Of a stretch of DNA of 47,547 bases, positions 1-47,547 are shown in pieces. A program made the translations under genes and the position numbers. The notes below the pieces were generated by a model. The model saw nothing but the letters and a program-made list of their open reading frames with translations, had not been told where the DNA came from and ran no database searches. Origin of the DNA: a virus; IMG/VR virus record IMGVR_UViG_3300044961_000308, positions 1 through 47,547 of that record, one strand, 5' to 3'. The first letter of the stretch is position 1. Each line of letters begins with the position of its first letter.

Positions 1-123
1 GCGCTGGACCGGGAGGGGTGGCTGGTGGCGGAGAAGCCGCGCACGCTGACCCGGGAAGACCGCCTGATCCGGTGGGTGGAGGCCCTGCCGGCAGGGCCCG
101 CCCAGCCCGATGTTGCGTTGTGA
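1..123 (+). CDS. Endolysin, 3' end (continuation of the gene at 46848-47420)
   Basis: The first 41 codons end at TGA 121-123 and are identical to 47298-47420, the last part of the CHAP-type endolysin gene at the far end of the window. This is the same gene seen twice because the linear contig was cut from a circular assembly. There is no start codon here; the reading frame is open from base 1. It should be merged with the distal copy when the circle is closed at 1 = 47298. Confidence 0.9.
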   Translation, partial: ALDREGWLVAEKPRTLTREDRLIRWVEALPAGPAQPDVAL

Positions 124-142
124 GGGGTTGCGTCGTTATGCT
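113..142 (+). promoter_or_regulatory. Promoter P1 of the early region
   Basis: TTGCGT at 113-118 and TATGCT at 137-142 are separated by 18 bases, the same geometry as five other elements in this window. It starts inside the end of the endolysin gene and reads into the first early cluster. P1 lacks the long hairpin arms that flank the -35 box in P2, P3 and P4. The first mismatch between 1-127 and the contig end falls between its two boxes. A 5' stem-loop (GCAGC 152-156 with GCTGC 162-166) follows. Confidence 0.6.
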
Positions 143-194
143 GGTGTAGGCGCAGCACGGTGCTGCACCAACCCCCACACTGGAGCACACGACC

Positions 195-464
195 ATGGCC
201 CGCACCAAGCCCTTCCACTACACGGTGATCCTGCCCAACGGCAAGAAGGCCTCGCTGAAGAACAGCCCCCGCAACTACAGCCACGCGCTGGCGGTGCGCA
301 CCGAGGGCCACTACTACCATGAGGACGGCTGGGTCGTGCTGGGGTACAGCGCCAGCGAGCGGCTGGCCGCAAACAGCATCAACCGCTACCGCAACATCCC
401 GGGCTACGCCGAGTTCGCGATCCTGCCGGTGAAGCGCACCGGCGGCCCGGGCCGGGTGGCGTAA
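195..464 (+). CDS. Small conserved early protein, paralogue of the gene at 1923
   Basis: Encodes 89 residues of unknown function. The start follows the repeated leader CACACTGGAG at about 177. It is clearly related to the 83-residue product at 1923-2174: both contain YTVxLPxG near the N-terminus, AVRTE in the middle and AILPV near the C-terminus. No known domain, signal peptide or membrane segment is visible. It lies in the 1,314-bp segment missing from the alternative junction at the contig end, so it may be dispensable, with the 1923 paralogue as back-up. Probably an early host-interaction protein, but this is inference from position only. Confidence 0.75.
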   Translation: MARTKPFHYTVILPNGKKASLKNSPRNYSHALAVRTEGHYYHEDGWVVLGYSASERLAANSINRYRNIPGYAEFAILPVKRTGGPGRVA

Positions 465-508
465 CGCCCGCCCCCTCACTCACCCAACCCACACTGGAGC
501 ACACGACC
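464..508 (+). repeat. Duplicated intergenic leader (second copy at 2174-2209)
   Basis: The junction GGTGGCGTAACGCCCGCC, then CCCTCAC and CACACTGGAGCACACGA occurs here after the 195 gene and again after its paralogue at 1923. Gene end, spacer and ribosome binding site were thus copied together, showing that the early region grew by duplication of a gene-plus-leader module. Confidence 0.7.
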
Positions 509-784
509 ATGACCAAGACGAACGAGACGGGGGCGCTGAGCCCGAACGCGCAGCAGCTGCTGGCGGAGCTGCTGGAGTGCCACGAGGCCACAGGGCACGA
601 CGCGGTGCCGGTGTACCCGGCGGAGCTGGAGCGGGACACGGCGCCGCTGCTGGAGCTGCTGCGGAAGCAGCTGGTGGAGCTGCGCCAGCCACGCCGGGAC
701 GCCGCCGGCCGGCCGGTGACGGTGATGGTGGCGGCGCTGCCCGCCGCCCCGCTGGCGCTGCGGGCGGCCCGGGGGGCAGCATGA
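509..784 (+). CDS. Hypothetical early protein
   Basis: Encodes 91 residues preceded by the CACACTGGAGCACACGACC leader. The first 60 residues are rich in Leu, Glu and Gln and probably helical (LLAELLE, LLELLRKQLVEL); the C-terminus is Ala-rich and hydrophobic. No family is recognised. Its TGA overlaps the ATG of the next gene (ATGA at 781-784), so the two are translationally coupled. It is part of the segment absent from the alternative contig junction. Confidence 0.65.
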   Translation: MTKTNETGALSPNAQQLLAELLECHEATGHDAVPVYPAELERDTAPLLELLRKQLVELRQPRRDAAGRPVTVMVAALPAAPLALRAARGAA

Positions 785-1020
785 CCACGCGGCTGCAGCG
801 CCCGGTGCGCCGCGTGGTGCGCACCCGCCGCCATGGGGAGCTGGTGGTCACCCTGACCGCGGAGGGCGTCATGGTCCGGGAGCTGGGGCGCCGCACCACC
901 TACGGGCCGCTGGACTACGGGCTCCTGCTGCTGCAGGGCGCTCGGCAGTTCGTGGCAGAGCAGAAGGCGGCCAAGGCGGCCGCCCGCAAGGCCGCAAAGG
1001 TCGGCCGGGGTGCCGCGTGA
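781..1020 (+). CDS. Small basic hypothetical protein
   Basis: Encodes 79 residues from the ATG overlapping the previous stop. An upstream in-frame extension to 577 exists but lies inside the preceding gene and is rejected. The product is basic: an Arg-rich N-terminus, a central beta-like stretch (ELVVTLTAEGV) and a Lys/Ala-rich C-terminal helix. It could bind nucleic acid, but no motif proves it. GTGA at 1017-1020 couples it to the next gene. Confidence 0.65.
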   Translation: MTTRLQRPVRRVVRTRRHGELVVTLTAEGVMVRELGRRTTYGPLDYGLLLLQGARQFVAEQKAAKAAARKAAKVGRGAA

Positions 1021-1385
1021 GCCCCGCGGCGCAGGACTACCCGGTGGCCCTCACCACGGCGCAGGCCCGCCTGCGCATGGCGCCGCCGGACGTGGCGCTG
1101 GCCGCGGTGCTGGCGCAGGCGGCGCTGGACGCGGTGCCACCCGGCGCCACGGTGCGGGCGCTGGTGGTGGTGGACCGGGTAGCGGTGGGCATTGGAGACC
1201 GGCGGCCGCACACCACGCCGCAGTACCGGCAGCGGCTGGCGCTGGAGGGTGTGGCGCTGGCCGTGCACCGCGGGCTGGCGGTGCTGGTGCGCACGCCGGC
1301 GGGCACGCCGGAGCTGGCCCGGGCCGACGGCAGTGTGCAGGACCGGCCCGCCGCCACCGCCCGCCTGCGCCGGCCGCCGCGGTAA
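1017..1385 (+). CDS. Hypothetical early protein
   Basis: GTG start in the GTGA overlap with the preceding stop; 122 residues. Alternating Ala/Val-rich stretches (VRALVVVDRVAVGIGD, GVALAVHRGLAVLV) suggest a small alpha/beta fold. It has no recognised motif and no membrane segment of convincing length. It is the last gene of the 128-1441 segment that is skipped in the alternative junction, and is followed directly by the hairpin-promoter P2. Confidence 0.6.
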   Translation: MSPAAQDYPVALTTAQARLRMAPPDVALAAVLAQAALDAVPPGATVRALVVVDRVAVGIGDRRPHTTPQYRQRLALEGVALAVHRGLAVLVRTPAGTPELARADGSVQDRPAATARLRRPPR

Positions 1386-1405
1386 CGCCGCGGGCCCTGC
1401 CCGCC

Positions 1406-1444
1406 CAGCCCCCGCTGACGCCGATGTTGCGTCAGCGGGGGCTG
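1406..1444 (+). terminator. Perfect 15-bp hairpin combining terminator and promoter
   Basis: CAGCCCCCGCTGACG (1406-1420) pairs perfectly with CGTCAGCGGGGGCTG (1430-1444) around the loop CCGATGTTG. The downstream arm and loop contain the -35 box of promoter P2. The element sits directly after a gene end and before the next transcription start, so it can act as terminator for one unit and promoter for the next. The same loop recurs in the hairpins at 1812-1852 and 3586-3626 although the stems differ. Confidence 0.7.
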
Positions 1445-1456
1445 CGTCGTTATGCT
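1427..1456 (+). promoter_or_regulatory. Promoter P2
   Basis: TTGCGT 1427-1432, an 18-base spacer and TATGCT 1451-1456. The -35 box lies in the loop and arm of the hairpin 1406-1444. A 5' stem-loop follows (GCTGCA 1466-1471, TGCAGC 1475-1480), then a GCTGGAG ribosome binding site before the ATG at 1515. The contig end at 47421-47547 reproduces this promoter's downstream half joined to the upstream half of P1. Confidence 0.65.
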
Positions 1457-1514
1457 GGTGAAGGTGCTGCACGCTGCAGCCCGGACCACCACCCGCACGC
1501 TGGAGAATCGGACC

Positions 1515-1787
1515 ATGACCACCCAAACGCACACCCCCGCCACCGCCGCCACCGCCGCGCTGGAGGCGGCGCCGTTTGTCGCCGCCGCTGTGCTCAGCGA
1601 GAACGTCGAGACAACCTTCGACCGCGTCGCATTCGCCTCCGACCTCGGGTTCCCGGTGGCCATGCCGCGCATCATCCGCACCGACGCGGGCAACGGTCAG
1701 CCGTTCGTCGCGGTCCGCAGCTCGGACGCCAAGACCGTGTACAAGCAATCAATGGGGTGCCTGACGCTGACCGTCTATCACGACTGA
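1515..1787 (+). CDS. Hypothetical early protein (Ala/Thr-rich N-terminus)
   Basis: Encodes 90 residues starting at the ATG after GCTGGAGAATCGGACC. The first 30 residues are low-complexity Thr/Ala/Pro; the rest looks like a small folded domain with beta-like segments (PFVAVRSS, CLTLTVYHD). No family is recognised. The N-terminal part of this gene recurs at the contig end (47498-47547) as part of the 127-base overlap. Confidence 0.65.
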   Translation: MTTQTHTPATAATAALEAAPFVAAAVLSENVETTFDRVAFASDLGFPVAMPRIIRTDAGNGQPFVAVRSSDAKTVYKQSMGCLTLTVYHD

Positions 1788-1811
1788 GCGGCGGCCGCGG
1801 GCCCTGCCCGC

Positions 1812-1852
1812 CCAGCCCCCGCCGACGCCGATGTTGCGTCAGCGGGGGCTGG
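1812..1852 (+). terminator. Hairpin overlapping promoter P3
   Basis: CCAGCCCCCGCCGACG (1812-1827) pairs with CGTCAGCGGGGGCTGG (1837-1852) with a single C/A mismatch, around the same nine-base loop CCGATGTTG as at 1421-1429. It follows the stop at 1787 and carries the -35 box of P3. Confidence 0.65.
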
Positions 1853-1863
1853 GTCGTTATGCT
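1834..1863 (+). promoter_or_regulatory. Promoter P3 with 5' stem-loop
   Basis: TTGCGT 1834-1839, 18 bases, TATGCT 1858-1863. It is followed by the stem-loop GGTGCTGCA 1870-1878 with TGCGGCACC 1882-1890 (one G-U pair, loop CAC), then GCTGGAG before the ATG at 1923. Confidence 0.65.
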
Positions 1864-1922
1864 GGCGTAGGTGCTGCACACTGCGGCACCGACACCACCC
1901 CCGCACGCTGGAGAATCGGACC

Positions 1923-2174
1923 ATGACCACCACCTACACGTACACGGTCACCCTCCCCGACGGCCATGAGGTCGCCCGCACCGCGGCGTCGCTGTTCCTG
2001 CACGGGGTGGCTGTGCGCACAGAGGCCGGCTGGGCGCTTGTCGAGCTGTGCCGCAGCAAGCAGGTGGCGCAAAAAGTCCAGCTCGGCCTGCAGCAGCAGC
2101 GCCGCGCCCGGGGAATCCTGCAGCTGGCCATCCTGCCGGTGGCGCGCAGCGCCCGCCGGGCCCCGGTGGCGTAA
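1923..2174 (+). CDS. Small conserved early protein, paralogue of the gene at 195
   Basis: Encodes 83 residues. It shares the YTVTLPDG, AVRTE and AILPV blocks and spacing with the 195 product, and the same 3' junction. The central part is Gln/Arg-rich (KVQLGLQQQRRARG). No known domain. It follows its own promoter P3 and leader, and remains in the genome form that lacks 128-1441. Confidence 0.75.
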   Translation: MTTTYTYTVTLPDGHEVARTAASLFLHGVAVRTEAGWALVELCRSKQVAQKVQLGLQQQRRARGILQLAILPVARSARRAPVA

Positions 2175-2209
2175 CGCCCGCCCCCTCACCCACACTGGAG
2201 CACACGAGC

Positions 2210-2614
2210 ATGACCACCATGACCACCACCATGCCCCGCCTCAACCTCGCGATGGACGACACCAGCCTCAACCTCACCCGCGCCGAGCAGGCGCGCGTCC
2301 TCGGCCAGACCCGCACCGACGCCCGCTGCGCGCAGCTCGGCATCCCGCTCGTCGAGGTGATCGGCCGCCACGGCTGCCGCTCCATCTGGTCCGTGGACGC
2401 CCTTGCCGTCCATTTCGGTGTCCCGGAGCCCCGACGCCGCTACCGGCGGCGCGCCGACGACCAGCTCGTCATCGACGCCCTCGACGACGTGGGCGCGGGC
2501 ACCCCATACCAGCGCGTCGCCCGCCAGCTGGGCGTCGCCGTCTCCACGGTGCGCCGTTGGTGCCGGCGAGCCGGAATTGTGCGCGGGATGCGCGCGGTGG
2601 AGTTCATGCCATGA
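2210..2614 (+). CDS. Helix-turn-helix DNA-binding protein
   Basis: Encodes 134 residues; the ATG follows CACACTGGAGCACACGAGC. A longer in-frame form from 2048 is rejected because it overlaps the preceding gene and lacks this leader. The C-terminal part contains a clear helix-turn-helix (YQRVARQLGVAVSTVRRWCR, about residues 100-120), of the MerR/resolvase-like kind that reads a short DNA site. A further segment (CAQLGIPLVEVIGRHGCRS) may form a second helical module. Probably a phage transcription regulator; a target such as the repeated promoters is inference only. Confidence 0.7.
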   Translation: MTTMTTTMPRLNLAMDDTSLNLTRAEQARVLGQTRTDARCAQLGIPLVEVIGRHGCRSIWSVDALAVHFGVPEPRRRYRRRADDQLVIDALDDVGAGTPYQRVARQLGVAVSTVRRWCRRAGIVRGMRAVEFMP

Positions 2615-2649
2615 CCACCACCACCCCCGACCCCCTTGCGGAGACCTGA
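2611..2649 (+). CDS. Twelve-codon coupling mini-ORF
   Basis: An ATG overlapping the stop of the HTH gene (ATGA) opens 12 codons (MTTTTPDPLAET) ending 2 bases before the next gene's ATG at 2652. The ribosome binding site of that gene (CGGAG) lies within it. It may keep ribosomes on the message and couple the two genes rather than make a functional peptide. A similar bridge occurs at 39610-39651. Confidence 0.3.
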   Translation: MTTTTPDPLAET

Positions 2650-2651
2650 CC

Positions 2652-3569
2652 ATGAAGCAGACCCCCGTTCGTATCCGCGTCGCTGTGGCCACCGCCAGCC
2701 TCGTCCATCCCGACATGACGCTGGACGGGCTGGCGGAGCGCACGGAGGCTGCGCTGCGGGCGGCGTACCCGCACGCCACCATTGAGGTGAGCAAGGCTAC
2801 TGTCTCGAATGGCGCCGAGCTCAGGGTCTACGAGGACGGCGGCGAGTACGGGCCCATCGAGATCACCGATGAACTGGCGGCCATGGATGTGCGCCACGTG
2901 GTGGGGCGGGCATGGGAGGCGTATGCCGCCGAGGTCAGCAGGGCTGAGGCGGCGGCACTGCTGGGGCCCGCTCCCGCGGATGACGTGGTGGCGGCGGAGG
3001 CAGCAGAGCTGCAGGCCGGGGTGGCGCGCCTGCTCGCGCTGCCGGCCGGACACCCAGACCGTGCCGAAGCGCGTGCGCTCTTCGCGGCGCAGGCCGGTCT
3101 CGGCGTAGGTGCGTCGCCGCCCAGCGCCCCGGGGCCCGGGCCCAAGACGCCGCAGCCCACCACGTCGGTCTGGCGCATGAGTCTGCAACACACGGTTCCG
3201 GTCGTGCGCGTGATGAAGCAGCGGGCCGAGGTCGAGGTGCGCACAGACGTGTTCGTGCGCGCCGCGGGCTCTGCACAGGCGGTGCGGGCGGCGCTGGCGC
3301 AGTGGGAGACCAGTTCGATGGCGGAGCAGCTGGCCGCGGCCGCTGTTGAGTGGCGGGATGTGGAGGAGCGCGCCGGGCCGGTCGCTGTGGACTCCGGTTG
3401 CATGCACATCACATCGGTCGTGCAGATCGATGCCCGTGAAGCGGCCATGATCGCCCGCCGCACGGGCGCGCCGATGCTGGATGCCACCGGTGCGGGCGAG
3501 CCTCGGCTGGTGGACGGCTGGGGGGAGCTGGGCGCCGCAGCGGAGCAGGAGCCCGACGCCCGCGGCTGA
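2652..3569 (+). CDS. Hypothetical early protein, 305 residues
   Basis: The start ATG is preceded by GCGGAGACCTGACC; an upstream extension to 2403 overlaps the HTH gene and is rejected. Two possible folded halves are joined by a Pro/Gly-rich linker (PPSAPGPGPKTPQPTT, about residues 158-173). The C-terminal half has beta-like stretches (HTVPVVRVMKQRAEVEVRTD). No known domain. The gene ends just before hairpin-promoter P4. Confidence 0.65.
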   Translation: MKQTPVRIRVAVATASLVHPDMTLDGLAERTEAALRAAYPHATIEVSKATVSNGAELRVYEDGGEYGPIEITDELAAMDVRHVVGRAWEAYAAEVSRAEAAALLGPAPADDVVAAEAAELQAGVARLLALPAGHPDRAEARALFAAQAGLGVGASPPSAPGPGPKTPQPTTSVWRMSLQHTVPVVRVMKQRAEVEVRTDVFVRAAGSAQAVRAALAQWETSSMAEQLAAAAVEWRDVEERAGPVAVDSGCMHITSVVQIDAREAAMIARRTGAPMLDATGAGEPRLVDGWGELGAAAEQEPDARG

Positions 3570-3585
3570 CGGGCCAGCCCGGCAC

Positions 3586-3626
3586 CCGGCCCCCGGTCCG
3601 CCGATGTTGCGCGGGCCGGGGGCCGG
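3586..3626 (+). terminator. Hairpin overlapping promoter P4
   Basis: CCGGCCCCCGGTCCG (3586-3600) pairs with CGGGCCGGGGGCCGG (3612-3626) with one G-T wobble. The loop again contains CCGATGTTG. The stem sequence differs from the hairpins at 1406 and 1812 while pairing is kept, which supports selection for the structure. Confidence 0.65.
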
Positions 3627-3636
3627 TCGTTTGCAG
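3607..3636 (+). promoter_or_regulatory. Promoter P4 with 5' stem-loop
   Basis: TTGCGC 3607-3612, 18 bases, then TTGCAG 3631-3636, a poorer -10 box than P1-P3. A perfect stem-loop follows: GGTGCCGCA 3643-3651 with TGCGGCACC 3655-3663. The next gene has CGGAG before the ATG at 3691. Confidence 0.5.
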
Positions 3637-3690
3637 GGCAGTGGTGCCGCACCCTGCGGCACCCCGTGACCAACTGACCCGGAGCGCACC

Positions 3691-4008
3691 ATGATGCACG
3701 CATGCACCACCACCACCACCACCGCCGCCCGCCCTGCCGCCTTGTACGATACCGCGGCCGGCCGGCGGCTGGCCATGGCCCAGCTGCACGACGCGGAGCA
3801 GGCCGTGGCCCGGCTTGAGGCCATTGTCGTGCCCGCCATGCAGTGGGCGCAGGAGCTGGACGCGCAGGGGGCCCACGCGGAGGCCGGCATGCTGCGGTGG
3901 GAGGTAATGCCGGAGCGGCAGCGGCTGACGGTGCAGCGCCTGCTGGTGGCGGAGCTGGAGCAGGAGCTGGCCCGCACCGCCTTGCGCCCCGGCGTCACTC
4001 TGCGGTAG
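3691..4008 (+). CDS. Coiled-coil-like hypothetical protein
   Basis: Encodes 105 residues; CGGAGCGCACC precedes the ATG, with a second ATG directly after it. Residues 3-14 are His/Thr low complexity. Residues 25-95 are almost entirely helical with heptad-like Leu/Ala/Glu spacing (LAMAQLHDAEQAVARLEAIV, RLLVAELEQELA). Probably a small oligomer; function unknown. Confidence 0.65.
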   Translation: MMHACTTTTTTAARPAALYDTAAGRRLAMAQLHDAEQAVARLEAIVVPAMQWAQELDAQGAHAEAGMLRWEVMPERQRLTVQRLLVAELEQELARTALRPGVTLR

Positions 4009-4011
4009 GTT
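3982..4011 (+). promoter_or_regulatory. Promoter for the DUF932 gene
   Basis: TTGCGC 3982-3987, 18 bases, TAGGTT 4006-4011, inside the last codons of the preceding gene. The leader carries GGTGCTGCA 4019-4027 and TGCAGCGCC 4030-4038, again the conserved 5' palindrome, and a CACACTGGAG ribosome binding site before 4110. Confidence 0.55.
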
Positions 4012-4109
4012 GTGGCACGGTGCTGCACGTGCAGCGCCGCATACGCGGGCCAGCCCCCGGTGACACTTCCGCCACCCGGCGCGCCGCCCGCCACACTGGA
4101 GAACACACG

Positions 4110-5276
4110 ATGACCACGCTCATTACGCCCACGTCCGCCCCGCGCCCCACGTCCGCCCCGCGCCCCACGTCCAGCGGCGCCCCGCTCACCGCCGCATACC
4201 ACCAGTGGGCCACCCGGCCGGCCGACCAGCGGTTCGGCAGTCTGGAGGAGCTGCACGCGGCTGTCACGCACCACCGCGACGTGGCGGTGGAGGCCACGGA
4301 CGTGAACCTGCGCACGCTGCACGTGCACGCGGAGGACGCCCCGGACGGTGGCGCGGCGTACCCGGTGCTGGTGAGCATGGCCACGGGGATGCGTGCCACG
4401 TTCACGCACAACGGCCTGAGCCAGCTGGCCCGCCGGGTGGGCGCGCCGGCCGGCTACCTGACCAAGCTGCCGGCGGCGCTGGTGGCCGCGAACCTCAACC
4501 ACGGGCTGGCCACCGCGCATGAGCAGGCGTATGGCGACAACCTGCTGTTTGCGCAGAATGGCAGCCTGCGCCTGCGCTCCGCGGTGTCCGGGAACTACAC
4601 CCGCATCTGGAATGCGGACGTGACCAGCCGCCTGCTGCGCCTGACGCAGGAGCAACCGGAGTGGCAGCCGGCGCCGGCCGCCTTCGACGGCAGCCGCGGG
4701 TTGTACGCCAGCGACAGCGACCTGTTCGCGTTTCTGGTGGACAACGACCGGCGCATCTTCGAGTCCGGCCCGGCCGGCGGGCTGGGCCGCGGGTTCTTCG
4801 TGAGCAACTCCGAGACCGGGAACGCCAGTTTCGTGCTCACGACGTTCTTTTACGAGTACGTCTGCGGCAACCACCGCGTGTGGGGTGCGCAGGGCGTGCA
4901 GGAGCTGCGCATCCGCCACGTGGGCAAGGCGGACGAGCGCGTGTGGGACCAGCTGCAGGTGGAGCTGCGCAAGTACGCGGACAGCAGCGCCGCGGCGGAC
5001 GAGGCCAAGGTGCAGGCCATGCGCACCACGGTGCTGGGCAAGGACAAGGCGACGGTGCTTGACCGGGTGCTGGGCCTGCGGCTGCGGGACGTGGGCGTGC
5101 GGGTGCTGGAGCGCGCCTACGATGTGGCCGAGCAACACGAGCACTGGTACGGCGCGCCCACCACGGTGTGGGGGCTGACCGGCGGCATGACACAGGTGGC
5201 GCGAGACCTGCCGCACGCCAGCGACCGGGTGGCGCTGGAGCGGGCCGCGGGCCGCGTGATGCAGATCGCGTTCTAG
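4110..5276 (+). CDS. DUF932 (phage/plasmid-like) protein
   Basis: Encodes 388 residues. After a Thr/Ser/Pro/Arg-rich N-terminus with a duplicated PTSAPR unit, it matches the DUF932 family: the central LSQLARRVGAPAGYLTKLP segment, then NGSLRLRSAVSGNYTRIWN and the aromatic block TTFFYEYVCGNHRVWGA. Family members are common in phages and plasmids and are thought to act in early DNA metabolism, but no activity is established. The start ATG follows CACACTGGAGAACACACG. It is the only recognisable gene of the left early region and has its own promoter and a strong terminator, suggesting high, separate expression. Confidence 0.85.
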   Translation: MTTLITPTSAPRPTSAPRPTSSGAPLTAAYHQWATRPADQRFGSLEELHAAVTHHRDVAVEATDVNLRTLHVHAEDAPDGGAAYPVLVSMATGMRATFTHNGLSQLARRVGAPAGYLTKLPAALVAANLNHGLATAHEQAYGDNLLFAQNGSLRLRSAVSGNYTRIWNADVTSRLLRLTQEQPEWQPAPAAFDGSRGLYASDSDLFAFLVDNDRRIFESGPAGGLGRGFFVSNSETGNASFVLTTFFYEYVCGNHRVWGAQGVQELRIRHVGKADERVWDQLQVELRKYADSSAAADEAKVQAMRTTVLGKDKATVLDRVLGLRLRDVGVRVLERAYDVAEQHEHWYGAPTTVWGLTGGMTQVARDLPHASDRVALERAAGRVMQIAF

Positions 5277-5289
5277 ACACTGCCGCGGG

Positions 5290-5317
5290 GGGCGGGCCGC
5301 CGGGTGGCGGCCCGCCC
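5290..5317 (+). terminator. Terminator hairpin after the DUF932 gene
   Basis: GGGCGGGCCGCC (5290-5301) pairs perfectly over 12 bp with GGCGGCCCGCCC (5306-5317) around a GGGT loop. It lies 14 bases after the stop at 5276. There is no U-tract, as with the other GC hairpins here. Confidence 0.65.
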
Positions 5318-5348
5318 TGCCCGGCCGCACTGGGCGGAGGAGCGGACC

Positions 5349-5873
5349 ATGGAGAACCGCAGGATGACACGGGACGAGTGGGAGCTGGAGCGCACGTTGG
5401 CAACGCCGCTGGGCCAGCTGCTGCATGAGCAGTACACCACGCTGCGGCGCCGCCTGCAGGCGCTGGAGCGGCTGGCGGTGGACGGGGCGGAGGCGCGGGT
5501 GATGCTGGCCACGGTGGCCGTGCGCGCGGCCACGACGCTGCGGGGCCCGGTGGAGGAGACGGGGGGCCCGGTGGAGGAGACGGGGGGCCCGGTGCCGGCG
5601 GGGGCGGCCCACACGCTGTTCGGGCGCGTGCAGCTGGACGAGCCGCGGGGCGCCGGCGGGACGTGGCGGGCGCAAGCGGTGCGCAGCGATGGGGGCCTGC
5701 TGGGGGGCGTGGTGGGCTGGGGCGGGACGCCCCGGGAGGCGGTGCTGGCGCTGGTGGATGAGGTGCTGAAGGTGGCGATGGGTGCGGCCCCCGCCGGCAG
5801 CGACCACGTGGCGGCATGCCAAAGCTGGGCACGCGACACCCTGCGCCAGCGGCTGCTGGTGCCGGCGATCTGA
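5349..5873 (+). CDS. Hypothetical protein with an internal repeat
   Basis: Encodes 174 residues; GGCGGAGGAGCGGACC precedes the ATG. The N-terminal 55 residues are helical and charged. At residues 65-80 the seven-residue unit GPVEETG is tandemly repeated (21-bp DNA repeat at about 5547-5592), probably a flexible linker. The C-terminal half (WRAQAVRSDGGLLGGVVGWG, then AVLALVDEVLKVA) looks like a small alpha/beta domain. No known family. Confidence 0.65.
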   Translation: MENRRMTRDEWELERTLATPLGQLLHEQYTTLRRRLQALERLAVDGAEARVMLATVAVRAATTLRGPVEETGGPVEETGGPVPAGAAHTLFGRVQLDEPRGAGGTWRAQAVRSDGGLLGGVVGWGGTPREAVLALVDEVLKVAMGAAPAGSDHVAACQSWARDTLRQRLLVPAI

Positions 5874-5894
5874 CCACACCGCATGGGGGACCAC

Positions 5895-6218
5895 ATGCTG
5901 GAGCTGATGGAAGGACTGGCGGATGGCGAGGAGCGGATGGTCGTGCAGGTGGGGCTGGTGCAGCACGGTGCAGGCGCACAGCGGGTCTATCGGGCGGCCA
6001 TCATGGCGTGGCACCGCAAGCGGTGGCCGGGGCCGGCCGCGCTGGCGCGTGTGGCGTGGATGTGGCCCCGGGCGCTGGTGGTGGTGGACGCCCGGCCGTG
6101 GCGCGAGGACTACGACGCGGCGGTGCAGGATCAGCTGGCGTGGCGCGAGGAGCTGCAGGAGCGGCAGCAGGCGCCGCGGCTGGCCCCGGTGCGCAGCCGG
6201 CGGGCGGCCACGTGCTGA
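5895..6218 (+). CDS. Hypothetical protein
   Basis: Encodes 107 residues from the ATG at 5895, which has GGGGGA four bases upstream; an in-frame ATG at 5883 lacks a binding site but would add four residues. It is rich in Trp and Arg in the middle (WHRKRWPGPAALARVAWMWP), then VVVDARPWREDYD. No known domain. TGA overlaps the GTG start of the next gene. Confidence 0.6.
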   Translation: MLELMEGLADGEERMVVQVGLVQHGAGAQRVYRAAIMAWHRKRWPGPAALARVAWMWPRALVVVDARPWREDYDAAVQDQLAWREELQERQQAPRLAPVRSRRAATC

Positions 6219-6463
6219 CCACGGGGTGGGTGGCCATCGGGCCCGGCGCCATCGTCGTGACGCCCGACTACGCCAGCGCCCAAGCGGCGCTGATGGACAT
6301 GCTGGAGGCGCTGGAGCTGGACGGCCGGGCCCGGGACGACGACCTGTACCTGCCGGTGCAGGTCGCCGCCGCCCGGCAGGAGGTCACGCAGCTGGCGCCC
6401 GGCCAGCTGGCGGAGTACCAGCTGGGCGGGCACACCTACAGCCTGAGCCGCTGCGTCTTCTAG
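6212..6463 (+). CDS. Hypothetical protein, last gene of the left early region
   Basis: GTG start within the stop region of the preceding gene; 83 residues. Acidic, with a beta-like N-terminus (WVAIGPGAIVVTPD) and C-terminus (YQLGGHTYSLSRCVF) flanking a helix (AALMDMLEALEL). Function unknown. It converges on the minus-strand nuclease gene, with a bidirectional terminator between them. Confidence 0.6.
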   Translation: MLTTGWVAIGPGAIVVTPDYASAQAALMDMLEALELDGRARDDDLYLPVQVAAARQEVTQLAPGQLAEYQLGGHTYSLSRCVF

Positions 6464-6483
6464 CACCACACCAGCGCGCAACA

Positions 6484-6519
6484 CCACGGGGGCCGGCGCA
6501 CCAACGCCGGCCCCCGTGG
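6484..6519. terminator. Bidirectional terminator between convergent operons
   Basis: CCACGGGGGCCGGCG (6484-6498) pairs perfectly over 15 bp with CGCCGGCCCCCGTGG (6505-6519), loop CACCAA. It lies between the plus-strand stop at 6463 and the minus-strand stop at 6586, where a two-way terminator is expected. Confidence 0.75.
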
Positions 6520-6585
6520 CACGTAATGGGCTCATGCGGCGCCGCAAGAGGGCCGCCACGCCACTGAACCCGGGTGGGGGCACCG

Positions 6586-7242
6586 TTACCCCTCGCGGCC
6601 CGCTCGGCGGCCTGTAGCGGCCCGCTGGCGCTGTTGCCGCCGCAGCGCCGCCTCCCGCAGCTCGGCCGCCTGCCGCGTGCTCTCCACCACGGCCACCGTG
6701 CCGCCGGCCACGTAGTCCAGCACCAGCTCCAGTGCCACCGCCGCCTCCCGCACCACCACCACGGCGTACCCGCCCTGCCGCAGCATGGCGTGCCACCGCT
6801 CTTGCGCCTCAGTCAGCCGGCCCGTGTCCGTCTTCAGCTCCAGCCGCAGCCCGTGGGCGTGGGGCGTGCCCACGTCCACGCAGATGTCGGGCACGCCGGC
6901 CCGCCGGCCCGCCGCCTTCGAGCGGTGGCCGTGCCGCAGCCGCTGGCGCTGCGACCCGTAGGTGCCGGCGAAATTCGGCACGGCGTAGATGGGCAGGCCG
7001 CGCAGGGCGGGGTGGGCGTCCATCGCGTCGAAGAGCGCCACCTGCATCGCGTGCTCCAGCTCCCGGGCCGGGCGCCGCCGGGCGGCACTGCCCAGCGCCA
7101 CGGCCGCCGTGTCCACCCCACGCCGCGCCGCCTCCAGCAGCGCCTGCTGCGCGGGCGACAGCTGCGCCAGCAGGTGCGGCGGTAGCTCCTGCAATGCCTG
7201 CGGGGGCAGCGCCCGGCGCGGCATGCGGCGGCCCCGCATCAC
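6586..7242 (-). CDS. VRR-NUC domain nuclease
   Basis: Encodes 218 residues. The VRR-NUC (PD-(D/E)XK-like) core spans about residues 60-165: ELE at 61-63, VPD at 117-119, ELK at 135-137 and Gln147 in a TEAQ context, the usual metal-binding and catalytic set. Family members cut branched or flapped DNA, as in Fan1 and phage Holliday-junction-type nucleases. The gene starts at GTG 7242 overlapping the upstream stop, with ATG at 7239 as an alternative. As last gene of the replication operon it probably processes replication or recombination intermediates. The C-terminus is an Arg/Gln/Ala-rich tail. Confidence 0.8.
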   Translation of the reverse strand: MMRGRRMPRRALPPQALQELPPHLLAQLSPAQQALLEAARRGVDTAAVALGSAARRRPARELEHAMQVALFDAMDAHPALRGLPIYAVPNFAGTYGSQRQRLRHGHRSKAAGRRAGVPDICVDVGTPHAHGLRLELKTDTGRLTEAQERWHAMLRQGGYAVVVVREAAVALELVLDYVAGGTVAVVESTRQAAELREAALRRQQRQRAATGRRAGREG

Positions 7243-7877
7243 CGGCCCCCACGCTGCTGGCCCAGTGCCCCCGGCAGCGCCTCCGCCACCGTGCTGCCGG
7301 CCGTGCGCGGCCGGCGCCCACGGGCCACGGCCGCCACCGCCGCCATGAACTCCGCCTCCGGCACGTCGCCGGCGCGCACCCGGTCACGGGCGGCCGGGTC
7401 CGGCGCCGTCTCCATGAGCAGGGCCCAGACCATGGCCACGCCGCCGAAGCCGGCGGCGGTGGTGCCGCTGGCCGTGCGCCGCAGCTCGGCCAGCGCCCGC
7501 TGGCTCAACGCCTCCTTCCGCTGCGCCGTCTCGGCCCCCGGCGGCGGCGGCGGCGGATCGCAGGCCGCCCCCGCTGGCAGACCGCTGTGCCGCGGGGCGG
7601 ACAACTCACGGGCCAGTCGCCCCAGCTCCGCCGGCTTGGGCGGCGTCTTGTGGTCACGCACCCACAGCTGCGCCGCGTGGGGAATGGCCGGCAGCTCCAC
7701 GTCGTCGTGCATGGCCCGCGCAAAGTCGGCCACGTAGGCCGACCCGGCCTCACTGGCGTCCATCGCCATGGCCATGGCCCGGGGCCAGTGGCGCGCCAGC
7801 ACCTGCAGCGCCTTGCGCACCGCCGCCTCCAGCGCCGGGCTGGGCCGCCAGTCCGCCCGCATCCGGTGGTCGCTCAT
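7239..7877 (-). CDS. Hypothetical protein in the replication operon
   Basis: Encodes 212 residues, overlapping both neighbours by four bases. Helical N-terminal half (ALEAAVRKALQVLARHWPRA) with PHAAQLWVRDHKTPPKPAEL, followed by a poly-Pro stretch (six prolines near residue 107) and a second helical part. The position after the initiator-like protein and the WPRA/KPAEL pattern recall replisome-loader proteins, but the match is too weak to name it. Confidence 0.6.
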   Translation of the reverse strand: MSDHRMRADWRPSPALEAAVRKALQVLARHWPRAMAMAMDASEAGSAYVADFARAMHDDVELPAIPHAAQLWVRDHKTPPKPAELGRLARELSAPRHSGLPAGAACDPPPPPPGAETAQRKEALSQRALAELRRTASGTTAAGFGGVAMVWALLMETAPDPAARDRVRAGDVPEAEFMAAVAAVARGRRPRTAGSTVAEALPGALGQQRGGR

Positions 7878-9049
7878 GCCTCCGCCTCCGCGTCGTCATC
7901 CCGGTGCCAGTCCAAGCCGTGCGCCTCGCAGTATCGGCGCCATTCGGCATCACCACTGCGGGCGTACCGGAGCGCCGCGGCGACCGGGATTCCATCCTCG
8001 GTCACCGCCACGCCGGGGCCCATGGGTGTGGCCCGCGATTCCTGCACTTGCCACAGCTCCAGAAGGCTCTCCGCCCAGTATCGCACGCTGCGCGGTGGTC
8101 GCTCCAGCGTGCAGGCCGCCGCCATGCTCTCCAGCTGGGCCACCGCCCAGTCCGTCGGCACCCCGGCCGCGGCCAGCACCTGTGCCAGCTCCGCGGCCCC
8201 CGGGTGGCTCCAGCGTAACGGCACCGGCTGCTCGCCGTAGCGTGTCGTCAGCCCGCGATTGGCGGCCACGGTGAGCGCAATGCGCACCGCCCGTGCCTCT
8301 GCCTCCGCTGCCGCCGTCACCGCAGTCGCTGCTGCTGCTACAGCTACACCCGAAGGGTGTGGCTGTACAGCACTACCCGTACCCGTACCCGTAACCGTAC
8401 CCGTAACCGTAACGGTGGTGCCGGCCCTGTGCTCGCCCTGTGCTGGCCCCGTGTCGGCCCTGTGCTGGCCCCGTGCCAGCCCGGTGCTGGCCCCGTGCTG
8501 GCCCTGTGCCGTTTCGCCGGCCAGTTCGCCAACTGCATGCGCGGCAGGTACTTGCGCAGGGTGCGGTGCAGCACTGGCCCCCGGCGCGCCGGGCCCGGCC
8601 CCGTGCCAGCCCGGTGCTGGCCCTGTGCTGGCCCTGTGCCAGCCCGGTGCCGCACCAGTATCGGCCCGGTGCTGGCCCGGTGCCAGCCCTGTGCTGGCCC
8701 CGTGCCAGCCCGGCGGGTCCGGGTGCTTGCTGGGCCGCTCCCGCGTGTGGAAGGTCTGCCAGCGGCTGAATGACGGGATGTGCCCGTAGCTCCGGCCTTC
8801 GACGTCGTACCGCGTGATGAAGCCCGCGGCCTGCAGCGCGTCGAGCACGGCGCCCATGTCCACCGCGGCGTCGTAGGGCAGGATCGCCGTCTTCAGCTCC
8901 CGCGGCTTCCACGCGAACACACCGCGCCGGTCCGCGTGGGTCCAGAGCCCGATGAAGGCCAGCCGCAGCGGCAGGCCCGTGGCCGCCTCTGCATCGTAGA
9001 GCTGGCCATGGGTGAACAGCTCGGGCGAGACCAGTCGTTGTCGTGCCAT
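7874..9049 (-). CDS. Replication-initiator / replisome-organiser-like protein with an in-frame minisatellite
   Basis: Encodes 391 residues from the ATG at 9049, preceded on the minus strand by CACACTGGGGGCAC, matching the phage's leader consensus; the longer frame to 9361 is rejected. Residues 1-112 resemble the winged-helix N-terminus of phage replisome organisers (LRLAFIGLWTHADRRGVFAW, then VLDALQAAGFITRY and IPSFSRWQTFH). Residues 116-148 and 185-206 are 11-residue repeats (H-x-A-x-T-G-x-A-x-G-x); residues 212-225 are Thr/Val/Gly from a hexanucleotide repeat. The C-terminal domain (about 230-391) is helical. Probably binds the origin and recruits host replication proteins. Confidence 0.65.
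   Translation of the reverse strand: MARQRLVSPELFTHGQLYDAEAATGLPLRLAFIGLWTHADRRGVFAWKPRELKTAILPYDAAVDMGAVLDALQAAGFITRYDVEGRSYGHIPSFSRWQTFHTRERPSKHPDPPGWHGASTGLAPGQHRADTGAAPGWHRASTGPAPGWHGAGPGAPGASAAPHPAQVPAAHAVGELAGETAQGQHGASTGLARGQHRADTGPAQGEHRAGTTVTVTGTVTGTGTGSAVQPHPSGVAVAAAATAVTAAAEAEARAVRIALTVAANRGLTTRYGEQPVPLRWSHPGAAELAQVLAAAGVPTDWAVAQLESMAAACTLERPPRSVRYWAESLLELWQVQESRATPMGPGVAVTEDGIPVAAALRYARSGDAEWRRYCEAHGLDWHRDDDAEAEA
8375..8416. repeat. Hexanucleotide tandem repeat
   Basis: About seven imperfect copies of CCGTAC/CCGTAA in the coding sequence of the initiator-like protein, giving an alternating Thr/Val/Gly stretch. Six-base units keep the frame if the number changes. Confidence 0.75.
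8432..8704. repeat. 33-bp minisatellite in two clusters
   Basis: Clusters at 8606-8704 (three units) and 8432-8497 (two units, with a partial third), separated by about 108 bp of unrelated coding sequence. Each 33-bp unit is built from CCCGTGCTGG-like blocks and encodes 11 residues starting with His. All units keep the frame, so it is a length-variable linker rather than a CRISPR array. Confidence 0.8.
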
Positions 9050-9084
9050 GTGCCCCCAGTGTGGTGCGCCGTGCAGCGCGTGAT

Positions 9085-9113
9085 TTGCTCGTGCGGCGTG
9101 CACCGCATATTTT
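9085..9113 (+). promoter_or_regulatory. Plus-strand promoter near the replication gene start
   Basis: TTGCTC 9085-9090, 17 bases, TATTTT 9108-9113, the AT-richest -10 box in the region. It starts only about 35 bases from the initiator gene's ATG and points away from it, so its RNA would be antisense to the leader of the replication transcript. Confidence 0.45.
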
Positions 9114-9162
9114 GAGGGTGCCCGTGGGCTGGTCCCCTGCGGTGCGCTCCAGTGTACAGCCC

Positions 9163-9191
9163 GCCCCATTGCGTCTCGCACGCAGTGGGGC
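9163..9191. promoter_or_regulatory. Inverted repeat, candidate operator or short-RNA terminator
   Basis: GCCCCATTGCGT (9163-9174) and ACGCAGTGGGGC (9180-9191) form a 12-bp inverted repeat with one mismatch and a 5-base centre. Placed among the divergent promoters, it may be a repressor operator or end a short RNA started at 9085-9113. Confidence 0.45.
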
Positions 9192-9231
9192 GTGGCGTTT
9201 CCAGCCGCCGGCCACCGCCGGCGCGCCGCCC

Positions 9232-9260
9232 AGTATGGGCTCGCCGCGGCGACTGCGCAA
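9232..9260 (-). promoter_or_regulatory. Minus-strand promoter for the replication operon
   Basis: On the minus strand, TTGCGC (9260-9255), 17 bases, CATACT (9237-9232). Transcription would begin near 9225, giving a leader of about 175 bases before the ATG at 9049 that includes the 9163-9191 inverted repeat. Confidence 0.45.
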
Positions 9261-9289
9261 TGCGGCCCGCGCCGCTGCACTGCAGCAGC

Positions 9290-9318
9290 TTGCGCCACTG
9301 GCGAGCGGTGCATACTTT
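9290..9318 (+). promoter_or_regulatory. Plus-strand promoter for the recombination operon
   Basis: TTGCGC 9290-9295, 17 bases, TACTTT 9313-9318, about 60 bases before the ATG at 9379. The downstream leader again contains an inverted pair (TGCGGC and GCCGCA). Confidence 0.5.
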
Positions 9319-9378
9319 GGCACACTGCGGCAGGTATCGGCCCGCCGCACCGTGCCATCACGTGAGGGAGGGGCAGAC

Positions 9379-9585
9379 ATGGGCAGCCGCTGGATGACCG
9401 TGAACCAAGCCGCGAGGCGCCTGCAGCTGAGTCGGTGGGACGTGCTGATGCGGTGCTTGCACCGCGAGCTCACCTACCGGCCCACGGCGCTGGGCGTGGA
9501 GGTGAGCGAGCACAGCGTGCGGGCGCTGGAGCTGGCGCGGGTGAAGGCGCAGGTCACCGGCACGGAGGGCGCGCCGGCGGCCTGA
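9379..9585 (+). CDS. Excisionase-like HTH DNA-binding protein
   Basis: Encodes 68 residues; GGGAGGGG precedes the ATG. MTVNQAARRLQLSRWDVLMRC is the typical start of MerR/excisionase-family winged helices, followed by VEVSEHSVRALELARVK. It is the first gene rightwards of the divergent control region and is well placed to regulate it. There is no integrase, so excision is unlikely to be its job. Confidence 0.7.
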   Translation: MGSRWMTVNQAARRLQLSRWDVLMRCLHRELTYRPTALGVEVSEHSVRALELARVKAQVTGTEGAPAA

Positions 9586-9648
9586 TGCAGGACGGGCCGC
9601 GCCATGCGGGCCGGCCCGGGGGACACACCACACTGGAGCAGACGGACC

Positions 9649-10182
9649 ATGACCGAGACCATGCAACCGCAGGCGACCGCCGGCCTGCACCTGTACGAGC
9701 TGGCGGAGGAGCAGCTGGCGCTGGACGCGCTGGTGCAGATGGACGAAGGGGAATGGACGCCGGAGCATGAGCAGCTGGCGCAGGAGCTGACGGAAAAGCT
9801 GGTGGCCAAGGCCGACGGCTTCGCCATGTACGTGCGCGGCGTGGAGGCGCTGTGCGGCGCCATCCGGGCGGAGGAGGAGCGGCTGGCGGCGCGCCGCAAG
9901 GCGCGGGAGAACCGCGTGGCGGCGCTCAAGCGGTACGCGCTGCAGGCGCTGGAGCGGATGGGGCGGCCCAAGATCGAGGGCACGCTGTTCACCCTCGCCC
10001 GGCAGCGGGGCAAGGATGCCGTGGTGGTGCATGTGGGCCCGGAGCAGCTGCCGGCGGAGTACGTGCGCACGGTGCCGGCCACCATCACCGTGGACAAAAC
10101 GGCGCTCTACACGGCGCTCAAGGCCGGCGTCGCGGTGGACGGGGCGGAGCTGCAGCCGACGTTCTTCCTGAGGGTATCGTGA
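9649..10182 (+). CDS. Siphovirus Gp157-family protein
   Basis: Encodes 177 residues starting after CACACTGGAGCAGACGGACC. It has the Gp157 pattern: an N-terminal helix (LYELAEEQLALDALV), a long Arg/Lys/Ala-rich coiled coil (about residues 70-105, with EERLAARRKARENRVAALKR), then the compact GRPKIEGTLFTLARQRGKD and PATITVDKTAL segments. Family members lie beside RecT or SSB genes in many siphoviruses and are implicated in recombination or early DNA functions. Its TGA overlaps the ATG of the RecT-like gene. Confidence 0.8.
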   Translation: MTETMQPQATAGLHLYELAEEQLALDALVQMDEGEWTPEHEQLAQELTEKLVAKADGFAMYVRGVEALCGAIRAEEERLAARRKARENRVAALKRYALQALERMGRPKIEGTLFTLARQRGKDAVVVHVGPEQLPAEYVRTVPATITVDKTALYTALKAGVAVDGAELQPTFFLRVS

Positions 10183-11261
10183 TGACGGACGTCACTGCGA
10201 TCACCACCCCCGCGGCCACCGGCCCGCGCCCGGTGGCGGTGCGCCACATGTCGTTCCGCGACATGCTGGCGATGGGAAACGTGCTGGTGCGCACGGGGTT
10301 CCTGCCCGAGCACATCGCGACCGGCGCGCAGGCCGCCGCCATCATCCTCACCGGCCGGGAGCTTGGCATGGAGCCGATGCGCGCCCTGCGCAGCTTGACG
10401 CTGGTGAAGGGCAAGGTCACGGAACACGCCGACTCACAGCTGGCCCGCTTCAAGTCGGACGGCGGCGCGGCACGATGGCTGCGGCTGGATGCCACGGCCG
10501 CGGAGCTGTGGCTGCGGCACCCCAATGGCGACGAGCACACGGAGCAGTTCACCATTGAGGACGCAGAGCGGGCGGGCCTGCTGAAGCCCAGCCGGAAGGG
10601 GGAGCCCAGCATGTTCCTGAAATACCCGAAGGCCATGCTGCGCAGCCGGTGCATCACGGCCGCGCTCAAGTCGCTGGGCTGGGAGGGCGGGGCGGGCGTG
10701 TACGACCCGAGCGAGCTGGCGGGGGAGCCGCCAGCGCGGGCGCTGGAGCCGGCCGCGCCGCCGGCGCTGGTGGCACGGCCCCAGAGCCGCGAGGTGATAC
10801 CGGACGTGCCCGCCGGCGCGGACGTGGAGCACCCGGGCGAGGACGCGGTGCTGGCGGGCGTGTATGCGGCGCTGGACGCGGCCGGCGGAGGGGGCGGCGA
10901 CATGGACCCATACGCGCCGCCGGCTGCGCAGGAGCCGCCGCCCACGACCAAGCAGCTGGAGCTGCTGCACCAGCTGGCCGGCAGCAGCTGTTTCACGGAG
11001 CGTGAGGCGGCCCGGCTGCTGGCGGTGACGAGCAAGCGTGCCGCGTCCGCGGCGCTGGACTGGGCGCTGGCGGAGCGGGACAAGCGCCGCGGTGAGCCGC
11101 CGCGCCGCACGGCCGGCACGGGGCCGGCGTCGCCCCCGCCGCCAGACCAGCCGCCGGCGGTGGACTGGGAGGACACGAGCGTGCCCGCGCCGCCCGAGCT
11201 GGACATGCCGCCGGCGCTGCAGCACGGGACGCCGCGCCGCCCGGACGACGTGCAGGTCTAG
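10182..11261 (+). CDS. recT: RecT-family single-strand annealing protein
   Basis: Encodes 359 residues. Residues 20-185 carry the RecT pattern: AIILTGRELGMEPMRALRSL, LVKGKVTEHADSQLA, LWLRHPNGDEHTEQFTIEDA, then YPKAMLRSRCITAALKSL. These proteins bind single-stranded DNA and anneal complementary strands. The C-terminal half is a long Pro/Ala-rich linker and a helical segment (TKQLELLHQLAG, about 250-300), longer than in many family members. No RecE-type exonuclease is adjacent; the VRR-NUC nuclease on the other strand may be the partner. Confidence 0.8.
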   Translation: MTDVTAITTPAATGPRPVAVRHMSFRDMLAMGNVLVRTGFLPEHIATGAQAAAIILTGRELGMEPMRALRSLTLVKGKVTEHADSQLARFKSDGGAARWLRLDATAAELWLRHPNGDEHTEQFTIEDAERAGLLKPSRKGEPSMFLKYPKAMLRSRCITAALKSLGWEGGAGVYDPSELAGEPPARALEPAAPPALVARPQSREVIPDVPAGADVEHPGEDAVLAGVYAALDAAGGGGGDMDPYAPPAAQEPPPTTKQLELLHQLAGSSCFTEREAARLLAVTSKRAASAALDWALAERDKRRGEPPRRTAGTGPASPPPPDQPPAVDWEDTSVPAPPELDMPPALQHGTPRRPDDVQV

Positions 11262-11277
11262 ACCCCACCGCCCCGCT

Positions 11278-11306
11278 GCCCGGGGCCGCGTCCGCGGTAC
11301 CCGGGC
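11278..11306 (+). terminator. Hairpin after the RecT-like gene
   Basis: GCCCGGG (11278-11284) pairs with CCCGGGC (11300-11306), and CCGCG/CGCGG within gives an extended stem. It starts 17 bases after the stop at 11261. A likely intrinsic terminator or attenuator, as genes continue on the same strand. Confidence 0.5.
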
Positions 11307-11332
11307 GGGGGCATTGCTCGCGAGGCAGGACA

Positions 11333-11746
11333 ATGGAGCCGAGGGACGAGCGGGAGCTGGCGCGGTGGGCGGCCGGCATGGAGCTGGAGGTGGCGCAGTG
11401 GTGCGGCGGTGTGCACGTCACGCTGCGCGACGGAACGGGGTGGGCCGCGCACGTCGAGGCGGTGCTGACACCACCGACCCACGTGCCACGGGCGGTGACG
11501 GAGGCGTGGGTGCACGCCGCCTGCTATGCCACCGCCAGCAATGTGCTGCACCAGCTGGCGGACGCGCTGGTGCACCGGCACCAGCACCGGCCCAGCTTGA
11601 CCTACGTGGCGGAGGCGGCCGTGGGCCATGCAGCCCGCTACGCGGACGCCGTGTGGGCCGCCATGGATGCGTCGCTGCGCGCCGTGCTGGCATCGTTGCA
11701 CGTGGCGGTGCTGCCGGTGGGCGCGGAGGGCCCGGCTGATGCGTGA
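11333..11746 (+). CDS. Hypothetical protein
   Basis: Encodes 137 residues; GAGGCAGGACA precedes the ATG. It begins with a helical charged segment (DERELARWAAGMELEVAQW), then beta-like VTLRDG, and a His-rich helical centre (LADALVHRHQHR). No family is recognised and no membrane segment is clear. Confidence 0.6.
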   Translation: MEPRDERELARWAAGMELEVAQWCGGVHVTLRDGTGWAAHVEAVLTPPTHVPRAVTEAWVHAACYATASNVLHQLADALVHRHQHRPSLTYVAEAAVGHAARYADAVWAAMDASLRAVLASLHVAVLPVGAEGPADA

Positions 11747-11765
11747 GGCGGCGGGAGGGGACGCG

Positions 11766-12542
11766 ATGCACCCCACGGTCACGCCGGCAGAGGTCACGGC
11801 GGCGAAACGGGCGCTGGTGGCGCTGTGGGCGCAGGTGCCGGCGCAGGTGGCGCGGGAGGTAGGTGCGGCGCTGCACCCGCTGGTGCGGCTGGCGGAGCAG
11901 GCCAGCAGCGGGCGCGGGGCCCCGCTGCAGGAGTCGGGGCAGGCGCAGCCGGCGCCGGATGCCGTGCGCGCCGCCCTGCTGCTGGCCGCTGACGCGATCA
12001 GCACGCACGCGCAAGGCTGGTGGTGGCAGGACGGGGACTTGCGGGACCACCTGCTGGAGCACGGGCTGGTGGAGTGCGTCACGGTGGCGGAGCCCTGCGG
12101 CAGCCGATGGTGCGCGTGCGAGCCCGGCGACACCTGTCATAGGGTCAGCCGTGTGGGCCAGCGCGTGCAGGTGGCGGCGGCGGTGATGCCGGCAATGCCG
12201 GTGCCGGCGGGGGCGGTGCCGGCGGTGCCGGCGGTGCCGGGGGCGGCGGGGGCGGCGGGGGCGGTGCCGGTGCCGGACGCCCTGCGCGCCGCCGTGCTGC
12301 TGGCGGTGGACGCGATCAGCGCACACGTGCAAGGCCGGTGGTGGCAGGACGCGGACCTGCAGGATCACCTGCTGGAGCGGGGGCTGCTGGAGCCGCACAC
12401 GGTGACGGAACCGTGTGGCGGCGAGGACTGTGCGTGCGAGCCCGGCGACACGTGCCACCGGGTGAGCGTGCTGGGCGCGGACCTGCAGGTGGTGGCGGCG
12501 GCGCTGGCGGCGCAGGACGGCGCTGGAGGGACGGATGGATGA
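11766..12542 (+). CDS. Internally duplicated protein with two Cys clusters
   Basis: Encodes 258 residues; GGGAGGGG lies just before the ATG (an in-frame ATG at 11739 is less well placed). Residues 65-140 and 171-246 are near copies of one unit: a helix (RAALLLAADAIS), WWQDxDLxDHLLExGL, then EPCG and CACEPGDTCHRVS. The cysteines (111, 116, 118, 124 and 217, 222, 224, 230) could bind zinc. The units are joined by a Val/Pro/Ala/Gly linker of repeated GGTGCCGG DNA. No named family; the duplication is recent enough to remain strikingly similar. Confidence 0.65.
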   Translation: MHPTVTPAEVTAAKRALVALWAQVPAQVAREVGAALHPLVRLAEQASSGRGAPLQESGQAQPAPDAVRAALLLAADAISTHAQGWWWQDGDLRDHLLEHGLVECVTVAEPCGSRWCACEPGDTCHRVSRVGQRVQVAAAVMPAMPVPAGAVPAVPAVPGAAGAAGAVPVPDALRAAVLLAVDAISAHVQGRWWQDADLQDHLLERGLLEPHTVTEPCGGEDCACEPGDTCHRVSVLGADLQVVAAALAAQDGAGGTDG

Positions 12543-12837
12543 CATGCGGGAGCTGTGGGCCAGCGCCCGAGAAGCGCGGCAGGATCGCAGCGCCCTCCGG
12601 CTGGCGGCCGCCCGGGAGGAGCTGGCCGCCCACCCGTTCCGCGAGCAGGTGGAGGAGCTGGGCCCGTTCCACTGGCGCCTGCAGCTGTGCCCGGGGGCGT
12701 GGCTGGACTGGTGGCCCAGCACGGGGCGCTGGCGCGGCGGTGGGCGCGCCACGGGCCTCAAGGGGCAGAGCGCGACGTATGAGGGCCTGCACCACGTGGC
12801 CCAGTGGTGGCGGGTGCGCAACGGGGTCATGTCGTGA
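12535..12837 (+). CDS. Trp-rich hypothetical protein
   Basis: Encodes 100 residues, overlapping the preceding gene by eight bases, with CTGGAGGG before the ATG. Helical N-terminus, then GPFHWRLQLCPGAWLDWWPS and KGQSATYEGLHHVAQWW, a pattern seen in small phage proteins of unknown role. Its stop overlaps the next ATG by one base. Confidence 0.6.
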   Translation: MDDMRELWASAREARQDRSALRLAAAREELAAHPFREQVEELGPFHWRLQLCPGAWLDWWPSTGRWRGGGRATGLKGQSATYEGLHHVAQWWRVRNGVMS

Positions 12838-13082
12838 TGTCGCCGGCAGCGTTGATGCTGCGCGGGGTGGTGACCGTAGGCTGGGGTCTGCTGCTCTGGG
12901 CCGCCGTCAGCCGGATCGTGCCGCCGGCCAGCGCCCCGCGCACGGCCGGGCTGCTGCTGCTGTGGCGCGGGCTGCTGCTGCTGCGGGCGCTGGCCATTGT
13001 GGCAATGCTGCTGGGCACGTGGCTGGTCGTACTGGGCGCCGGCGTGGGGCTGCTGCGCCTGCTGGGCACGGTGCTGGGGTGA
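12837..13082 (+). CDS. Small hydrophobic membrane protein
   Basis: Encodes 81 residues, nearly all hydrophobic: segments at about 7-25 (GVVTVGWGLLLWAAVS), 33-48 and 52-80 can cross the membrane, separated by short Arg/Pro loops. The ATG overlaps the preceding TGA (TGATG). It lies far from the lysis genes. It could be an early membrane protein such as a superinfection-exclusion factor, but nothing in the sequence decides this. Confidence 0.55.
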   Translation: MSPAALMLRGVVTVGWGLLLWAAVSRIVPPASAPRTAGLLLLWRGLLLLRALAIVAMLLGTWLVVLGAGVGLLRLLGTVLG

Positions 13083-13116
13083 GGGCCCCGCACGGACACT
13101 GAACGGGAGCAAGGGC

Positions 13117-13191
13117 ATGAGGACCACACCAACACTGACCACGCACCGCCACGGCCGCAGCGGCTGGGTGCCCGCCGTGGGGGCGCCATGA
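13117..13191 (+). CDS. 24-codon mini-ORF
   Basis: The ATG is preceded by CGGGAGCAAGGGC, a good ribosome binding site, and the stop overlaps the next gene's ATG (ATGA at 13188). The product MRTTPTLTTHRHGRSGW... is basic and Thr-rich. Its main role may be to couple translation of the next gene. Confidence 0.35.
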   Translation: MRTTPTLTTHRHGRSGWVPAVGAP

Positions 13192-13601
13192 CGCCGCGCC
13201 CGGAGGGGGCGCGGCGCACGCTGCCGGACGGCGCGGTGCACGCCAAGCGGTCCATGCAGAGCGGCGAGGAGCGGCTGCGCACGCGCCGCGGCTGTGCGCC
13301 CACGGCGCGGCTGGTGCTGTATCACGGCCGGGAGTACGACGTGGAGCTGGAGGGCCGGCGGGGCCGGCTGCGCGGCTACTGGGACCGGGACACCTTGGCG
13401 TGGCGCACCGCGGGCGTGAAGGTGAGCGTGGAGGCGGCGCTGCGGGTGCGCGAGGCGCCGGGGCATACGGGCAGCGGCAGCACGCCGAGCACGTGGGTGG
13501 ACGCCCGGCTGTGCTACCTGCCGCCGCGCCATGCGGACGGGCCCCGGTGGACGCACCCGCTGCGCCGCCGCGCTGGCGGCGGAGAGCCGCGCAGCGCGTA
13601 G
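13188..13601 (+). CDS. Basic hypothetical protein
   Basis: Encodes 137 residues, rich in Arg. A central beta-like segment (RLVLYHGREYDVELEG, then RGYWDRDTLAWRTAGVKVSV) suggests a small beta-barrel. The C-terminus is Arg/Gly-rich. No known family. It is the last gene before the strong terminator at 13626. Confidence 0.6.
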   Translation: MTPRPEGARRTLPDGAVHAKRSMQSGEERLRTRRGCAPTARLVLYHGREYDVELEGRRGRLRGYWDRDTLAWRTAGVKVSVEAALRVREAPGHTGSGSTPSTWVDARLCYLPPRHADGPRWTHPLRRRAGGGEPRSA

Positions 13602-13625
13602 CCGGCAACAGGGCTAACGACGCAC

Positions 13626-13657
13626 AACGCCGGGCCCCATGCGCGGGGCCCGGCGTT
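13626..13657. terminator. Strong terminator hairpin
   Basis: AACGCCGGGCCCC (13626-13638) pairs perfectly over 13 bp with GGGGCCCGGCGTT (13645-13657), loop ATGCGC. It separates the early/middle genes from the DNA-modification and late genes. Confidence 0.75.
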
Positions 13658-13846
13658 CTGCGTTGTCAGACCGGGCTGTCACGCCCCCGTCTCGGCCCCC
13701 GCCGCCGCAACGGGCTGGCCACTGGGGCGCCTGCGGTGGCCCGCTGGCGCAGGGTGCGGCACTGGGTTCATCTTGCGCACAACGTGCCTGCAGGCGCGCC
13801 GGCGGGACGGCCGGCGGCGTGGGGGCCAGCACGCTAAGGGGCGGGA
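13658..13846. other. Intergenic region before the DNA-modification cassette
   Basis: About 190 bp without a supported gene. A TTGCGC at about 13773 has no matching -10 box at the usual distance. AAGGGGCGGGA just before 13847 is the ribosome binding site for the ParB-like gene. A promoter for the cassette is expected here but I cannot place it. Confidence 0.4.
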
Positions 13847-14485
13847 ATGACGGACGACGAGACAGAGGTGTCGGTGGGGGCGCAGGTGCCGCAGGTGCTG
13901 GGGGACGTAGACGGGGCGCTGGTGGAGCTGGTGCCGGTGGACCAGCTGGTGGTGCACCCGCGCAACCCGCGGCAGGGGGACGTGGGCGCCATCGTGGAGT
14001 CGGTGCAGGAGAACGGCTTCTTCGGCGCGCTGGTCGTGCAGCGGAGCACGCGGCACGTGCTGGTGGGCAATCATCGGCTGCAGGCCGCCATCCTGCTGGG
14101 CATGCAGGAGGTGCCGGTGCAGTGGGTGGACGTGAGCGACCGGCATGCGCTGAAAATCCTGCTGGCTGACAACCGCACCAACGACCGGGCAGCCTACGAC
14201 AACGCGCAGCTAAGCGAGCTGCTGCAGGCCCTGCTGGCGGAGGGGGAGCTGGTGGGCACGGGCTACGACGCGGATGACGTGGCGGAGCTGGCCAAGCTGG
14301 TGGAGGGCGGGTGGGACGCGGACGTGGGGGACAAGGCGGACGTGGACCCGGAGGCGCCGCAGCCGGACCCCAACGCGGTGCAGTGGGTGATCACCGCCCC
14401 GCCCGCCCTGCGCATGGAGGTGCAGGAGGTGCTGGACATGCTGGCGGACCGGCTGGGGGAGCGGGTGACGGTGCGGGAGAAGTAG
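13847..14485 (+). CDS. ParB/sulfiredoxin-fold protein, possible DpdB-like partner
   Basis: Encodes 212 residues. Residues 25-125 are a ParB N-terminal-type domain: LVPVDQLVVHPRNPR, a helix ending in ENGFFGALVVQ, then the GNHR box (74-77) and KILLADNRTND. ParB-fold proteins use this box to bind nucleotide, and in bacterial dpd clusters the DndB/ParB-like DpdB works with DpdA to insert preQ0 in DNA. There is no ParB HTH. The position directly before dpdA, with a 4-base gap, suggests a DpdB-like role; an alternative is a ParB-like nuclease. Confidence 0.8.
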   Translation: MTDDETEVSVGAQVPQVLGDVDGALVELVPVDQLVVHPRNPRQGDVGAIVESVQENGFFGALVVQRSTRHVLVGNHRLQAAILLGMQEVPVQWVDVSDRHALKILLADNRTNDRAAYDNAQLSELLQALLAEGELVGTGYDADDVAELAKLVEGGWDADVGDKADVDPEAPQPDPNAVQWVITAPPALRMEVQEVLDMLADRLGERVTVREK

Positions 14486-14489
14486 CCGG

Positions 14490-15416
14490 GTGCGCATCAA
14501 CATTCTGGTGGCCTACCCCTACATCGCCAGCGACCCCAAGATGATGGGCCTGCTGGAGCGGGCTGCGGCCGCCGGCCACCGGGTGATGCTGGACAGCGGG
14601 GCGTTCACAGCCCACAACACCGGCAAGCAGGTGTCGCTCACGCAGTACATCCGCTGGCTCAAGGCGTTGCCGTTCAGGCCCAGCTGCTACGTGACGCTGG
14701 ACGTGATCGGCAACCCCGCCGCCAGCCGGGCCAACCTCTTGCGCATGCAGGACGCGGGGCTGCGCCCGGTGCCCGTGTTCACCTACGGGGAAACGCCGGC
14801 GGAGCTGGACGCCATGTACGAGGCCAGCCCACTGGTGGCCATCGGCGGGCTCATCGGCCGCACCGGCAAGCTGCGGTATATGGCGTGGGCCATGCAGCAG
14901 GCGGCCGGCCGGCCGGTGCACCTGCTGGGCAACGTGACCCCGCCGGTGATCGCCATCCACCGGCCGGCGCAGGCGGACGCCTCGAACTGGATGCAGGTGT
15001 GTCGCTTCGGTCGGCTCAGCCTCTACGCCGGACGTGGCCGCTGGATGGCCGTTGGCGGGCACCGCGACATGGAGCCCATCACGCACCAGCTCACCGCCCA
15101 GCTGGCGGAGCACGGCACGCGCCTGCACCAGCTGGCAGACCGCAGCGCGTGGACCGGGGCCAACGGGCTGGCGCAGCTCACCGCCACCTGCGCATGGCTG
15201 CGCTACGCGGCGGATGTGGAGGCGGAGCATGGCACGCACCTGTACATGGCGGCAGCGCAGGCGATGTTCGTGGAGCAGCTGCTGCGCGTGGCCCCCATCG
15301 CCGGCCTGTCCGCCCGCGAGCGGCGGGAGCGGGGCCCGGAGGCGTGGCTGTCCTACGTGGCCGCCACCAGCCGCAAGCGCCGGCGCCCGGTGGGCACGCC
15401 ACCGGGCCCGGTGTAA
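14490..15416 (+). CDS. dpdA: DpdA, DNA-guanine transglycosylase
   Basis: Encodes 308 residues from a GTG start 4 bases after the ParB-like gene; GGGAGAAG is upstream. Phage DpdA is related to tRNA-guanine transglycosylase and exchanges guanine in DNA for preQ0. Visible motifs: DSGAF at 35-39 (counterpart of DSGGF in TGT), Asp71 in LDVIGN, IGGLIGR at 118-124 and HLLGNV at 144-149. Length and pattern fit phage DpdA rather than the longer bacterial DpdA1. The preQ0 synthesis genes follow on the same transcript, which strongly supports the assignment. Confidence 0.9.
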   Translation: MRINILVAYPYIASDPKMMGLLERAAAAGHRVMLDSGAFTAHNTGKQVSLTQYIRWLKALPFRPSCYVTLDVIGNPAASRANLLRMQDAGLRPVPVFTYGETPAELDAMYEASPLVAIGGLIGRTGKLRYMAWAMQQAAGRPVHLLGNVTPPVIAIHRPAQADASNWMQVCRFGRLSLYAGRGRWMAVGGHRDMEPITHQLTAQLAEHGTRLHQLADRSAWTGANGLAQLTATCAWLRYAADVEAEHGTHLYMAAAQAMFVEQLLRVAPIAGLSARERRERGPEAWLSYVAATSRKRRRPVGTPPGPV

Positions 15417-15451
15417 CCTCAGCACCAACCGCCAACGGCGAGGGAAAACGG

Positions 15452-15754
15452 ATGACGGCAGGCGCGCACGTAGCGGCGGGCGTGGTCGTGGGGGCAGTGC
15501 TGGGCGGGGTGGCCGCCCTGCTGCCCGATCTCGTGCTGTGGACCTTTGGCTGGCGGCAGCAGTGGCTGGAGGCCGCGCACCCGCTGGTGCGCGCCCACCG
15601 GGCCCTGCACGGGCTGGCCGGCCTGCCGGTGGCCGCCGGGCTGGCCGTGCTGGCCGGCTGGGCCACGCACGTGTGGGCGGACGCCTACGTGGCGCACCGC
15701 ACCGGCCCGCCGGCGCCCCTGCACCAGTCGCCCCCGGCGCAGAGCGCGAAGTGA
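15452..15754 (+). CDS. Small membrane protein, YdjM/DUF457-like
   Basis: Encodes 100 residues; CGAGGGAAAACGG precedes the ATG. Two hydrophobic segments (about 5-30 and 54-74). Residues Pro25-Asp26, His49-Arg50, His53, His73 and Asp77 match the LPD...HRxxH...SHxxxD layout of the YdjM (DUF457) family of membrane-bound putative metal-dependent hydrolases. It lies between dpdA and queC and overlaps queC by GTGA, so it is made with the DNA-modification enzymes. It may be a new accessory of the pathway or an unrelated passenger. Confidence 0.6.
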   Translation: MTAGAHVAAGVVVGAVLGGVAALLPDLVLWTFGWRQQWLEAAHPLVRAHRALHGLAGLPVAAGLAVLAGWATHVWADAYVAHRTGPPAPLHQSPPAQSAK

Positions 15755-16635
15755 CGCGGCAGCAGTGGGACGCCCGCACGGCCGGCCTGCCGGTGGTGCT
15801 GCAGCTGTACTCGGGCGGGCTGGACAGCTACCTGCTGTGGCGGTGGTACACGCGCCAGCACGGCGTGCAGCCCATTCCCCTGTACCTGCCCATGGGCCAG
15901 CGGTATGCGGCGCTGGACGAGGCCGCGATGGCCCGGCTGGAGCTGTTGCATACCATGCGCTACCCCACGCAGGCGCTCCGCGTGCTCCGTCTGCCGCAGG
16001 CCACCGCCCTGCCGTTCCTGAGCGGCATGGAGCGGGAGGACGGGCACGTGCCCTTGCGCAACCTGCTGCTGGTGGTGCGCGTGGTGCTGCACGTGCTGCA
16101 GCAGGTGCCACAGCACACCGGGCCCGTGGTGGTCCTGCTGGGCGCCGTGGCCGGAGAAAGCAGCCGGGACAAGTCGCACCGCTTCCTGCGCCGCACGAGC
16201 CGCCTGCTGTCGTTCCTGCTGGACCGGACGGTGCGGGTGGAGGCGCCCCTGCGCGGGCTCACCAAGCGGCAGGCCGTGCGCCGGCACCTGCGCCACTGGC
16301 CGCAGGACGCGGACCTGTTGGCCGTGCCGCGCAGCTGCTACCGTGGTGACCCCACGCCCTGCGGCGCGTGCATGGCCTGCGCCCGCCGGTGGGTGGCGCT
16401 GGCCGGCACCGGGGTCGTGCACACGTACCAGCAGGCCCCCGGCCGCTGGTGGCGGCAGCAGGTGGCCGGCCGGCCGTGGTGGCGCTGGGCGCTGGCGCTG
16501 GCACGGCAGTGCCCGCCCCGGGACTGGTGGGGCGTGCTGCGCAACAACGCGGAAGCGTGGCACGTGCTGCAGCGCACGCAGGAGCAGGATCGGCCGGCGG
16601 ACCCGCCGCTGGGCGCACCAACCACGCACACCTGA
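15751..16635 (+). CDS. queC: QueC, 7-cyano-7-deazaguanine (preQ0) synthase
   Basis: Encodes 294 residues; GTG start in the GTGA overlap. QueC uses ATP and ammonia to turn 7-carboxy-7-deazaguanine (CDG) into preQ0. The PP-loop SGGLDS is at 21-26, VPLRNLLL follows near 112, GESSRDKSHRF near 150, and the zinc cysteines are 196, 204, 207 and 210. Typical QueC is about 220-230 residues; this one has about 75 extra C-terminal residues rich in Trp and Arg (RWWRQQVAGRPWWRW). No fused amidotransferase (Gat-QueC) is visible. Confidence 0.92.
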   Translation: MTRQQWDARTAGLPVVLQLYSGGLDSYLLWRWYTRQHGVQPIPLYLPMGQRYAALDEAAMARLELLHTMRYPTQALRVLRLPQATALPFLSGMEREDGHVPLRNLLLVVRVVLHVLQQVPQHTGPVVVLLGAVAGESSRDKSHRFLRRTSRLLSFLLDRTVRVEAPLRGLTKRQAVRRHLRHWPQDADLLAVPRSCYRGDPTPCGACMACARRWVALAGTGVVHTYQQAPGRWWRQQVAGRPWWRWALALARQCPPRDWWGVLRNNAEAWHVLQRTQEQDRPADPPLGAPTTHT

Positions 16636-16644
16636 GGCCACCGC

Positions 16645-17031
16645 GTGTACACGATCACCAAGGAGTTTCATTTCAGCGCCAGCCACCAGCTGCAGCAGCT
16701 GCCGGACGGCCACCCGTGCGCCCGCCTGCACGGGCACAACTACGTCGTGGTGCTGGAGCTGCGCGCCCGGCAACTCAACGCCGTCGGGTTCGTCCGGGAC
16801 TTCGGCGACCTGTCCGTCGTCCGGCAGTGGATTGACGGCACGCTGGACCACCGCCACCTGAACGAGGTGCTGGGCTGCCCCACCGGCCGGCGCACCACCG
16901 CGGAGTCACTGGCCAAGTTCATCTTCGACACCTGCGCCCAGTGGTATCCGGCGGAGCTGGTGGCCGTGCGGGTCTCCGAAACGCCCAAGACATGGGCGGA
17001 GTTCCGGCGTCCTGACCCGGTGGCCCCATGA
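16645..17031 (+). CDS. queD: QueD, 6-carboxytetrahydropterin synthase
   Basis: Encodes 128 residues from GTG 16645, chosen because FHFSASH starts within ten residues as in the family. It converts dihydroneopterin triphosphate to 6-carboxytetrahydropterin. Zinc ligands His14, His29 and His31; catalytic Cys25 in C-x3-HGH; Asp68-His69 in LDHRHLN; pterin-binding Glu112 in SETPKTW. The length is normal. ATGA overlap with queE. Confidence 0.92.
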   Translation: MYTITKEFHFSASHQLQQLPDGHPCARLHGHNYVVVLELRARQLNAVGFVRDFGDLSVVRQWIDGTLDHRHLNEVLGCPTGRRTTAESLAKFIFDTCAQWYPAELVAVRVSETPKTWAEFRRPDPVAP

Positions 17032-17780
17032 CGGAGGCGACGGAGCGCACGCTGCGCGTTGCGGAAGTGTTCGGGCCCACCATCCAAGGGGAGGGGGCGC
17101 TGGCCGGCCTGCCCACGCATTTCGTCCGGCTGGGCGGGTGCGACTACCGCTGCGTCTGGTGCGACAGCCTGCACGCGGTGCTGCCCAGCTACCGGCTCGG
17201 CTGGGCCCGCATGACGCCGGCGGAGGTGGCGGGGGTGCTGCGCGCCCAGCTGCCGGCGCGCCCGGGCTGGCCGGCCGACGTGCAGCCGTGGGTCACCCTC
17301 TCCGGCGGCAATCCGGTCCTGCAGCCGTGCGGCCCGCTGGTCGCCCTGCTGCACCGGGACGGCTGGCGCGTGGCGCTGGAGACGCAGGGCAGTGTGGCCC
17401 CCGCATGGCTGTCCACGCTGGACCACCTGACGCTGAGCCCGAAGCCGCCCAGCAGTGGCCACACCACGCCCACGGAGCAGATGCTGGCGGCCATTGACGC
17501 CGGGCCGGCGTTCACCAGCATGAAGGTCGTGGTCTTTGACGCCGACGACTACGCCTACGCCCGCGCCATGCTGCTGGCCGCCCACGGCGCCGGCGTGCGG
17601 CACCTGTATGTGAGCGTGGGCACGCCGCCCATGGCACCGACGGAGGACGTGGCGGTGGTGCGACGCCGGGTGCTGGACGCCTACGCCCCTTTGGCGGCGC
17701 AGGTGGCCGAGGACCTGCCGATGGTGCGCGTGCTGCCGCAGCTGCACGTGCTGGCGTGGGGCACGGTGGTGGGCGTATGA
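17028..17780 (+). CDS. queE: QueE, 7-carboxy-7-deazaguanine synthase
   Basis: Encodes 250 residues. A radical SAM enzyme that contracts 6-carboxytetrahydropterin to 7-carboxy-7-deazaguanine. GPTIQGEG at 16-23, then the iron-sulphur motif Cys38-x3-Cys42-x2-Cys45 in GCDYRCVWCD, and SGGNP near 88 for SAM binding. All key residues are present. The overlaps with queD and folE (ATGA each) show one translational unit. Confidence 0.92.
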   Translation: MTEATERTLRVAEVFGPTIQGEGALAGLPTHFVRLGGCDYRCVWCDSLHAVLPSYRLGWARMTPAEVAGVLRAQLPARPGWPADVQPWVTLSGGNPVLQPCGPLVALLHRDGWRVALETQGSVAPAWLSTLDHLTLSPKPPSSGHTTPTEQMLAAIDAGPAFTSMKVVVFDADDYAYARAMLLAAHGAGVRHLYVSVGTPPMAPTEDVAVVRRRVLDAYAPLAAQVAEDLPMVRVLPQLHVLAWGTVVGV

Positions 17781-18370
17781 CGCCCGCGGAGCGGGAGGCC
17801 CGGCTACAGGTGCTGTGCCGGGAGCTGCTGACGCTGGTGGACCCGGAGCCGGAGCGGCCGGGGCTGGCGGACACGCCCCGGCGCTGGGCCAGCTGGTGGA
17901 TGGAGCGGCTGCAGCCGGCCGCCGGCGCGGCCCGCATGGACACCACGTTCGGCGCCGAGGTCACGGCGCAGGTGACGGACCAGCTGGTGCTGGTGACCGG
18001 CATGCGCGTCTGGTCGCTGTGCGAGCACCACCTGCTGCCGTTCTACTGCGACGTGGCCGTGGGCTACGTGGCCACGGAGCGCGTGCTGGGGCTGTCCAAG
18101 TTCGCCCGCATCGCCCACCACCACGCGGCCAAGCTGCAGGTGCAGGAGCGGCTGGTGCAGGACATCCGCAGCCACGTGGTGCGCGTTACGGGCACGGAAG
18201 ACGTGGGGGTGGTGGCCCGTGGCGAGCACCTGTGCATGACCATGCGGGGGGTGCGCACCCCGGCGCTGATGACCAGCAGCGCGCTGGGCGGCACCTTCCG
18301 GGCCAACGCCGCCGCCCGGGCGGAGCTGCTGCAGCTGGTGGCCGCCAGCTGGCCCACGGCCGGCCGCTGA
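17777..18370 (+). CDS. folE: FolE, GTP cyclohydrolase I
   Basis: Encodes 197 residues. Converts GTP to dihydroneopterin triphosphate, the first step toward preQ0. Zinc ligands Cys82 and His85 in SLCEHHLLPF and Cys153 in EHLCMTMRGV; VLGLSKFARI and ERLVQDI are the other family signatures. With queD, queE and queC it completes GTP to preQ0 within the phage, so the modification need not rely on host synthesis. It ends 3 bases before the small terminase gene. Confidence 0.93.
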   Translation: MTPAEREARLQVLCRELLTLVDPEPERPGLADTPRRWASWWMERLQPAAGAARMDTTFGAEVTAQVTDQLVLVTGMRVWSLCEHHLLPFYCDVAVGYVATERVLGLSKFARIAHHHAAKLQVQERLVQDIRSHVVRVTGTEDVGVVARGEHLCMTMRGVRTPALMTSSALGGTFRANAAARAELLQLVAASWPTAGR

Positions 18371-18373
18371 CGC

Positions 18374-18904
18374 ATGGCGCGCACCGGCCGGCCCAGCAAA
18401 TGGGACCCGCGGTTCGTGCAGCAGGCGTTCAGCTTGGCGCTGCTGGGGCTGGACGACGCGGAGCTGGGCATGGCGCTGGGGGTGAGCGAGCGGACGATCA
18501 ACACGTGGAAGCGGCGCTATCCCGAGTTCCTGCAGTCCCTAAACGCCGGCAAGGCCAAGGCGGACGCGCAGGTGGCCGTCAGCCTCTACCGCCGCGCCGT
18601 GGGGTACGAGTGGACGGAGGAGGAGCTGGTGCGCGTGGGCCGGAACCAGCCGCCGGTGGTCATGCAGGTGCGGCGCAAGGTGCCGCCGGACACCACGGCC
18701 GCCATTTTCTGGCTCAAGAACCGGCAGCGCCGGCACTGGTACGACGCCAGCCCGCAGAGCGCGGCCTCGCCCGTGGACCCGGAGGCCGTTGCGCGCAACG
18801 TGGCCGCCGCGATGCAGGCGGCGGCGGAGGCGGACGGGCTGCTGGCGGCGCTGGACGCCCCGGAGAGCCCGCCGGCCGACCCGCCGGCCGGGGCCGCGCC
18901 ATGA
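18374..18904 (+). CDS. terS: Terminase small subunit
   Basis: Encodes 176 residues. GRPSKWDPRFVQQAFSLALL and LGVSERTINTWKRRYPEF form an N-terminal helix-turn-helix (about 5-60) typical of small terminases, followed by VPPDTTAAIFWLKNRQ, also common in this family, and an Ala/Pro-rich tail. It recognises the packaging site and guides the large subunit. ATGA overlap with the large terminase. Confidence 0.85.
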   Translation: MARTGRPSKWDPRFVQQAFSLALLGLDDAELGMALGVSERTINTWKRRYPEFLQSLNAGKAKADAQVAVSLYRRAVGYEWTEEELVRVGRNQPPVVMQVRRKVPPDTTAAIFWLKNRQRRHWYDASPQSAASPVDPEAVARNVAAAMQAAAEADGLLAALDAPESPPADPPAGAAP

Positions 18905-20253
18905 CCACGGCTGCGGTGGTGCTGCCCGAGCGGTGGTATCCGCTGCGTCCCCTGCGGTGTCAGCAGCAGTACGCCCGCAGCACGCACCGGTTCGTGGTCG
19001 TGCCGGCCGGCCGGCGCAGCGGCAAGACGGAGCACGCCAAGCGCCGGCTCTGCCGCCGCGCCATCACGCGGTGGCAGGTGCGGCACACGCAGGAGGCGTT
19101 CTATTTCGCCGGCGCGCCCACCCGTGACCAAGCGCGCCGCATCTGGTGGGAGGACTTGAAGGCGCTGACGCGGCCGTGGTGGCGGGCGCGCCCGAGTGAG
19201 ACGCACCTGTCCATCCCCCTCATCACCAACAGCACCATCACCGTCGTGGGCCTCGACAAGCCGCAGCGGGTGGAGGGCACGCCGTGGGACGGCGGGGTGG
19301 TGGACGAGGTGGCGGACGTGCACGCGGACACGTGGACGCTGCACCTGCGCCCGGCGCTGTCCGACCGCATGGGGTGGTGCGACTTTACGGGCGTGCCCGA
19401 GGGCCGGGGGCACTACTACGACCTCTATCAGCGCGCCCGGGCGGAGATGCTGGAGCGGGGGGCGGCCAGCGAGTGGGCGGCGTACACGTGGCACAGCGCG
19501 GAGGTGCTGCCGGCGGCGGAGGTGGAGGCGGCGCGCCGTGACCTCGACGAGCTGAGTTTTCAGCAGGAATACGAGGCCTCGTTCGTCAGCTTTCAGGGGC
19601 GCGCCTACTACGCCTTCAGCGACCAGAACCTCGCCCGGCTGCGCCACCTGTACGACCCGCACGCGCCGCTGGTCTTCTGCCTCGACTTCAACGTCGCGCC
19701 CGGCGTGGCCGTGGTGCTGCAGCTGCTGCGCATGGGGGGCATGGATGGCCGGACCACCGTGGCGTGCTTGGGCGAGGTGTACATCCCGGAGCACTCGAAC
19801 ACCGAGCTGGTGTGCCGTCGCCTCATCACGGACTGGGGCAGCCACGCGGGCCCGGTGGAGGTGTATGGGGATGCCACCGGCGGCGCCCGCGGCACGGCCA
19901 AGCTGCTGGGCAGCGACTGGGACATCGTGAAACGGGAGCTGCGGGCGCATTTCGGGGGCCGGGTGCAGCTGCAGGTGCCGCCGGCCAACCCGAGCGAGCG
20001 CAGCCGGGTCAACAGCGTCAACAGTTTGCTGCGCACGGCGGAGGGCGTGCGGCGGCTGCTGGTGGACCCCACGGCGTGCCCGCGGCTGGTCAAGGACTTG
20101 GAAGGCGTGCAGACTGTGAAGGGCGGGAGCGGCGAAATCGACAAGCAGGCGGACCCCGCGCTGACGCACATCTCCGACGCCCTCGGCTACTTCTGCGTGC
20201 GCCGCTTCCCGGTGGCGGGTGCCGGCGTGGGGTACACGCAGGTCAGTTTGTAG
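18901..20253 (+). CDS. terL: Terminase large subunit
   Basis: Encodes 450 residues. The N-terminal ATPase has Walker A GRRSGKT at 37-43 and Walker B GGVVDE at 131-136. The C-terminal RNase H-like nuclease has acidic residues Asp262 (LDFN), Asp324 (YGDATGG) and Asp426 (ISDALGY). It cuts concatemers and pumps DNA into the prohead. The start is set by the ATGA overlap. The circular assembly fits headful packaging of permuted genomes, but this is not proven. Confidence 0.93.
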   Translation: MTTAAVVLPERWYPLRPLRCQQQYARSTHRFVVVPAGRRSGKTEHAKRRLCRRAITRWQVRHTQEAFYFAGAPTRDQARRIWWEDLKALTRPWWRARPSETHLSIPLITNSTITVVGLDKPQRVEGTPWDGGVVDEVADVHADTWTLHLRPALSDRMGWCDFTGVPEGRGHYYDLYQRARAEMLERGAASEWAAYTWHSAEVLPAAEVEAARRDLDELSFQQEYEASFVSFQGRAYYAFSDQNLARLRHLYDPHAPLVFCLDFNVAPGVAVVLQLLRMGGMDGRTTVACLGEVYIPEHSNTELVCRRLITDWGSHAGPVEVYGDATGGARGTAKLLGSDWDIVKRELRAHFGGRVQLQVPPANPSERSRVNSVNSLLRTAEGVRRLLVDPTACPRLVKDLEGVQTVKGGSGEIDKQADPALTHISDALGYFCVRRFPVAGAGVGYTQVSL

Positions 20254-20324
20254 GGCAGTGGTGGACACGCCCGGCACCCGGCCGGGGTGGAGCAACGCAA
20301 CAACGGCACGGCGAGGAGCATGCC

Positions 20325-21947
20325 ATGAGCACGGTGGTGAGCAGGGACGCCAGCAGGTACAGCGCCGCGTCGCCGGTGCAGCAAGACCCGGACGCCCCCA
20401 CCTACAGGAGGCCCGAGCTGCTGCAGGTGCTGCCCACGCTGCAGCTGCTGGATGACCTGAGTGGTGGCCCGGAGCAGATGTGGCGCCGCAGCCGGCACTA
20501 CATCCGGCAATGGACGCACGAGGCCGACGAAACCTACGACATCCGGCGGCTGGGCGAGCCCGTGTTCGGCGGCTTCGTGCGCACGCTGGCCGCCGCGGTG
20601 GGCATGCTGTGGGGCCGCGACCCGGCGGTGGAGTGGAACGCGGCGGAGCCGCTGATGCGCCCACTGTGGGACAACCTCGACGGGGCCGGCAGCAACGGGC
20701 AGGTGGTGGGCGCCCATTTCGCGGAGGCGGCGCTGCGGGATGGGCTGGCGCTGCTGCTGGTGGACCACGCGCCGCGGCCGGCCGGGGTGGTAGTGACGGC
20801 GGCCAACGAGCAGGAGCTGGGCCTGCGCCCCATGTGGGCCGTGCGCACGCGCCGGCAGGTGCTGAGCTGGCGGACGGAGGTGGTGGCCAACGCCAGCACG
20901 GTGACCCAGCTGGTGCTGCACGAGCCGGGCGAGGAGCCGGCCGGAGCCTACGGGGTGCAGACGGTGCACCGCTATCGTGTGCTGCGGCTGGCGATGAATG
21001 AGGACGGCGTGCGGGTGGCCACGTGGGAGCTGCTGCGGGAGGAGACGGACGCGGACGGCCGCACGTCGTACCCGCTGGAGGCTGCCGGCACGTTTGCCAA
21101 CCGCTTCGGCCAGCTGGCCACCACCCTGCCCATCGCCGTGTGCTACACCGGCCGCCGGCTCGGACCCTTCAACGCCAGCATCCCGCTGGAGGGCGTGGCC
21201 TATGCCAACCTAGCCCACTGGCAGTATGCCACGGACCTCAAGTTCAACCGCGCCGTCTGTGGGTTCGAGCAGCTGGTCGTGACCGGGGAGCTGCGCCGGG
21301 ACCCCAACAACGCCCTGCAGCCGGCCCAACTGCGCGTGGGCCCGCTGGTGGGGGTGCACGTAGAGCAGGGCGGCAGCGTCCGCTGGGAGTCGCCCAGCGG
21401 CAACGGGCTGAAGCAGCTGGAGGCGGGCGTGAAGGAGAAGATGGAGGCCATGGACCAGATGGGGCTGGGCTTCCTCATCCCCAAGGAGCGGGCGCAGGCC
21501 ACGGCCACCGAGATCGCGATCACCAGCTACAACCAGCAGGCCACGCTCAGCAGTGCGGGCAAGGCGCTGCAGGACGCCATGAACTTGGCGTGGGAGTGGA
21601 CCGGGTGGTACATGGGGGTGCCGCAGGCGGAGTGCCCCGTGGTGGCCGTGAACACCGACTTCGACAGCCGCCGCATGGACGCGGCGACGATGGGCGCCTA
21701 CGTCCAGCTGGTCAACGCGGGGTTCCCCAAGCGCCCCGTGCTGCAGGCCCTGCTGGATGGCGGGCGGCTGCCGCCGGATGCCGACCTCGACGCGCTGGAG
21801 CTGGAGTGGGAGGCGGAGCGGGTGGCCAAGCAGGAGGCGGAGGACGCGGAGCGGGAGGCCCGGCTGTTGGCCGTTGGGCAGGCCGGCGCGGCGCGCCAGC
21901 CGGCGACCGGAACAGCGGCCGGGGCGGGGCAGGACAGTGCCGGTTGA
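20325..21947 (+). CDS. Portal protein (DUF4055-type)
   Basis: Encodes 540 residues; GAGGAGCATGCC precedes the ATG. It fits the DUF4055 portal type: an N-terminal segment YRRPELLQVLPTLQLLDDL, Trp/Arg-rich helices, a central GTFANRFGQLATTLPIAVCY, and the C-terminal IAITSYNQQATLSS and WEWTGWYMG segments, ending in an acidic helical tail. The portal forms the ring through which DNA passes. Its position directly after the large terminase agrees. Confidence 0.85.
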   Translation: MSTVVSRDASRYSAASPVQQDPDAPTYRRPELLQVLPTLQLLDDLSGGPEQMWRRSRHYIRQWTHEADETYDIRRLGEPVFGGFVRTLAAAVGMLWGRDPAVEWNAAEPLMRPLWDNLDGAGSNGQVVGAHFAEAALRDGLALLLVDHAPRPAGVVVTAANEQELGLRPMWAVRTRRQVLSWRTEVVANASTVTQLVLHEPGEEPAGAYGVQTVHRYRVLRLAMNEDGVRVATWELLREETDADGRTSYPLEAAGTFANRFGQLATTLPIAVCYTGRRLGPFNASIPLEGVAYANLAHWQYATDLKFNRAVCGFEQLVVTGELRRDPNNALQPAQLRVGPLVGVHVEQGGSVRWESPSGNGLKQLEAGVKEKMEAMDQMGLGFLIPKERAQATATEIAITSYNQQATLSSAGKALQDAMNLAWEWTGWYMGVPQAECPVVAVNTDFDSRRMDAATMGAYVQLVNAGFPKRPVLQALLDGGRLPPDADLDALELEWEAERVAKQEAEDAEREARLLAVGQAGAARQPATGTAAGAGQDSAG

Positions 21948-22164
21948 GCCGCGGCGGGTGGACTTGCGGGAGCTGGCGCGCACGCAGCAGGAGCTGGCGC
22001 AGGAGGAGGTGGTGGAGGTGCTGCGCGAGTTCCGGCGGCCCGGCTGCAGCAGCACGCGGCTGGCCATGGCGCTGAGCATCATCGACCTGCGCCGCAGCCT
22101 GCAGGCGCTGCAGGCGGAGCTGCTGGCGCTGCGCGCCCAGCAGGGGGCTGGCGGTAGCCGGTGA
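21937..22164 (+). CDS. Small coiled-coil protein
   Basis: GTG start overlapping the portal gene by 11 bases; 75 residues. Helical throughout with Leu/Gln/Glu heptads (LRELARTQQELAQEEVVEVL, LRRSLQALQAELLALRAQQ). It may be a small head-assembly helper. Coupled to the next gene by GTGA. Confidence 0.6.
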   Translation: MPVEPRRVDLRELARTQQELAQEEVVEVLREFRRPGCSSTRLAMALSIIDLRRSLQALQAELLALRAQQGAGGSR

Positions 22165-24101
22165 CCCGGGGGGAGCGGCAGCGCCAGCTGCGCCGGGTGC
22201 AGGAGCACCTGCGGCGCATGGAGCCCGCCATGCGGCGGGCGTGGCTGGCCAGCGTGGAGCGGATGCAGGCGCTGCTGCCCAGCCAAGCGGCGGGCATGCC
22301 GGGGCTGTTGGGCGTGGCGCAGGAGGCCATGCAGGCGCTGCGGGCAGAGGACGCGCTGCGCCCCCTGCAGGCGGAGCTGCGCCGGCAGGTGACGGCGGCC
22401 TACAACCTGAACCTGCGCAAGGTGCCCGGCGTGGAGGGCCCGCCGGGGCGCGCCGTGGTGCAGGTGGTGGGCGCGCCGGACCCGCTGGTGCTGGCGGCGA
22501 ACCGGCGGCTGCAGGACTTCATCCTGCCGCGCATGGCAGCGGACCTGCGGGAGGCGGTGCGGCTGCGCGTGCAGGCGGGGCTGGAGCGGGGGGAGAATGT
22601 GCGCGTGATTGCCCGCGACCTGCGCCACGTGGTCGGGCTCTCGCCCAATATGGTCCGGGAGGTGGAGCACTACCGGGAGGCCGTGCTGGGCCTCAACGGC
22701 CGGCGCCTGCAGGATTACACGCGCCGCAGCAAGCGGTACGACGAGGTGGTGGCCCGCTACCGGAAGGCGGGGCAGGGGCTGCCGCCGGCGCTGGTGGAGC
22801 GGATGGTGGCCAAGTACGCCGACAACCGGCGGGCCACCCACGCGCTCACCGTGGCCCGCACCGCCACGTTCCGCGCCTACGCCGAGGGGCAGGAGGCGCA
22901 GGTGCACGCCGCCGTGGCCGCCGGCGAGCTGGACGGGCAGCGGGTCATCCGCATCTGGGTGACGGTGGGGGACGACAAGGTGCGGGACCAACACCGGGCG
23001 ATGGAGGGCGAGCGCCGGTGGCTGGACGAGGAGTTCAGCAACGGCTACCTGTACCCGCAGGAGTGGAACTGCCGCTGCGTGCTGATCTACGACGTGGCCA
23101 CCGCGGCGGAGCTGCGGGACAGGGCGGCGGGCAAGGAGCTGGCGCGCAACACCAACACGAAAGACCCCACGGCAATCGCCAAGCCGGCACCCAAGCCGGC
23201 ACCCAAGCCGGCACCCAAGCCGGGGCCCACGCCGGGGCCACCGCCCACGCCCACGCCGGTGGTGCGGCCCAGCGTGCCCAGCAGCGGCCCGCCGCCGGCG
23301 CCCGCTGCGCCGGCGCTGGAGCCGCCGCAGCCGCCCGTGCTGGAGGACCGGCTGCTGCGCCCGGTGCAGGACCACGAACGGGCGTGGGCGGCCAAGGTGC
23401 CCACGACGATGGACGGCGTGGTGGCGGCGATCCGCACGCTGCGGCGCAACAACCTGCCCGGCGGGGACGTTATCGACCCGGACGTGGTGCTGCCCATCAT
23501 CACCACCAAGCTCACCGCGAAGGGGGCACAGACGGCGCGTGAGGCGCAGCACATTGTGGCCCACCTGTTCGGGCCCCACGGGCGCCTCGCGGTGACGAAA
23601 CGTGACCCGGTGACCGGGCTGGTGGCGTCGCGCCTCGTGCCCATCGAGTTCGACAAGCTGCGCACGGGGGCCCGCAACACGTGGCGCGCCAGCTACAACC
23701 CCAACACCCACCGCATCTCCATCCCGATGCGGTGGGAAACCAACCGCGGCACCTACACGCATGAGCTGATCCACGGCGCGCTGGATCGGCAGCAAACGCT
23801 CATGCGATGGGAGAAGCGGCAGCAGGCCCGGTTCACCGGCAACCCCCAAGGCCCGCACCGGCCGGAAGTCATCCCGGGGTACGACAAACACACCAAGGGG
23901 TACGTGATGAAGCCGGGCGGCATTGGGCTGATAAGGGACTATCAGGGCCGCTACTACGGGGATGACGCGCTGACGGAGTTCACCGAGTTTCTCACCGTCG
24001 GCGTGCAGGCGATGGTGAACGACACGGCGCTGATGGCCCGCAAGCATCCTGAGATGTGGGAAGCGATCCTCATTTTCTTCTACCGCCTGAACCTGCCCTG
24101 A
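22161..24101 (+). CDS. SPP1 gp7/Mu F-like head morphogenesis protein fused to an HELIH metallopeptidase-like domain
   Basis: Encodes 646 residues from GTG. Residues about 220-315 carry the head-morphogenesis signature (ALTVARTATFRAYAEGQ, DDKVRDQHRAMEGE, WNCRCVLIYD), a minor head protein that works with the portal. A Lys/Pro/Ala repeat linker (KPAP units near 335-350) and a Pro-rich stretch lead to a C-terminal domain with HELIH at 534-538 and Glu606/Glu609 in TEFTEF, the layout of a zinc peptidase. The extra domain could be a maturation protease or an injected effector. Confidence 0.8.
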   Translation: MTRGERQRQLRRVQEHLRRMEPAMRRAWLASVERMQALLPSQAAGMPGLLGVAQEAMQALRAEDALRPLQAELRRQVTAAYNLNLRKVPGVEGPPGRAVVQVVGAPDPLVLAANRRLQDFILPRMAADLREAVRLRVQAGLERGENVRVIARDLRHVVGLSPNMVREVEHYREAVLGLNGRRLQDYTRRSKRYDEVVARYRKAGQGLPPALVERMVAKYADNRRATHALTVARTATFRAYAEGQEAQVHAAVAAGELDGQRVIRIWVTVGDDKVRDQHRAMEGERRWLDEEFSNGYLYPQEWNCRCVLIYDVATAAELRDRAAGKELARNTNTKDPTAIAKPAPKPAPKPAPKPGPTPGPPPTPTPVVRPSVPSSGPPPAPAAPALEPPQPPVLEDRLLRPVQDHERAWAAKVPTTMDGVVAAIRTLRRNNLPGGDVIDPDVVLPIITTKLTAKGAQTAREAQHIVAHLFGPHGRLAVTKRDPVTGLVASRLVPIEFDKLRTGARNTWRASYNPNTHRISIPMRWETNRGTYTHELIHGALDRQQTLMRWEKRQQARFTGNPQGPHRPEVIPGYDKHTKGYVMKPGGIGLIRDYQGRYYGDDALTEFTEFLTVGVQAMVNDTALMARKHPEMWEAILIFFYRLNLP

Positions 24102-24119
24102 CCCCAACCCGGAGCCGCT

Positions 24120-24392
24120 ATGTCAGCACCCCGCATTACCATCCGCACCCGCGACGGCAAGGTGGCCGCCATCGACAGCGCGCTGGAGTGGCACGCGGAC
24201 GATGCCGTGCTGCTGCAGCTACTGCGCCGCGACTACACGCGCCGGCTGGCAGAGGAGCAGAATGGCCCGCCGGGTGGCCAGCCCCACGCGCTGTACCTTG
24301 CCCGCCGGGCAGCCTATGACATGGGCGGCGAGGTCACGTTTATCCCGGTCGCCCTGCGCCCCGAGGAGCTGCCGCCCGGGGCCGTGGTATGA
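24120..24392 (+). CDS. Hypothetical protein
   Basis: Encodes 90 residues, CCCGGAGCCGCT before the ATG. A mixed small domain: ITIRTRDGKV, then an acidic helix (VLLQLLRRDYTRRLAEEQ) and a C-terminal VTFIPVALRPEELPPG. No family. The ATGA overlap ties it to the next gene. Confidence 0.6.
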   Translation: MSAPRITIRTRDGKVAAIDSALEWHADDAVLLQLLRRDYTRRLAEEQNGPPGGQPHALYLARRAAYDMGGEVTFIPVALRPEELPPGAVV

Positions 24393-24667
24393 CGGCGGAC
24401 GTGCCGGCGGAGCTGGTGGGGCTGGTGCCGGACCCGTTGCCGGCTGCGGCGCATTTCGCGTTCCTGTGCCCGTTCTGCCAGCTGGCCGGCGTTGACGCCC
24501 CGTGCAGCACCGCGGCGGCCACGCATGTGGTGTGGACGGTGCGCGAGGGGGTGCCGCCGGCGGCGCTGGTGCGGGCCGCCTTTCACGGCGTGCCGTGCAC
24601 GTGCTGCGGTCGTACCTTGCGCGTGCACGCCGACCACGACTTGCGGCACGCTGCACACGGGCAGTAG
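24389..24667 (+). CDS. Small putative zinc-binding protein
   Basis: Encodes 92 residues. CPFC, a single Cys after DAP and CTCC near residue 70 are spaced like a zinc-ribbon, with several His between. No known family. Its last codons contain the promoter at 24641-24670. Confidence 0.55.
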   Translation: MTADVPAELVGLVPDPLPAAAHFAFLCPFCQLAGVDAPCSTAAATHVVWTVREGVPPAALVRAAFHGVPCTCCGRTLRVHADHDLRHAAHGQ

Positions 24668-24693
24668 AGTAGTGGCACCGCGCCCTGCGGTGC
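24641..24693 (+). promoter_or_regulatory. Promoter and 5' stem-loop for scaffold/capsid genes
   Basis: TTGCGG 24641-24646, 18 bases, TAGAGT 24665-24670, followed by the stem GCACCGC 24675-24681 with GCGGTGC 24687-24693. Relative to the early hairpins the stem bases are swapped but still pair. It gives late head genes a promoter of the same design as the early region. Confidence 0.6.
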
Positions 24694-24727
24694 GCACGCC
24701 ACCCACCACGACGCAACGGACGGCACC

Positions 24728-25555
24728 ATGAAGCTGAAGCGGTACGACACGAAGGACGCCATGCCCGCGGAGCTGCAGGACCATGCGGTGGAGGGCAAGG
24801 ACGGCGGCTGGTACACCGTGGACCCGGAGAGCGCGGGCGGCGGCGAGGCCACGGCGACGCTGGAGCGCACGGTGAAGGCGGTGCGCAAGGAGCGGGACGA
24901 GGCCACGCAGAAGGTGAAGGAGCTGCAGGCGCAGCTGGTGGACACCACCAAGCAGCTGGAGACACTGCAGGCGTCCGGGCAGCAGTCGGACCAGCGGATA
25001 AACGACATGCTGGCCAAGTGGAAGGCGGACACGGAGGCGGCGGTGGCCGCCGCGGTGGCCGAGCGGGAGAAGAAGCTGGCCGCGCTGCAGGAGCGGGTGA
25101 CGAAGTTCGAGCTGGACGACAAGCTGAGCGCCGCCTTCACCAAGGCGGGCGGCCGGGCGGAGCGCACGGCGCGGGCGCTGGTGCTGGCCAAGCAAGACGG
25201 CTGGCAGCTGGTGGACGGTGCGGCGGTGCGCGTGGGCCCGGACGGGCAGCCGCAGACGATCAGCCCGGAGGACTACTTCGCGAAGGTCTTCCGGGCCGAG
25301 GTGCCGGAGTTCTACAGCGGCACCAACGCCGCCGGCGGTGGCGCAGGCGGGCGGGCGGCCGGTGCCACCGGCGTGCCCGGCGGCGACAAGCCGCCCACCC
25401 AGTGGACCTCGGACCAGCGCCGGGAGTTTATCGAGGCCAACGGGGCCGCGGCGTACCGGGCCCTGCTGGACAAGCAGCTGGCCAGTGCCGCCGCCGGCGG
25501 GGCTGGCGGCGGGGCTGGCGGCGGGGCTGGCGGCGGGACGGCCGGCGTGGTGTGA
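24728..25555 (+). CDS. Capsid scaffold-like protein
   Basis: Encodes 275 residues. A long charged coiled coil (about 45-130, with TVKAVRKERDEATQKVKELQ) is typical of scaffolds, and the position before the major capsid gene fits. A second part (KAGGRAERTARALVLAKQDG, then EDYFAKVFRAEVPEFYSGTN) and a Gly/Ala-rich C-terminus with repeated GGAG units follow. It probably lines the prohead and is removed before DNA entry. Confidence 0.75.
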   Translation: MKLKRYDTKDAMPAELQDHAVEGKDGGWYTVDPESAGGGEATATLERTVKAVRKERDEATQKVKELQAQLVDTTKQLETLQASGQQSDQRINDMLAKWKADTEAAVAAAVAEREKKLAALQERVTKFELDDKLSAAFTKAGGRAERTARALVLAKQDGWQLVDGAAVRVGPDGQPQTISPEDYFAKVFRAEVPEFYSGTNAAGGGAGGRAAGATGVPGGDKPPTQWTSDQRREFIEANGAAAYRALLDKQLASAAAGGAGGGAGGGAGGGTAGVV

Positions 25556-25569
25556 CGTAGGGCCGACCC

Positions 25570-25590
25570 GGCGCGCCGTGCTGGCGCGCC
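25570..25590. terminator. Hairpin after the scaffold gene
   Basis: GGCGCGCC (25570-25577) and a second GGCGCGCC (25583-25590) form an 8-bp stem with loop GTGCT, 14 bases after the scaffold stop. It may lower or end transcription before the separately controlled capsid gene. Confidence 0.45.
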
Positions 25591-25809
25591 GTGGCCCCGC
25601 GTGCTATCGTTGACGCAGGACCGGGGCCGGCAGGTGCGGCGCGTGATGCGCCGCCTGCGGCCCTGCAGGAGGGCGGCGGCGCGATGCCCCGCACATTGCC
25701 CGCGGTAGCGCGATGCACCGTGGCGAGGAGCAGTGACGACCTCGGACCGCACTCGCGCCATGCCGGGAATGCCGGCTGCTGGGGTGAGTGCACTACCCCA
25801 TGCAGAGCC
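25591..25809 (+). other. Leader region of the major capsid gene
   Basis: About 220 bp between the scaffold hairpin and the chosen capsid start. TGCTATCGT at about 25602 could be an extended -10 box. A hairpin (GCAGG...CCTGC around CGGCGC...GCGCCG, about 25630-25658) follows, then AGGAGGG at 25667-25673 before an in-frame ATG at 25684. Third codon positions across 25684-25809 are much poorer in G/C than in real genes here, so I treat it as mostly untranslated. Confidence 0.4.
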
Positions 25810-26946
25810 ATGCCCAAGACCCTCTTTACCCTCGCAAGCTGGGGCGCGTTCGCGGCCGTTGCCGTCCTCGCCCTGCTGGCCCCCGGCACGGCCGGCGCGG
25901 CCCTCACCCCGTCCCTCCTCGACAGCCCGGACGCCCTCACCGGCCTGCTGTTCATTGGCGCCATCGGCAAGGCCAGTGACATGGTCATCTATCAGGAGGA
26001 GTTCCAGACCGGGCTGGTGGAGCGCGTCACGCAGTTCTTGGCCGCTTTCAACGAGCAGTCCCGCGGCGCCATCCGCATGGTCCCGCGCGCCCTGAAAGGG
26101 CATTACAGCAAGGCGGCATTCTTCAAGGACGTGGCGAACTTGGTGACCCGCCGCGACATCACCAGCACGTCCGCCGCCGCCGTGCTGCCCATGACGCAGG
26201 ACGAGGTCATCAGCGTCAAGCTCAACCGGAAGATCGGCCCGGTGGCGCAGACGCTGGACGCGCTGAAGAAGGCCGGCCTCACGGAGGCGGACGCCAGCCG
26301 CGTGTTCGGGCAGATGGCCGGCGAGCGCAAGATGAAGGACATGCTGAACACCGCCCTGCTGGCCGTCGAGACGGCCATTGCCGGGCAGGGTAACACCCTC
26401 ACGTCGGACATCACCGGCGACAACCCCGGCACCGCCACCACCAGCGGCCTGCGCAGCGCGCTGGCGAAGTTCGGCGATGCCTCGCAGGACGTGGTCTGCT
26501 GGGTGGCCCACAGCAAGCCGCATTTCGACATCATCGGCGCCCTCATGGCACAGAACGTCACGGGGCTCACCGACATCGTGACCATTCAGGGGGCCGTGCC
26601 CGCCTACCTTGGCCGCCCCGTGGTGGTCTCGGACAGCCCGGCGCTGGTGGACCTGAACGGGAGCGCCACGGACACGTACAACACGCTGGGGCTCACCGCC
26701 AACGCCGTGGTCGTGGAGGAGTCGGAGGACGAGACGTTCTACACGGACATCGTGGGCGGCGCCGAGAACCTGTACCGCATCTTCCAGAGCGAGTACGCCT
26801 ACAACATCACGGTCCGGGGGTTCAAGTGGGACACCGCCAACGGTGGCATCAACCCGGCGGACGCGGCGCTCGGCACGACCACCAACTGGGATAAGGTCGC
26901 GTATGACGACCGGCTGCTGGCCGGCGTCCGCCTGCGCAGCAACTGA
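25810..26946 (+). CDS. Major capsid protein with unusual hydrophobic N-terminus
   Basis: Encodes 378 residues from ATG 25810. From about residue 57 (SDMVIYQEEFQTGLVERV) it follows a common siphovirus major-capsid pattern: GAIRMVPRALKGHYSKAAFF, then LVTRRDITSTSAAAV, MTQDEVISVKLNRKIGPV and GERKMKDMLNTALLAVE. Unusually, residues 1-30 resemble a signal peptide (MPKTLF, a run of Ala/Val/Leu, then GTAGA), with codon use like the rest of the gene. Starts at 25684 (good binding site, poor coding statistics) or 25981 (weak site) are possible. Confidence 0.85.
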   Translation: MPKTLFTLASWGAFAAVAVLALLAPGTAGAALTPSLLDSPDALTGLLFIGAIGKASDMVIYQEEFQTGLVERVTQFLAAFNEQSRGAIRMVPRALKGHYSKAAFFKDVANLVTRRDITSTSAAAVLPMTQDEVISVKLNRKIGPVAQTLDALKKAGLTEADASRVFGQMAGERKMKDMLNTALLAVETAIAGQGNTLTSDITGDNPGTATTSGLRSALAKFGDASQDVVCWVAHSKPHFDIIGALMAQNVTGLTDIVTIQGAVPAYLGRPVVVSDSPALVDLNGSATDTYNTLGLTANAVVVEESEDETFYTDIVGGAENLYRIFQSEYAYNITVRGFKWDTANGGINPADAALGTTTNWDKVAYDDRLLAGVRLRSN

Positions 26947-26965
26947 GGCGAGGCATGGGCACGCC

Positions 26966-27985
26966 ATGCTGAGCGGCGGAAAGGGGCGGGTGGTCCTGTA
27001 CGGCCGCCCGGAACAACGCCCGGGGCTGGCGGCGCTGCACCATGGCGCCGCCACCCTCGGGCTCCGCTGTTCCGCCCTGCGGCCGACGGACCGGTGGGTG
27101 GAGGCGGACCGCGTGCCGGACGCGGCGCTGGTGGTGCTGGACGGCTGGAAAGGGCGGGCGCCAGAGGTGACGGCGGCGTATCGGGCCGCCGGGGTGCCGG
27201 TGTACGTGCTTGAGCTGCCGCGCCTGCGCGGTGCCGCCTGCGGGCCGGACGGGCAGGACTACGGCACGCTCTGGGGCCTGTACGCCGGCGGGCTGGCGGA
27301 CCTGCCGCTGCGCGTGGGCAACGTCGTGCACGCGGGCGGGGTGCTGCGCAGGTGGCGCCCGGAGTACGTGCTGCTGTGCGGGCAGAGGCCGGGAGACGCA
27401 GCCCACGGCATGGACGCGGCCGCCTGCGCCCGCTGGGCCGCGGAGACGGCGGGGCTGGCGGCGGTGCAGTACAACCTGCCCGTCTGCTGGCGCCCGCACC
27501 CGCGGGGGCTGGACGTGGCGGCGCCGCCCGGGGTGGCGCGGGTGAGCCTGCCGGCGGAAGAGCCGCTGCGGGAGGCGCTGGCCGGCGCCGCCGCGCTGGT
27601 CACGCACAACAGCACGGCCGGGCTGGAGGCGGTGGACGCGGGCGTGCCGGCGCACTACACGGCGGACCCCGCCGCGGTGTTCTGGCGCGACTACGGCAGC
27701 CCGCTGGGCGCCCCGGCGCGGGTACTGTCCTACGGCGAGCGCCGGGCGGCGCTGCTGCGTGCCGGCGCCTCGCAGTGGAGCACCACGCAGCTGGCGGACG
27801 GCACGGCGCTGGCGTGCCTGCTGGGCATGGCCGCGTGGCCGGAGCCGGTGCTGGTGGAAGCGGAGCCCCACCCGGCGCGGGTGGGCAGTGTGCTGGCGGC
27901 GGCGGGCCCGCTGCTGGCCGGCAATGGGGTCATGCCGCGCCGCAGGACGGCCGCCACGGCCGCAACGAGCACCGCGAGGGGGTAG
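26966..27985 (+). CDS. Putative GT-B-like glycosyltransferase
   Basis: Encodes 339 residues; AGGCGAGGC is upstream. The C-terminal half resembles capsule-polysaccharide-type GT-B transferases: YVLLCGQRPGDAAHGMD, VCWRPHPRGLD, then LVTHNSTAGLEAVDAGVPAH with HNSTAG at 214-219, the usual nucleotide-sugar-binding region. Its place between the major capsid gene and the connectors suggests it modifies a virion protein. The exact sugar is unknown, and a related non-glycosyltransferase fold is possible. Confidence 0.6.
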   Translation: MLSGGKGRVVLYGRPEQRPGLAALHHGAATLGLRCSALRPTDRWVEADRVPDAALVVLDGWKGRAPEVTAAYRAAGVPVYVLELPRLRGAACGPDGQDYGTLWGLYAGGLADLPLRVGNVVHAGGVLRRWRPEYVLLCGQRPGDAAHGMDAAACARWAAETAGLAAVQYNLPVCWRPHPRGLDVAAPPGVARVSLPAEEPLREALAGAAALVTHNSTAGLEAVDAGVPAHYTADPAAVFWRDYGSPLGAPARVLSYGERRAALLRAGASQWSTTQLADGTALACLLGMAAWPEPVLVEAEPHPARVGSVLAAAGPLLAGNGVMPRRRTAATAATSTARG

Positions 27986-27988
27986 CGT

Positions 27989-28549
27989 ATGGCTGTCGAG
28001 ATTATCGCCACCGTAGGCGCCGCCAACGCCAACAGCTTCGTCACCGCGGACGAGATGACGGCGTACTGCGAGGCCCGGCTGAACGCGGGGGTGTGGACGG
28101 AGGCGGAGGAGCAGCTGGCGGCGCTGGTGGAGGCGACGCGAGACCTGAACGTGCTGCGGTGGCTGGGGGAGCGGGCTGACGCCACGCAGGCGCTGGCGTG
28201 GCCGCGGGCGTATTGCCCCAACCCGGACCACGAGGGCACGGTGGACGGGCTGGTCGTGGACCTCGTCCTGCGCCGGTGGCCGGTGGTGTACCCGGCCGAC
28301 ATCATCCCGGACCGGGTGAAGACGGCCACCTGCGAGCTGGCCCTGCAGTACCTGAAGGCCGGCACGACCGACTTGGCGGTGGCGGACCCGGACGACGGAG
28401 TGAAGCGCAAGAAGGTGGGCCCGCTGGAAACGGAGTACCGGGACGGCCACCCGCGCCGGGTGGGCGTGGCGGCGCTGGACCGCGTGTGGGCGCACGTGCA
28501 GCCCCTACTGCGGACCAGCGCCGGCGCACTGGAGCTGCTGCGGGCATGA
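27989..28549 (+). CDS. DnaT-like head-tail adaptor
   Basis: Encodes 186 residues. The pattern ANSFVTADEMTAYCEARLN, ALVEATRDLNVLRWLG and ALAWPRAYCP...IPDRVKTATCELALQYL matches the phage DnaT-like family, generally placed in the head-to-tail connector. Starts 4 bases after the glycosyltransferase stop; ATGA overlap with the next gene. Confidence 0.75.
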   Translation: MAVEIIATVGAANANSFVTADEMTAYCEARLNAGVWTEAEEQLAALVEATRDLNVLRWLGERADATQALAWPRAYCPNPDHEGTVDGLVVDLVLRRWPVVYPADIIPDRVKTATCELALQYLKAGTTDLAVADPDDGVKRKKVGPLETEYRDGHPRRVGVAALDRVWAHVQPLLRTSAGALELLRA

Positions 28550-28923
28550 CCATGGCCGGCAAGTATGGCGCGGAGCACGCCGGGGCACTGGCGGACGTGA
28601 TGGCGGCCGGCGCCCCCATCCGGTTCACCGCGCCCACGCGCACGGCGGAGGACGCGGCGGGCGTGCGCACGGTGGCCGCGGCCACGGTGGTGGACGGGTA
28701 CGCCACGGACGCGGAGGGCGGGCGCGCCCTGCTGCCCGGCGGCATGGGCCAGCTGGTGGCCACGGAGGGCCCGGTGCTGCTGGTGGTGTGCACGGAGTAC
28801 GGGGCGCAGGTGCCGGACGGTGCCACCTGCATGTGGGGCGGGGTGCCGTACACCGTGCAGGAGCGGCGCCCGTATGCCCCGGACGGGGTGCCCCTCTTCA
28901 CCATCGTCACGCTCACCCGCTAG
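28546..28923 (+). CDS. Head-tail connector / stopper-like protein
   Basis: Encodes 125 residues. Beta-rich small protein (VVDGYATDAEG, GPVLLVVCTEYG, GVPYTVQERRPYAPDGVPLF) in the slot of a head-closure protein. The family match is by pattern and gene order rather than by motif. Confidence 0.55.
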   Translation: MTMAGKYGAEHAGALADVMAAGAPIRFTAPTRTAEDAAGVRTVAAATVVDGYATDAEGGRALLPGGMGQLVATEGPVLLVVCTEYGAQVPDGATCMWGGVPYTVQERRPYAPDGVPLFTIVTLTR

Positions 28924-28928
28924 CCGCC

Positions 28929-29312
28929 ATGAGCGCCCGATCCTTCCGCCAGCAGCTACAGGCCCAGCTGCGCAGCGCGCAGCAGCGCGTTGACGACACG
29001 GTGTTCATTGCCGTCAGCGAGGTCCGGCGCAGCATCGTGCAGGGGAGCACACTGACCGGGAGCCCGGGGCAGCCGGTGGACACCGGCACGCTGCGCAAGA
29101 GCTGGACGCAGCGCCGGGAGTCGCCCCGCACGTGGCTGGTGAGCACGCCCGTGCCCTACAGCGCGTTCATCGAGGCTGGCGGCAACAGCCGCGGCCGGTT
29201 CGTGCTGCGCAGCGTGGTGGGCGGCTTCCACAGCGTCGCCCTTACGCGCACCGGCTGGGACAAGATCGTGGAATACGCCCGGGAGCGGGCGCGCAGTGGG
29301 CGGCGCCCGTGA
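28929..29312 (+). CDS. HK97 gp10-like tail completion protein
   Basis: Encodes 127 residues. Helical N-terminus, then PVDTGTLRKSW and VPYSAFIEAGG, the hallmarks of the HK97 gp10 tail-component family that joins tail to head. The order connector, gp10-like, terminator, tube is the normal one. Confidence 0.8.
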   Translation: MSARSFRQQLQAQLRSAQQRVDDTVFIAVSEVRRSIVQGSTLTGSPGQPVDTGTLRKSWTQRRESPRTWLVSTPVPYSAFIEAGGNSRGRFVLRSVVGGFHSVALTRTGWDKIVEYARERARSGRRP

Positions 29313-29980
29313 CGGCGGTGGCGTGGGAGGCGGTGGACGTGGCGTTTCGCACCCGGCTGGCCACGCTGCAGGTGTGCACCACTGGCGCGGCCACGCTGTC
29401 CGCCACCGCCACCGGCTACCGGCGCACGAGCGGCAGTTTTCTCGCCGATGGGTTCGCGGCCGGCATGGAGGTGCGGCCCACGGGCGCCGGCTGGGCGGAC
29501 ACCACGCCGCGCACCATCGTGGCCGCCACGGCCACGGAGCTGCTGGTGGCCGGCAGCCCGGTGGTGCAGGGGCCGGCCACGCGCACGCTGACCGTGGGCC
29601 TGCCGGCGGCGCAGGTGTGGGAAAACAGCAGTCACGTGCCCACCGCCGCGTCTGCGTGGGTGGAGGGGGAGCTGGTGCCGGCCACGTCGCAGCTGCTCAG
29701 CGCCAGCGCCTTCGGCGGCTGGATGGAGCACCGCGGGCTCTTCGTCCTGCGGTGGTACGTCATGCGGGACACCGGCGCGGTGGGCCTGCGGCGCTGTGCC
29801 AGCGCCGTGCTGGGCCTGTTCCCGCCGTACCAGACGCTGGTGGCGGGCCAGCACCAGCTGCGGGTGCGCGGCGACAGCGCGCCGCGGGCCGGGCAGATCA
29901 TGCAGGAGGAGCGGGGGCACGCCCTGCTCGCCATTGAAATCCCGTGGGTGCTCCATGCCCGCAGCACGCTGACCCCCTAG
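29309..29980 (+). CDS. Tail terminator-like protein
   Basis: GTG start in a GTGA overlap; 223 residues. An N-terminal AFRTRLATL, an inserted beta-rich segment (about 30-90), then WVEGELVPATSQLL, VGLRRCASAVLGLFPPYQTL and IEIPWVLHAR, the frame of phage tail terminators that cap the tail tube. Ends in a small hairpin. Confidence 0.65.
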   Translation: MTAVAWEAVDVAFRTRLATLQVCTTGAATLSATATGYRRTSGSFLADGFAAGMEVRPTGAGWADTTPRTIVAATATELLVAGSPVVQGPATRTLTVGLPAAQVWENSSHVPTAASAWVEGELVPATSQLLSASAFGGWMEHRGLFVLRWYVMRDTGAVGLRRCASAVLGLFPPYQTLVAGQHQLRVRGDSAPRAGQIMQEERGHALLAIEIPWVLHARSTLTP

Positions 29981-29982
29981 CC

Positions 29983-29996
29983 GGCGCGTGCGCGCC
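29983..29996 (+). terminator. Short hairpin before the tail tube gene
   Basis: GGCGCG (29983-29988) and CGCGCC (29991-29996) pair with a TG loop, three bases after the stop at 29980. Weak as a terminator; it may instead mark an mRNA processing or pausing site. Confidence 0.35.
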
Positions 29997-30046
29997 GCGT
30001 CACACTTCCCCCAAGCTGGACCCGCACCCCCAACGCCGAGCAGACC

Positions 30047-31252
30047 ATGTCACTCCAGAGCGCAAAGAACGTCACGGTGGCTTTCAAGCAGGAAAGCGCC
30101 TTCAACACGCCGCCCGGGGCTGGCGGCGCGGAGGTGCTGCGGTTCACGCCCTCCGCCGGCCTGCAGCTGCAGTCGGCCACCATCCGGTCCAACGAGCAGC
30201 GTGCGGACGCCCTGCAGACGATGGGCCGAAATGGCAGCGAGCAGGTGACGGGGACGTACACGGCCGAGGCCAGCGTGGGCAGTCATGACACCCTGTATGA
30301 GGCGGTGATGCGGGCCACGTGGCAGGCGCCCCTGACGATCACCGAGGCCACGAGCGGGGCCCCGGACGAAATCACGACCGAGGCCAACGCCATCGTGGGC
30401 GCGAACGGCAGCTGGATCGCCGCCGGCCTGCGGGTGGGTGATGTCATCCGGCTGTCCGGCCACAGCACGGCCGCCAACAACGACCGCAACCTCCGCGTGG
30501 CGGCGCTCACCGCCACCCGCATCGAGACCATCGAGACGCTGACGCCCAACGCGGTGGCTGACACCACCTACACCATCGTGCGCGGCAAGAAGCTGGCGAA
30601 CCCGGCGGCGCCGGTGAAGCGCACGTTCTACGTCGACCAGCGCAACGTGGACATCGACGGCAGCCAGCTGTTCGGTGGCGTCCGCTGGACTGGGCTCAAG
30701 ATCACCGGCACGCCGGACGGCATGGCGGAGCTGGAGTTCACGGCGCTGGGGGCCAGCATGACGGTGGCCACGGGCGGTGACAGCCCGTATTTCACCAGCC
30801 CCACCGTCTACAACAGCGTGCCACTGGTGTTCGCGGACGCCCGCATTGGGCTGAACGGCACGGACATCACCGTGGCCACCGCATTCGAGCTGACCTACAC
30901 CATCAACGCCGCCACGCAGCCGGTGGTGGGCAGCAAGGTGAGCCCCGACGTCTTTGACAACGACGTCACCATGTCCGGCAGCTTCTCCATGATCCGCGAG
31001 GACTTCGACCGCGTGCAGGCGTTCCGGGACGAGACGGAGTTTGCCCTGCACATCCTGCTGACGGAGCCCGTGCCGGAGCCCAAGCCCTACCTGAGCTTCT
31101 ACGTGCCCCGGTGCAAGTACACCGGCGCGGACGCCCCGCTGGGCGGTGATGGCGCCATGATTGAATCGCTGCCGTTCCAGACCGGCGCGCAGACGGCCGC
31201 GGCCGGGGTTGATGCCACCATGCTCACCATCTGCACCAGCGCCGCCCCGTAA
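30047..31252 (+). CDS. Major tail (tube) protein
   Basis: Encodes 401 residues. Begins MSLQSAKNVTVAFKQESAFN and has the beta-rich pattern of tail tube proteins (SNEQRADALQTMGRNGSEQV, VRWTGLKITGTPDGMAELEF, MSGSFSMIREDFDRVQAFRD). A central insertion (about 105-190) may be a decoration domain displayed on the tail. Gene order between terminator and chaperones supports it. Confidence 0.8.
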   Translation: MSLQSAKNVTVAFKQESAFNTPPGAGGAEVLRFTPSAGLQLQSATIRSNEQRADALQTMGRNGSEQVTGTYTAEASVGSHDTLYEAVMRATWQAPLTITEATSGAPDEITTEANAIVGANGSWIAAGLRVGDVIRLSGHSTAANNDRNLRVAALTATRIETIETLTPNAVADTTYTIVRGKKLANPAAPVKRTFYVDQRNVDIDGSQLFGGVRWTGLKITGTPDGMAELEFTALGASMTVATGGDSPYFTSPTVYNSVPLVFADARIGLNGTDITVATAFELTYTINAATQPVVGSKVSPDVFDNDVTMSGSFSMIREDFDRVQAFRDETEFALHILLTEPVPEPKPYLSFYVPRCKYTGADAPLGGDGAMIESLPFQTGAQTAAAGVDATMLTICTSAAP

Positions 31253-31455
31253 CGTGGCCACGGCCACCAAGACGGGCACCGCGGGCAGGTAGTCCGCGGT
31301 GCTGCAGGGCCGGGGCCGCACGCGCCCCGGGTTGCACCATCGCACGCCTCCGGGTGTGCCTGTCCCGCCGTGCCGGCGCGGGTCGGTCCCCCGCCCGTGA
31401 TCCGGGCGTGCCACGGCGGGCAGGCGCACCCAACACCCCACTGGGAACACGCCCC
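31253..31455 (+). other. Structured intergenic region after the tail tube gene
   Basis: About 200 bp without a supported gene. A first hairpin (GCACCGCGG with CCGCGGTGC, about 31276-31302) and a much longer one (arms 31352-31372 and 31412-31431, about 20 bp with one bulge and wobble) fill the region. A CCACTGGGA ribosome binding site precedes 31456. The structures probably reduce transcription into the tail genes after the abundant tube protein. Confidence 0.5.
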
Positions 31456-31950
31456 ATGAGCACCAAGACGAAGGACACCACGCCGGACACCACCACGCCG
31501 GACACCACCACGCCGGATACCGTCACGCCGGCCGGGCCCCGCCTGTTCAGCCTGTCCGCTGCCCGCAGTGTGGCGCAGCGGGAGGACCGGGGGGCGGTGC
31601 TGTACCTGCGGGACGAGCAGGGGGAGCCGTTGTACACGGCGGACGCGGAGGGCAACGCGGTGCCCGCCTACATGCGCATCGCCGGCCGCCACAGCACCAC
31701 CTACCGCAGGGCGGAGCAAGCGGTCAACGACCGCACGCTGAAGCGCCGCACCACGGAGCTGACGGCGGAGCTGGTGGACCGCAACGAGCTGGAGAAGCTG
31801 GCGGCCTGCGTGCTGGAGTGGAACCTGCGGGACGGCAGCACGCCCATGCCGCTCACGGCGCACAACGCCGCCGAGGTCTTCCGGGCCGCGCCGTGGATCC
31901 GTCGGGACGCGGAGCAGCTGCAGGCGGACCCGGCCCGATTTCTGGACTGA
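31456..31950 (+). CDS. Tail assembly chaperone, N-terminal part (gpG-like)
   Basis: Encodes 164 residues. A repeated PDTTT unit at the N-terminus, then a domain ending LTAHNAAEVFRAAPWIRRD, common before the frameshift in phage tail chaperones. The gene ends at TGA 31948-31950, while the next frame continues without a stop. It probably binds the tape measure protein during tail assembly. Confidence 0.7.
   Translation: MSTKTKDTTPDTTTPDTTTPDTVTPAGPRLFSLSAARSVAQREDRGAVLYLRDEQGEPLYTADAEGNAVPAYMRIAGRHSTTYRRAEQAVNDRTLKRRTTELTAELVDRNELEKLAACVLEWNLRDGSTPMPLTAHNAAEVFRAAPWIRRDAEQLQADPARFLD
31939..31942 (+). other. Candidate +1 ribosomal frameshift site
   Basis: The codons are CGA TTT CTG GAC TGA. A Phe-tRNA on TTT can shift forward one base onto TTC, after which the downstream frame reads FWTEELLRL and runs on to 32344. 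The following frame is open through this point and has no convincing start of its own except GTG 31976. Confidence 0.5.
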
Positions 31951-31975
31951 GGAGCTGCTGCGCCTGCGGGCCCAC

Positions 31976-32344
31976 GTGGCCCAGCAGGCGCGCATGGATA
32001 CGCCGGGCAAGGACGGCACCACGCCCCGGCAGCATGTGGCGGGCATGGTCAAGCGGTACCGGGACGTGCCAGAATGGGCGGCCCGGGTGGCCCGGTGGGA
32101 GGCGGAGCTGGCGGGGCCGCCGGTCCCGCCGGCGCTGCAGTACCTGCTGGAGTGGCTGGACGAGCTGTTTGGGCGCAGCGGTGCCACGATGGACGGGCTG
32201 GCCCCGTTGAGTTACACGACGGTGCGGGCATGGGCGGAGCTGACGGACCGCTGCCCACGGCCGCATGAGGTGCAGGCCCTGCTGATGCTGGACGCGGTAC
32301 GACGGCACCCACCACCAGACCGTGGAGCGGAGGACGATGGCTGA
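31976..32344 (+). CDS. Tail assembly chaperone, C-terminal part (gpT-like)
   Basis: The 122 residues shown start at GTG 31976, but no good ribosome binding site is present, so a frameshift extension of the 31456 gene is more likely. The C-terminal domain (YLLEWLDELFGRSG, LAPLSYTTVRAWAELTDR, HEVQALLMLDAV) matches the second part of siphovirus tail chaperones. It overlaps the tape measure start by eight bases. Confidence 0.7.
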   Translation: MAQQARMDTPGKDGTTPRQHVAGMVKRYRDVPEWAARVARWEAELAGPPVPPALQYLLEWLDELFGRSGATMDGLAPLSYTTVRAWAELTDRCPRPHEVQALLMLDAVRRHPPPDRGAEDDG

Positions 32345-35300
32345 TATTGCGGTCTTGGGCCTGCGGGTGGACAGCACCGGGGCGGTCGTGGCCACGCAGA
32401 AGCTGGCCGATGAGCTGAACAAGCTGGGGCAGCGGGCGGAGGGCACCGAGCGCAGCCTTGGCGCGCTGGTGGGCCGCATGGCCAGCTTCGTGGCCGTCGG
32501 TGCGGCGCTGCGCAAGGCGGTGGCGGACGCGCAGGCGTTCGAGGCCCAGATTGCGCTGGTCAGCACAGTCACGGACAACGCCACGGCCAGCATGACCGTG
32601 TTCAGCCGGCAGGTGCTGGACACGTTCCGCGACCTGCCGGTCAAGAGCACGGCGGAGCTGACGAAGGGCCTGTATGACATCATCAGCGCCGGCGTGCCGG
32701 CCGGCAAGGCGATGGAGTTCCTGAACGTGGCCGCCCGCAGCGCCATCGCCGGCGTGACGGACACGGCCACGGCCGTGGACGCGCTCACCAGCGTGGTCAA
32801 CGCCTACGCCACCACGCAGCTGGACGTGAACGTGGCCAGCGACCAGTTCTTCAAGGCCATCCAGCTGGGCAAGACCACGTTCGGGGAGCTGGCCGCCAGC
32901 ATCGGCAAGGCGGCCCCCGTGGCCGCCGCCTTTGGCGTCGATCTGGCAGACGTGCTGGCCGCCACTGCCCGCCTCACCGCCGGCGGCATCAACACCGCGG
33001 AGAGCATCACCGGCATCCGGTCGGCCATCGTCAGCATCATCCAGCCCACGGAGGAGTTCAAGAAGCAGTTCCCGGCGCTGGCCAAGGAGTTCGACAGCAC
33101 CAAGCTGAAGGCCGTGGGGTTCGTCAACTTCCTGAAAGAGTTCGCGGAGGCCAGCGGCAACAGTGAGGAGGCCATCAACGCCCTCTTTTCCGACATCCGC
33201 GGCAAGACGGCGGTGCTGAGCCTGCTGACGGATGGCGGGGTGAAGGCGGCGGACGCGCTGGACCAGATTCGCAACGCCAGCGGCGCCAGCTCCGACGCCT
33301 TCGACAAGGCCACCGCCACCTCAGCCGCCCTGACGCAGCAGCTGCGCAACCAGCTGTCGGCCGCCTTTATCGAGATCGGCACCAAGTCGCTGCCGGCCGT
33401 CAACGTCGTGCTGACCACGCTGGTGCAGGGCATGCAGCTGCTCGCCAGCAACCTGCCGGTCGTCGCCGCCGCACTGGCCGGTGCCGCCGCCGCTGCGGCC
33501 GCCTACGCGGTGCAGGCCCGGCTGGTGGCCGTGGCGCAAGCGGTCATGTCCAGCGGCGGGGTCATCACCGGCCTGCTCAACGTGGTAAAGGCGCTGCGCA
33601 GCATGGCCACGGCGGCCACCCTGCTCAGCGCCGCCAAGGGCAGCATCGCCGGCGTGCTGGCGGCCGTGGGCGGGCTGGCCGCCGGCTACGTCGCCTACAA
33701 CGCTGTGCAGAAGAAGCTGGCGGAGGACGAGGCCAAGTACAACGCGGAGCTGGAGCGCACGCTGGCGGCGCAGCAGGCGCTGGCCAACGTCCCGGCGCCG
33801 GTGACGGCGGCCAGTGGTACGCCGGTGAAGGCAGTGGACGAGGAGGGGGTGAAGAAGGCGCAGGCGGTGCGCGACGCTGCAGCGGACCGGGTGCGGCTGG
33901 CCCAGCAGGCGCTGGAGCTGGAGGGGATGATCGGGCGCGAGGCGGACCTGCAGGTGGTGCGCAACAAGGCGGTCAACGACTTGACGGAGGCGCGCCGGGA
34001 GCTGCAGGGGGAGCTACTGGCGCTGACGGAGGCGGCGGTGGCGGAGGAGCTGCGGCTGGCCGAGTCCACGGTGCTGCAGCGCCGGGCCCGGGAGCTGGCG
34101 CAGGCCAACGCGGACCGGGTCCGGGCGGCGGCGGACCTTGTGGAGCTGGCTGGGCTGGAGGGTGTGGAGCTGGCCCGGGTGCGGGCGCAGCAGCAGGCCG
34201 CCGCCGCAGTGCTGCAGGCGCGGCGCACGCTGACGGGGCAGGAGCTGGAGGACCGTGAGGCGGCGGTGGCGGAGGAGCTGCGGCTGACCCTGCAGGCGAT
34301 TGAGACCAACGACCAGCTGGAGAAGCGCAAGGAGCTGGCCAAGGAGGCGGCGCAGGCGGCCAAGAAGGCGGCCAAGGAGCAGGAGCGGCTGGCGCAGGCG
34401 TTCGCAGACCAGTTTCAGCGCACCCTGTCCGGCGGTATCGAGCGCGTGCTGCGCAGCGGGCTGGACGGCTTCCGCGACTTCACCCAGACGCTGAAAGACC
34501 TGTTCCTGAAGGTGTTCGCGGACATCTTGGCCGCCAACGTCTTCAAGCGCCTCACCGCCGCGCTGGGCGCCGCCCTGCCCACCGGCGTGGCCGGCGCACA
34601 GACGCCCGGTGCGGGCCTGCCCGGGATCGGCAGCATGACCACCACCCCGCTCATGCAGTACGGCGGCGCCGCGCTGGGTGGGCTGGCCGTGGGCTACGGC
34701 GTCGGCAGCATGACCACCAACCGGACGCTGGGCGCCGTGGGTGGCGCGGCCACCGGGGCCCTGATGGGCGCTCAGGTGGCCGGGCCCGTGGGCGCCATTG
34801 TGGGCGGTGTGGCCGGGCTGGTGGGCGGCCTGTTGGGTTCGGCCGCCAAGGCCAAGGAGGCGGCGGAGAAGATGCGGCAGGCGCGGGAGGCGTTCGAGGC
34901 CAATTTGCAGGCGTTCGTGGACAAGGCGGCGGGCACGGACACCCCGCTGAAGGCCGCCCTGCGTGATATCGAGGAGCAGCGCAAGGCGCTGGTGGAGCAG
35001 GCGAAGGCGGTGCTGCCCAAGGGCACCAAGGTGACCGGCGACCCGGAGGGCGTGCTCAAGGTCTACGACCAGCTGGCCGCCAGCGGCAACCGGCTGCTGC
35101 AGGCGGCCGCCAAGAACTTGGCGCCCTACGTGGAGAAGCTGCGCGAAATCAACGCCGCGGCGGCGGAGCTGCGCCGGCAGGCTGAGGCGGAGTTCGCGCA
35201 GCAGCAGCGGCAGCTGCAGGAAGACTTCCGGGTGCGCGAGCTGCGGGCGCAGGGCAACACGGCGGAGGCCGACGCCGTGCAGTTCGCGCAGCAGCAGCAG

Positions 35301-37184
35301 CGGGAGTATGCCGCGGCCGTCAAGGCGTCCGCGGACGCCACGACGCTGGCGGCGCTGGCCGCCGCCCAGCTGGCGGAGCGGCAGAAGTTCGCGGCCGACC
35401 AACAGCGCCGGGCGGAGGAGGAGGCCAAGGCCGCCGCGCAGGCGCAGGAGGACCAGCGCCGCCGGGTGCGGGCGCTGGAGCTGGACACGCAGGCGTTCAC
35501 GGACCCGCGGGGTGCGGAGCGGGCGCGGGACGTGGAGGACGCGGCCAACCGCATCTTTGACGCCATTGCCCGCGGCGCCAGCGAGGCTGAGCTGGCGGCG
35601 CTGCGGCTGTACAACGCGGCGCTGCTGGCCGCAAGGGAGGCGGAGCGGCTGGAGCAGGACCGGCGCACCAGCGAGGGGCTGGTGGTGCGGGGGCTGGCCG
35701 CCAGCGGCGAGCGGCGGGCGGCGGAGGACGCGCAGCTGGCCAGCCGGCAGCGGCAGGAGCTGGCGGACGCCGTGCGGAGCGGGATGACCGAGACGAACGT
35801 GGCGCTGCTGCAGTTCGTGCAGTTCGCGGAGCGGGAGGCGCTGGCCACGCAGCGCGCCATCGAGGACGGGACCAAGGCCATCAACGCGGCGGCTGCCGAT
35901 GAGCTGAAGGCCACGGAGCTGCTGATCGAGGTGACGCGCAGCGCCGCGGCGGCGCAGGTGGCCGCCATCAATGCCCAGATCGAAGCCGTGCAGGCCGGGC
36001 TGGCCGTGCAGGTCAAGGGGTTCGACGCCCAAATCAGTGCCATCAAGGAGGAGACGAAGCTGCGCCTAAAGGCGCTGGACGAGCAAACGCGGGCGGCGCG
36101 GGACCAGCTGCAGGTGTCCCAGCAGCAGCTGCAGGCGCTGGAGAAGTCGGTGCAGGTGTCCACGCAGGTGGTGGCGGCGCTGGACGATTTCAGCAACAGC
36201 CTGCAGCTGGGCACCTTCAGCCCACTGTCGCCGGAGGACCAGCTGGCGGAGGCCCGCCGGCAGTTCGACCAGCTGGCGCAGGCCGCGCAGGGTGGGGACG
36301 CGGCCGCCGCGCAGCAGCTGCCGCAAGCCGCCAACGCCCTGTTGGCCGCCAGCCGCGCCTTCAACGCCAGCAACAGCGGGTTCGTCGAGGACTTCAACCG
36401 CGTGCAGGACGTGGTGGCGGCCGTGCGCGAGCAGTTCGCGGCCACCCTGCCCGTGGACCAGCAGCAGCTGGAGCAGCTGCGGCGCAGCGTGGAGGGCCAG
36501 CAGCAAGCCCTGAAGGCGCTGGACCTGCAGCGGGAGGCCATTACCGAGGCGGCCAACCGGCAGGTGGAGGTGCTGGAGAAGGCCAAGGCGGAGGCGCAGG
36601 AGAACGCCCGCCGGCTGGTGGACACGCTGAAGGAGGAGCGCACGCGCATCACGGCGGACGCTGAGGCCACGGTGGCCAAGCTGCAGGAGACCAAGGAGGC
36701 CATCCGGGAGAGCGCCGACCGGGCCATTGAGCAGCTGATCGCGGACGAGAACGCCAAGCTGGCCACCCGCCTGCGCGAGAACGAGTTCTACGACCTGTTC
36801 AAGACCTACGCGGCCGGCGCCGGCGAGTATTACCAGCGGGCGCTGCAGGAGCTGGAGCGGCCGGGGGAGGGTGGCGCGGGCGGCGCGGCCCCCGGCACGC
36901 CCGGCGGCCAGCCCACGGCCGGGGCGCAGCTGCAGGACGCACTGCAGGCCACGGTGGCTGAGCTGCGGGAGGTGAACCGGACGCTGCAGGAGCGGCTGGG
37001 CGTGCTGCAGGAGCGGGTGGAGCGGCTGACGCTGGTGGCGGCCAAGGGCACCGAGGCGGAGGTGGACGCCACGTATCGCGTGGTGGAAGCGGTGAACCGG
37101 GTGGCGGTGGAGGTGCGCAGCGGGGCCCAGCTGTCCGCGGCCCGCGGTGGCGGTGGCGTCGGCATCGGGATCAGCGGCCGGTGA
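32337..37184 (+). CDS. Tape measure protein
   Basis: Encodes 1615 residues; GCGGAGGACG precedes the ATG. Residues about 60-345 are the phage tail tape-measure domain (TVTDNATASMTVFSRQVLDT, LPVKSTAELTKGLYDIISAG, VNAYATTQLDVNVASDQFFK). Hydrophobic Ala/Gly-rich segments follow at about 380-410 and 790-840, then very long coiled coils to the end. It sets tail length and can cross the host envelope during DNA entry. At about 0.15 nm per residue the tail would be near 240 nm. ATGA-type overlap with the next gene. Confidence 0.92.
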   Translation: MADIAVLGLRVDSTGAVVATQKLADELNKLGQRAEGTERSLGALVGRMASFVAVGAALRKAVADAQAFEAQIALVSTVTDNATASMTVFSRQVLDTFRDLPVKSTAELTKGLYDIISAGVPAGKAMEFLNVAARSAIAGVTDTATAVDALTSVVNAYATTQLDVNVASDQFFKAIQLGKTTFGELAASIGKAAPVAAAFGVDLADVLAATARLTAGGINTAESITGIRSAIVSIIQPTEEFKKQFPALAKEFDSTKLKAVGFVNFLKEFAEASGNSEEAINALFSDIRGKTAVLSLLTDGGVKAADALDQIRNASGASSDAFDKATATSAALTQQLRNQLSAAFIEIGTKSLPAVNVVLTTLVQGMQLLASNLPVVAAALAGAAAAAAAYAVQARLVAVAQAVMSSGGVITGLLNVVKALRSMATAATLLSAAKGSIAGVLAAVGGLAAGYVAYNAVQKKLAEDEAKYNAELERTLAAQQALANVPAPVTAASGTPVKAVDEEGVKKAQAVRDAAADRVRLAQQALELEGMIGREADLQVVRNKAVNDLTEARRELQGELLALTEAAVAEELRLAESTVLQRRARELAQANADRVRAAADLVELAGLEGVELARVRAQQQAAAAVLQARRTLTGQELEDREAAVAEELRLTLQAIETNDQLEKRKELAKEAAQAAKKAAKEQERLAQAFADQFQRTLSGGIERVLRSGLDGFRDFTQTLKDLFLKVFADILAANVFKRLTAALGAALPTGVAGAQTPGAGLPGIGSMTTTPLMQYGGAALGGLAVGYGVGSMTTNRTLGAVGGAATGALMGAQVAGPVGAIVGGVAGLVGGLLGSAAKAKEAAEKMRQAREAFEANLQAFVDKAAGTDTPLKAALRDIEEQRKALVEQAKAVLPKGTKVTGDPEGVLKVYDQLAASGNRLLQAAAKNLAPYVEKLREINAAAAELRRQAEAEFAQQQRQLQEDFRVRELRAQGNTAEADAVQFAQQQQREYAAAVKASADATTLAALAAAQLAERQKFAADQQRRAEEEAKAAAQAQEDQRRRVRALELDTQAFTDPRGAERARDVEDAANRIFDAIARGASEAELAALRLYNAALLAAREAERLEQDRRTSEGLVVRGLAASGERRAAEDAQLASRQRQELADAVRSGMTETNVALLQFVQFAEREALATQRAIEDGTKAINAAAADELKATELLIEVTRSAAAAQVAAINAQIEAVQAGLAVQVKGFDAQISAIKEETKLRLKALDEQTRAARDQLQVSQQQLQALEKSVQVSTQVVAALDDFSNSLQLGTFSPLSPEDQLAEARRQFDQLAQAAQGGDAAAAQQLPQAANALLAASRAFNASNSGFVEDFNRVQDVVAAVREQFAATLPVDQQQLEQLRRSVEGQQQALKALDLQREAITEAANRQVEVLEKAKAEAQENARRLVDTLKEERTRITADAEATVAKLQETKEAIRESADRAIEQLIADENAKLATRLRENEFYDLFKTYAAGAGEYYQRALQELERPGEGGAGGAAPGTPGGQPTAGAQLQDALQATVAELREVNRTLQERLGVLQERVERLTLVAAKGTEAEVDATYRVVEAVNRVAVEVRSGAQLSAARGGGGVGIGISGR

Positions 37185-38746
37185 GCTACGCCAGCGCCCG
37201 CAGCGCCAGCAACTACGTCGCGGCGATCACCTACTACGACCCGGACGCGGCGGCGGAGCGCGTGCTGCTGGTGGCCTCCACCGGCTTCAGCACCAGCGGC
37301 ACCAGCACGCCGCCGCACACCACCGTGGAGCCCCGGGTGGTCACGCCCGCCACGGTGCGGCGTGATCTGTTTGACGTGGGCACCACCGGCGGTGCCAGCC
37401 GGGTGGGCTACGGGGAGCTGCTGCTGCGGAATGATGACGGGGGGCTGGACTGGCTGGGCCGTGTGAGCGTGGACGGCCGGCCGGTGCGGCTGTACGTGGC
37501 GGATACCCCGGCCGCGGAGTTCCCGGGCGGCTACACGCTGCTGCTGGAAGCGGTGGCGGAGCAACCGGAGCTGACGCTGGCGGAGGCGCGAGTGCGCCTG
37601 CGGGACCGGCAGACGTTCACCACCGGGCAGCTGCAGGCCACGAAGTTCGCCGGCACGAACGTGCTGCCCAACGGGCTGGAGGGCATTGCCAGCGACCTGC
37701 AGGGCAAGCCCAAGCCGGTGCTCTACGGCTGGTGCTTCAACGTCGCGCCCGTGCTGGTCAACACCAGCCGGCTGATCTGGCAGGTGAACGACGGGCCGGT
37801 GCGGGACGTGATGGCGGTGTATGACAGCGGGGCCCTGCTGTCCCGTGGCCCGGACTACGCGGACGCCACGCAGCTGCAGAGCGTGCAGCCGGCGGCCGGC
37901 AGCTTCCGGGTCTGGAAAGGGGGCGGGTTCTTCCGGCTGGGCAGCACGCCGGTGGGGCAGGTCACGTGCGATGCGGTGGAGGGCCTGTGGCCGCAGGACC
38001 GCACTGCGGCGCAGGTCTTTCAGCGCCTGCTGGTGGAGCGGGCGGGGCTGGCCCCGGGCGATATCAGCGCGGCCGACGTGGCGGCGCTGGACCAGCTGCA
38101 GCCGGCCACGGTGGGGCTGTACGTGGCTGCGGAAACGACGGTGGCGGAGGCGCTGGACCTGCTGGCGCAGAGCGTGGGGGCGTGGTGGGGGGCGGATGAG
38201 AACGGGGTGCTGCGCATCCAGCGCCTCGACGCCCCCACCGGCCCGCCGGTGCTGCTGCTGGACGGGGACCGCATCAAGTCCGGCGCGTTGCGGCGCGTGC
38301 CCCTGTCCCGGGGCGGCCTGCCGGCGTACCGCGTCACGGTGCGATGCGCGCCCAACTGGACGGTGCAGACCAACGGGCTGGCCGGCAGCGTGAGTGCGGC
38401 CCGGCGGGCCCGGCTGGCCCAGCCGTTTCAGGACGCGGTGGTGGAAGACCCGGCAGTGCAGGCGCAGCACCTGCTGGCGCCGGAGCTGGTGGTGGAAACG
38501 CTGCTGGCGTGCCGCACCGACGGCGCGGCGGAGGCGGCCCGGCTGCTGGGCCTGTACGGGGTGCAGCGGGAGCGGTACGAGGTGACGGTGCGGCTTCCCG
38601 GGGCGGCGCTGGCGCAGGTGCAGCTGGGCGCCGTCGTGGAGCTTCGGTACTCGCGTTTCGGGCTGCAGGACGGCAAACTGATGCGGGTGCTGGGGTTCCA
38701 GCTGGACCCGGTGGCCGGCGAGGCCACGCTCACCTTGTGGGGGTAA
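37181..38746 (+). CDS. Distal tail / baseplate hub protein
   Basis: GTG start in a GTGA overlap; 521 residues. Pattern of siphovirus baseplate proteins: YGELLLRNDDGGLDWLG, a PVRLYV segment, DRTAAQVFQRLLVERAGL and the C-terminal LGAVVELRYSRFGLQDGKLM. It probably forms the ring or hub at the tail tip. The first gene after the tape measure is normally such a protein. Confidence 0.65.
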   Translation: MSYASARSASNYVAAITYYDPDAAAERVLLVASTGFSTSGTSTPPHTTVEPRVVTPATVRRDLFDVGTTGGASRVGYGELLLRNDDGGLDWLGRVSVDGRPVRLYVADTPAAEFPGGYTLLLEAVAEQPELTLAEARVRLRDRQTFTTGQLQATKFAGTNVLPNGLEGIASDLQGKPKPVLYGWCFNVAPVLVNTSRLIWQVNDGPVRDVMAVYDSGALLSRGPDYADATQLQSVQPAAGSFRVWKGGGFFRLGSTPVGQVTCDAVEGLWPQDRTAAQVFQRLLVERAGLAPGDISAADVAALDQLQPATVGLYVAAETTVAEALDLLAQSVGAWWGADENGVLRIQRLDAPTGPPVLLLDGDRIKSGALRRVPLSRGGLPAYRVTVRCAPNWTVQTNGLAGSVSAARRARLAQPFQDAVVEDPAVQAQHLLAPELVVETLLACRTDGAAEAARLLGLYGVQRERYEVTVRLPGAALAQVQLGAVVELRYSRFGLQDGKLMRVLGFQLDPVAGEATLTLWG

Positions 38747-38749
38747 GGC

Positions 38750-39613
38750 GTGCGCATGTTCTTCGGCTGGCCCATGGTCAGCGACACGGCGGTGCTGTCT
38801 GGCGGGAGCTGGCGCGCGACGCTGCCGCTGAGCAACCTGCAGCTGCCGCAGCTGGCCACCGCGGCCCGGAGCACGGACGAAACGGTGGCCAGCACGCAGC
38901 TGCAGGCGGACATGGGGGCCGGCGGCCGGGCCGTGCGCGTCGTGGCGCTGGTGCGGCACAACCTGCGCAGTGCGGCCCAGTGGCGCGTGCGTGGCAGCAA
39001 CGCCAGCGACATGAGCGGCGCGCTGTACGACAGCGGGTGGGTGGAGGTGTGGGGCCCGCAGTGGCCCGTGGGCCTGCTGCCGGCTGGGCACCCCAACGCC
39101 GCCACGCGGCGGCTCACGGACGCGCAGATTGACGCGCTGGACCCGCCGCGGGACGCGGTGCTGGTACTGCCGGCGGAGGTGACGGCGCGGTACTGGCGCG
39201 TGGAGCTGAACGACGACAGCAACGGGGACGGGTACGTGCAGGTGGGCCGGCTGGTGCTGGCCCCGCAGTTCATGCCGACCTACAACTTCTCCGTCGGCGC
39301 CGAGTTCGGCTTCGTGGACAACACGCAGGTGGCGCAGTCCCTGACCGGCGTGCGGTACTACGACGTGCGGCCCAAGGGGCGCAGCATGGCCATGCAGTTC
39401 TCGAACCTGCCCGACGCGGAGGCCTATGCGGTGGTGCGGGACATGCTGGAGGAGCTGGGGCAGGCGGGGCAGGTGTACGTCGTGCAGGATGCCGGAGACA
39501 CGGTGCACCTGCAGCGCCGCAGCTTCTTGGCCACCCTCCGCCAGCTCTCCGCCGTGAGCTATGCCGCGGCCGGCTACAGCAGCGTGCCGGTCGTGCTGGA
39601 TGAGGTACTATGA
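38750..39613 (+). CDS. Minor tail / baseplate protein
   Basis: Encodes 287 residues from GTG 38750, with an equally possible ATG at 38756; GGGGGTAAGG serves either. A central ARYWRVELNDDSNGDGYVQV and ALVRHNLRSAAQWRVRGSN resemble discoidin-like beta-sandwich modules in phage tails. The C-terminus ends with a baseplate-type SYAAAGYSSVPVVLDEV. Its stop overlaps a mini-ORF. Confidence 0.6.
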   Translation: MRMFFGWPMVSDTAVLSGGSWRATLPLSNLQLPQLATAARSTDETVASTQLQADMGAGGRAVRVVALVRHNLRSAAQWRVRGSNASDMSGALYDSGWVEVWGPQWPVGLLPAGHPNAATRRLTDAQIDALDPPRDAVLVLPAEVTARYWRVELNDDSNGDGYVQVGRLVLAPQFMPTYNFSVGAEFGFVDNTQVAQSLTGVRYYDVRPKGRSMAMQFSNLPDAEAYAVVRDMLEELGQAGQVYVVQDAGDTVHLQRRSFLATLRQLSAVSYAAAGYSSVPVVLDEVL

Positions 39614-39651
39614 CGCAGGGCCCCACCCCACACACACCGAGGACTGACTAG
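39610..39651 (+). CDS. Thirteen-codon coupling mini-ORF
   Basis: ATG overlaps the preceding TGA and the TAG overlaps the next gene's GTG (TAGTG at 39649-39653). The CGAGG binding site for the next gene lies inside it. It resembles the bridge at 2611-2649; probably a translation-coupling device. Confidence 0.3.
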   Translation: MTQGPTPHTPRTD

Positions 39652-40088
39652 TGGCGACTTTCAACCGTTTCCGCGTGTTCACCACCGACTTGGCGAACAA
39701 GGTGCACAACCTTGGCGCGGATGACCTGCGATTCCTGCTGAGCAACGACGCCCCCGCCGCGGCCAACGCGGTGCGGGCGGACCTGCCCAGCGAGCTGTCC
39801 CCCGGCAACGGCTACCCCGCCAACGGCATCGCCCTCACCAACACCAGCGTGGCGGAGGAGGGGACCAGCGGCGTGGCCGTGCTGAGCACGGACGACCTGA
39901 CGCTGACCGCCAGCGGCGGCAGTGTGGGCCCATTCCGGTACGTCATCCTTTTCAACAACACGCCGGCCGGCGGCCCGCTGATCGGCTGGTACGACCGCGG
40001 CAGCGCCCTGACGCTGGCGGACGGTGACGTGCTGCAGCTGGACTCGGACCAGTCCGCCGGCCTGCTGCGCATCGGCGCCGCCAGCTAA
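39651..40088 (+). CDS. Small tail-associated protein
   Basis: GTG start, 145 residues. An N-terminal helix (FNRFRVFTTDLANKVHNLGA) resembling those of small phage structural proteins, then a beta-rich part (FRYVILFNNTPAGGPLIGWY, ADGDVLQLD). Probably a fibre-associated or decoration protein; the family is not certain. Confidence 0.6.
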   Translation: MATFNRFRVFTTDLANKVHNLGADDLRFLLSNDAPAAANAVRADLPSELSPGNGYPANGIALTNTSVAEEGTSGVAVLSTDDLTLTASGGSVGPFRYVILFNNTPAGGPLIGWYDRGSALTLADGDVLQLDSDQSAGLLRIGAAS

Positions 40089-40109
40089 CGCCCCACCGGC
40101 CCGCCGCCC

Positions 40110-41669
40110 GTGGCCACCACCGCCCTGCGCCTCGCGCCCGCCACCATTGCGGTGGCGGGCGGGGTGCTGGACATGGGCGCCGCCGTCATGTACGCCACGG
40201 TGGATGATGGCGTGGTGACGGCAATCACGTATGGCCTGCTGCCGGCCAGTACGGCCGAGCTGCTGTACGTGGACCTCTCCGGCTACCTGCCGCCGGGCTA
40301 CCCGGCCGTCGGGTGGTATTTCCAGCAGGTGTGCCGCACGTTCAGCCCCAACCCGCCGGTGATCCCGGCCGGCGACATCGCGCCGCCGTACACGCCGGGT
40401 CTGCCGCCGCCCACGCCGGGTGACCCCAACTTCCCGCCGTCGGAGCTGCCGCCGGTAGACGATCGCCCGCCGCTGGCCAACACGACGCCCGTGTGGGTGA
40501 GCTTCCACGCGGACGGGGCCGAAGAACTGGTGGCCGCCGGCGGCTCAGGGTACGAGGAGGTGGACCCGCGCATGCGCACGCTGGTGCGCCTGATCGACGT
40601 GTGCGCGGTGCGCCTGCAGGCGCACGTGGTGACCGGCGGCAGCGGCAGCCTGTACCTGTGCCACTATGACCCGGACCTGCTGGAGTGGGTGCCCCTGTCC
40701 GCCGGCGGGACCGGGCCCAGTGTGCCCGTGGCCGCCGCGGGAACGTATGCCGGCCTGTTCGTCAACCCGAACCCGGCGCTGAGCGGCGACGTGCTGCTCA
40801 ACGTCTGCACCCGTGACGGCAGTGGTGCCACCGTGGGCAACCTGTTGGCGTGCTTCTTCGTCAAGAGCACCACCGGGGTATGCGTCGAGTTCCCTGAGCT
40901 GAGCGGGGAGGTGTGCCCGCTGGGCATCGACACCGCCTTCACGGATGACGGCACCGTGCAGGTGTGGGACAACGCGGTGCTGGCGCAGCAAAGCATGCTG
41001 GAGTTCTACGACGGCTTCCCCTACGGGGACGTGATCTTTACCGGGTACATGGGCTGGCGTGAGCCGGAGGACGCGGCCAGCTACATGGACCCGGCCGACC
41101 CCCGCGGGCCGTGCGCCGTGATGGTCCACAACGAGGGCGGAACCGAGCAGAACCTCTATTGGGTGCACAACTGTGGCGACACACCGGGCCCCGTGGTCAC
41201 GCTCACAACCACGCAGCTGGACCCGGCGCTGGTGGAGCAGACCGGCACAGTGACGGCTGCGAACCAGCAGGGCCTGCTGCCGATGTACTGCACCACCGGC
41301 GCCGGCATTTTCAAGATTCACCTTCAGGCGGGTCGCGTCTGGGTGTCCCGCAACAACGCGGACCCGATGGACATTGGGGACGCCACGCTGCTGGTGGGGG
41401 AGCCCAAGGAGATCGTCTGCGAACTGGTGGGCTACACCGACAGCGGCACGCCCTACGTGCGCGTCGCCGTGTATTACAGCGACCTCTGCACGGTCGGGCC
41501 GCGCACGCTGCTGGGTGAGCGCGTCTACACCGGCATCGGCGGCAGCGGCATGGAGGTGGATCAGGTCTACTGCTGGGAGTGGCTGGACGCGGAGGAACCC
41601 GGTGAGCAACGGGTGTGGCAGATTGCTGTGGGGCGCACCGACGCGGCCGGCGTTGAGCGGCTGGCATAA
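40110..41669 (+). CDS. Tail fibre / minor tail protein
   Basis: GTG start, 519 residues. The N-terminal 90 residues resemble the start of the preceding genes' fold, followed by a Pro-rich linker (about 85-125) and a beta-rich remainder with many Cys and Trp (VCAVRLQAHVVTGGSGSLYL, VWDNAVLAQQSMLEFYDGF). Likely part of the adsorption apparatus. No enzymatic motif is visible. Confidence 0.6.
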   Translation: MATTALRLAPATIAVAGGVLDMGAAVMYATVDDGVVTAITYGLLPASTAELLYVDLSGYLPPGYPAVGWYFQQVCRTFSPNPPVIPAGDIAPPYTPGLPPPTPGDPNFPPSELPPVDDRPPLANTTPVWVSFHADGAEELVAAGGSGYEEVDPRMRTLVRLIDVCAVRLQAHVVTGGSGSLYLCHYDPDLLEWVPLSAGGTGPSVPVAAAGTYAGLFVNPNPALSGDVLLNVCTRDGSGATVGNLLACFFVKSTTGVCVEFPELSGEVCPLGIDTAFTDDGTVQVWDNAVLAQQSMLEFYDGFPYGDVIFTGYMGWREPEDAASYMDPADPRGPCAVMVHNEGGTEQNLYWVHNCGDTPGPVVTLTTTQLDPALVEQTGTVTAANQQGLLPMYCTTGAGIFKIHLQAGRVWVSRNNADPMDIGDATLLVGEPKEIVCELVGYTDSGTPYVRVAVYYSDLCTVGPRTLLGERVYTGIGGSGMEVDQVYCWEWLDAEEPGEQRVWQIAVGRTDAAGVERLA

Positions 41670-41684
41670 CAGAACGGGGGCATC

Positions 41685-42227
41685 ATGGGCTGGGCATGGA
41701 TGCTGGACACGCGGGTCGTCGCGCTGGCGGCGCTGTTGCTGGCGTGTGGCGCCGGCGTGGGTGCCGTGCGGTACCACCAGCGGGCGGTCGGGCAGGCGTA
41801 CCGCGCCGGGCAGGTGCAGGCCCGGGACAGCGTGCAGCGGGAGGCTGCGGTGCAGGTGCAGCTGTTGACGGAGCGGCTGCGGGTGGCCACCGGGCGCACG
41901 GACACGGTGGTGCAGCGCGTGACCCGCACGGTGGCCCGCGTGGACACGCTCTTGCAGGCGGTCCATGACACCTTGTGGGTGCAGCTGCCGGCGCCGGCGC
42001 AGGAGGCACTGGCAGCGTGCCGGGCACTGGTGCAGGACTGTGGGCAGGTGCGGGCGGCGCTGGTGGCGGAGCGGGCGGCGGCGGACAGCGTGCGGCAGGC
42101 CACGCAGCTGCAGCGCACCGCGGACAAGGACAGCATCCGCACGCTGGCCAAGCGGCCCAGCCGGCTGCGGCACTACACGACCGTGGCCGCCGTGGGGCTG
42201 CTGGGGGTGTGGGCCGGTGGCAGGTAG
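41685..42227 (+). CDS. Membrane-anchored coiled-coil protein, spanin-like
   Basis: Encodes 180 residues; CGGGGGCATC is upstream. One N-terminal membrane segment (about 8-28, ALAALLLACGAGVGAV), then a long periplasm-type coiled coil (about 35-155), then a short weakly hydrophobic C-terminus. This is the form of an inner-membrane spanin (Rz), though no Rz1 partner is seen and the gene lies apart from holin and endolysin. If a spanin, the host has an outer membrane. Confidence 0.5.
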   Translation: MGWAWMLDTRVVALAALLLACGAGVGAVRYHQRAVGQAYRAGQVQARDSVQREAAVQVQLLTERLRVATGRTDTVVQRVTRTVARVDTLLQAVHDTLWVQLPAPAQEALAACRALVQDCGQVRAALVAERAAADSVRQATQLQRTADKDSIRTLAKRPSRLRHYTTVAAVGLLGVWAGGR

Positions 42228-42699
42228 CGCGGCGCGCCGCCGGCGCATGCAGCTGGCCGTGGAGCGCGAGCCGTTGTACCGGCGCGTGCCCGGCCGGGAC
42301 ATGCTGGAGGTCGCGGAGGAGGGGGTGGTGCTGGCGGGCGACCTCCGGCTGCGGCTGCCGGTGGGCCAGCGCACGGACGGCGCCAGCATCCCGCGGGGCG
42401 CGTGGGCAGTGGTCGCGCACCCGTTCGCCGGGCCCGTCCTGCTGCCGGCCACGGTGCATGACCTGCTGTACGAGCGGCAGGGCCGGGTGTCCCTCGGCAC
42501 GCGGCTGTCCCGGGCGCGGGTGGACCAGCTGTTTCATGACATGCTGTGGGTGGAGCTGGTGCTGCCGAGGGAGGTGCGGGCCGCCATGGCGCCGGGCGGC
42601 TGGCGGTGGCTGGTGGCGGATGCGGCGGTGCTGGTGGCCGCGGCGCGGTGCTGGGTCATGTGGGCGGCCGTGCGCCTGTTCGGCCGCCGGAGCTGGTAG
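42217..42699 (+). CDS. DUF1353 family protein
   Basis: Encodes 160 residues from GTG 42217, which has GGGGG upstream; ATG 42247 is possible but lacks a binding site. TDGASIPRGAW, LPATVHDLLYE and RVDQLFHDMLWVEL match DUF1353, a phage-associated family with conserved Asp/His of unknown activity, often found among tail or lysis genes. The C-terminus adds a hydrophobic stretch (VLVAAARCWVMWAAVRLF). Confidence 0.7.
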   Translation: MAGSAARRRRMQLAVEREPLYRRVPGRDMLEVAEEGVVLAGDLRLRLPVGQRTDGASIPRGAWAVVAHPFAGPVLLPATVHDLLYERQGRVSLGTRLSRARVDQLFHDMLWVELVLPREVRAAMAPGGWRWLVADAAVLVAAARCWVMWAAVRLFGRRSW

Positions 42700-42702
42700 G
42701 GC

Positions 42703-43539
42703 ATGCGCCCGCGGATTGCCGGACGCAACATCGGCCTGCAGGCCGCCATCCCGAACAGCACGTTCGGGGTCGTCACGCTCAGCTACCCCGGCAGCGCCAA
42801 CACGTGGGGGGCGTGGTCCACCGCCATTGCCGCCATGCCCTATGCGGCGCGGGGCCTGTACCTCAACATCGTCAGCAACAGCAACGGCGCGAACCTGAAC
42901 GTGGGCGTGCAGCTGGAGGTGGGGCTGGGCACGGCGGGCAACGAGGTGGGCCTGATCCGCGCCTTCGTCAACAACCACGGGTTGAACCAGCGGTGCAACC
43001 AAGACCTGTGGGTGCCGCTGGCCGTGCCGGCCGGCGTGCGCGTGGCCGTGCGCATGATGGCCAGCGGCAGCAGCAGTCAGCACGCCGTGAGCGTGGTGCC
43101 GTTTCCCTGCGTGCCGGGCGCGCCGCCCGGCTTCCGGGGGGTGGAGATCGTGGGGCTGTCCGCGTCGCAGGCCCTGCCCACTATCGTTGCCGCCGGCACC
43201 CGCACCGGCAGCGCCCCCGAGTTCATCGGCGCTGTGGTGCAGATGACGGCGGCCACCGCGCAGCGGTGGCGCGCCGTCACCGTCTGCTTCGGCGGCAACG
43301 GCGTGCTGACGGCCAGCGTGGCGGTGGCCACGGTGCGGCTGCTGGTCGGTCCCGCGGCGTCCGAGCAGGTGGTGGTGAGCCCGGTGTGGAGCGTGGCGGT
43401 GGACCGCGGCCAGCAGCTGCCGCAGGCCGCGGGCTGGGAGGTGCTGCCGTGCGACATCCCCAAGGGCAGCCGGGTGGCCATGGAGATCGTCGGCAGCGCC
43501 TCGGAAGATCATCGACCGTACCTTTTCGGCTGGTACTGA
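42703..43539 (+). CDS. Receptor-binding-like protein A
   Basis: Encodes 278 residues, Gly/Ala/Val-rich and beta-like. It is a paralogue of the next gene: both have MTAATxQRWRA, an LVGPAxS/LVAGPGS segment, CDIPxGxR and a terminal GWY. Tandem variants of such proteins at the tail-gene end are usually host-recognition proteins. Confidence 0.6.
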   Translation: MRPRIAGRNIGLQAAIPNSTFGVVTLSYPGSANTWGAWSTAIAAMPYAARGLYLNIVSNSNGANLNVGVQLEVGLGTAGNEVGLIRAFVNNHGLNQRCNQDLWVPLAVPAGVRVAVRMMASGSSSQHAVSVVPFPCVPGAPPGFRGVEIVGLSASQALPTIVAAGTRTGSAPEFIGAVVQMTAATAQRWRAVTVCFGGNGVLTASVAVATVRLLVGPAASEQVVVSPVWSVAVDRGQQLPQAAGWEVLPCDIPKGSRVAMEIVGSASEDHRPYLFGWY

Positions 43540-43543
43540 CCCC

Positions 43544-44392
43544 ATGCGCGTACTACCCCAAGGGCCCGCTACCCTGCGCCGCGCCCCGTTCCGAGAGGAC
43601 GCAAACCAGATTGCAAGGCATGTCTCTATCAACGCGTCAACGTCTCGGGATACGTGGACAGCCTACGCCACGGTGCTGAATCCGGTAAGGTTCGCCGCCC
43701 CCGGGTTCACCGCCTTCCTCCGCGTGATCGGCATGCCCAACAACCCCACGGCGCCCGACTACTGCAACGCACTGGTGGAGCTGGCGGTGGGGGCTGCGAG
43801 CAGCGAGCGCCCGCTGGTGCGCCTGCACTTCCCCACGTCCGTCACAACCATGGACCGGGCGTATTATGTGCCGCTGCACCTGCCCAAGGGGGCCCGGCTG
43901 GCGGCGCGGCTGTCCCGCGGCATTGCCTCCGGCACCGGCGGCGCGCTGCAGGTAGGGGTGCTGCCGAGCCCAGTGTCCCCATACGCTGCCGGCGGGTTCC
44001 GGGGCGTGGAGCACGTGAACGTCAGCGCCGGCCCCTCCGCGGCGCCGCCCACGGAGCTGACGATCGCGAGCGGTGCGGGCGGCTTGCATGAGATGACGGC
44101 GGCCACCACGCAGCGGTGGCGCGCCTTTTCGTTCCACATCGGCACCACGCTCAACCCTCAAGTCACTGAGCGCCTTCTTCAGGGCGTCCGCTGGGCGCTG
44201 GTGGCGGGCCCCGGGTCCGGCACCATCGTGGCCGGGTATTTCATGTCTGGGCAGGCCGGCAGCCGCGGGTGCTTCCAGCCCATGGGCCCGTTCCCGTGCG
44301 ACATTCCAGCCGGCACGCGGCTACAATTGCACCTCACCACGTCCGACGGCGCCCGGACCCAGTGCGCGCCACAACTGTGGGGGTGGTACTGA
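43544..44392 (+). CDS. Receptor-binding-like protein B (paralogue of the preceding gene)
   Basis: Encodes 282 residues. It shares the C-terminal architecture of its neighbour (MTAATTQRWRAF, CDIPAGTRLQL, LWGWY) but its first 50 codons (about 43560-43680) use more A/T-ending codons than any nearby gene, a sign of recent exchange. The TGATG overlap leads to the next gene. Confidence 0.6.
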   Translation: MRVLPQGPATLRRAPFREDANQIARHVSINASTSRDTWTAYATVLNPVRFAAPGFTAFLRVIGMPNNPTAPDYCNALVELAVGAASSERPLVRLHFPTSVTTMDRAYYVPLHLPKGARLAARLSRGIASGTGGALQVGVLPSPVSPYAAGGFRGVEHVNVSAGPSAAPPTELTIASGAGGLHEMTAATTQRWRAFSFHIGTTLNPQVTERLLQGVRWALVAGPGSGTIVAGYFMSGQAGSRGCFQPMGPFPCDIPAGTRLQLHLTTSDGARTQCAPQLWGWY

Positions 44393-44748
44393 TGGCCGCG
44401 ACACTGGTGCAGGCTGGCAGCCAGACGTGCACGCTGAACACCGACCACACGCTGGGCGGGGGCCTGACCGGCCCGTCCGGCGGTGCGCACTACGCGCTGG
44501 TGCTGGACGTGACGAACATCGTGGGTGAGGAGCGGCTGTTCGCGTTCTGGCGCCGCGAGGTGGACGTGGGGGAGGGCCTGCTGGAGCAGGAGCGGCTGCT
44601 GGTGGCCTCGGGCCCGACGCATAGCCTGCCGCTAGTGGAGGTAGGGCTGCTGCGCCTGCCGGACGGGGTGCAGGGCGAGTTCGGCATCCGGCAAGAGGGT
44701 GGCACGGGGCGCGTGATCCCGTGGGCGATTGAGCGGGTGGACGGCTAG
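44392..44748 (+). CDS. Hypothetical tail-region protein
   Basis: Encodes 118 residues, beta-rich (HYALVLDVTNIV, RLFAFWRREVDVGEG, LVEVGLLRLPDGVQGEF). ATG overlaps the preceding stop. Probably a small adsorption-module component. Confidence 0.55.
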   Translation: MAATLVQAGSQTCTLNTDHTLGGGLTGPSGGAHYALVLDVTNIVGEERLFAFWRREVDVGEGLLEQERLLVASGPTHSLPLVEVGLLRLPDGVQGEFGIRQEGGTGRVIPWAIERVDG

Positions 44749-44753
44749 CGCCC

Positions 44754-45434
44754 ATGTGGTCCTACGCCCAGCAGCTGGCCGAGCTACCTCCGGTTCTCGC
44801 CTCCAGCGGCGCCCCGCCGGCGGAGACCATCGAGCTGGAGGCAGGTGCCGTGCCGGTGGCTGGCACGGCGCTGGGGCTGCCGGCCACGCGCACGCTGGCG
44901 CTGGCCCCGGGCCCGGTGCCGCTGGCTGGCACCACGCTGGGCGTGGCCCGTGGCAGCACGCTGGCGCTGGCCCCGGGTGCCGTGCCCACAGCTGGGCCGG
45001 CACTGGCGCTGCAGGTGTCAGCGTCGCTGGTACTGGCCCCGGGCCCGGTGCCCACGGCCGGCACGGCGCTGGGGCTGGCCAAGCTGGTGCAGCTCACGCT
45101 GGCCCCGGGTGCGGTGCCGGTGGCCGGCCCGGCGCTGGGGGCGCCTGCTACCCTCACCGCTGTTCTACAGGCCGCTGGCGTGCCGCTGGCGGCCCCGGTG
45201 CTGGCCGTCCGCGGCGTGGGCGTGGTGGCGCTGGCCCCGGGCCCGGTGCCGCTGGCCGGCACGGCCGTGCTGGTGCGGCGCGGCGCCATCACGGTCGTGC
45301 TGGCCAGTGTGCAGGACGTGTCGCCCGTGGTATCGTTGCAGGACGTGGCGCCGCGGCTGGCACTGCAGGACGTGGCGCCCGTGGCGCGGCTGCAGGACGT
45401 GGCCCCGACCGTGACACTCAAGAGCCTCACATGA
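44754..45434 (+). CDS. Repeat protein: seven 22-residue and four 9-residue units
   Basis: Encodes 226 residues. From residue 25 to 178 it is seven exact-length 22-residue units with LAPGPVPxAGTALGL as core; residues 187-222 are four 9-residue units of QDVAPxxxL. The strict periods suggest a beta-solenoid or fibrous rod ending in a short repeat. No enzymatic residues. Likely a fibre shaft or surface protein near the receptor-binding genes. Confidence 0.65.
   Translation: MWSYAQQLAELPPVLASSGAPPAETIELEAGAVPVAGTALGLPATRTLALAPGPVPLAGTTLGVARGSTLALAPGAVPTAGPALALQVSASLVLAPGPVPTAGTALGLAKLVQLTLAPGAVPVAGPALGAPATLTAVLQAAGVPLAAPVLAVRGVGVVALAPGPVPLAGTAVLVRRGAITVVLASVQDVSPVVSLQDVAPRLALQDVAPVARLQDVAPTVTLKSLT
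44826..45287 (+). repeat. 66-bp tandem repeats, seven units
   Basis: In-frame units coding for 22 residues each, conserved around CTGGCCCCGGG(C/T)-CCGGTGCC and GCTGGCACGGCGCTGGGG blocks. The exact unit length indicates growth by unequal recombination. Confidence 0.75.
45312..45419 (+). repeat. 27-bp tandem repeats, four units
   Basis: Units with CAGGACGTGGCGCC at their core encode QDVxPxxxL four times at the C-terminus of the repeat protein. Confidence 0.75.
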
Positions 45435-45790
45435 CCACGAACCTGTACCCCAAGAACGACCTCGCCTTCGTCGCCTCCGTCCGCCGCGCCAACAGCGCCG
45501 GCCGGCTAGTGCCGCTGGAGGCGGCGGTGAACCCGACCGCGTTTCTCGCCACAACGGACAGCAGCACGGCGGTGGCCGCTGACCCCGCCTTCGTCACCAC
45601 CCCCACGCCCACCGGCCGCGCCGGCGCGTGGCTGGTCCAGTTCGACGCAGACGTGCTGCAGCCGGCGGCGCTGGCAGCAGCCGGCTTCACCAGCTCCGCG
45701 CCGCTCTATTGCATCGTGCAGTTCGATGAAGGCGTGCGCGTGGCCGTGGAGCTGGCGCTGGTGGACAGCAAGCTGGTGGTCGCAACGTGA
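45431..45790 (+). CDS. Hypothetical tail-region protein
   Basis: Encodes 119 residues; ATGA overlap with the repeat protein. A mostly beta-like protein (AGAWLVQFDADVLQPAAL, LYCIVQFDEGVRVAVELALV). Unknown; overlaps the PAS gene start by GTGA. Confidence 0.55.
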   Translation: MTTNLYPKNDLAFVASVRRANSAGRLVPLEAAVNPTAFLATTDSSTAVAADPAFVTTPTPTGRAGAWLVQFDADVLQPAALAAAGFTSSAPLYCIVQFDEGVRVAVELALVDSKLVVAT

Positions 45791-46458
45791 GCGTCGAAGA
45801 AGCGGCCAAGGTGGTCGGCCTGCTCGTCGGGCTGGTGGGGCTGGGCACGGCGGCGGTGCGCGTGACGCGCTACGTGCGCGGCCGCCGGCAAGCGCGGCAG
45901 GCGGCCACGGAGGCGGCGCAGCAGCAGCTCCGAGAGCTGGCGAAGACGGTGACGGAGCAGCTGCTGCCCGCCGTGGCCAGCATTCAGGCCCAGCTGCAGG
46001 CCAACGGGGGCGGCAGCCTGCGCGACCTGCTGCGCGACCTGCGCGACGAGCACGCGCTGGAGCGGGCGGCGCGCCGGGCGATGACCAATGTGGCCAGTTT
46101 CGAGGTGAAGGTGGTGGACGGGGAATCGAGCGTTCTACACGTCAGCCCGGCGTGGGTGCACTACACGGGCCTGACGCGGGAGGACTGTGAGGACGATGGG
46201 TGGGCCCGGGCGGTGCACGAGGAGGACCGGGACCGGGTCATGCGCATGGCGCGGCGGGCCATGGAGGACGGCAAGGTGTTCGTGACCACCTACCGGCTGC
46301 GCAACGTCCACACCAACGCGGTGCAGCGGGTGGAGCATACCGGCACGCCGGTCTACAACATGCTGGGCGACTGCGTGGGGTGGGTGGCCGTGGTCCGCCC
46401 GCGGGATGACGACCCGGCGTCGTTCCGGCCCACGGCGACGCTGGCGGCGGAGCAGTAG
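45787..46458 (+). CDS. Membrane-anchored PAS-domain protein
   Basis: GTG start in a GTGA overlap; 223 residues. A membrane segment at about 8-28 (VVGLLVGLVGLGTAAVRV), a coiled coil at about 33-72, and a PAS domain at about 100-206: HVSPAWVHYTGLTRED, DGWARAVHEEDRDRV, then a TTYRLRNVHTNAVQRVEHTG beta-sheet pattern and GDCVGWVAVVRP. PAS domains sense small ligands, light or redox, or mediate protein contacts. No kinase or cyclase domain follows. Lying just upstream of holin and endolysin, it may sense the cell state and affect lysis timing, which is inference. Confidence 0.7.
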   Translation: MSVEEAAKVVGLLVGLVGLGTAAVRVTRYVRGRRQARQAATEAAQQQLRELAKTVTEQLLPAVASIQAQLQANGGGSLRDLLRDLRDEHALERAARRAMTNVASFEVKVVDGESSVLHVSPAWVHYTGLTREDCEDDGWARAVHEEDRDRVMRMARRAMEDGKVFVTTYRLRNVHTNAVQRVEHTGTPVYNMLGDCVGWVAVVRPRDDDPASFRPTATLAAEQ

Positions 46459-46473
46459 CGCACGGAGGCAGGC

Positions 46474-46851
46474 ATGGCGGAGGAGCTGGTGGCCGGACGG
46501 CCGGCCCGGCGGAGCTGGTGGGGCCGGCTGGTGGAGGCGGTGGGCTGGGGCAACGGGAAGGGCGAGCTGAGCTTCAACAAGCAGGTCACCTTCACGGCGC
46601 TCTTTCTCTTCGGCTACTGCATCGTGACGCGGCGGGAGCCCAGCTGGGCCCTGCTGTCGTTCGGCGTGGTGGTGATCGGGGCCGGGTTCGGCCTGAAGGG
46701 GTACTTGGGCGCGATCAAGCAGAACACCACCGCGGCGCAGCTGCAGGCGCGCAGCAATGTGGACGTGGCGCTGAAAGGCGACATGGCCGAGCTGGTGGCT
46801 GCCGTGCGCGGCCGGCGGGACGCGGGTACTGGCACGGAGCCCGCGCCGTGA
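46474..46851 (+). CDS. Holin-like protein
   Basis: Encodes 125 residues; CACGGAGGCAGGC precedes the ATG. A charged N-terminus, two membrane segments (about 38-52 and 58-80), and a charged C-terminal helix. This layout and the GTGA overlap with the endolysin gene fit a two-segment (class II) holin that opens the inner membrane. It could also be an anti-holin. Confidence 0.65.
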   Translation: MAEELVAGRPARRSWWGRLVEAVGWGNGKGELSFNKQVTFTALFLFGYCIVTRREPSWALLSFGVVVIGAGFGLKGYLGAIKQNTTAAQLQARSNVDVALKGDMAELVAAVRGRRDAGTGTEPAP

Positions 46852-47420
46852 CGGGTCCCGCGCCGCTGGTGTCGCTCACCCCGGTGGAGCTGCTGCTGCG
46901 GGTGAGCGCCGCCACGGTGGGCGCCGGGGAGTACCCGCCCAGCAGCAACGCGGGCCCCTACGTGGAGCGAGTGCAGCGGCGAACGGGAAACAGGCCGCCC
47001 GACCCGTGGTGCGCCAGCTGGGTCAGCGACGTAGGGCACCACGCGCTGGGCTCGCTGTGGCCGGTGCGCAACACCGCCTCGGTGGTCCAGATGTGCGACT
47101 GGGCCAAGGCCCGCGGCTGCCGCTACATCCCGGGCGCCACCGGCCGGGGCGCGCCACAGCTGGGCGACATCTACGCGCTGTGGTACCCCAAGCTGGGCCG
47201 CTGGGCGCACGTCGGCATCGTGGTGGGCGTCACCCCCGGCACCCTGCGCATCGTGGCGCGGGACGGCAACACCAGCGGGCCGGGCATGGCCGGCCCGGCG
47301 CTGGACCGGGAGGGGTGGCTGGTGGCGGAGAAGCCGCGCACGCTGACCCGGGAAGACCGCCTGATCCGGTGGGTGGAGGCCCTGCCGGCAGGGCCCGCCC
47401 AGCCCGATGTTGCGTTGTGA
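46848..47420 (+). CDS. Endolysin (CHAP/NlpC-type amidase or peptidase)
   Basis: GTG start, 190 residues. Cys55 in PDPWCASWVSD, His121 in WAHVGIVVG and Asp139/Asn141 form a CHAP or NlpC/P60 catalytic set. It cuts peptidoglycan after the holin has opened the membrane. No signal peptide and no separate wall-binding domain. Its last 41 codons are repeated at 1-123 through the circular overlap. Confidence 0.8.
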   Translation: MTGPAPLVSLTPVELLLRVSAATVGAGEYPPSSNAGPYVERVQRRTGNRPPDPWCASWVSDVGHHALGSLWPVRNTASVVQMCDWAKARGCRYIPGATGRGAPQLGDIYALWYPKLGRWAHVGIVVGVTPGTLRIVARDGNTSGPGMAGPALDREGWLVAEKPRTLTREDRLIRWVEALPAGPAQPDVAL

Positions 47421-47424
47421 GGGG
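47298..47424 (+). repeat. Contig-end overlap with 1-127
   Basis: Identical over exactly 127 bases to the start of the window; the next base differs (C here, T at 128). It shows the assembly closes to a 47,297-bp circle. Confidence 0.9.
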
Positions 47425-47547
47425 CTGCGTCGTTATGCTGGTGAAGGTGCTGCACGCTGCAGCCCGGACCACCACCCGCACGCTGGAGAATCGGACCATG
47501 ACCACCCAAACGCACACCCCCGCCACCGCCGCCACCGCCGCGCTGGA
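47421..47547 (+). repeat. Contig-end overlap with 1438-1564
   Basis: Identical over exactly 127 bases to 1438-1564. With the preceding overlap it forms an alternative junction lacking 128-1441, joining the upstream half of P1 to the downstream half of P2 through a shared GGGG. Confidence 0.9.
47498..47547 (+). CDS. 5' end of the early protein at 1515 (truncated by the window)
   Basis: The ATG after GCTGGAGAATCGGACC opens the same frame as at 1515; only 16 codons are present. It is the alternative-path copy of that gene, not an extra gene. Confidence 0.8.
   Translation, partial: MTTQTHTPATAATAAL

Follow-up and report, generated by a model that had tools for sequence, protein, structure and literature searches.

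A phage membrane protein with a predicted cytoplasmic PAS domain, encoded among lysis genes and a candidate input to lysis timing

The 47,547-nucleotide stretch of viral DNA considered here (the window; IMG/VR record IMGVR_UViG_3300044961_000308) encodes a small membrane protein with a PAS domain, its gene being placed between tail-type genes and a two-transmembrane (2-TM) holin-like gene followed by a CHAP endolysin. Our preferred explanation, to which we give a probability of roughly 0.5, is that the protein belongs to the lysis cassette, has one TM segment and, as an extension, a PAS domain in the cytoplasm, and tunes the timing of holin and endolysin action. Sequence comparison establishes the parts of the protein, the gene order, the homology to PAS-less one-TM proteins and the recurrent neighbourhood of peptidoglycan hydrolases. 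Seventeen further members were found in virus contigs and prophages, and this family of PAS membrane proteins in phages has apparently been undescribed so far. The recurrence of its members beside many unrelated cell-wall hydrolases suggests that some phages link the moment of host-cell bursting to an intracellular signal. The features of the window are collected in Table 1.

Table 1. Features at the PAS gene and its neighbours in the window
Feature	Position	Strand	Comment
119-aa gene, function not assigned	45431..45790	+	precedes the PAS gene and overlaps it by GTGA; also conserved in L002 and L004
PAS membrane protein gene	45787..46458	+	223 aa, GTG start; homologues in other contigs
Single transmembrane helix, aa 6-24	45802..45858	+	predicted N-out/C-in; KD 1.96
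Basic/helical linker, aa 25-65	45859..45981	+	within continuous helix 3-72 of the AlphaFold model
Hinge motif IQAQLQANGGGSLRD, aa 66-80	45982..46026	+	conserved; helix break in the AF2 model
PAS domain, predicted cytoplasmic, aa 105-205	46099..46401	+	Pfam, AlphaFold, Foldseek; W139 invariant
2-TM holin-like protein, 125 aa	46474..46851	+	conserved in L002, L003 and L004; holin role inferred
CHAP-type endolysin	46848..47420	+	GTGA overlap with the holin-like gene

The first-pass annotation, made from the letters of the window, described a membrane anchor, a coiled coil and a PAS domain in one small protein. The anchor and the PAS domain are borne out by the 223-aa ORF, its TM segment and a Pfam PAS_3 match at residues 117-202 (8.1e-12; 45.7 bits, with a cut-off of 25.6). 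As for the coiled coil, a long helix is indeed predicted, and the coiled coil itself is seen only as that helix. The AlphaFold model (an 11-row alignment; mean pLDDT 82, and ~83-95 across most of the PAS domain) consists of a helix at residues 3-72, a break at 73-77 (NGGGS), a second helix at 78-102 and then the PAS fold at 106-205; solved PAS and LOV domains match the PAS part of the model at ~1e-6 in Foldseek. On comparative grounds 45787-46458 is a real gene, a chance ORF being ruled out because the protein is conserved at 42-46% identity in two other contigs. The fold is common to PAS_3 sensor domains such as those of NifL, LOV proteins and histidine kinases. Unlike these sensors, the window protein carries no kinase, GGDEF or other output domain (Pfam gives no HisKA or HATPase match in its mere 223 residues), and the LOV cysteine motif GXNCRFLQ is absent from the ORF and is not conserved across the family alignment. 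The output of such a protein would be its TM helix and hinge.

Translational coupling of the PAS gene to the gene upstream had also been claimed, and this is well founded: the GTG start shares GTGA with the stop of the 119-aa gene, and overlaps are present also in two related contigs, L002 (1 nt) and L004 (~11 nt). The further claim that the PAS gene lies directly before a holin and an endolysin holds for the endolysin, which is CHAP-type and lies two genes downstream (PHROG endolysin 2.5e-8; Pfam CHAP 2.2e-5, 0.7 bit below the cut-off). The term 'holin' for 46474-46851 derives from position and size, since the 125-aa 2-TM protein has no match in any family library; two helices are predicted in it, and its AlphaFold model is of low confidence (pLDDT 54) and is not taken as proof. 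A search with the family of this protein returned the same three contigs only (L002, L003 and L004). To the eye, the N-terminus of the endolysin has no clear SAR segment of the kind expected in the endolysin partner of a Mu-type releasin. Elsewhere in the window, 42703-43539 and 43544-44392 are apparent paralogues that both end in WGWY and both match the same region of L002, and they are probably tail appendage proteins; 41685-42227, with a TM segment and a long helix, is a possible Rz-like i-spanin, for which PHROG spanin matches reach only 0.1-0.3.

The relatives in L002 (46% identical) and L004 (42%) both occupy the same slot as the window gene, with the 119-aa gene before and the 2-TM gene after it. 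A wider search of virus contigs added members in L007, L012 (with matching copies in L011, L013 and L014), L015, L017, L018, L019 and L021; another is present in a Pyrinomonadaceae MAG (L022), and a search of genomes with the N-terminal module alone led to L045, L046, L047, L048, L057, L058 and L059. The common build is a TM segment, a helix, a motif of the type PNGGxS(L/I/M/F)(R/K/F)D and a PAS domain, the last of these scoring above the Pfam cut-off in most members and below it in L007 and L015. Residues N73, G75, S77 and D80 of the motif, together with W139 of the PAS domain, are the sole invariant positions among 15 aligned members. Conservation reaches 3.6 bits per column in the motif core and 2.2 in the PAS domain, and the hinge is therefore the most constrained part of the protein. 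Among 50,697 isolated-phage records, no PAS relative was found with the window, L002, L004, L007, L012, L047 or L058 proteins as queries, and the L048 protein gave one weak match only (E 0.02), under ribonucleotide reductase; thus no isolated phage in this set holds the PAS form of the module. Entries from uncultured phages in BFVD bear the name 'PAS domain' only. Weak module matches in L041 (a VWA-like protein with PSGGTSLRDAV), L042 and L043 were taken as chance.

The first-pass annotation had placed the protein in a lysis module and had proposed a search for the same gene order in other phages. The order 119-aa gene, PAS gene, 2-TM gene and CHAP endolysin is found again in L002, and it is repeated in L004 but with a different endolysin candidate; L003 has homologues of the 2-TM and CHAP proteins, and the slot ahead of its 2-TM gene holds a TM/helical protein without PAS. 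Other members adjoin other hydrolases. A GH24 endolysin follows the PAS gene directly in prophages L047 and L048, as does a GH108 endolysin in L057, and an SLT-type lysozyme lies two genes past the PAS member of L045. Prophage L058 has PAS, 2-TM and Amidase_2 genes in succession with 4-nt overlaps, the parts being unrelated to those of the window. Rz-like genes adjoin the members in L022 and L059; an M15 endolysin is ~3 kb upstream in L022, and a GH25 lysozyme is 3.8 kb away in L007. Eight genome loci were found by the module alone, no lysis gene having been used as bait, and in five of them a peptidoglycan hydrolase is at most two genes away (binomial 6e-5 on an assumed background of 4/60 per locus, or 0.005 with three related prophages merged into one). 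The lysis-module placement is upheld by these unrelated endolysins beside PAS relatives in several prophages and contigs, and by the homology of the N-terminal module to PAS-less lysis-cassette proteins. No clear endolysin was seen among the neighbours in L015 and L017, and in the T4-like contigs L012, L018 and L021 the PAS member is in replication or nucleotide regions, not near lysis genes. The next gene after the PAS protein (L012:6466-7239, L018:6594-7364 and L021:6477-7259) in these three related contigs is the same member of the Mom family (PF25680, with 1.9e-40 for L012), and a MoxR-like AAA gene comes later.

The PAS-less relatives of the N-terminal module are one-TM proteins found mostly in actinophage lysis cassettes, some of them annotated 'holin', as in Salgado. 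In Sonali and P1312 the gene immediately precedes the endolysin, in TurkishDelight and mu1/6 it comes immediately after endolysin and holin, and in Mufasa8 it precedes a metallo-endopeptidase. Aligned by hhalign, the modules of the PAS family and of the actinophages match over 82 columns with a probability of 98.5 (E 1.9e-15). PHROGs 9869 and 15431 ('holin') connect the two groups; L002 matches phrog_9869 at 9.6e-6 and L007 at 3e-6, the window protein itself having no direct PHROG match below 0.01. Salgado gp72 (Arthrobacter), mu1/6 gp52 (Streptomyces) and P1312_040 (Thermobifida) share with the window protein the TM segment, the linker and PN-x-G-x-S-(L/I)-(R/K)-D. More generally, the actinophage proteins of these two PHROGs have the charge pattern of the PAS family and mostly adjoin an endolysin or holin, but they stop after the module, without PAS, and their hosts differ from those of the PAS members. 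A tree of 22 modules is compatible with a single gain of PAS or with repeated loss or gain. The window gene is classed with the phrog_9869-type module, as a variant that carries PAS, and phrog_9869-type one-TM proteins gain a coherent identity. One of them, P1312_040 (L008:4683-5126), is annotated 'sensory protein kinase CreC'; it has the one-TM NAGGSLRD module, lies directly before an amidase and has no kinase domain that could be found, so that the annotation is likely to be an error.

The TM helix of the window protein has no K/R on its N-terminal side and six on its C-terminal side, and all members scored for TM segments have none or almost none before the helix and two to six after it. 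The PAS domain is predicted to be cytoplasmic because these flanking charges give an N-out/C-in topology. This goes against the likeness to the periplasmic domain of the T4 holin drawn in the first-pass annotation, for the topology given for the T4 holin T is N-in/C-out, with its domain in the periplasm (PMC9671378). The type III holin T does resemble the window protein in being a lysis protein with one TM segment and a globular domain of similar size; its domain is periplasmic, whereas the PAS domain would be in the cytoplasm, so that the window protein is unlikely to detect superinfecting DNA on the periplasmic side. Holin T was rejected as a homologue, Foldseek matches to T-like holins being weak (E 0.01, TM 0.36) and the topology opposite. 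An i-spanin identity was rejected too: Rz is N-in/C-out with a single TM segment and a periplasmic coiled coil, and the charges of the window protein predict the reverse.

One-TM N-out-C-in proteins are contained in the lysis cassettes of Gordonia phages (PMC9671378). LysF1b of the F1 mycobacteriophages is a protein of this topology with one TMD; it is needed for lysis timing, phages from which it is deleted are severely impaired in lysis, the protein shows a response to energy poisons, and its cassette partner is the 2-TMD protein LysF1a, with coupling through a 4-nt overlap (PMC13056207). It is like the window protein in its single N-terminal TMD, N-out-C-in orientation, long helical cytoplasmic part and 2-TMD neighbour, and differs in being 124 aa long and without PAS, as opposed to 223 aa with it. 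By analogy, the window protein may work like the LysF1b class, membership of DUF2746/LysF1b not being established: DUF2746 (PF10874) has no match at E<=1 in the 12 records searched, and hhalign to Che8 gp35 gives a non-significant probability of 9. A common family was accordingly rejected, despite the similar-looking NxHxTNxRDD of Che8 gp35. The latter (L029:4205-4576), a DUF2746-type protein in the LysF1b position, matches phrog_404, which is labelled 'minor tail protein' in PHROGs; in the light of the lysis results of PMC13056207 this label seems wrong.

Given the shared N-out/C-in topology, the best-supported picture is of a membrane protein of lysis that resembles LysF1b but also bears a PAS domain on the cytoplasmic side; the lysis function, partner and signal of the PAS protein are what we infer. 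The family core would be the TM helix, the helical linker and the N-G-G-x-S-(L/I)-(R/K)-D hinge, here extended by PAS. With the adjacent 2-TM protein it may form a two-component holin system, as LysF1b does with LysF1a, and the PAS domain, acting through hinge and helix, could shift the moment at which the membrane protein assembles or triggers. The putative cue is internal, for example the redox or energy state or a metabolite. A stronger version can be put forward only tentatively, namely that these are sensory holin-type proteins whose PAS domain, on binding a cofactor or metabolite in the cytoplasm, gates the one-TM lysis protein directly. If that were true, the internal physiological state of the host would set the time of lysis, in place of a fixed clock or of periplasmic DNA from a superinfecting phage.

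Many PAS domains dimerize, and the PAS domain of a one-TM lysis-cassette protein might do nothing but dimerize or assemble it, with no sensing involved. The hinge being conserved above the PAS domain fits this, as do the PAS-less relatives in the same cassette position and the slot in L003 that is filled without PAS. Yet PAS is kept in very divergent members (15-25% identity) and is present in all confident prophage matches from the module-alone search, which assembly would not require, and we regard an assembly role without sensing as rather doubtful. It is unlikely, again, that the protein is a general membrane-tethered signalling protein of the phage (tuning a host sensor, say, or serving take-over), its late gene lying near lysis genes by convenience. 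The T4-like members, which adjoin Mom and RNR/helicase genes, and the receiver-like next gene in L045 would suit such a role; against it, actinophages have the PAS-less core module as a protein of the lysis cassette in its own right, and the immediate neighbours of the PAS gene are repeatedly endolysins unrelated to one another.

A membrane protein of the tail tip, of injection or of superinfection exclusion, grouped with the tail-type genes upstream, seems very improbable, even though those genes are appendage-like, 45431-45790 is coupled to the PAS gene and the PAS gene of L007 directly follows a giant fibronectin-like tail protein. An N-terminal TM segment with a predicted cytoplasmic PAS domain and homologues coupled directly to endolysins both speak against such a protein.

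The usual picture of lysis timing is of a clock, the holin, that an antiholin brakes, and the best-known regulated case, T4 lysis inhibition, acts via the periplasm. A ligand-type sensor domain that is part of a membrane protein of the lysis cassette, and that turns up alongside no fewer than five unrelated types of endolysin, would give that timing an input from the cytoplasm. The earlier statement that PAS sensing lies outside the well-known lysis systems agrees with the openly accessible literature, in which no paper joins a PAS domain and a phage holin (subscription papers fell outside the search). The motif and the gene order together are a handle for finding such phages, and it becomes directly testable whether phages consult the physiology of the host when they decide to lyse it, a question of long standing. 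In L045, a receiver-like protein (5794-6159; Response_reg 1.6e-4, below the cut-off) is encoded between the PAS protein and the SLT-type lysozyme, and the two may be a phage sensor/receiver pair within a lysis cassette. In L015, a papain-like C1 peptidase (4e-8) and a trypsin-like protease gene, the latter recognized by eye, occupy 3176-4713 side by side, ~1 kb upstream of the PAS gene.
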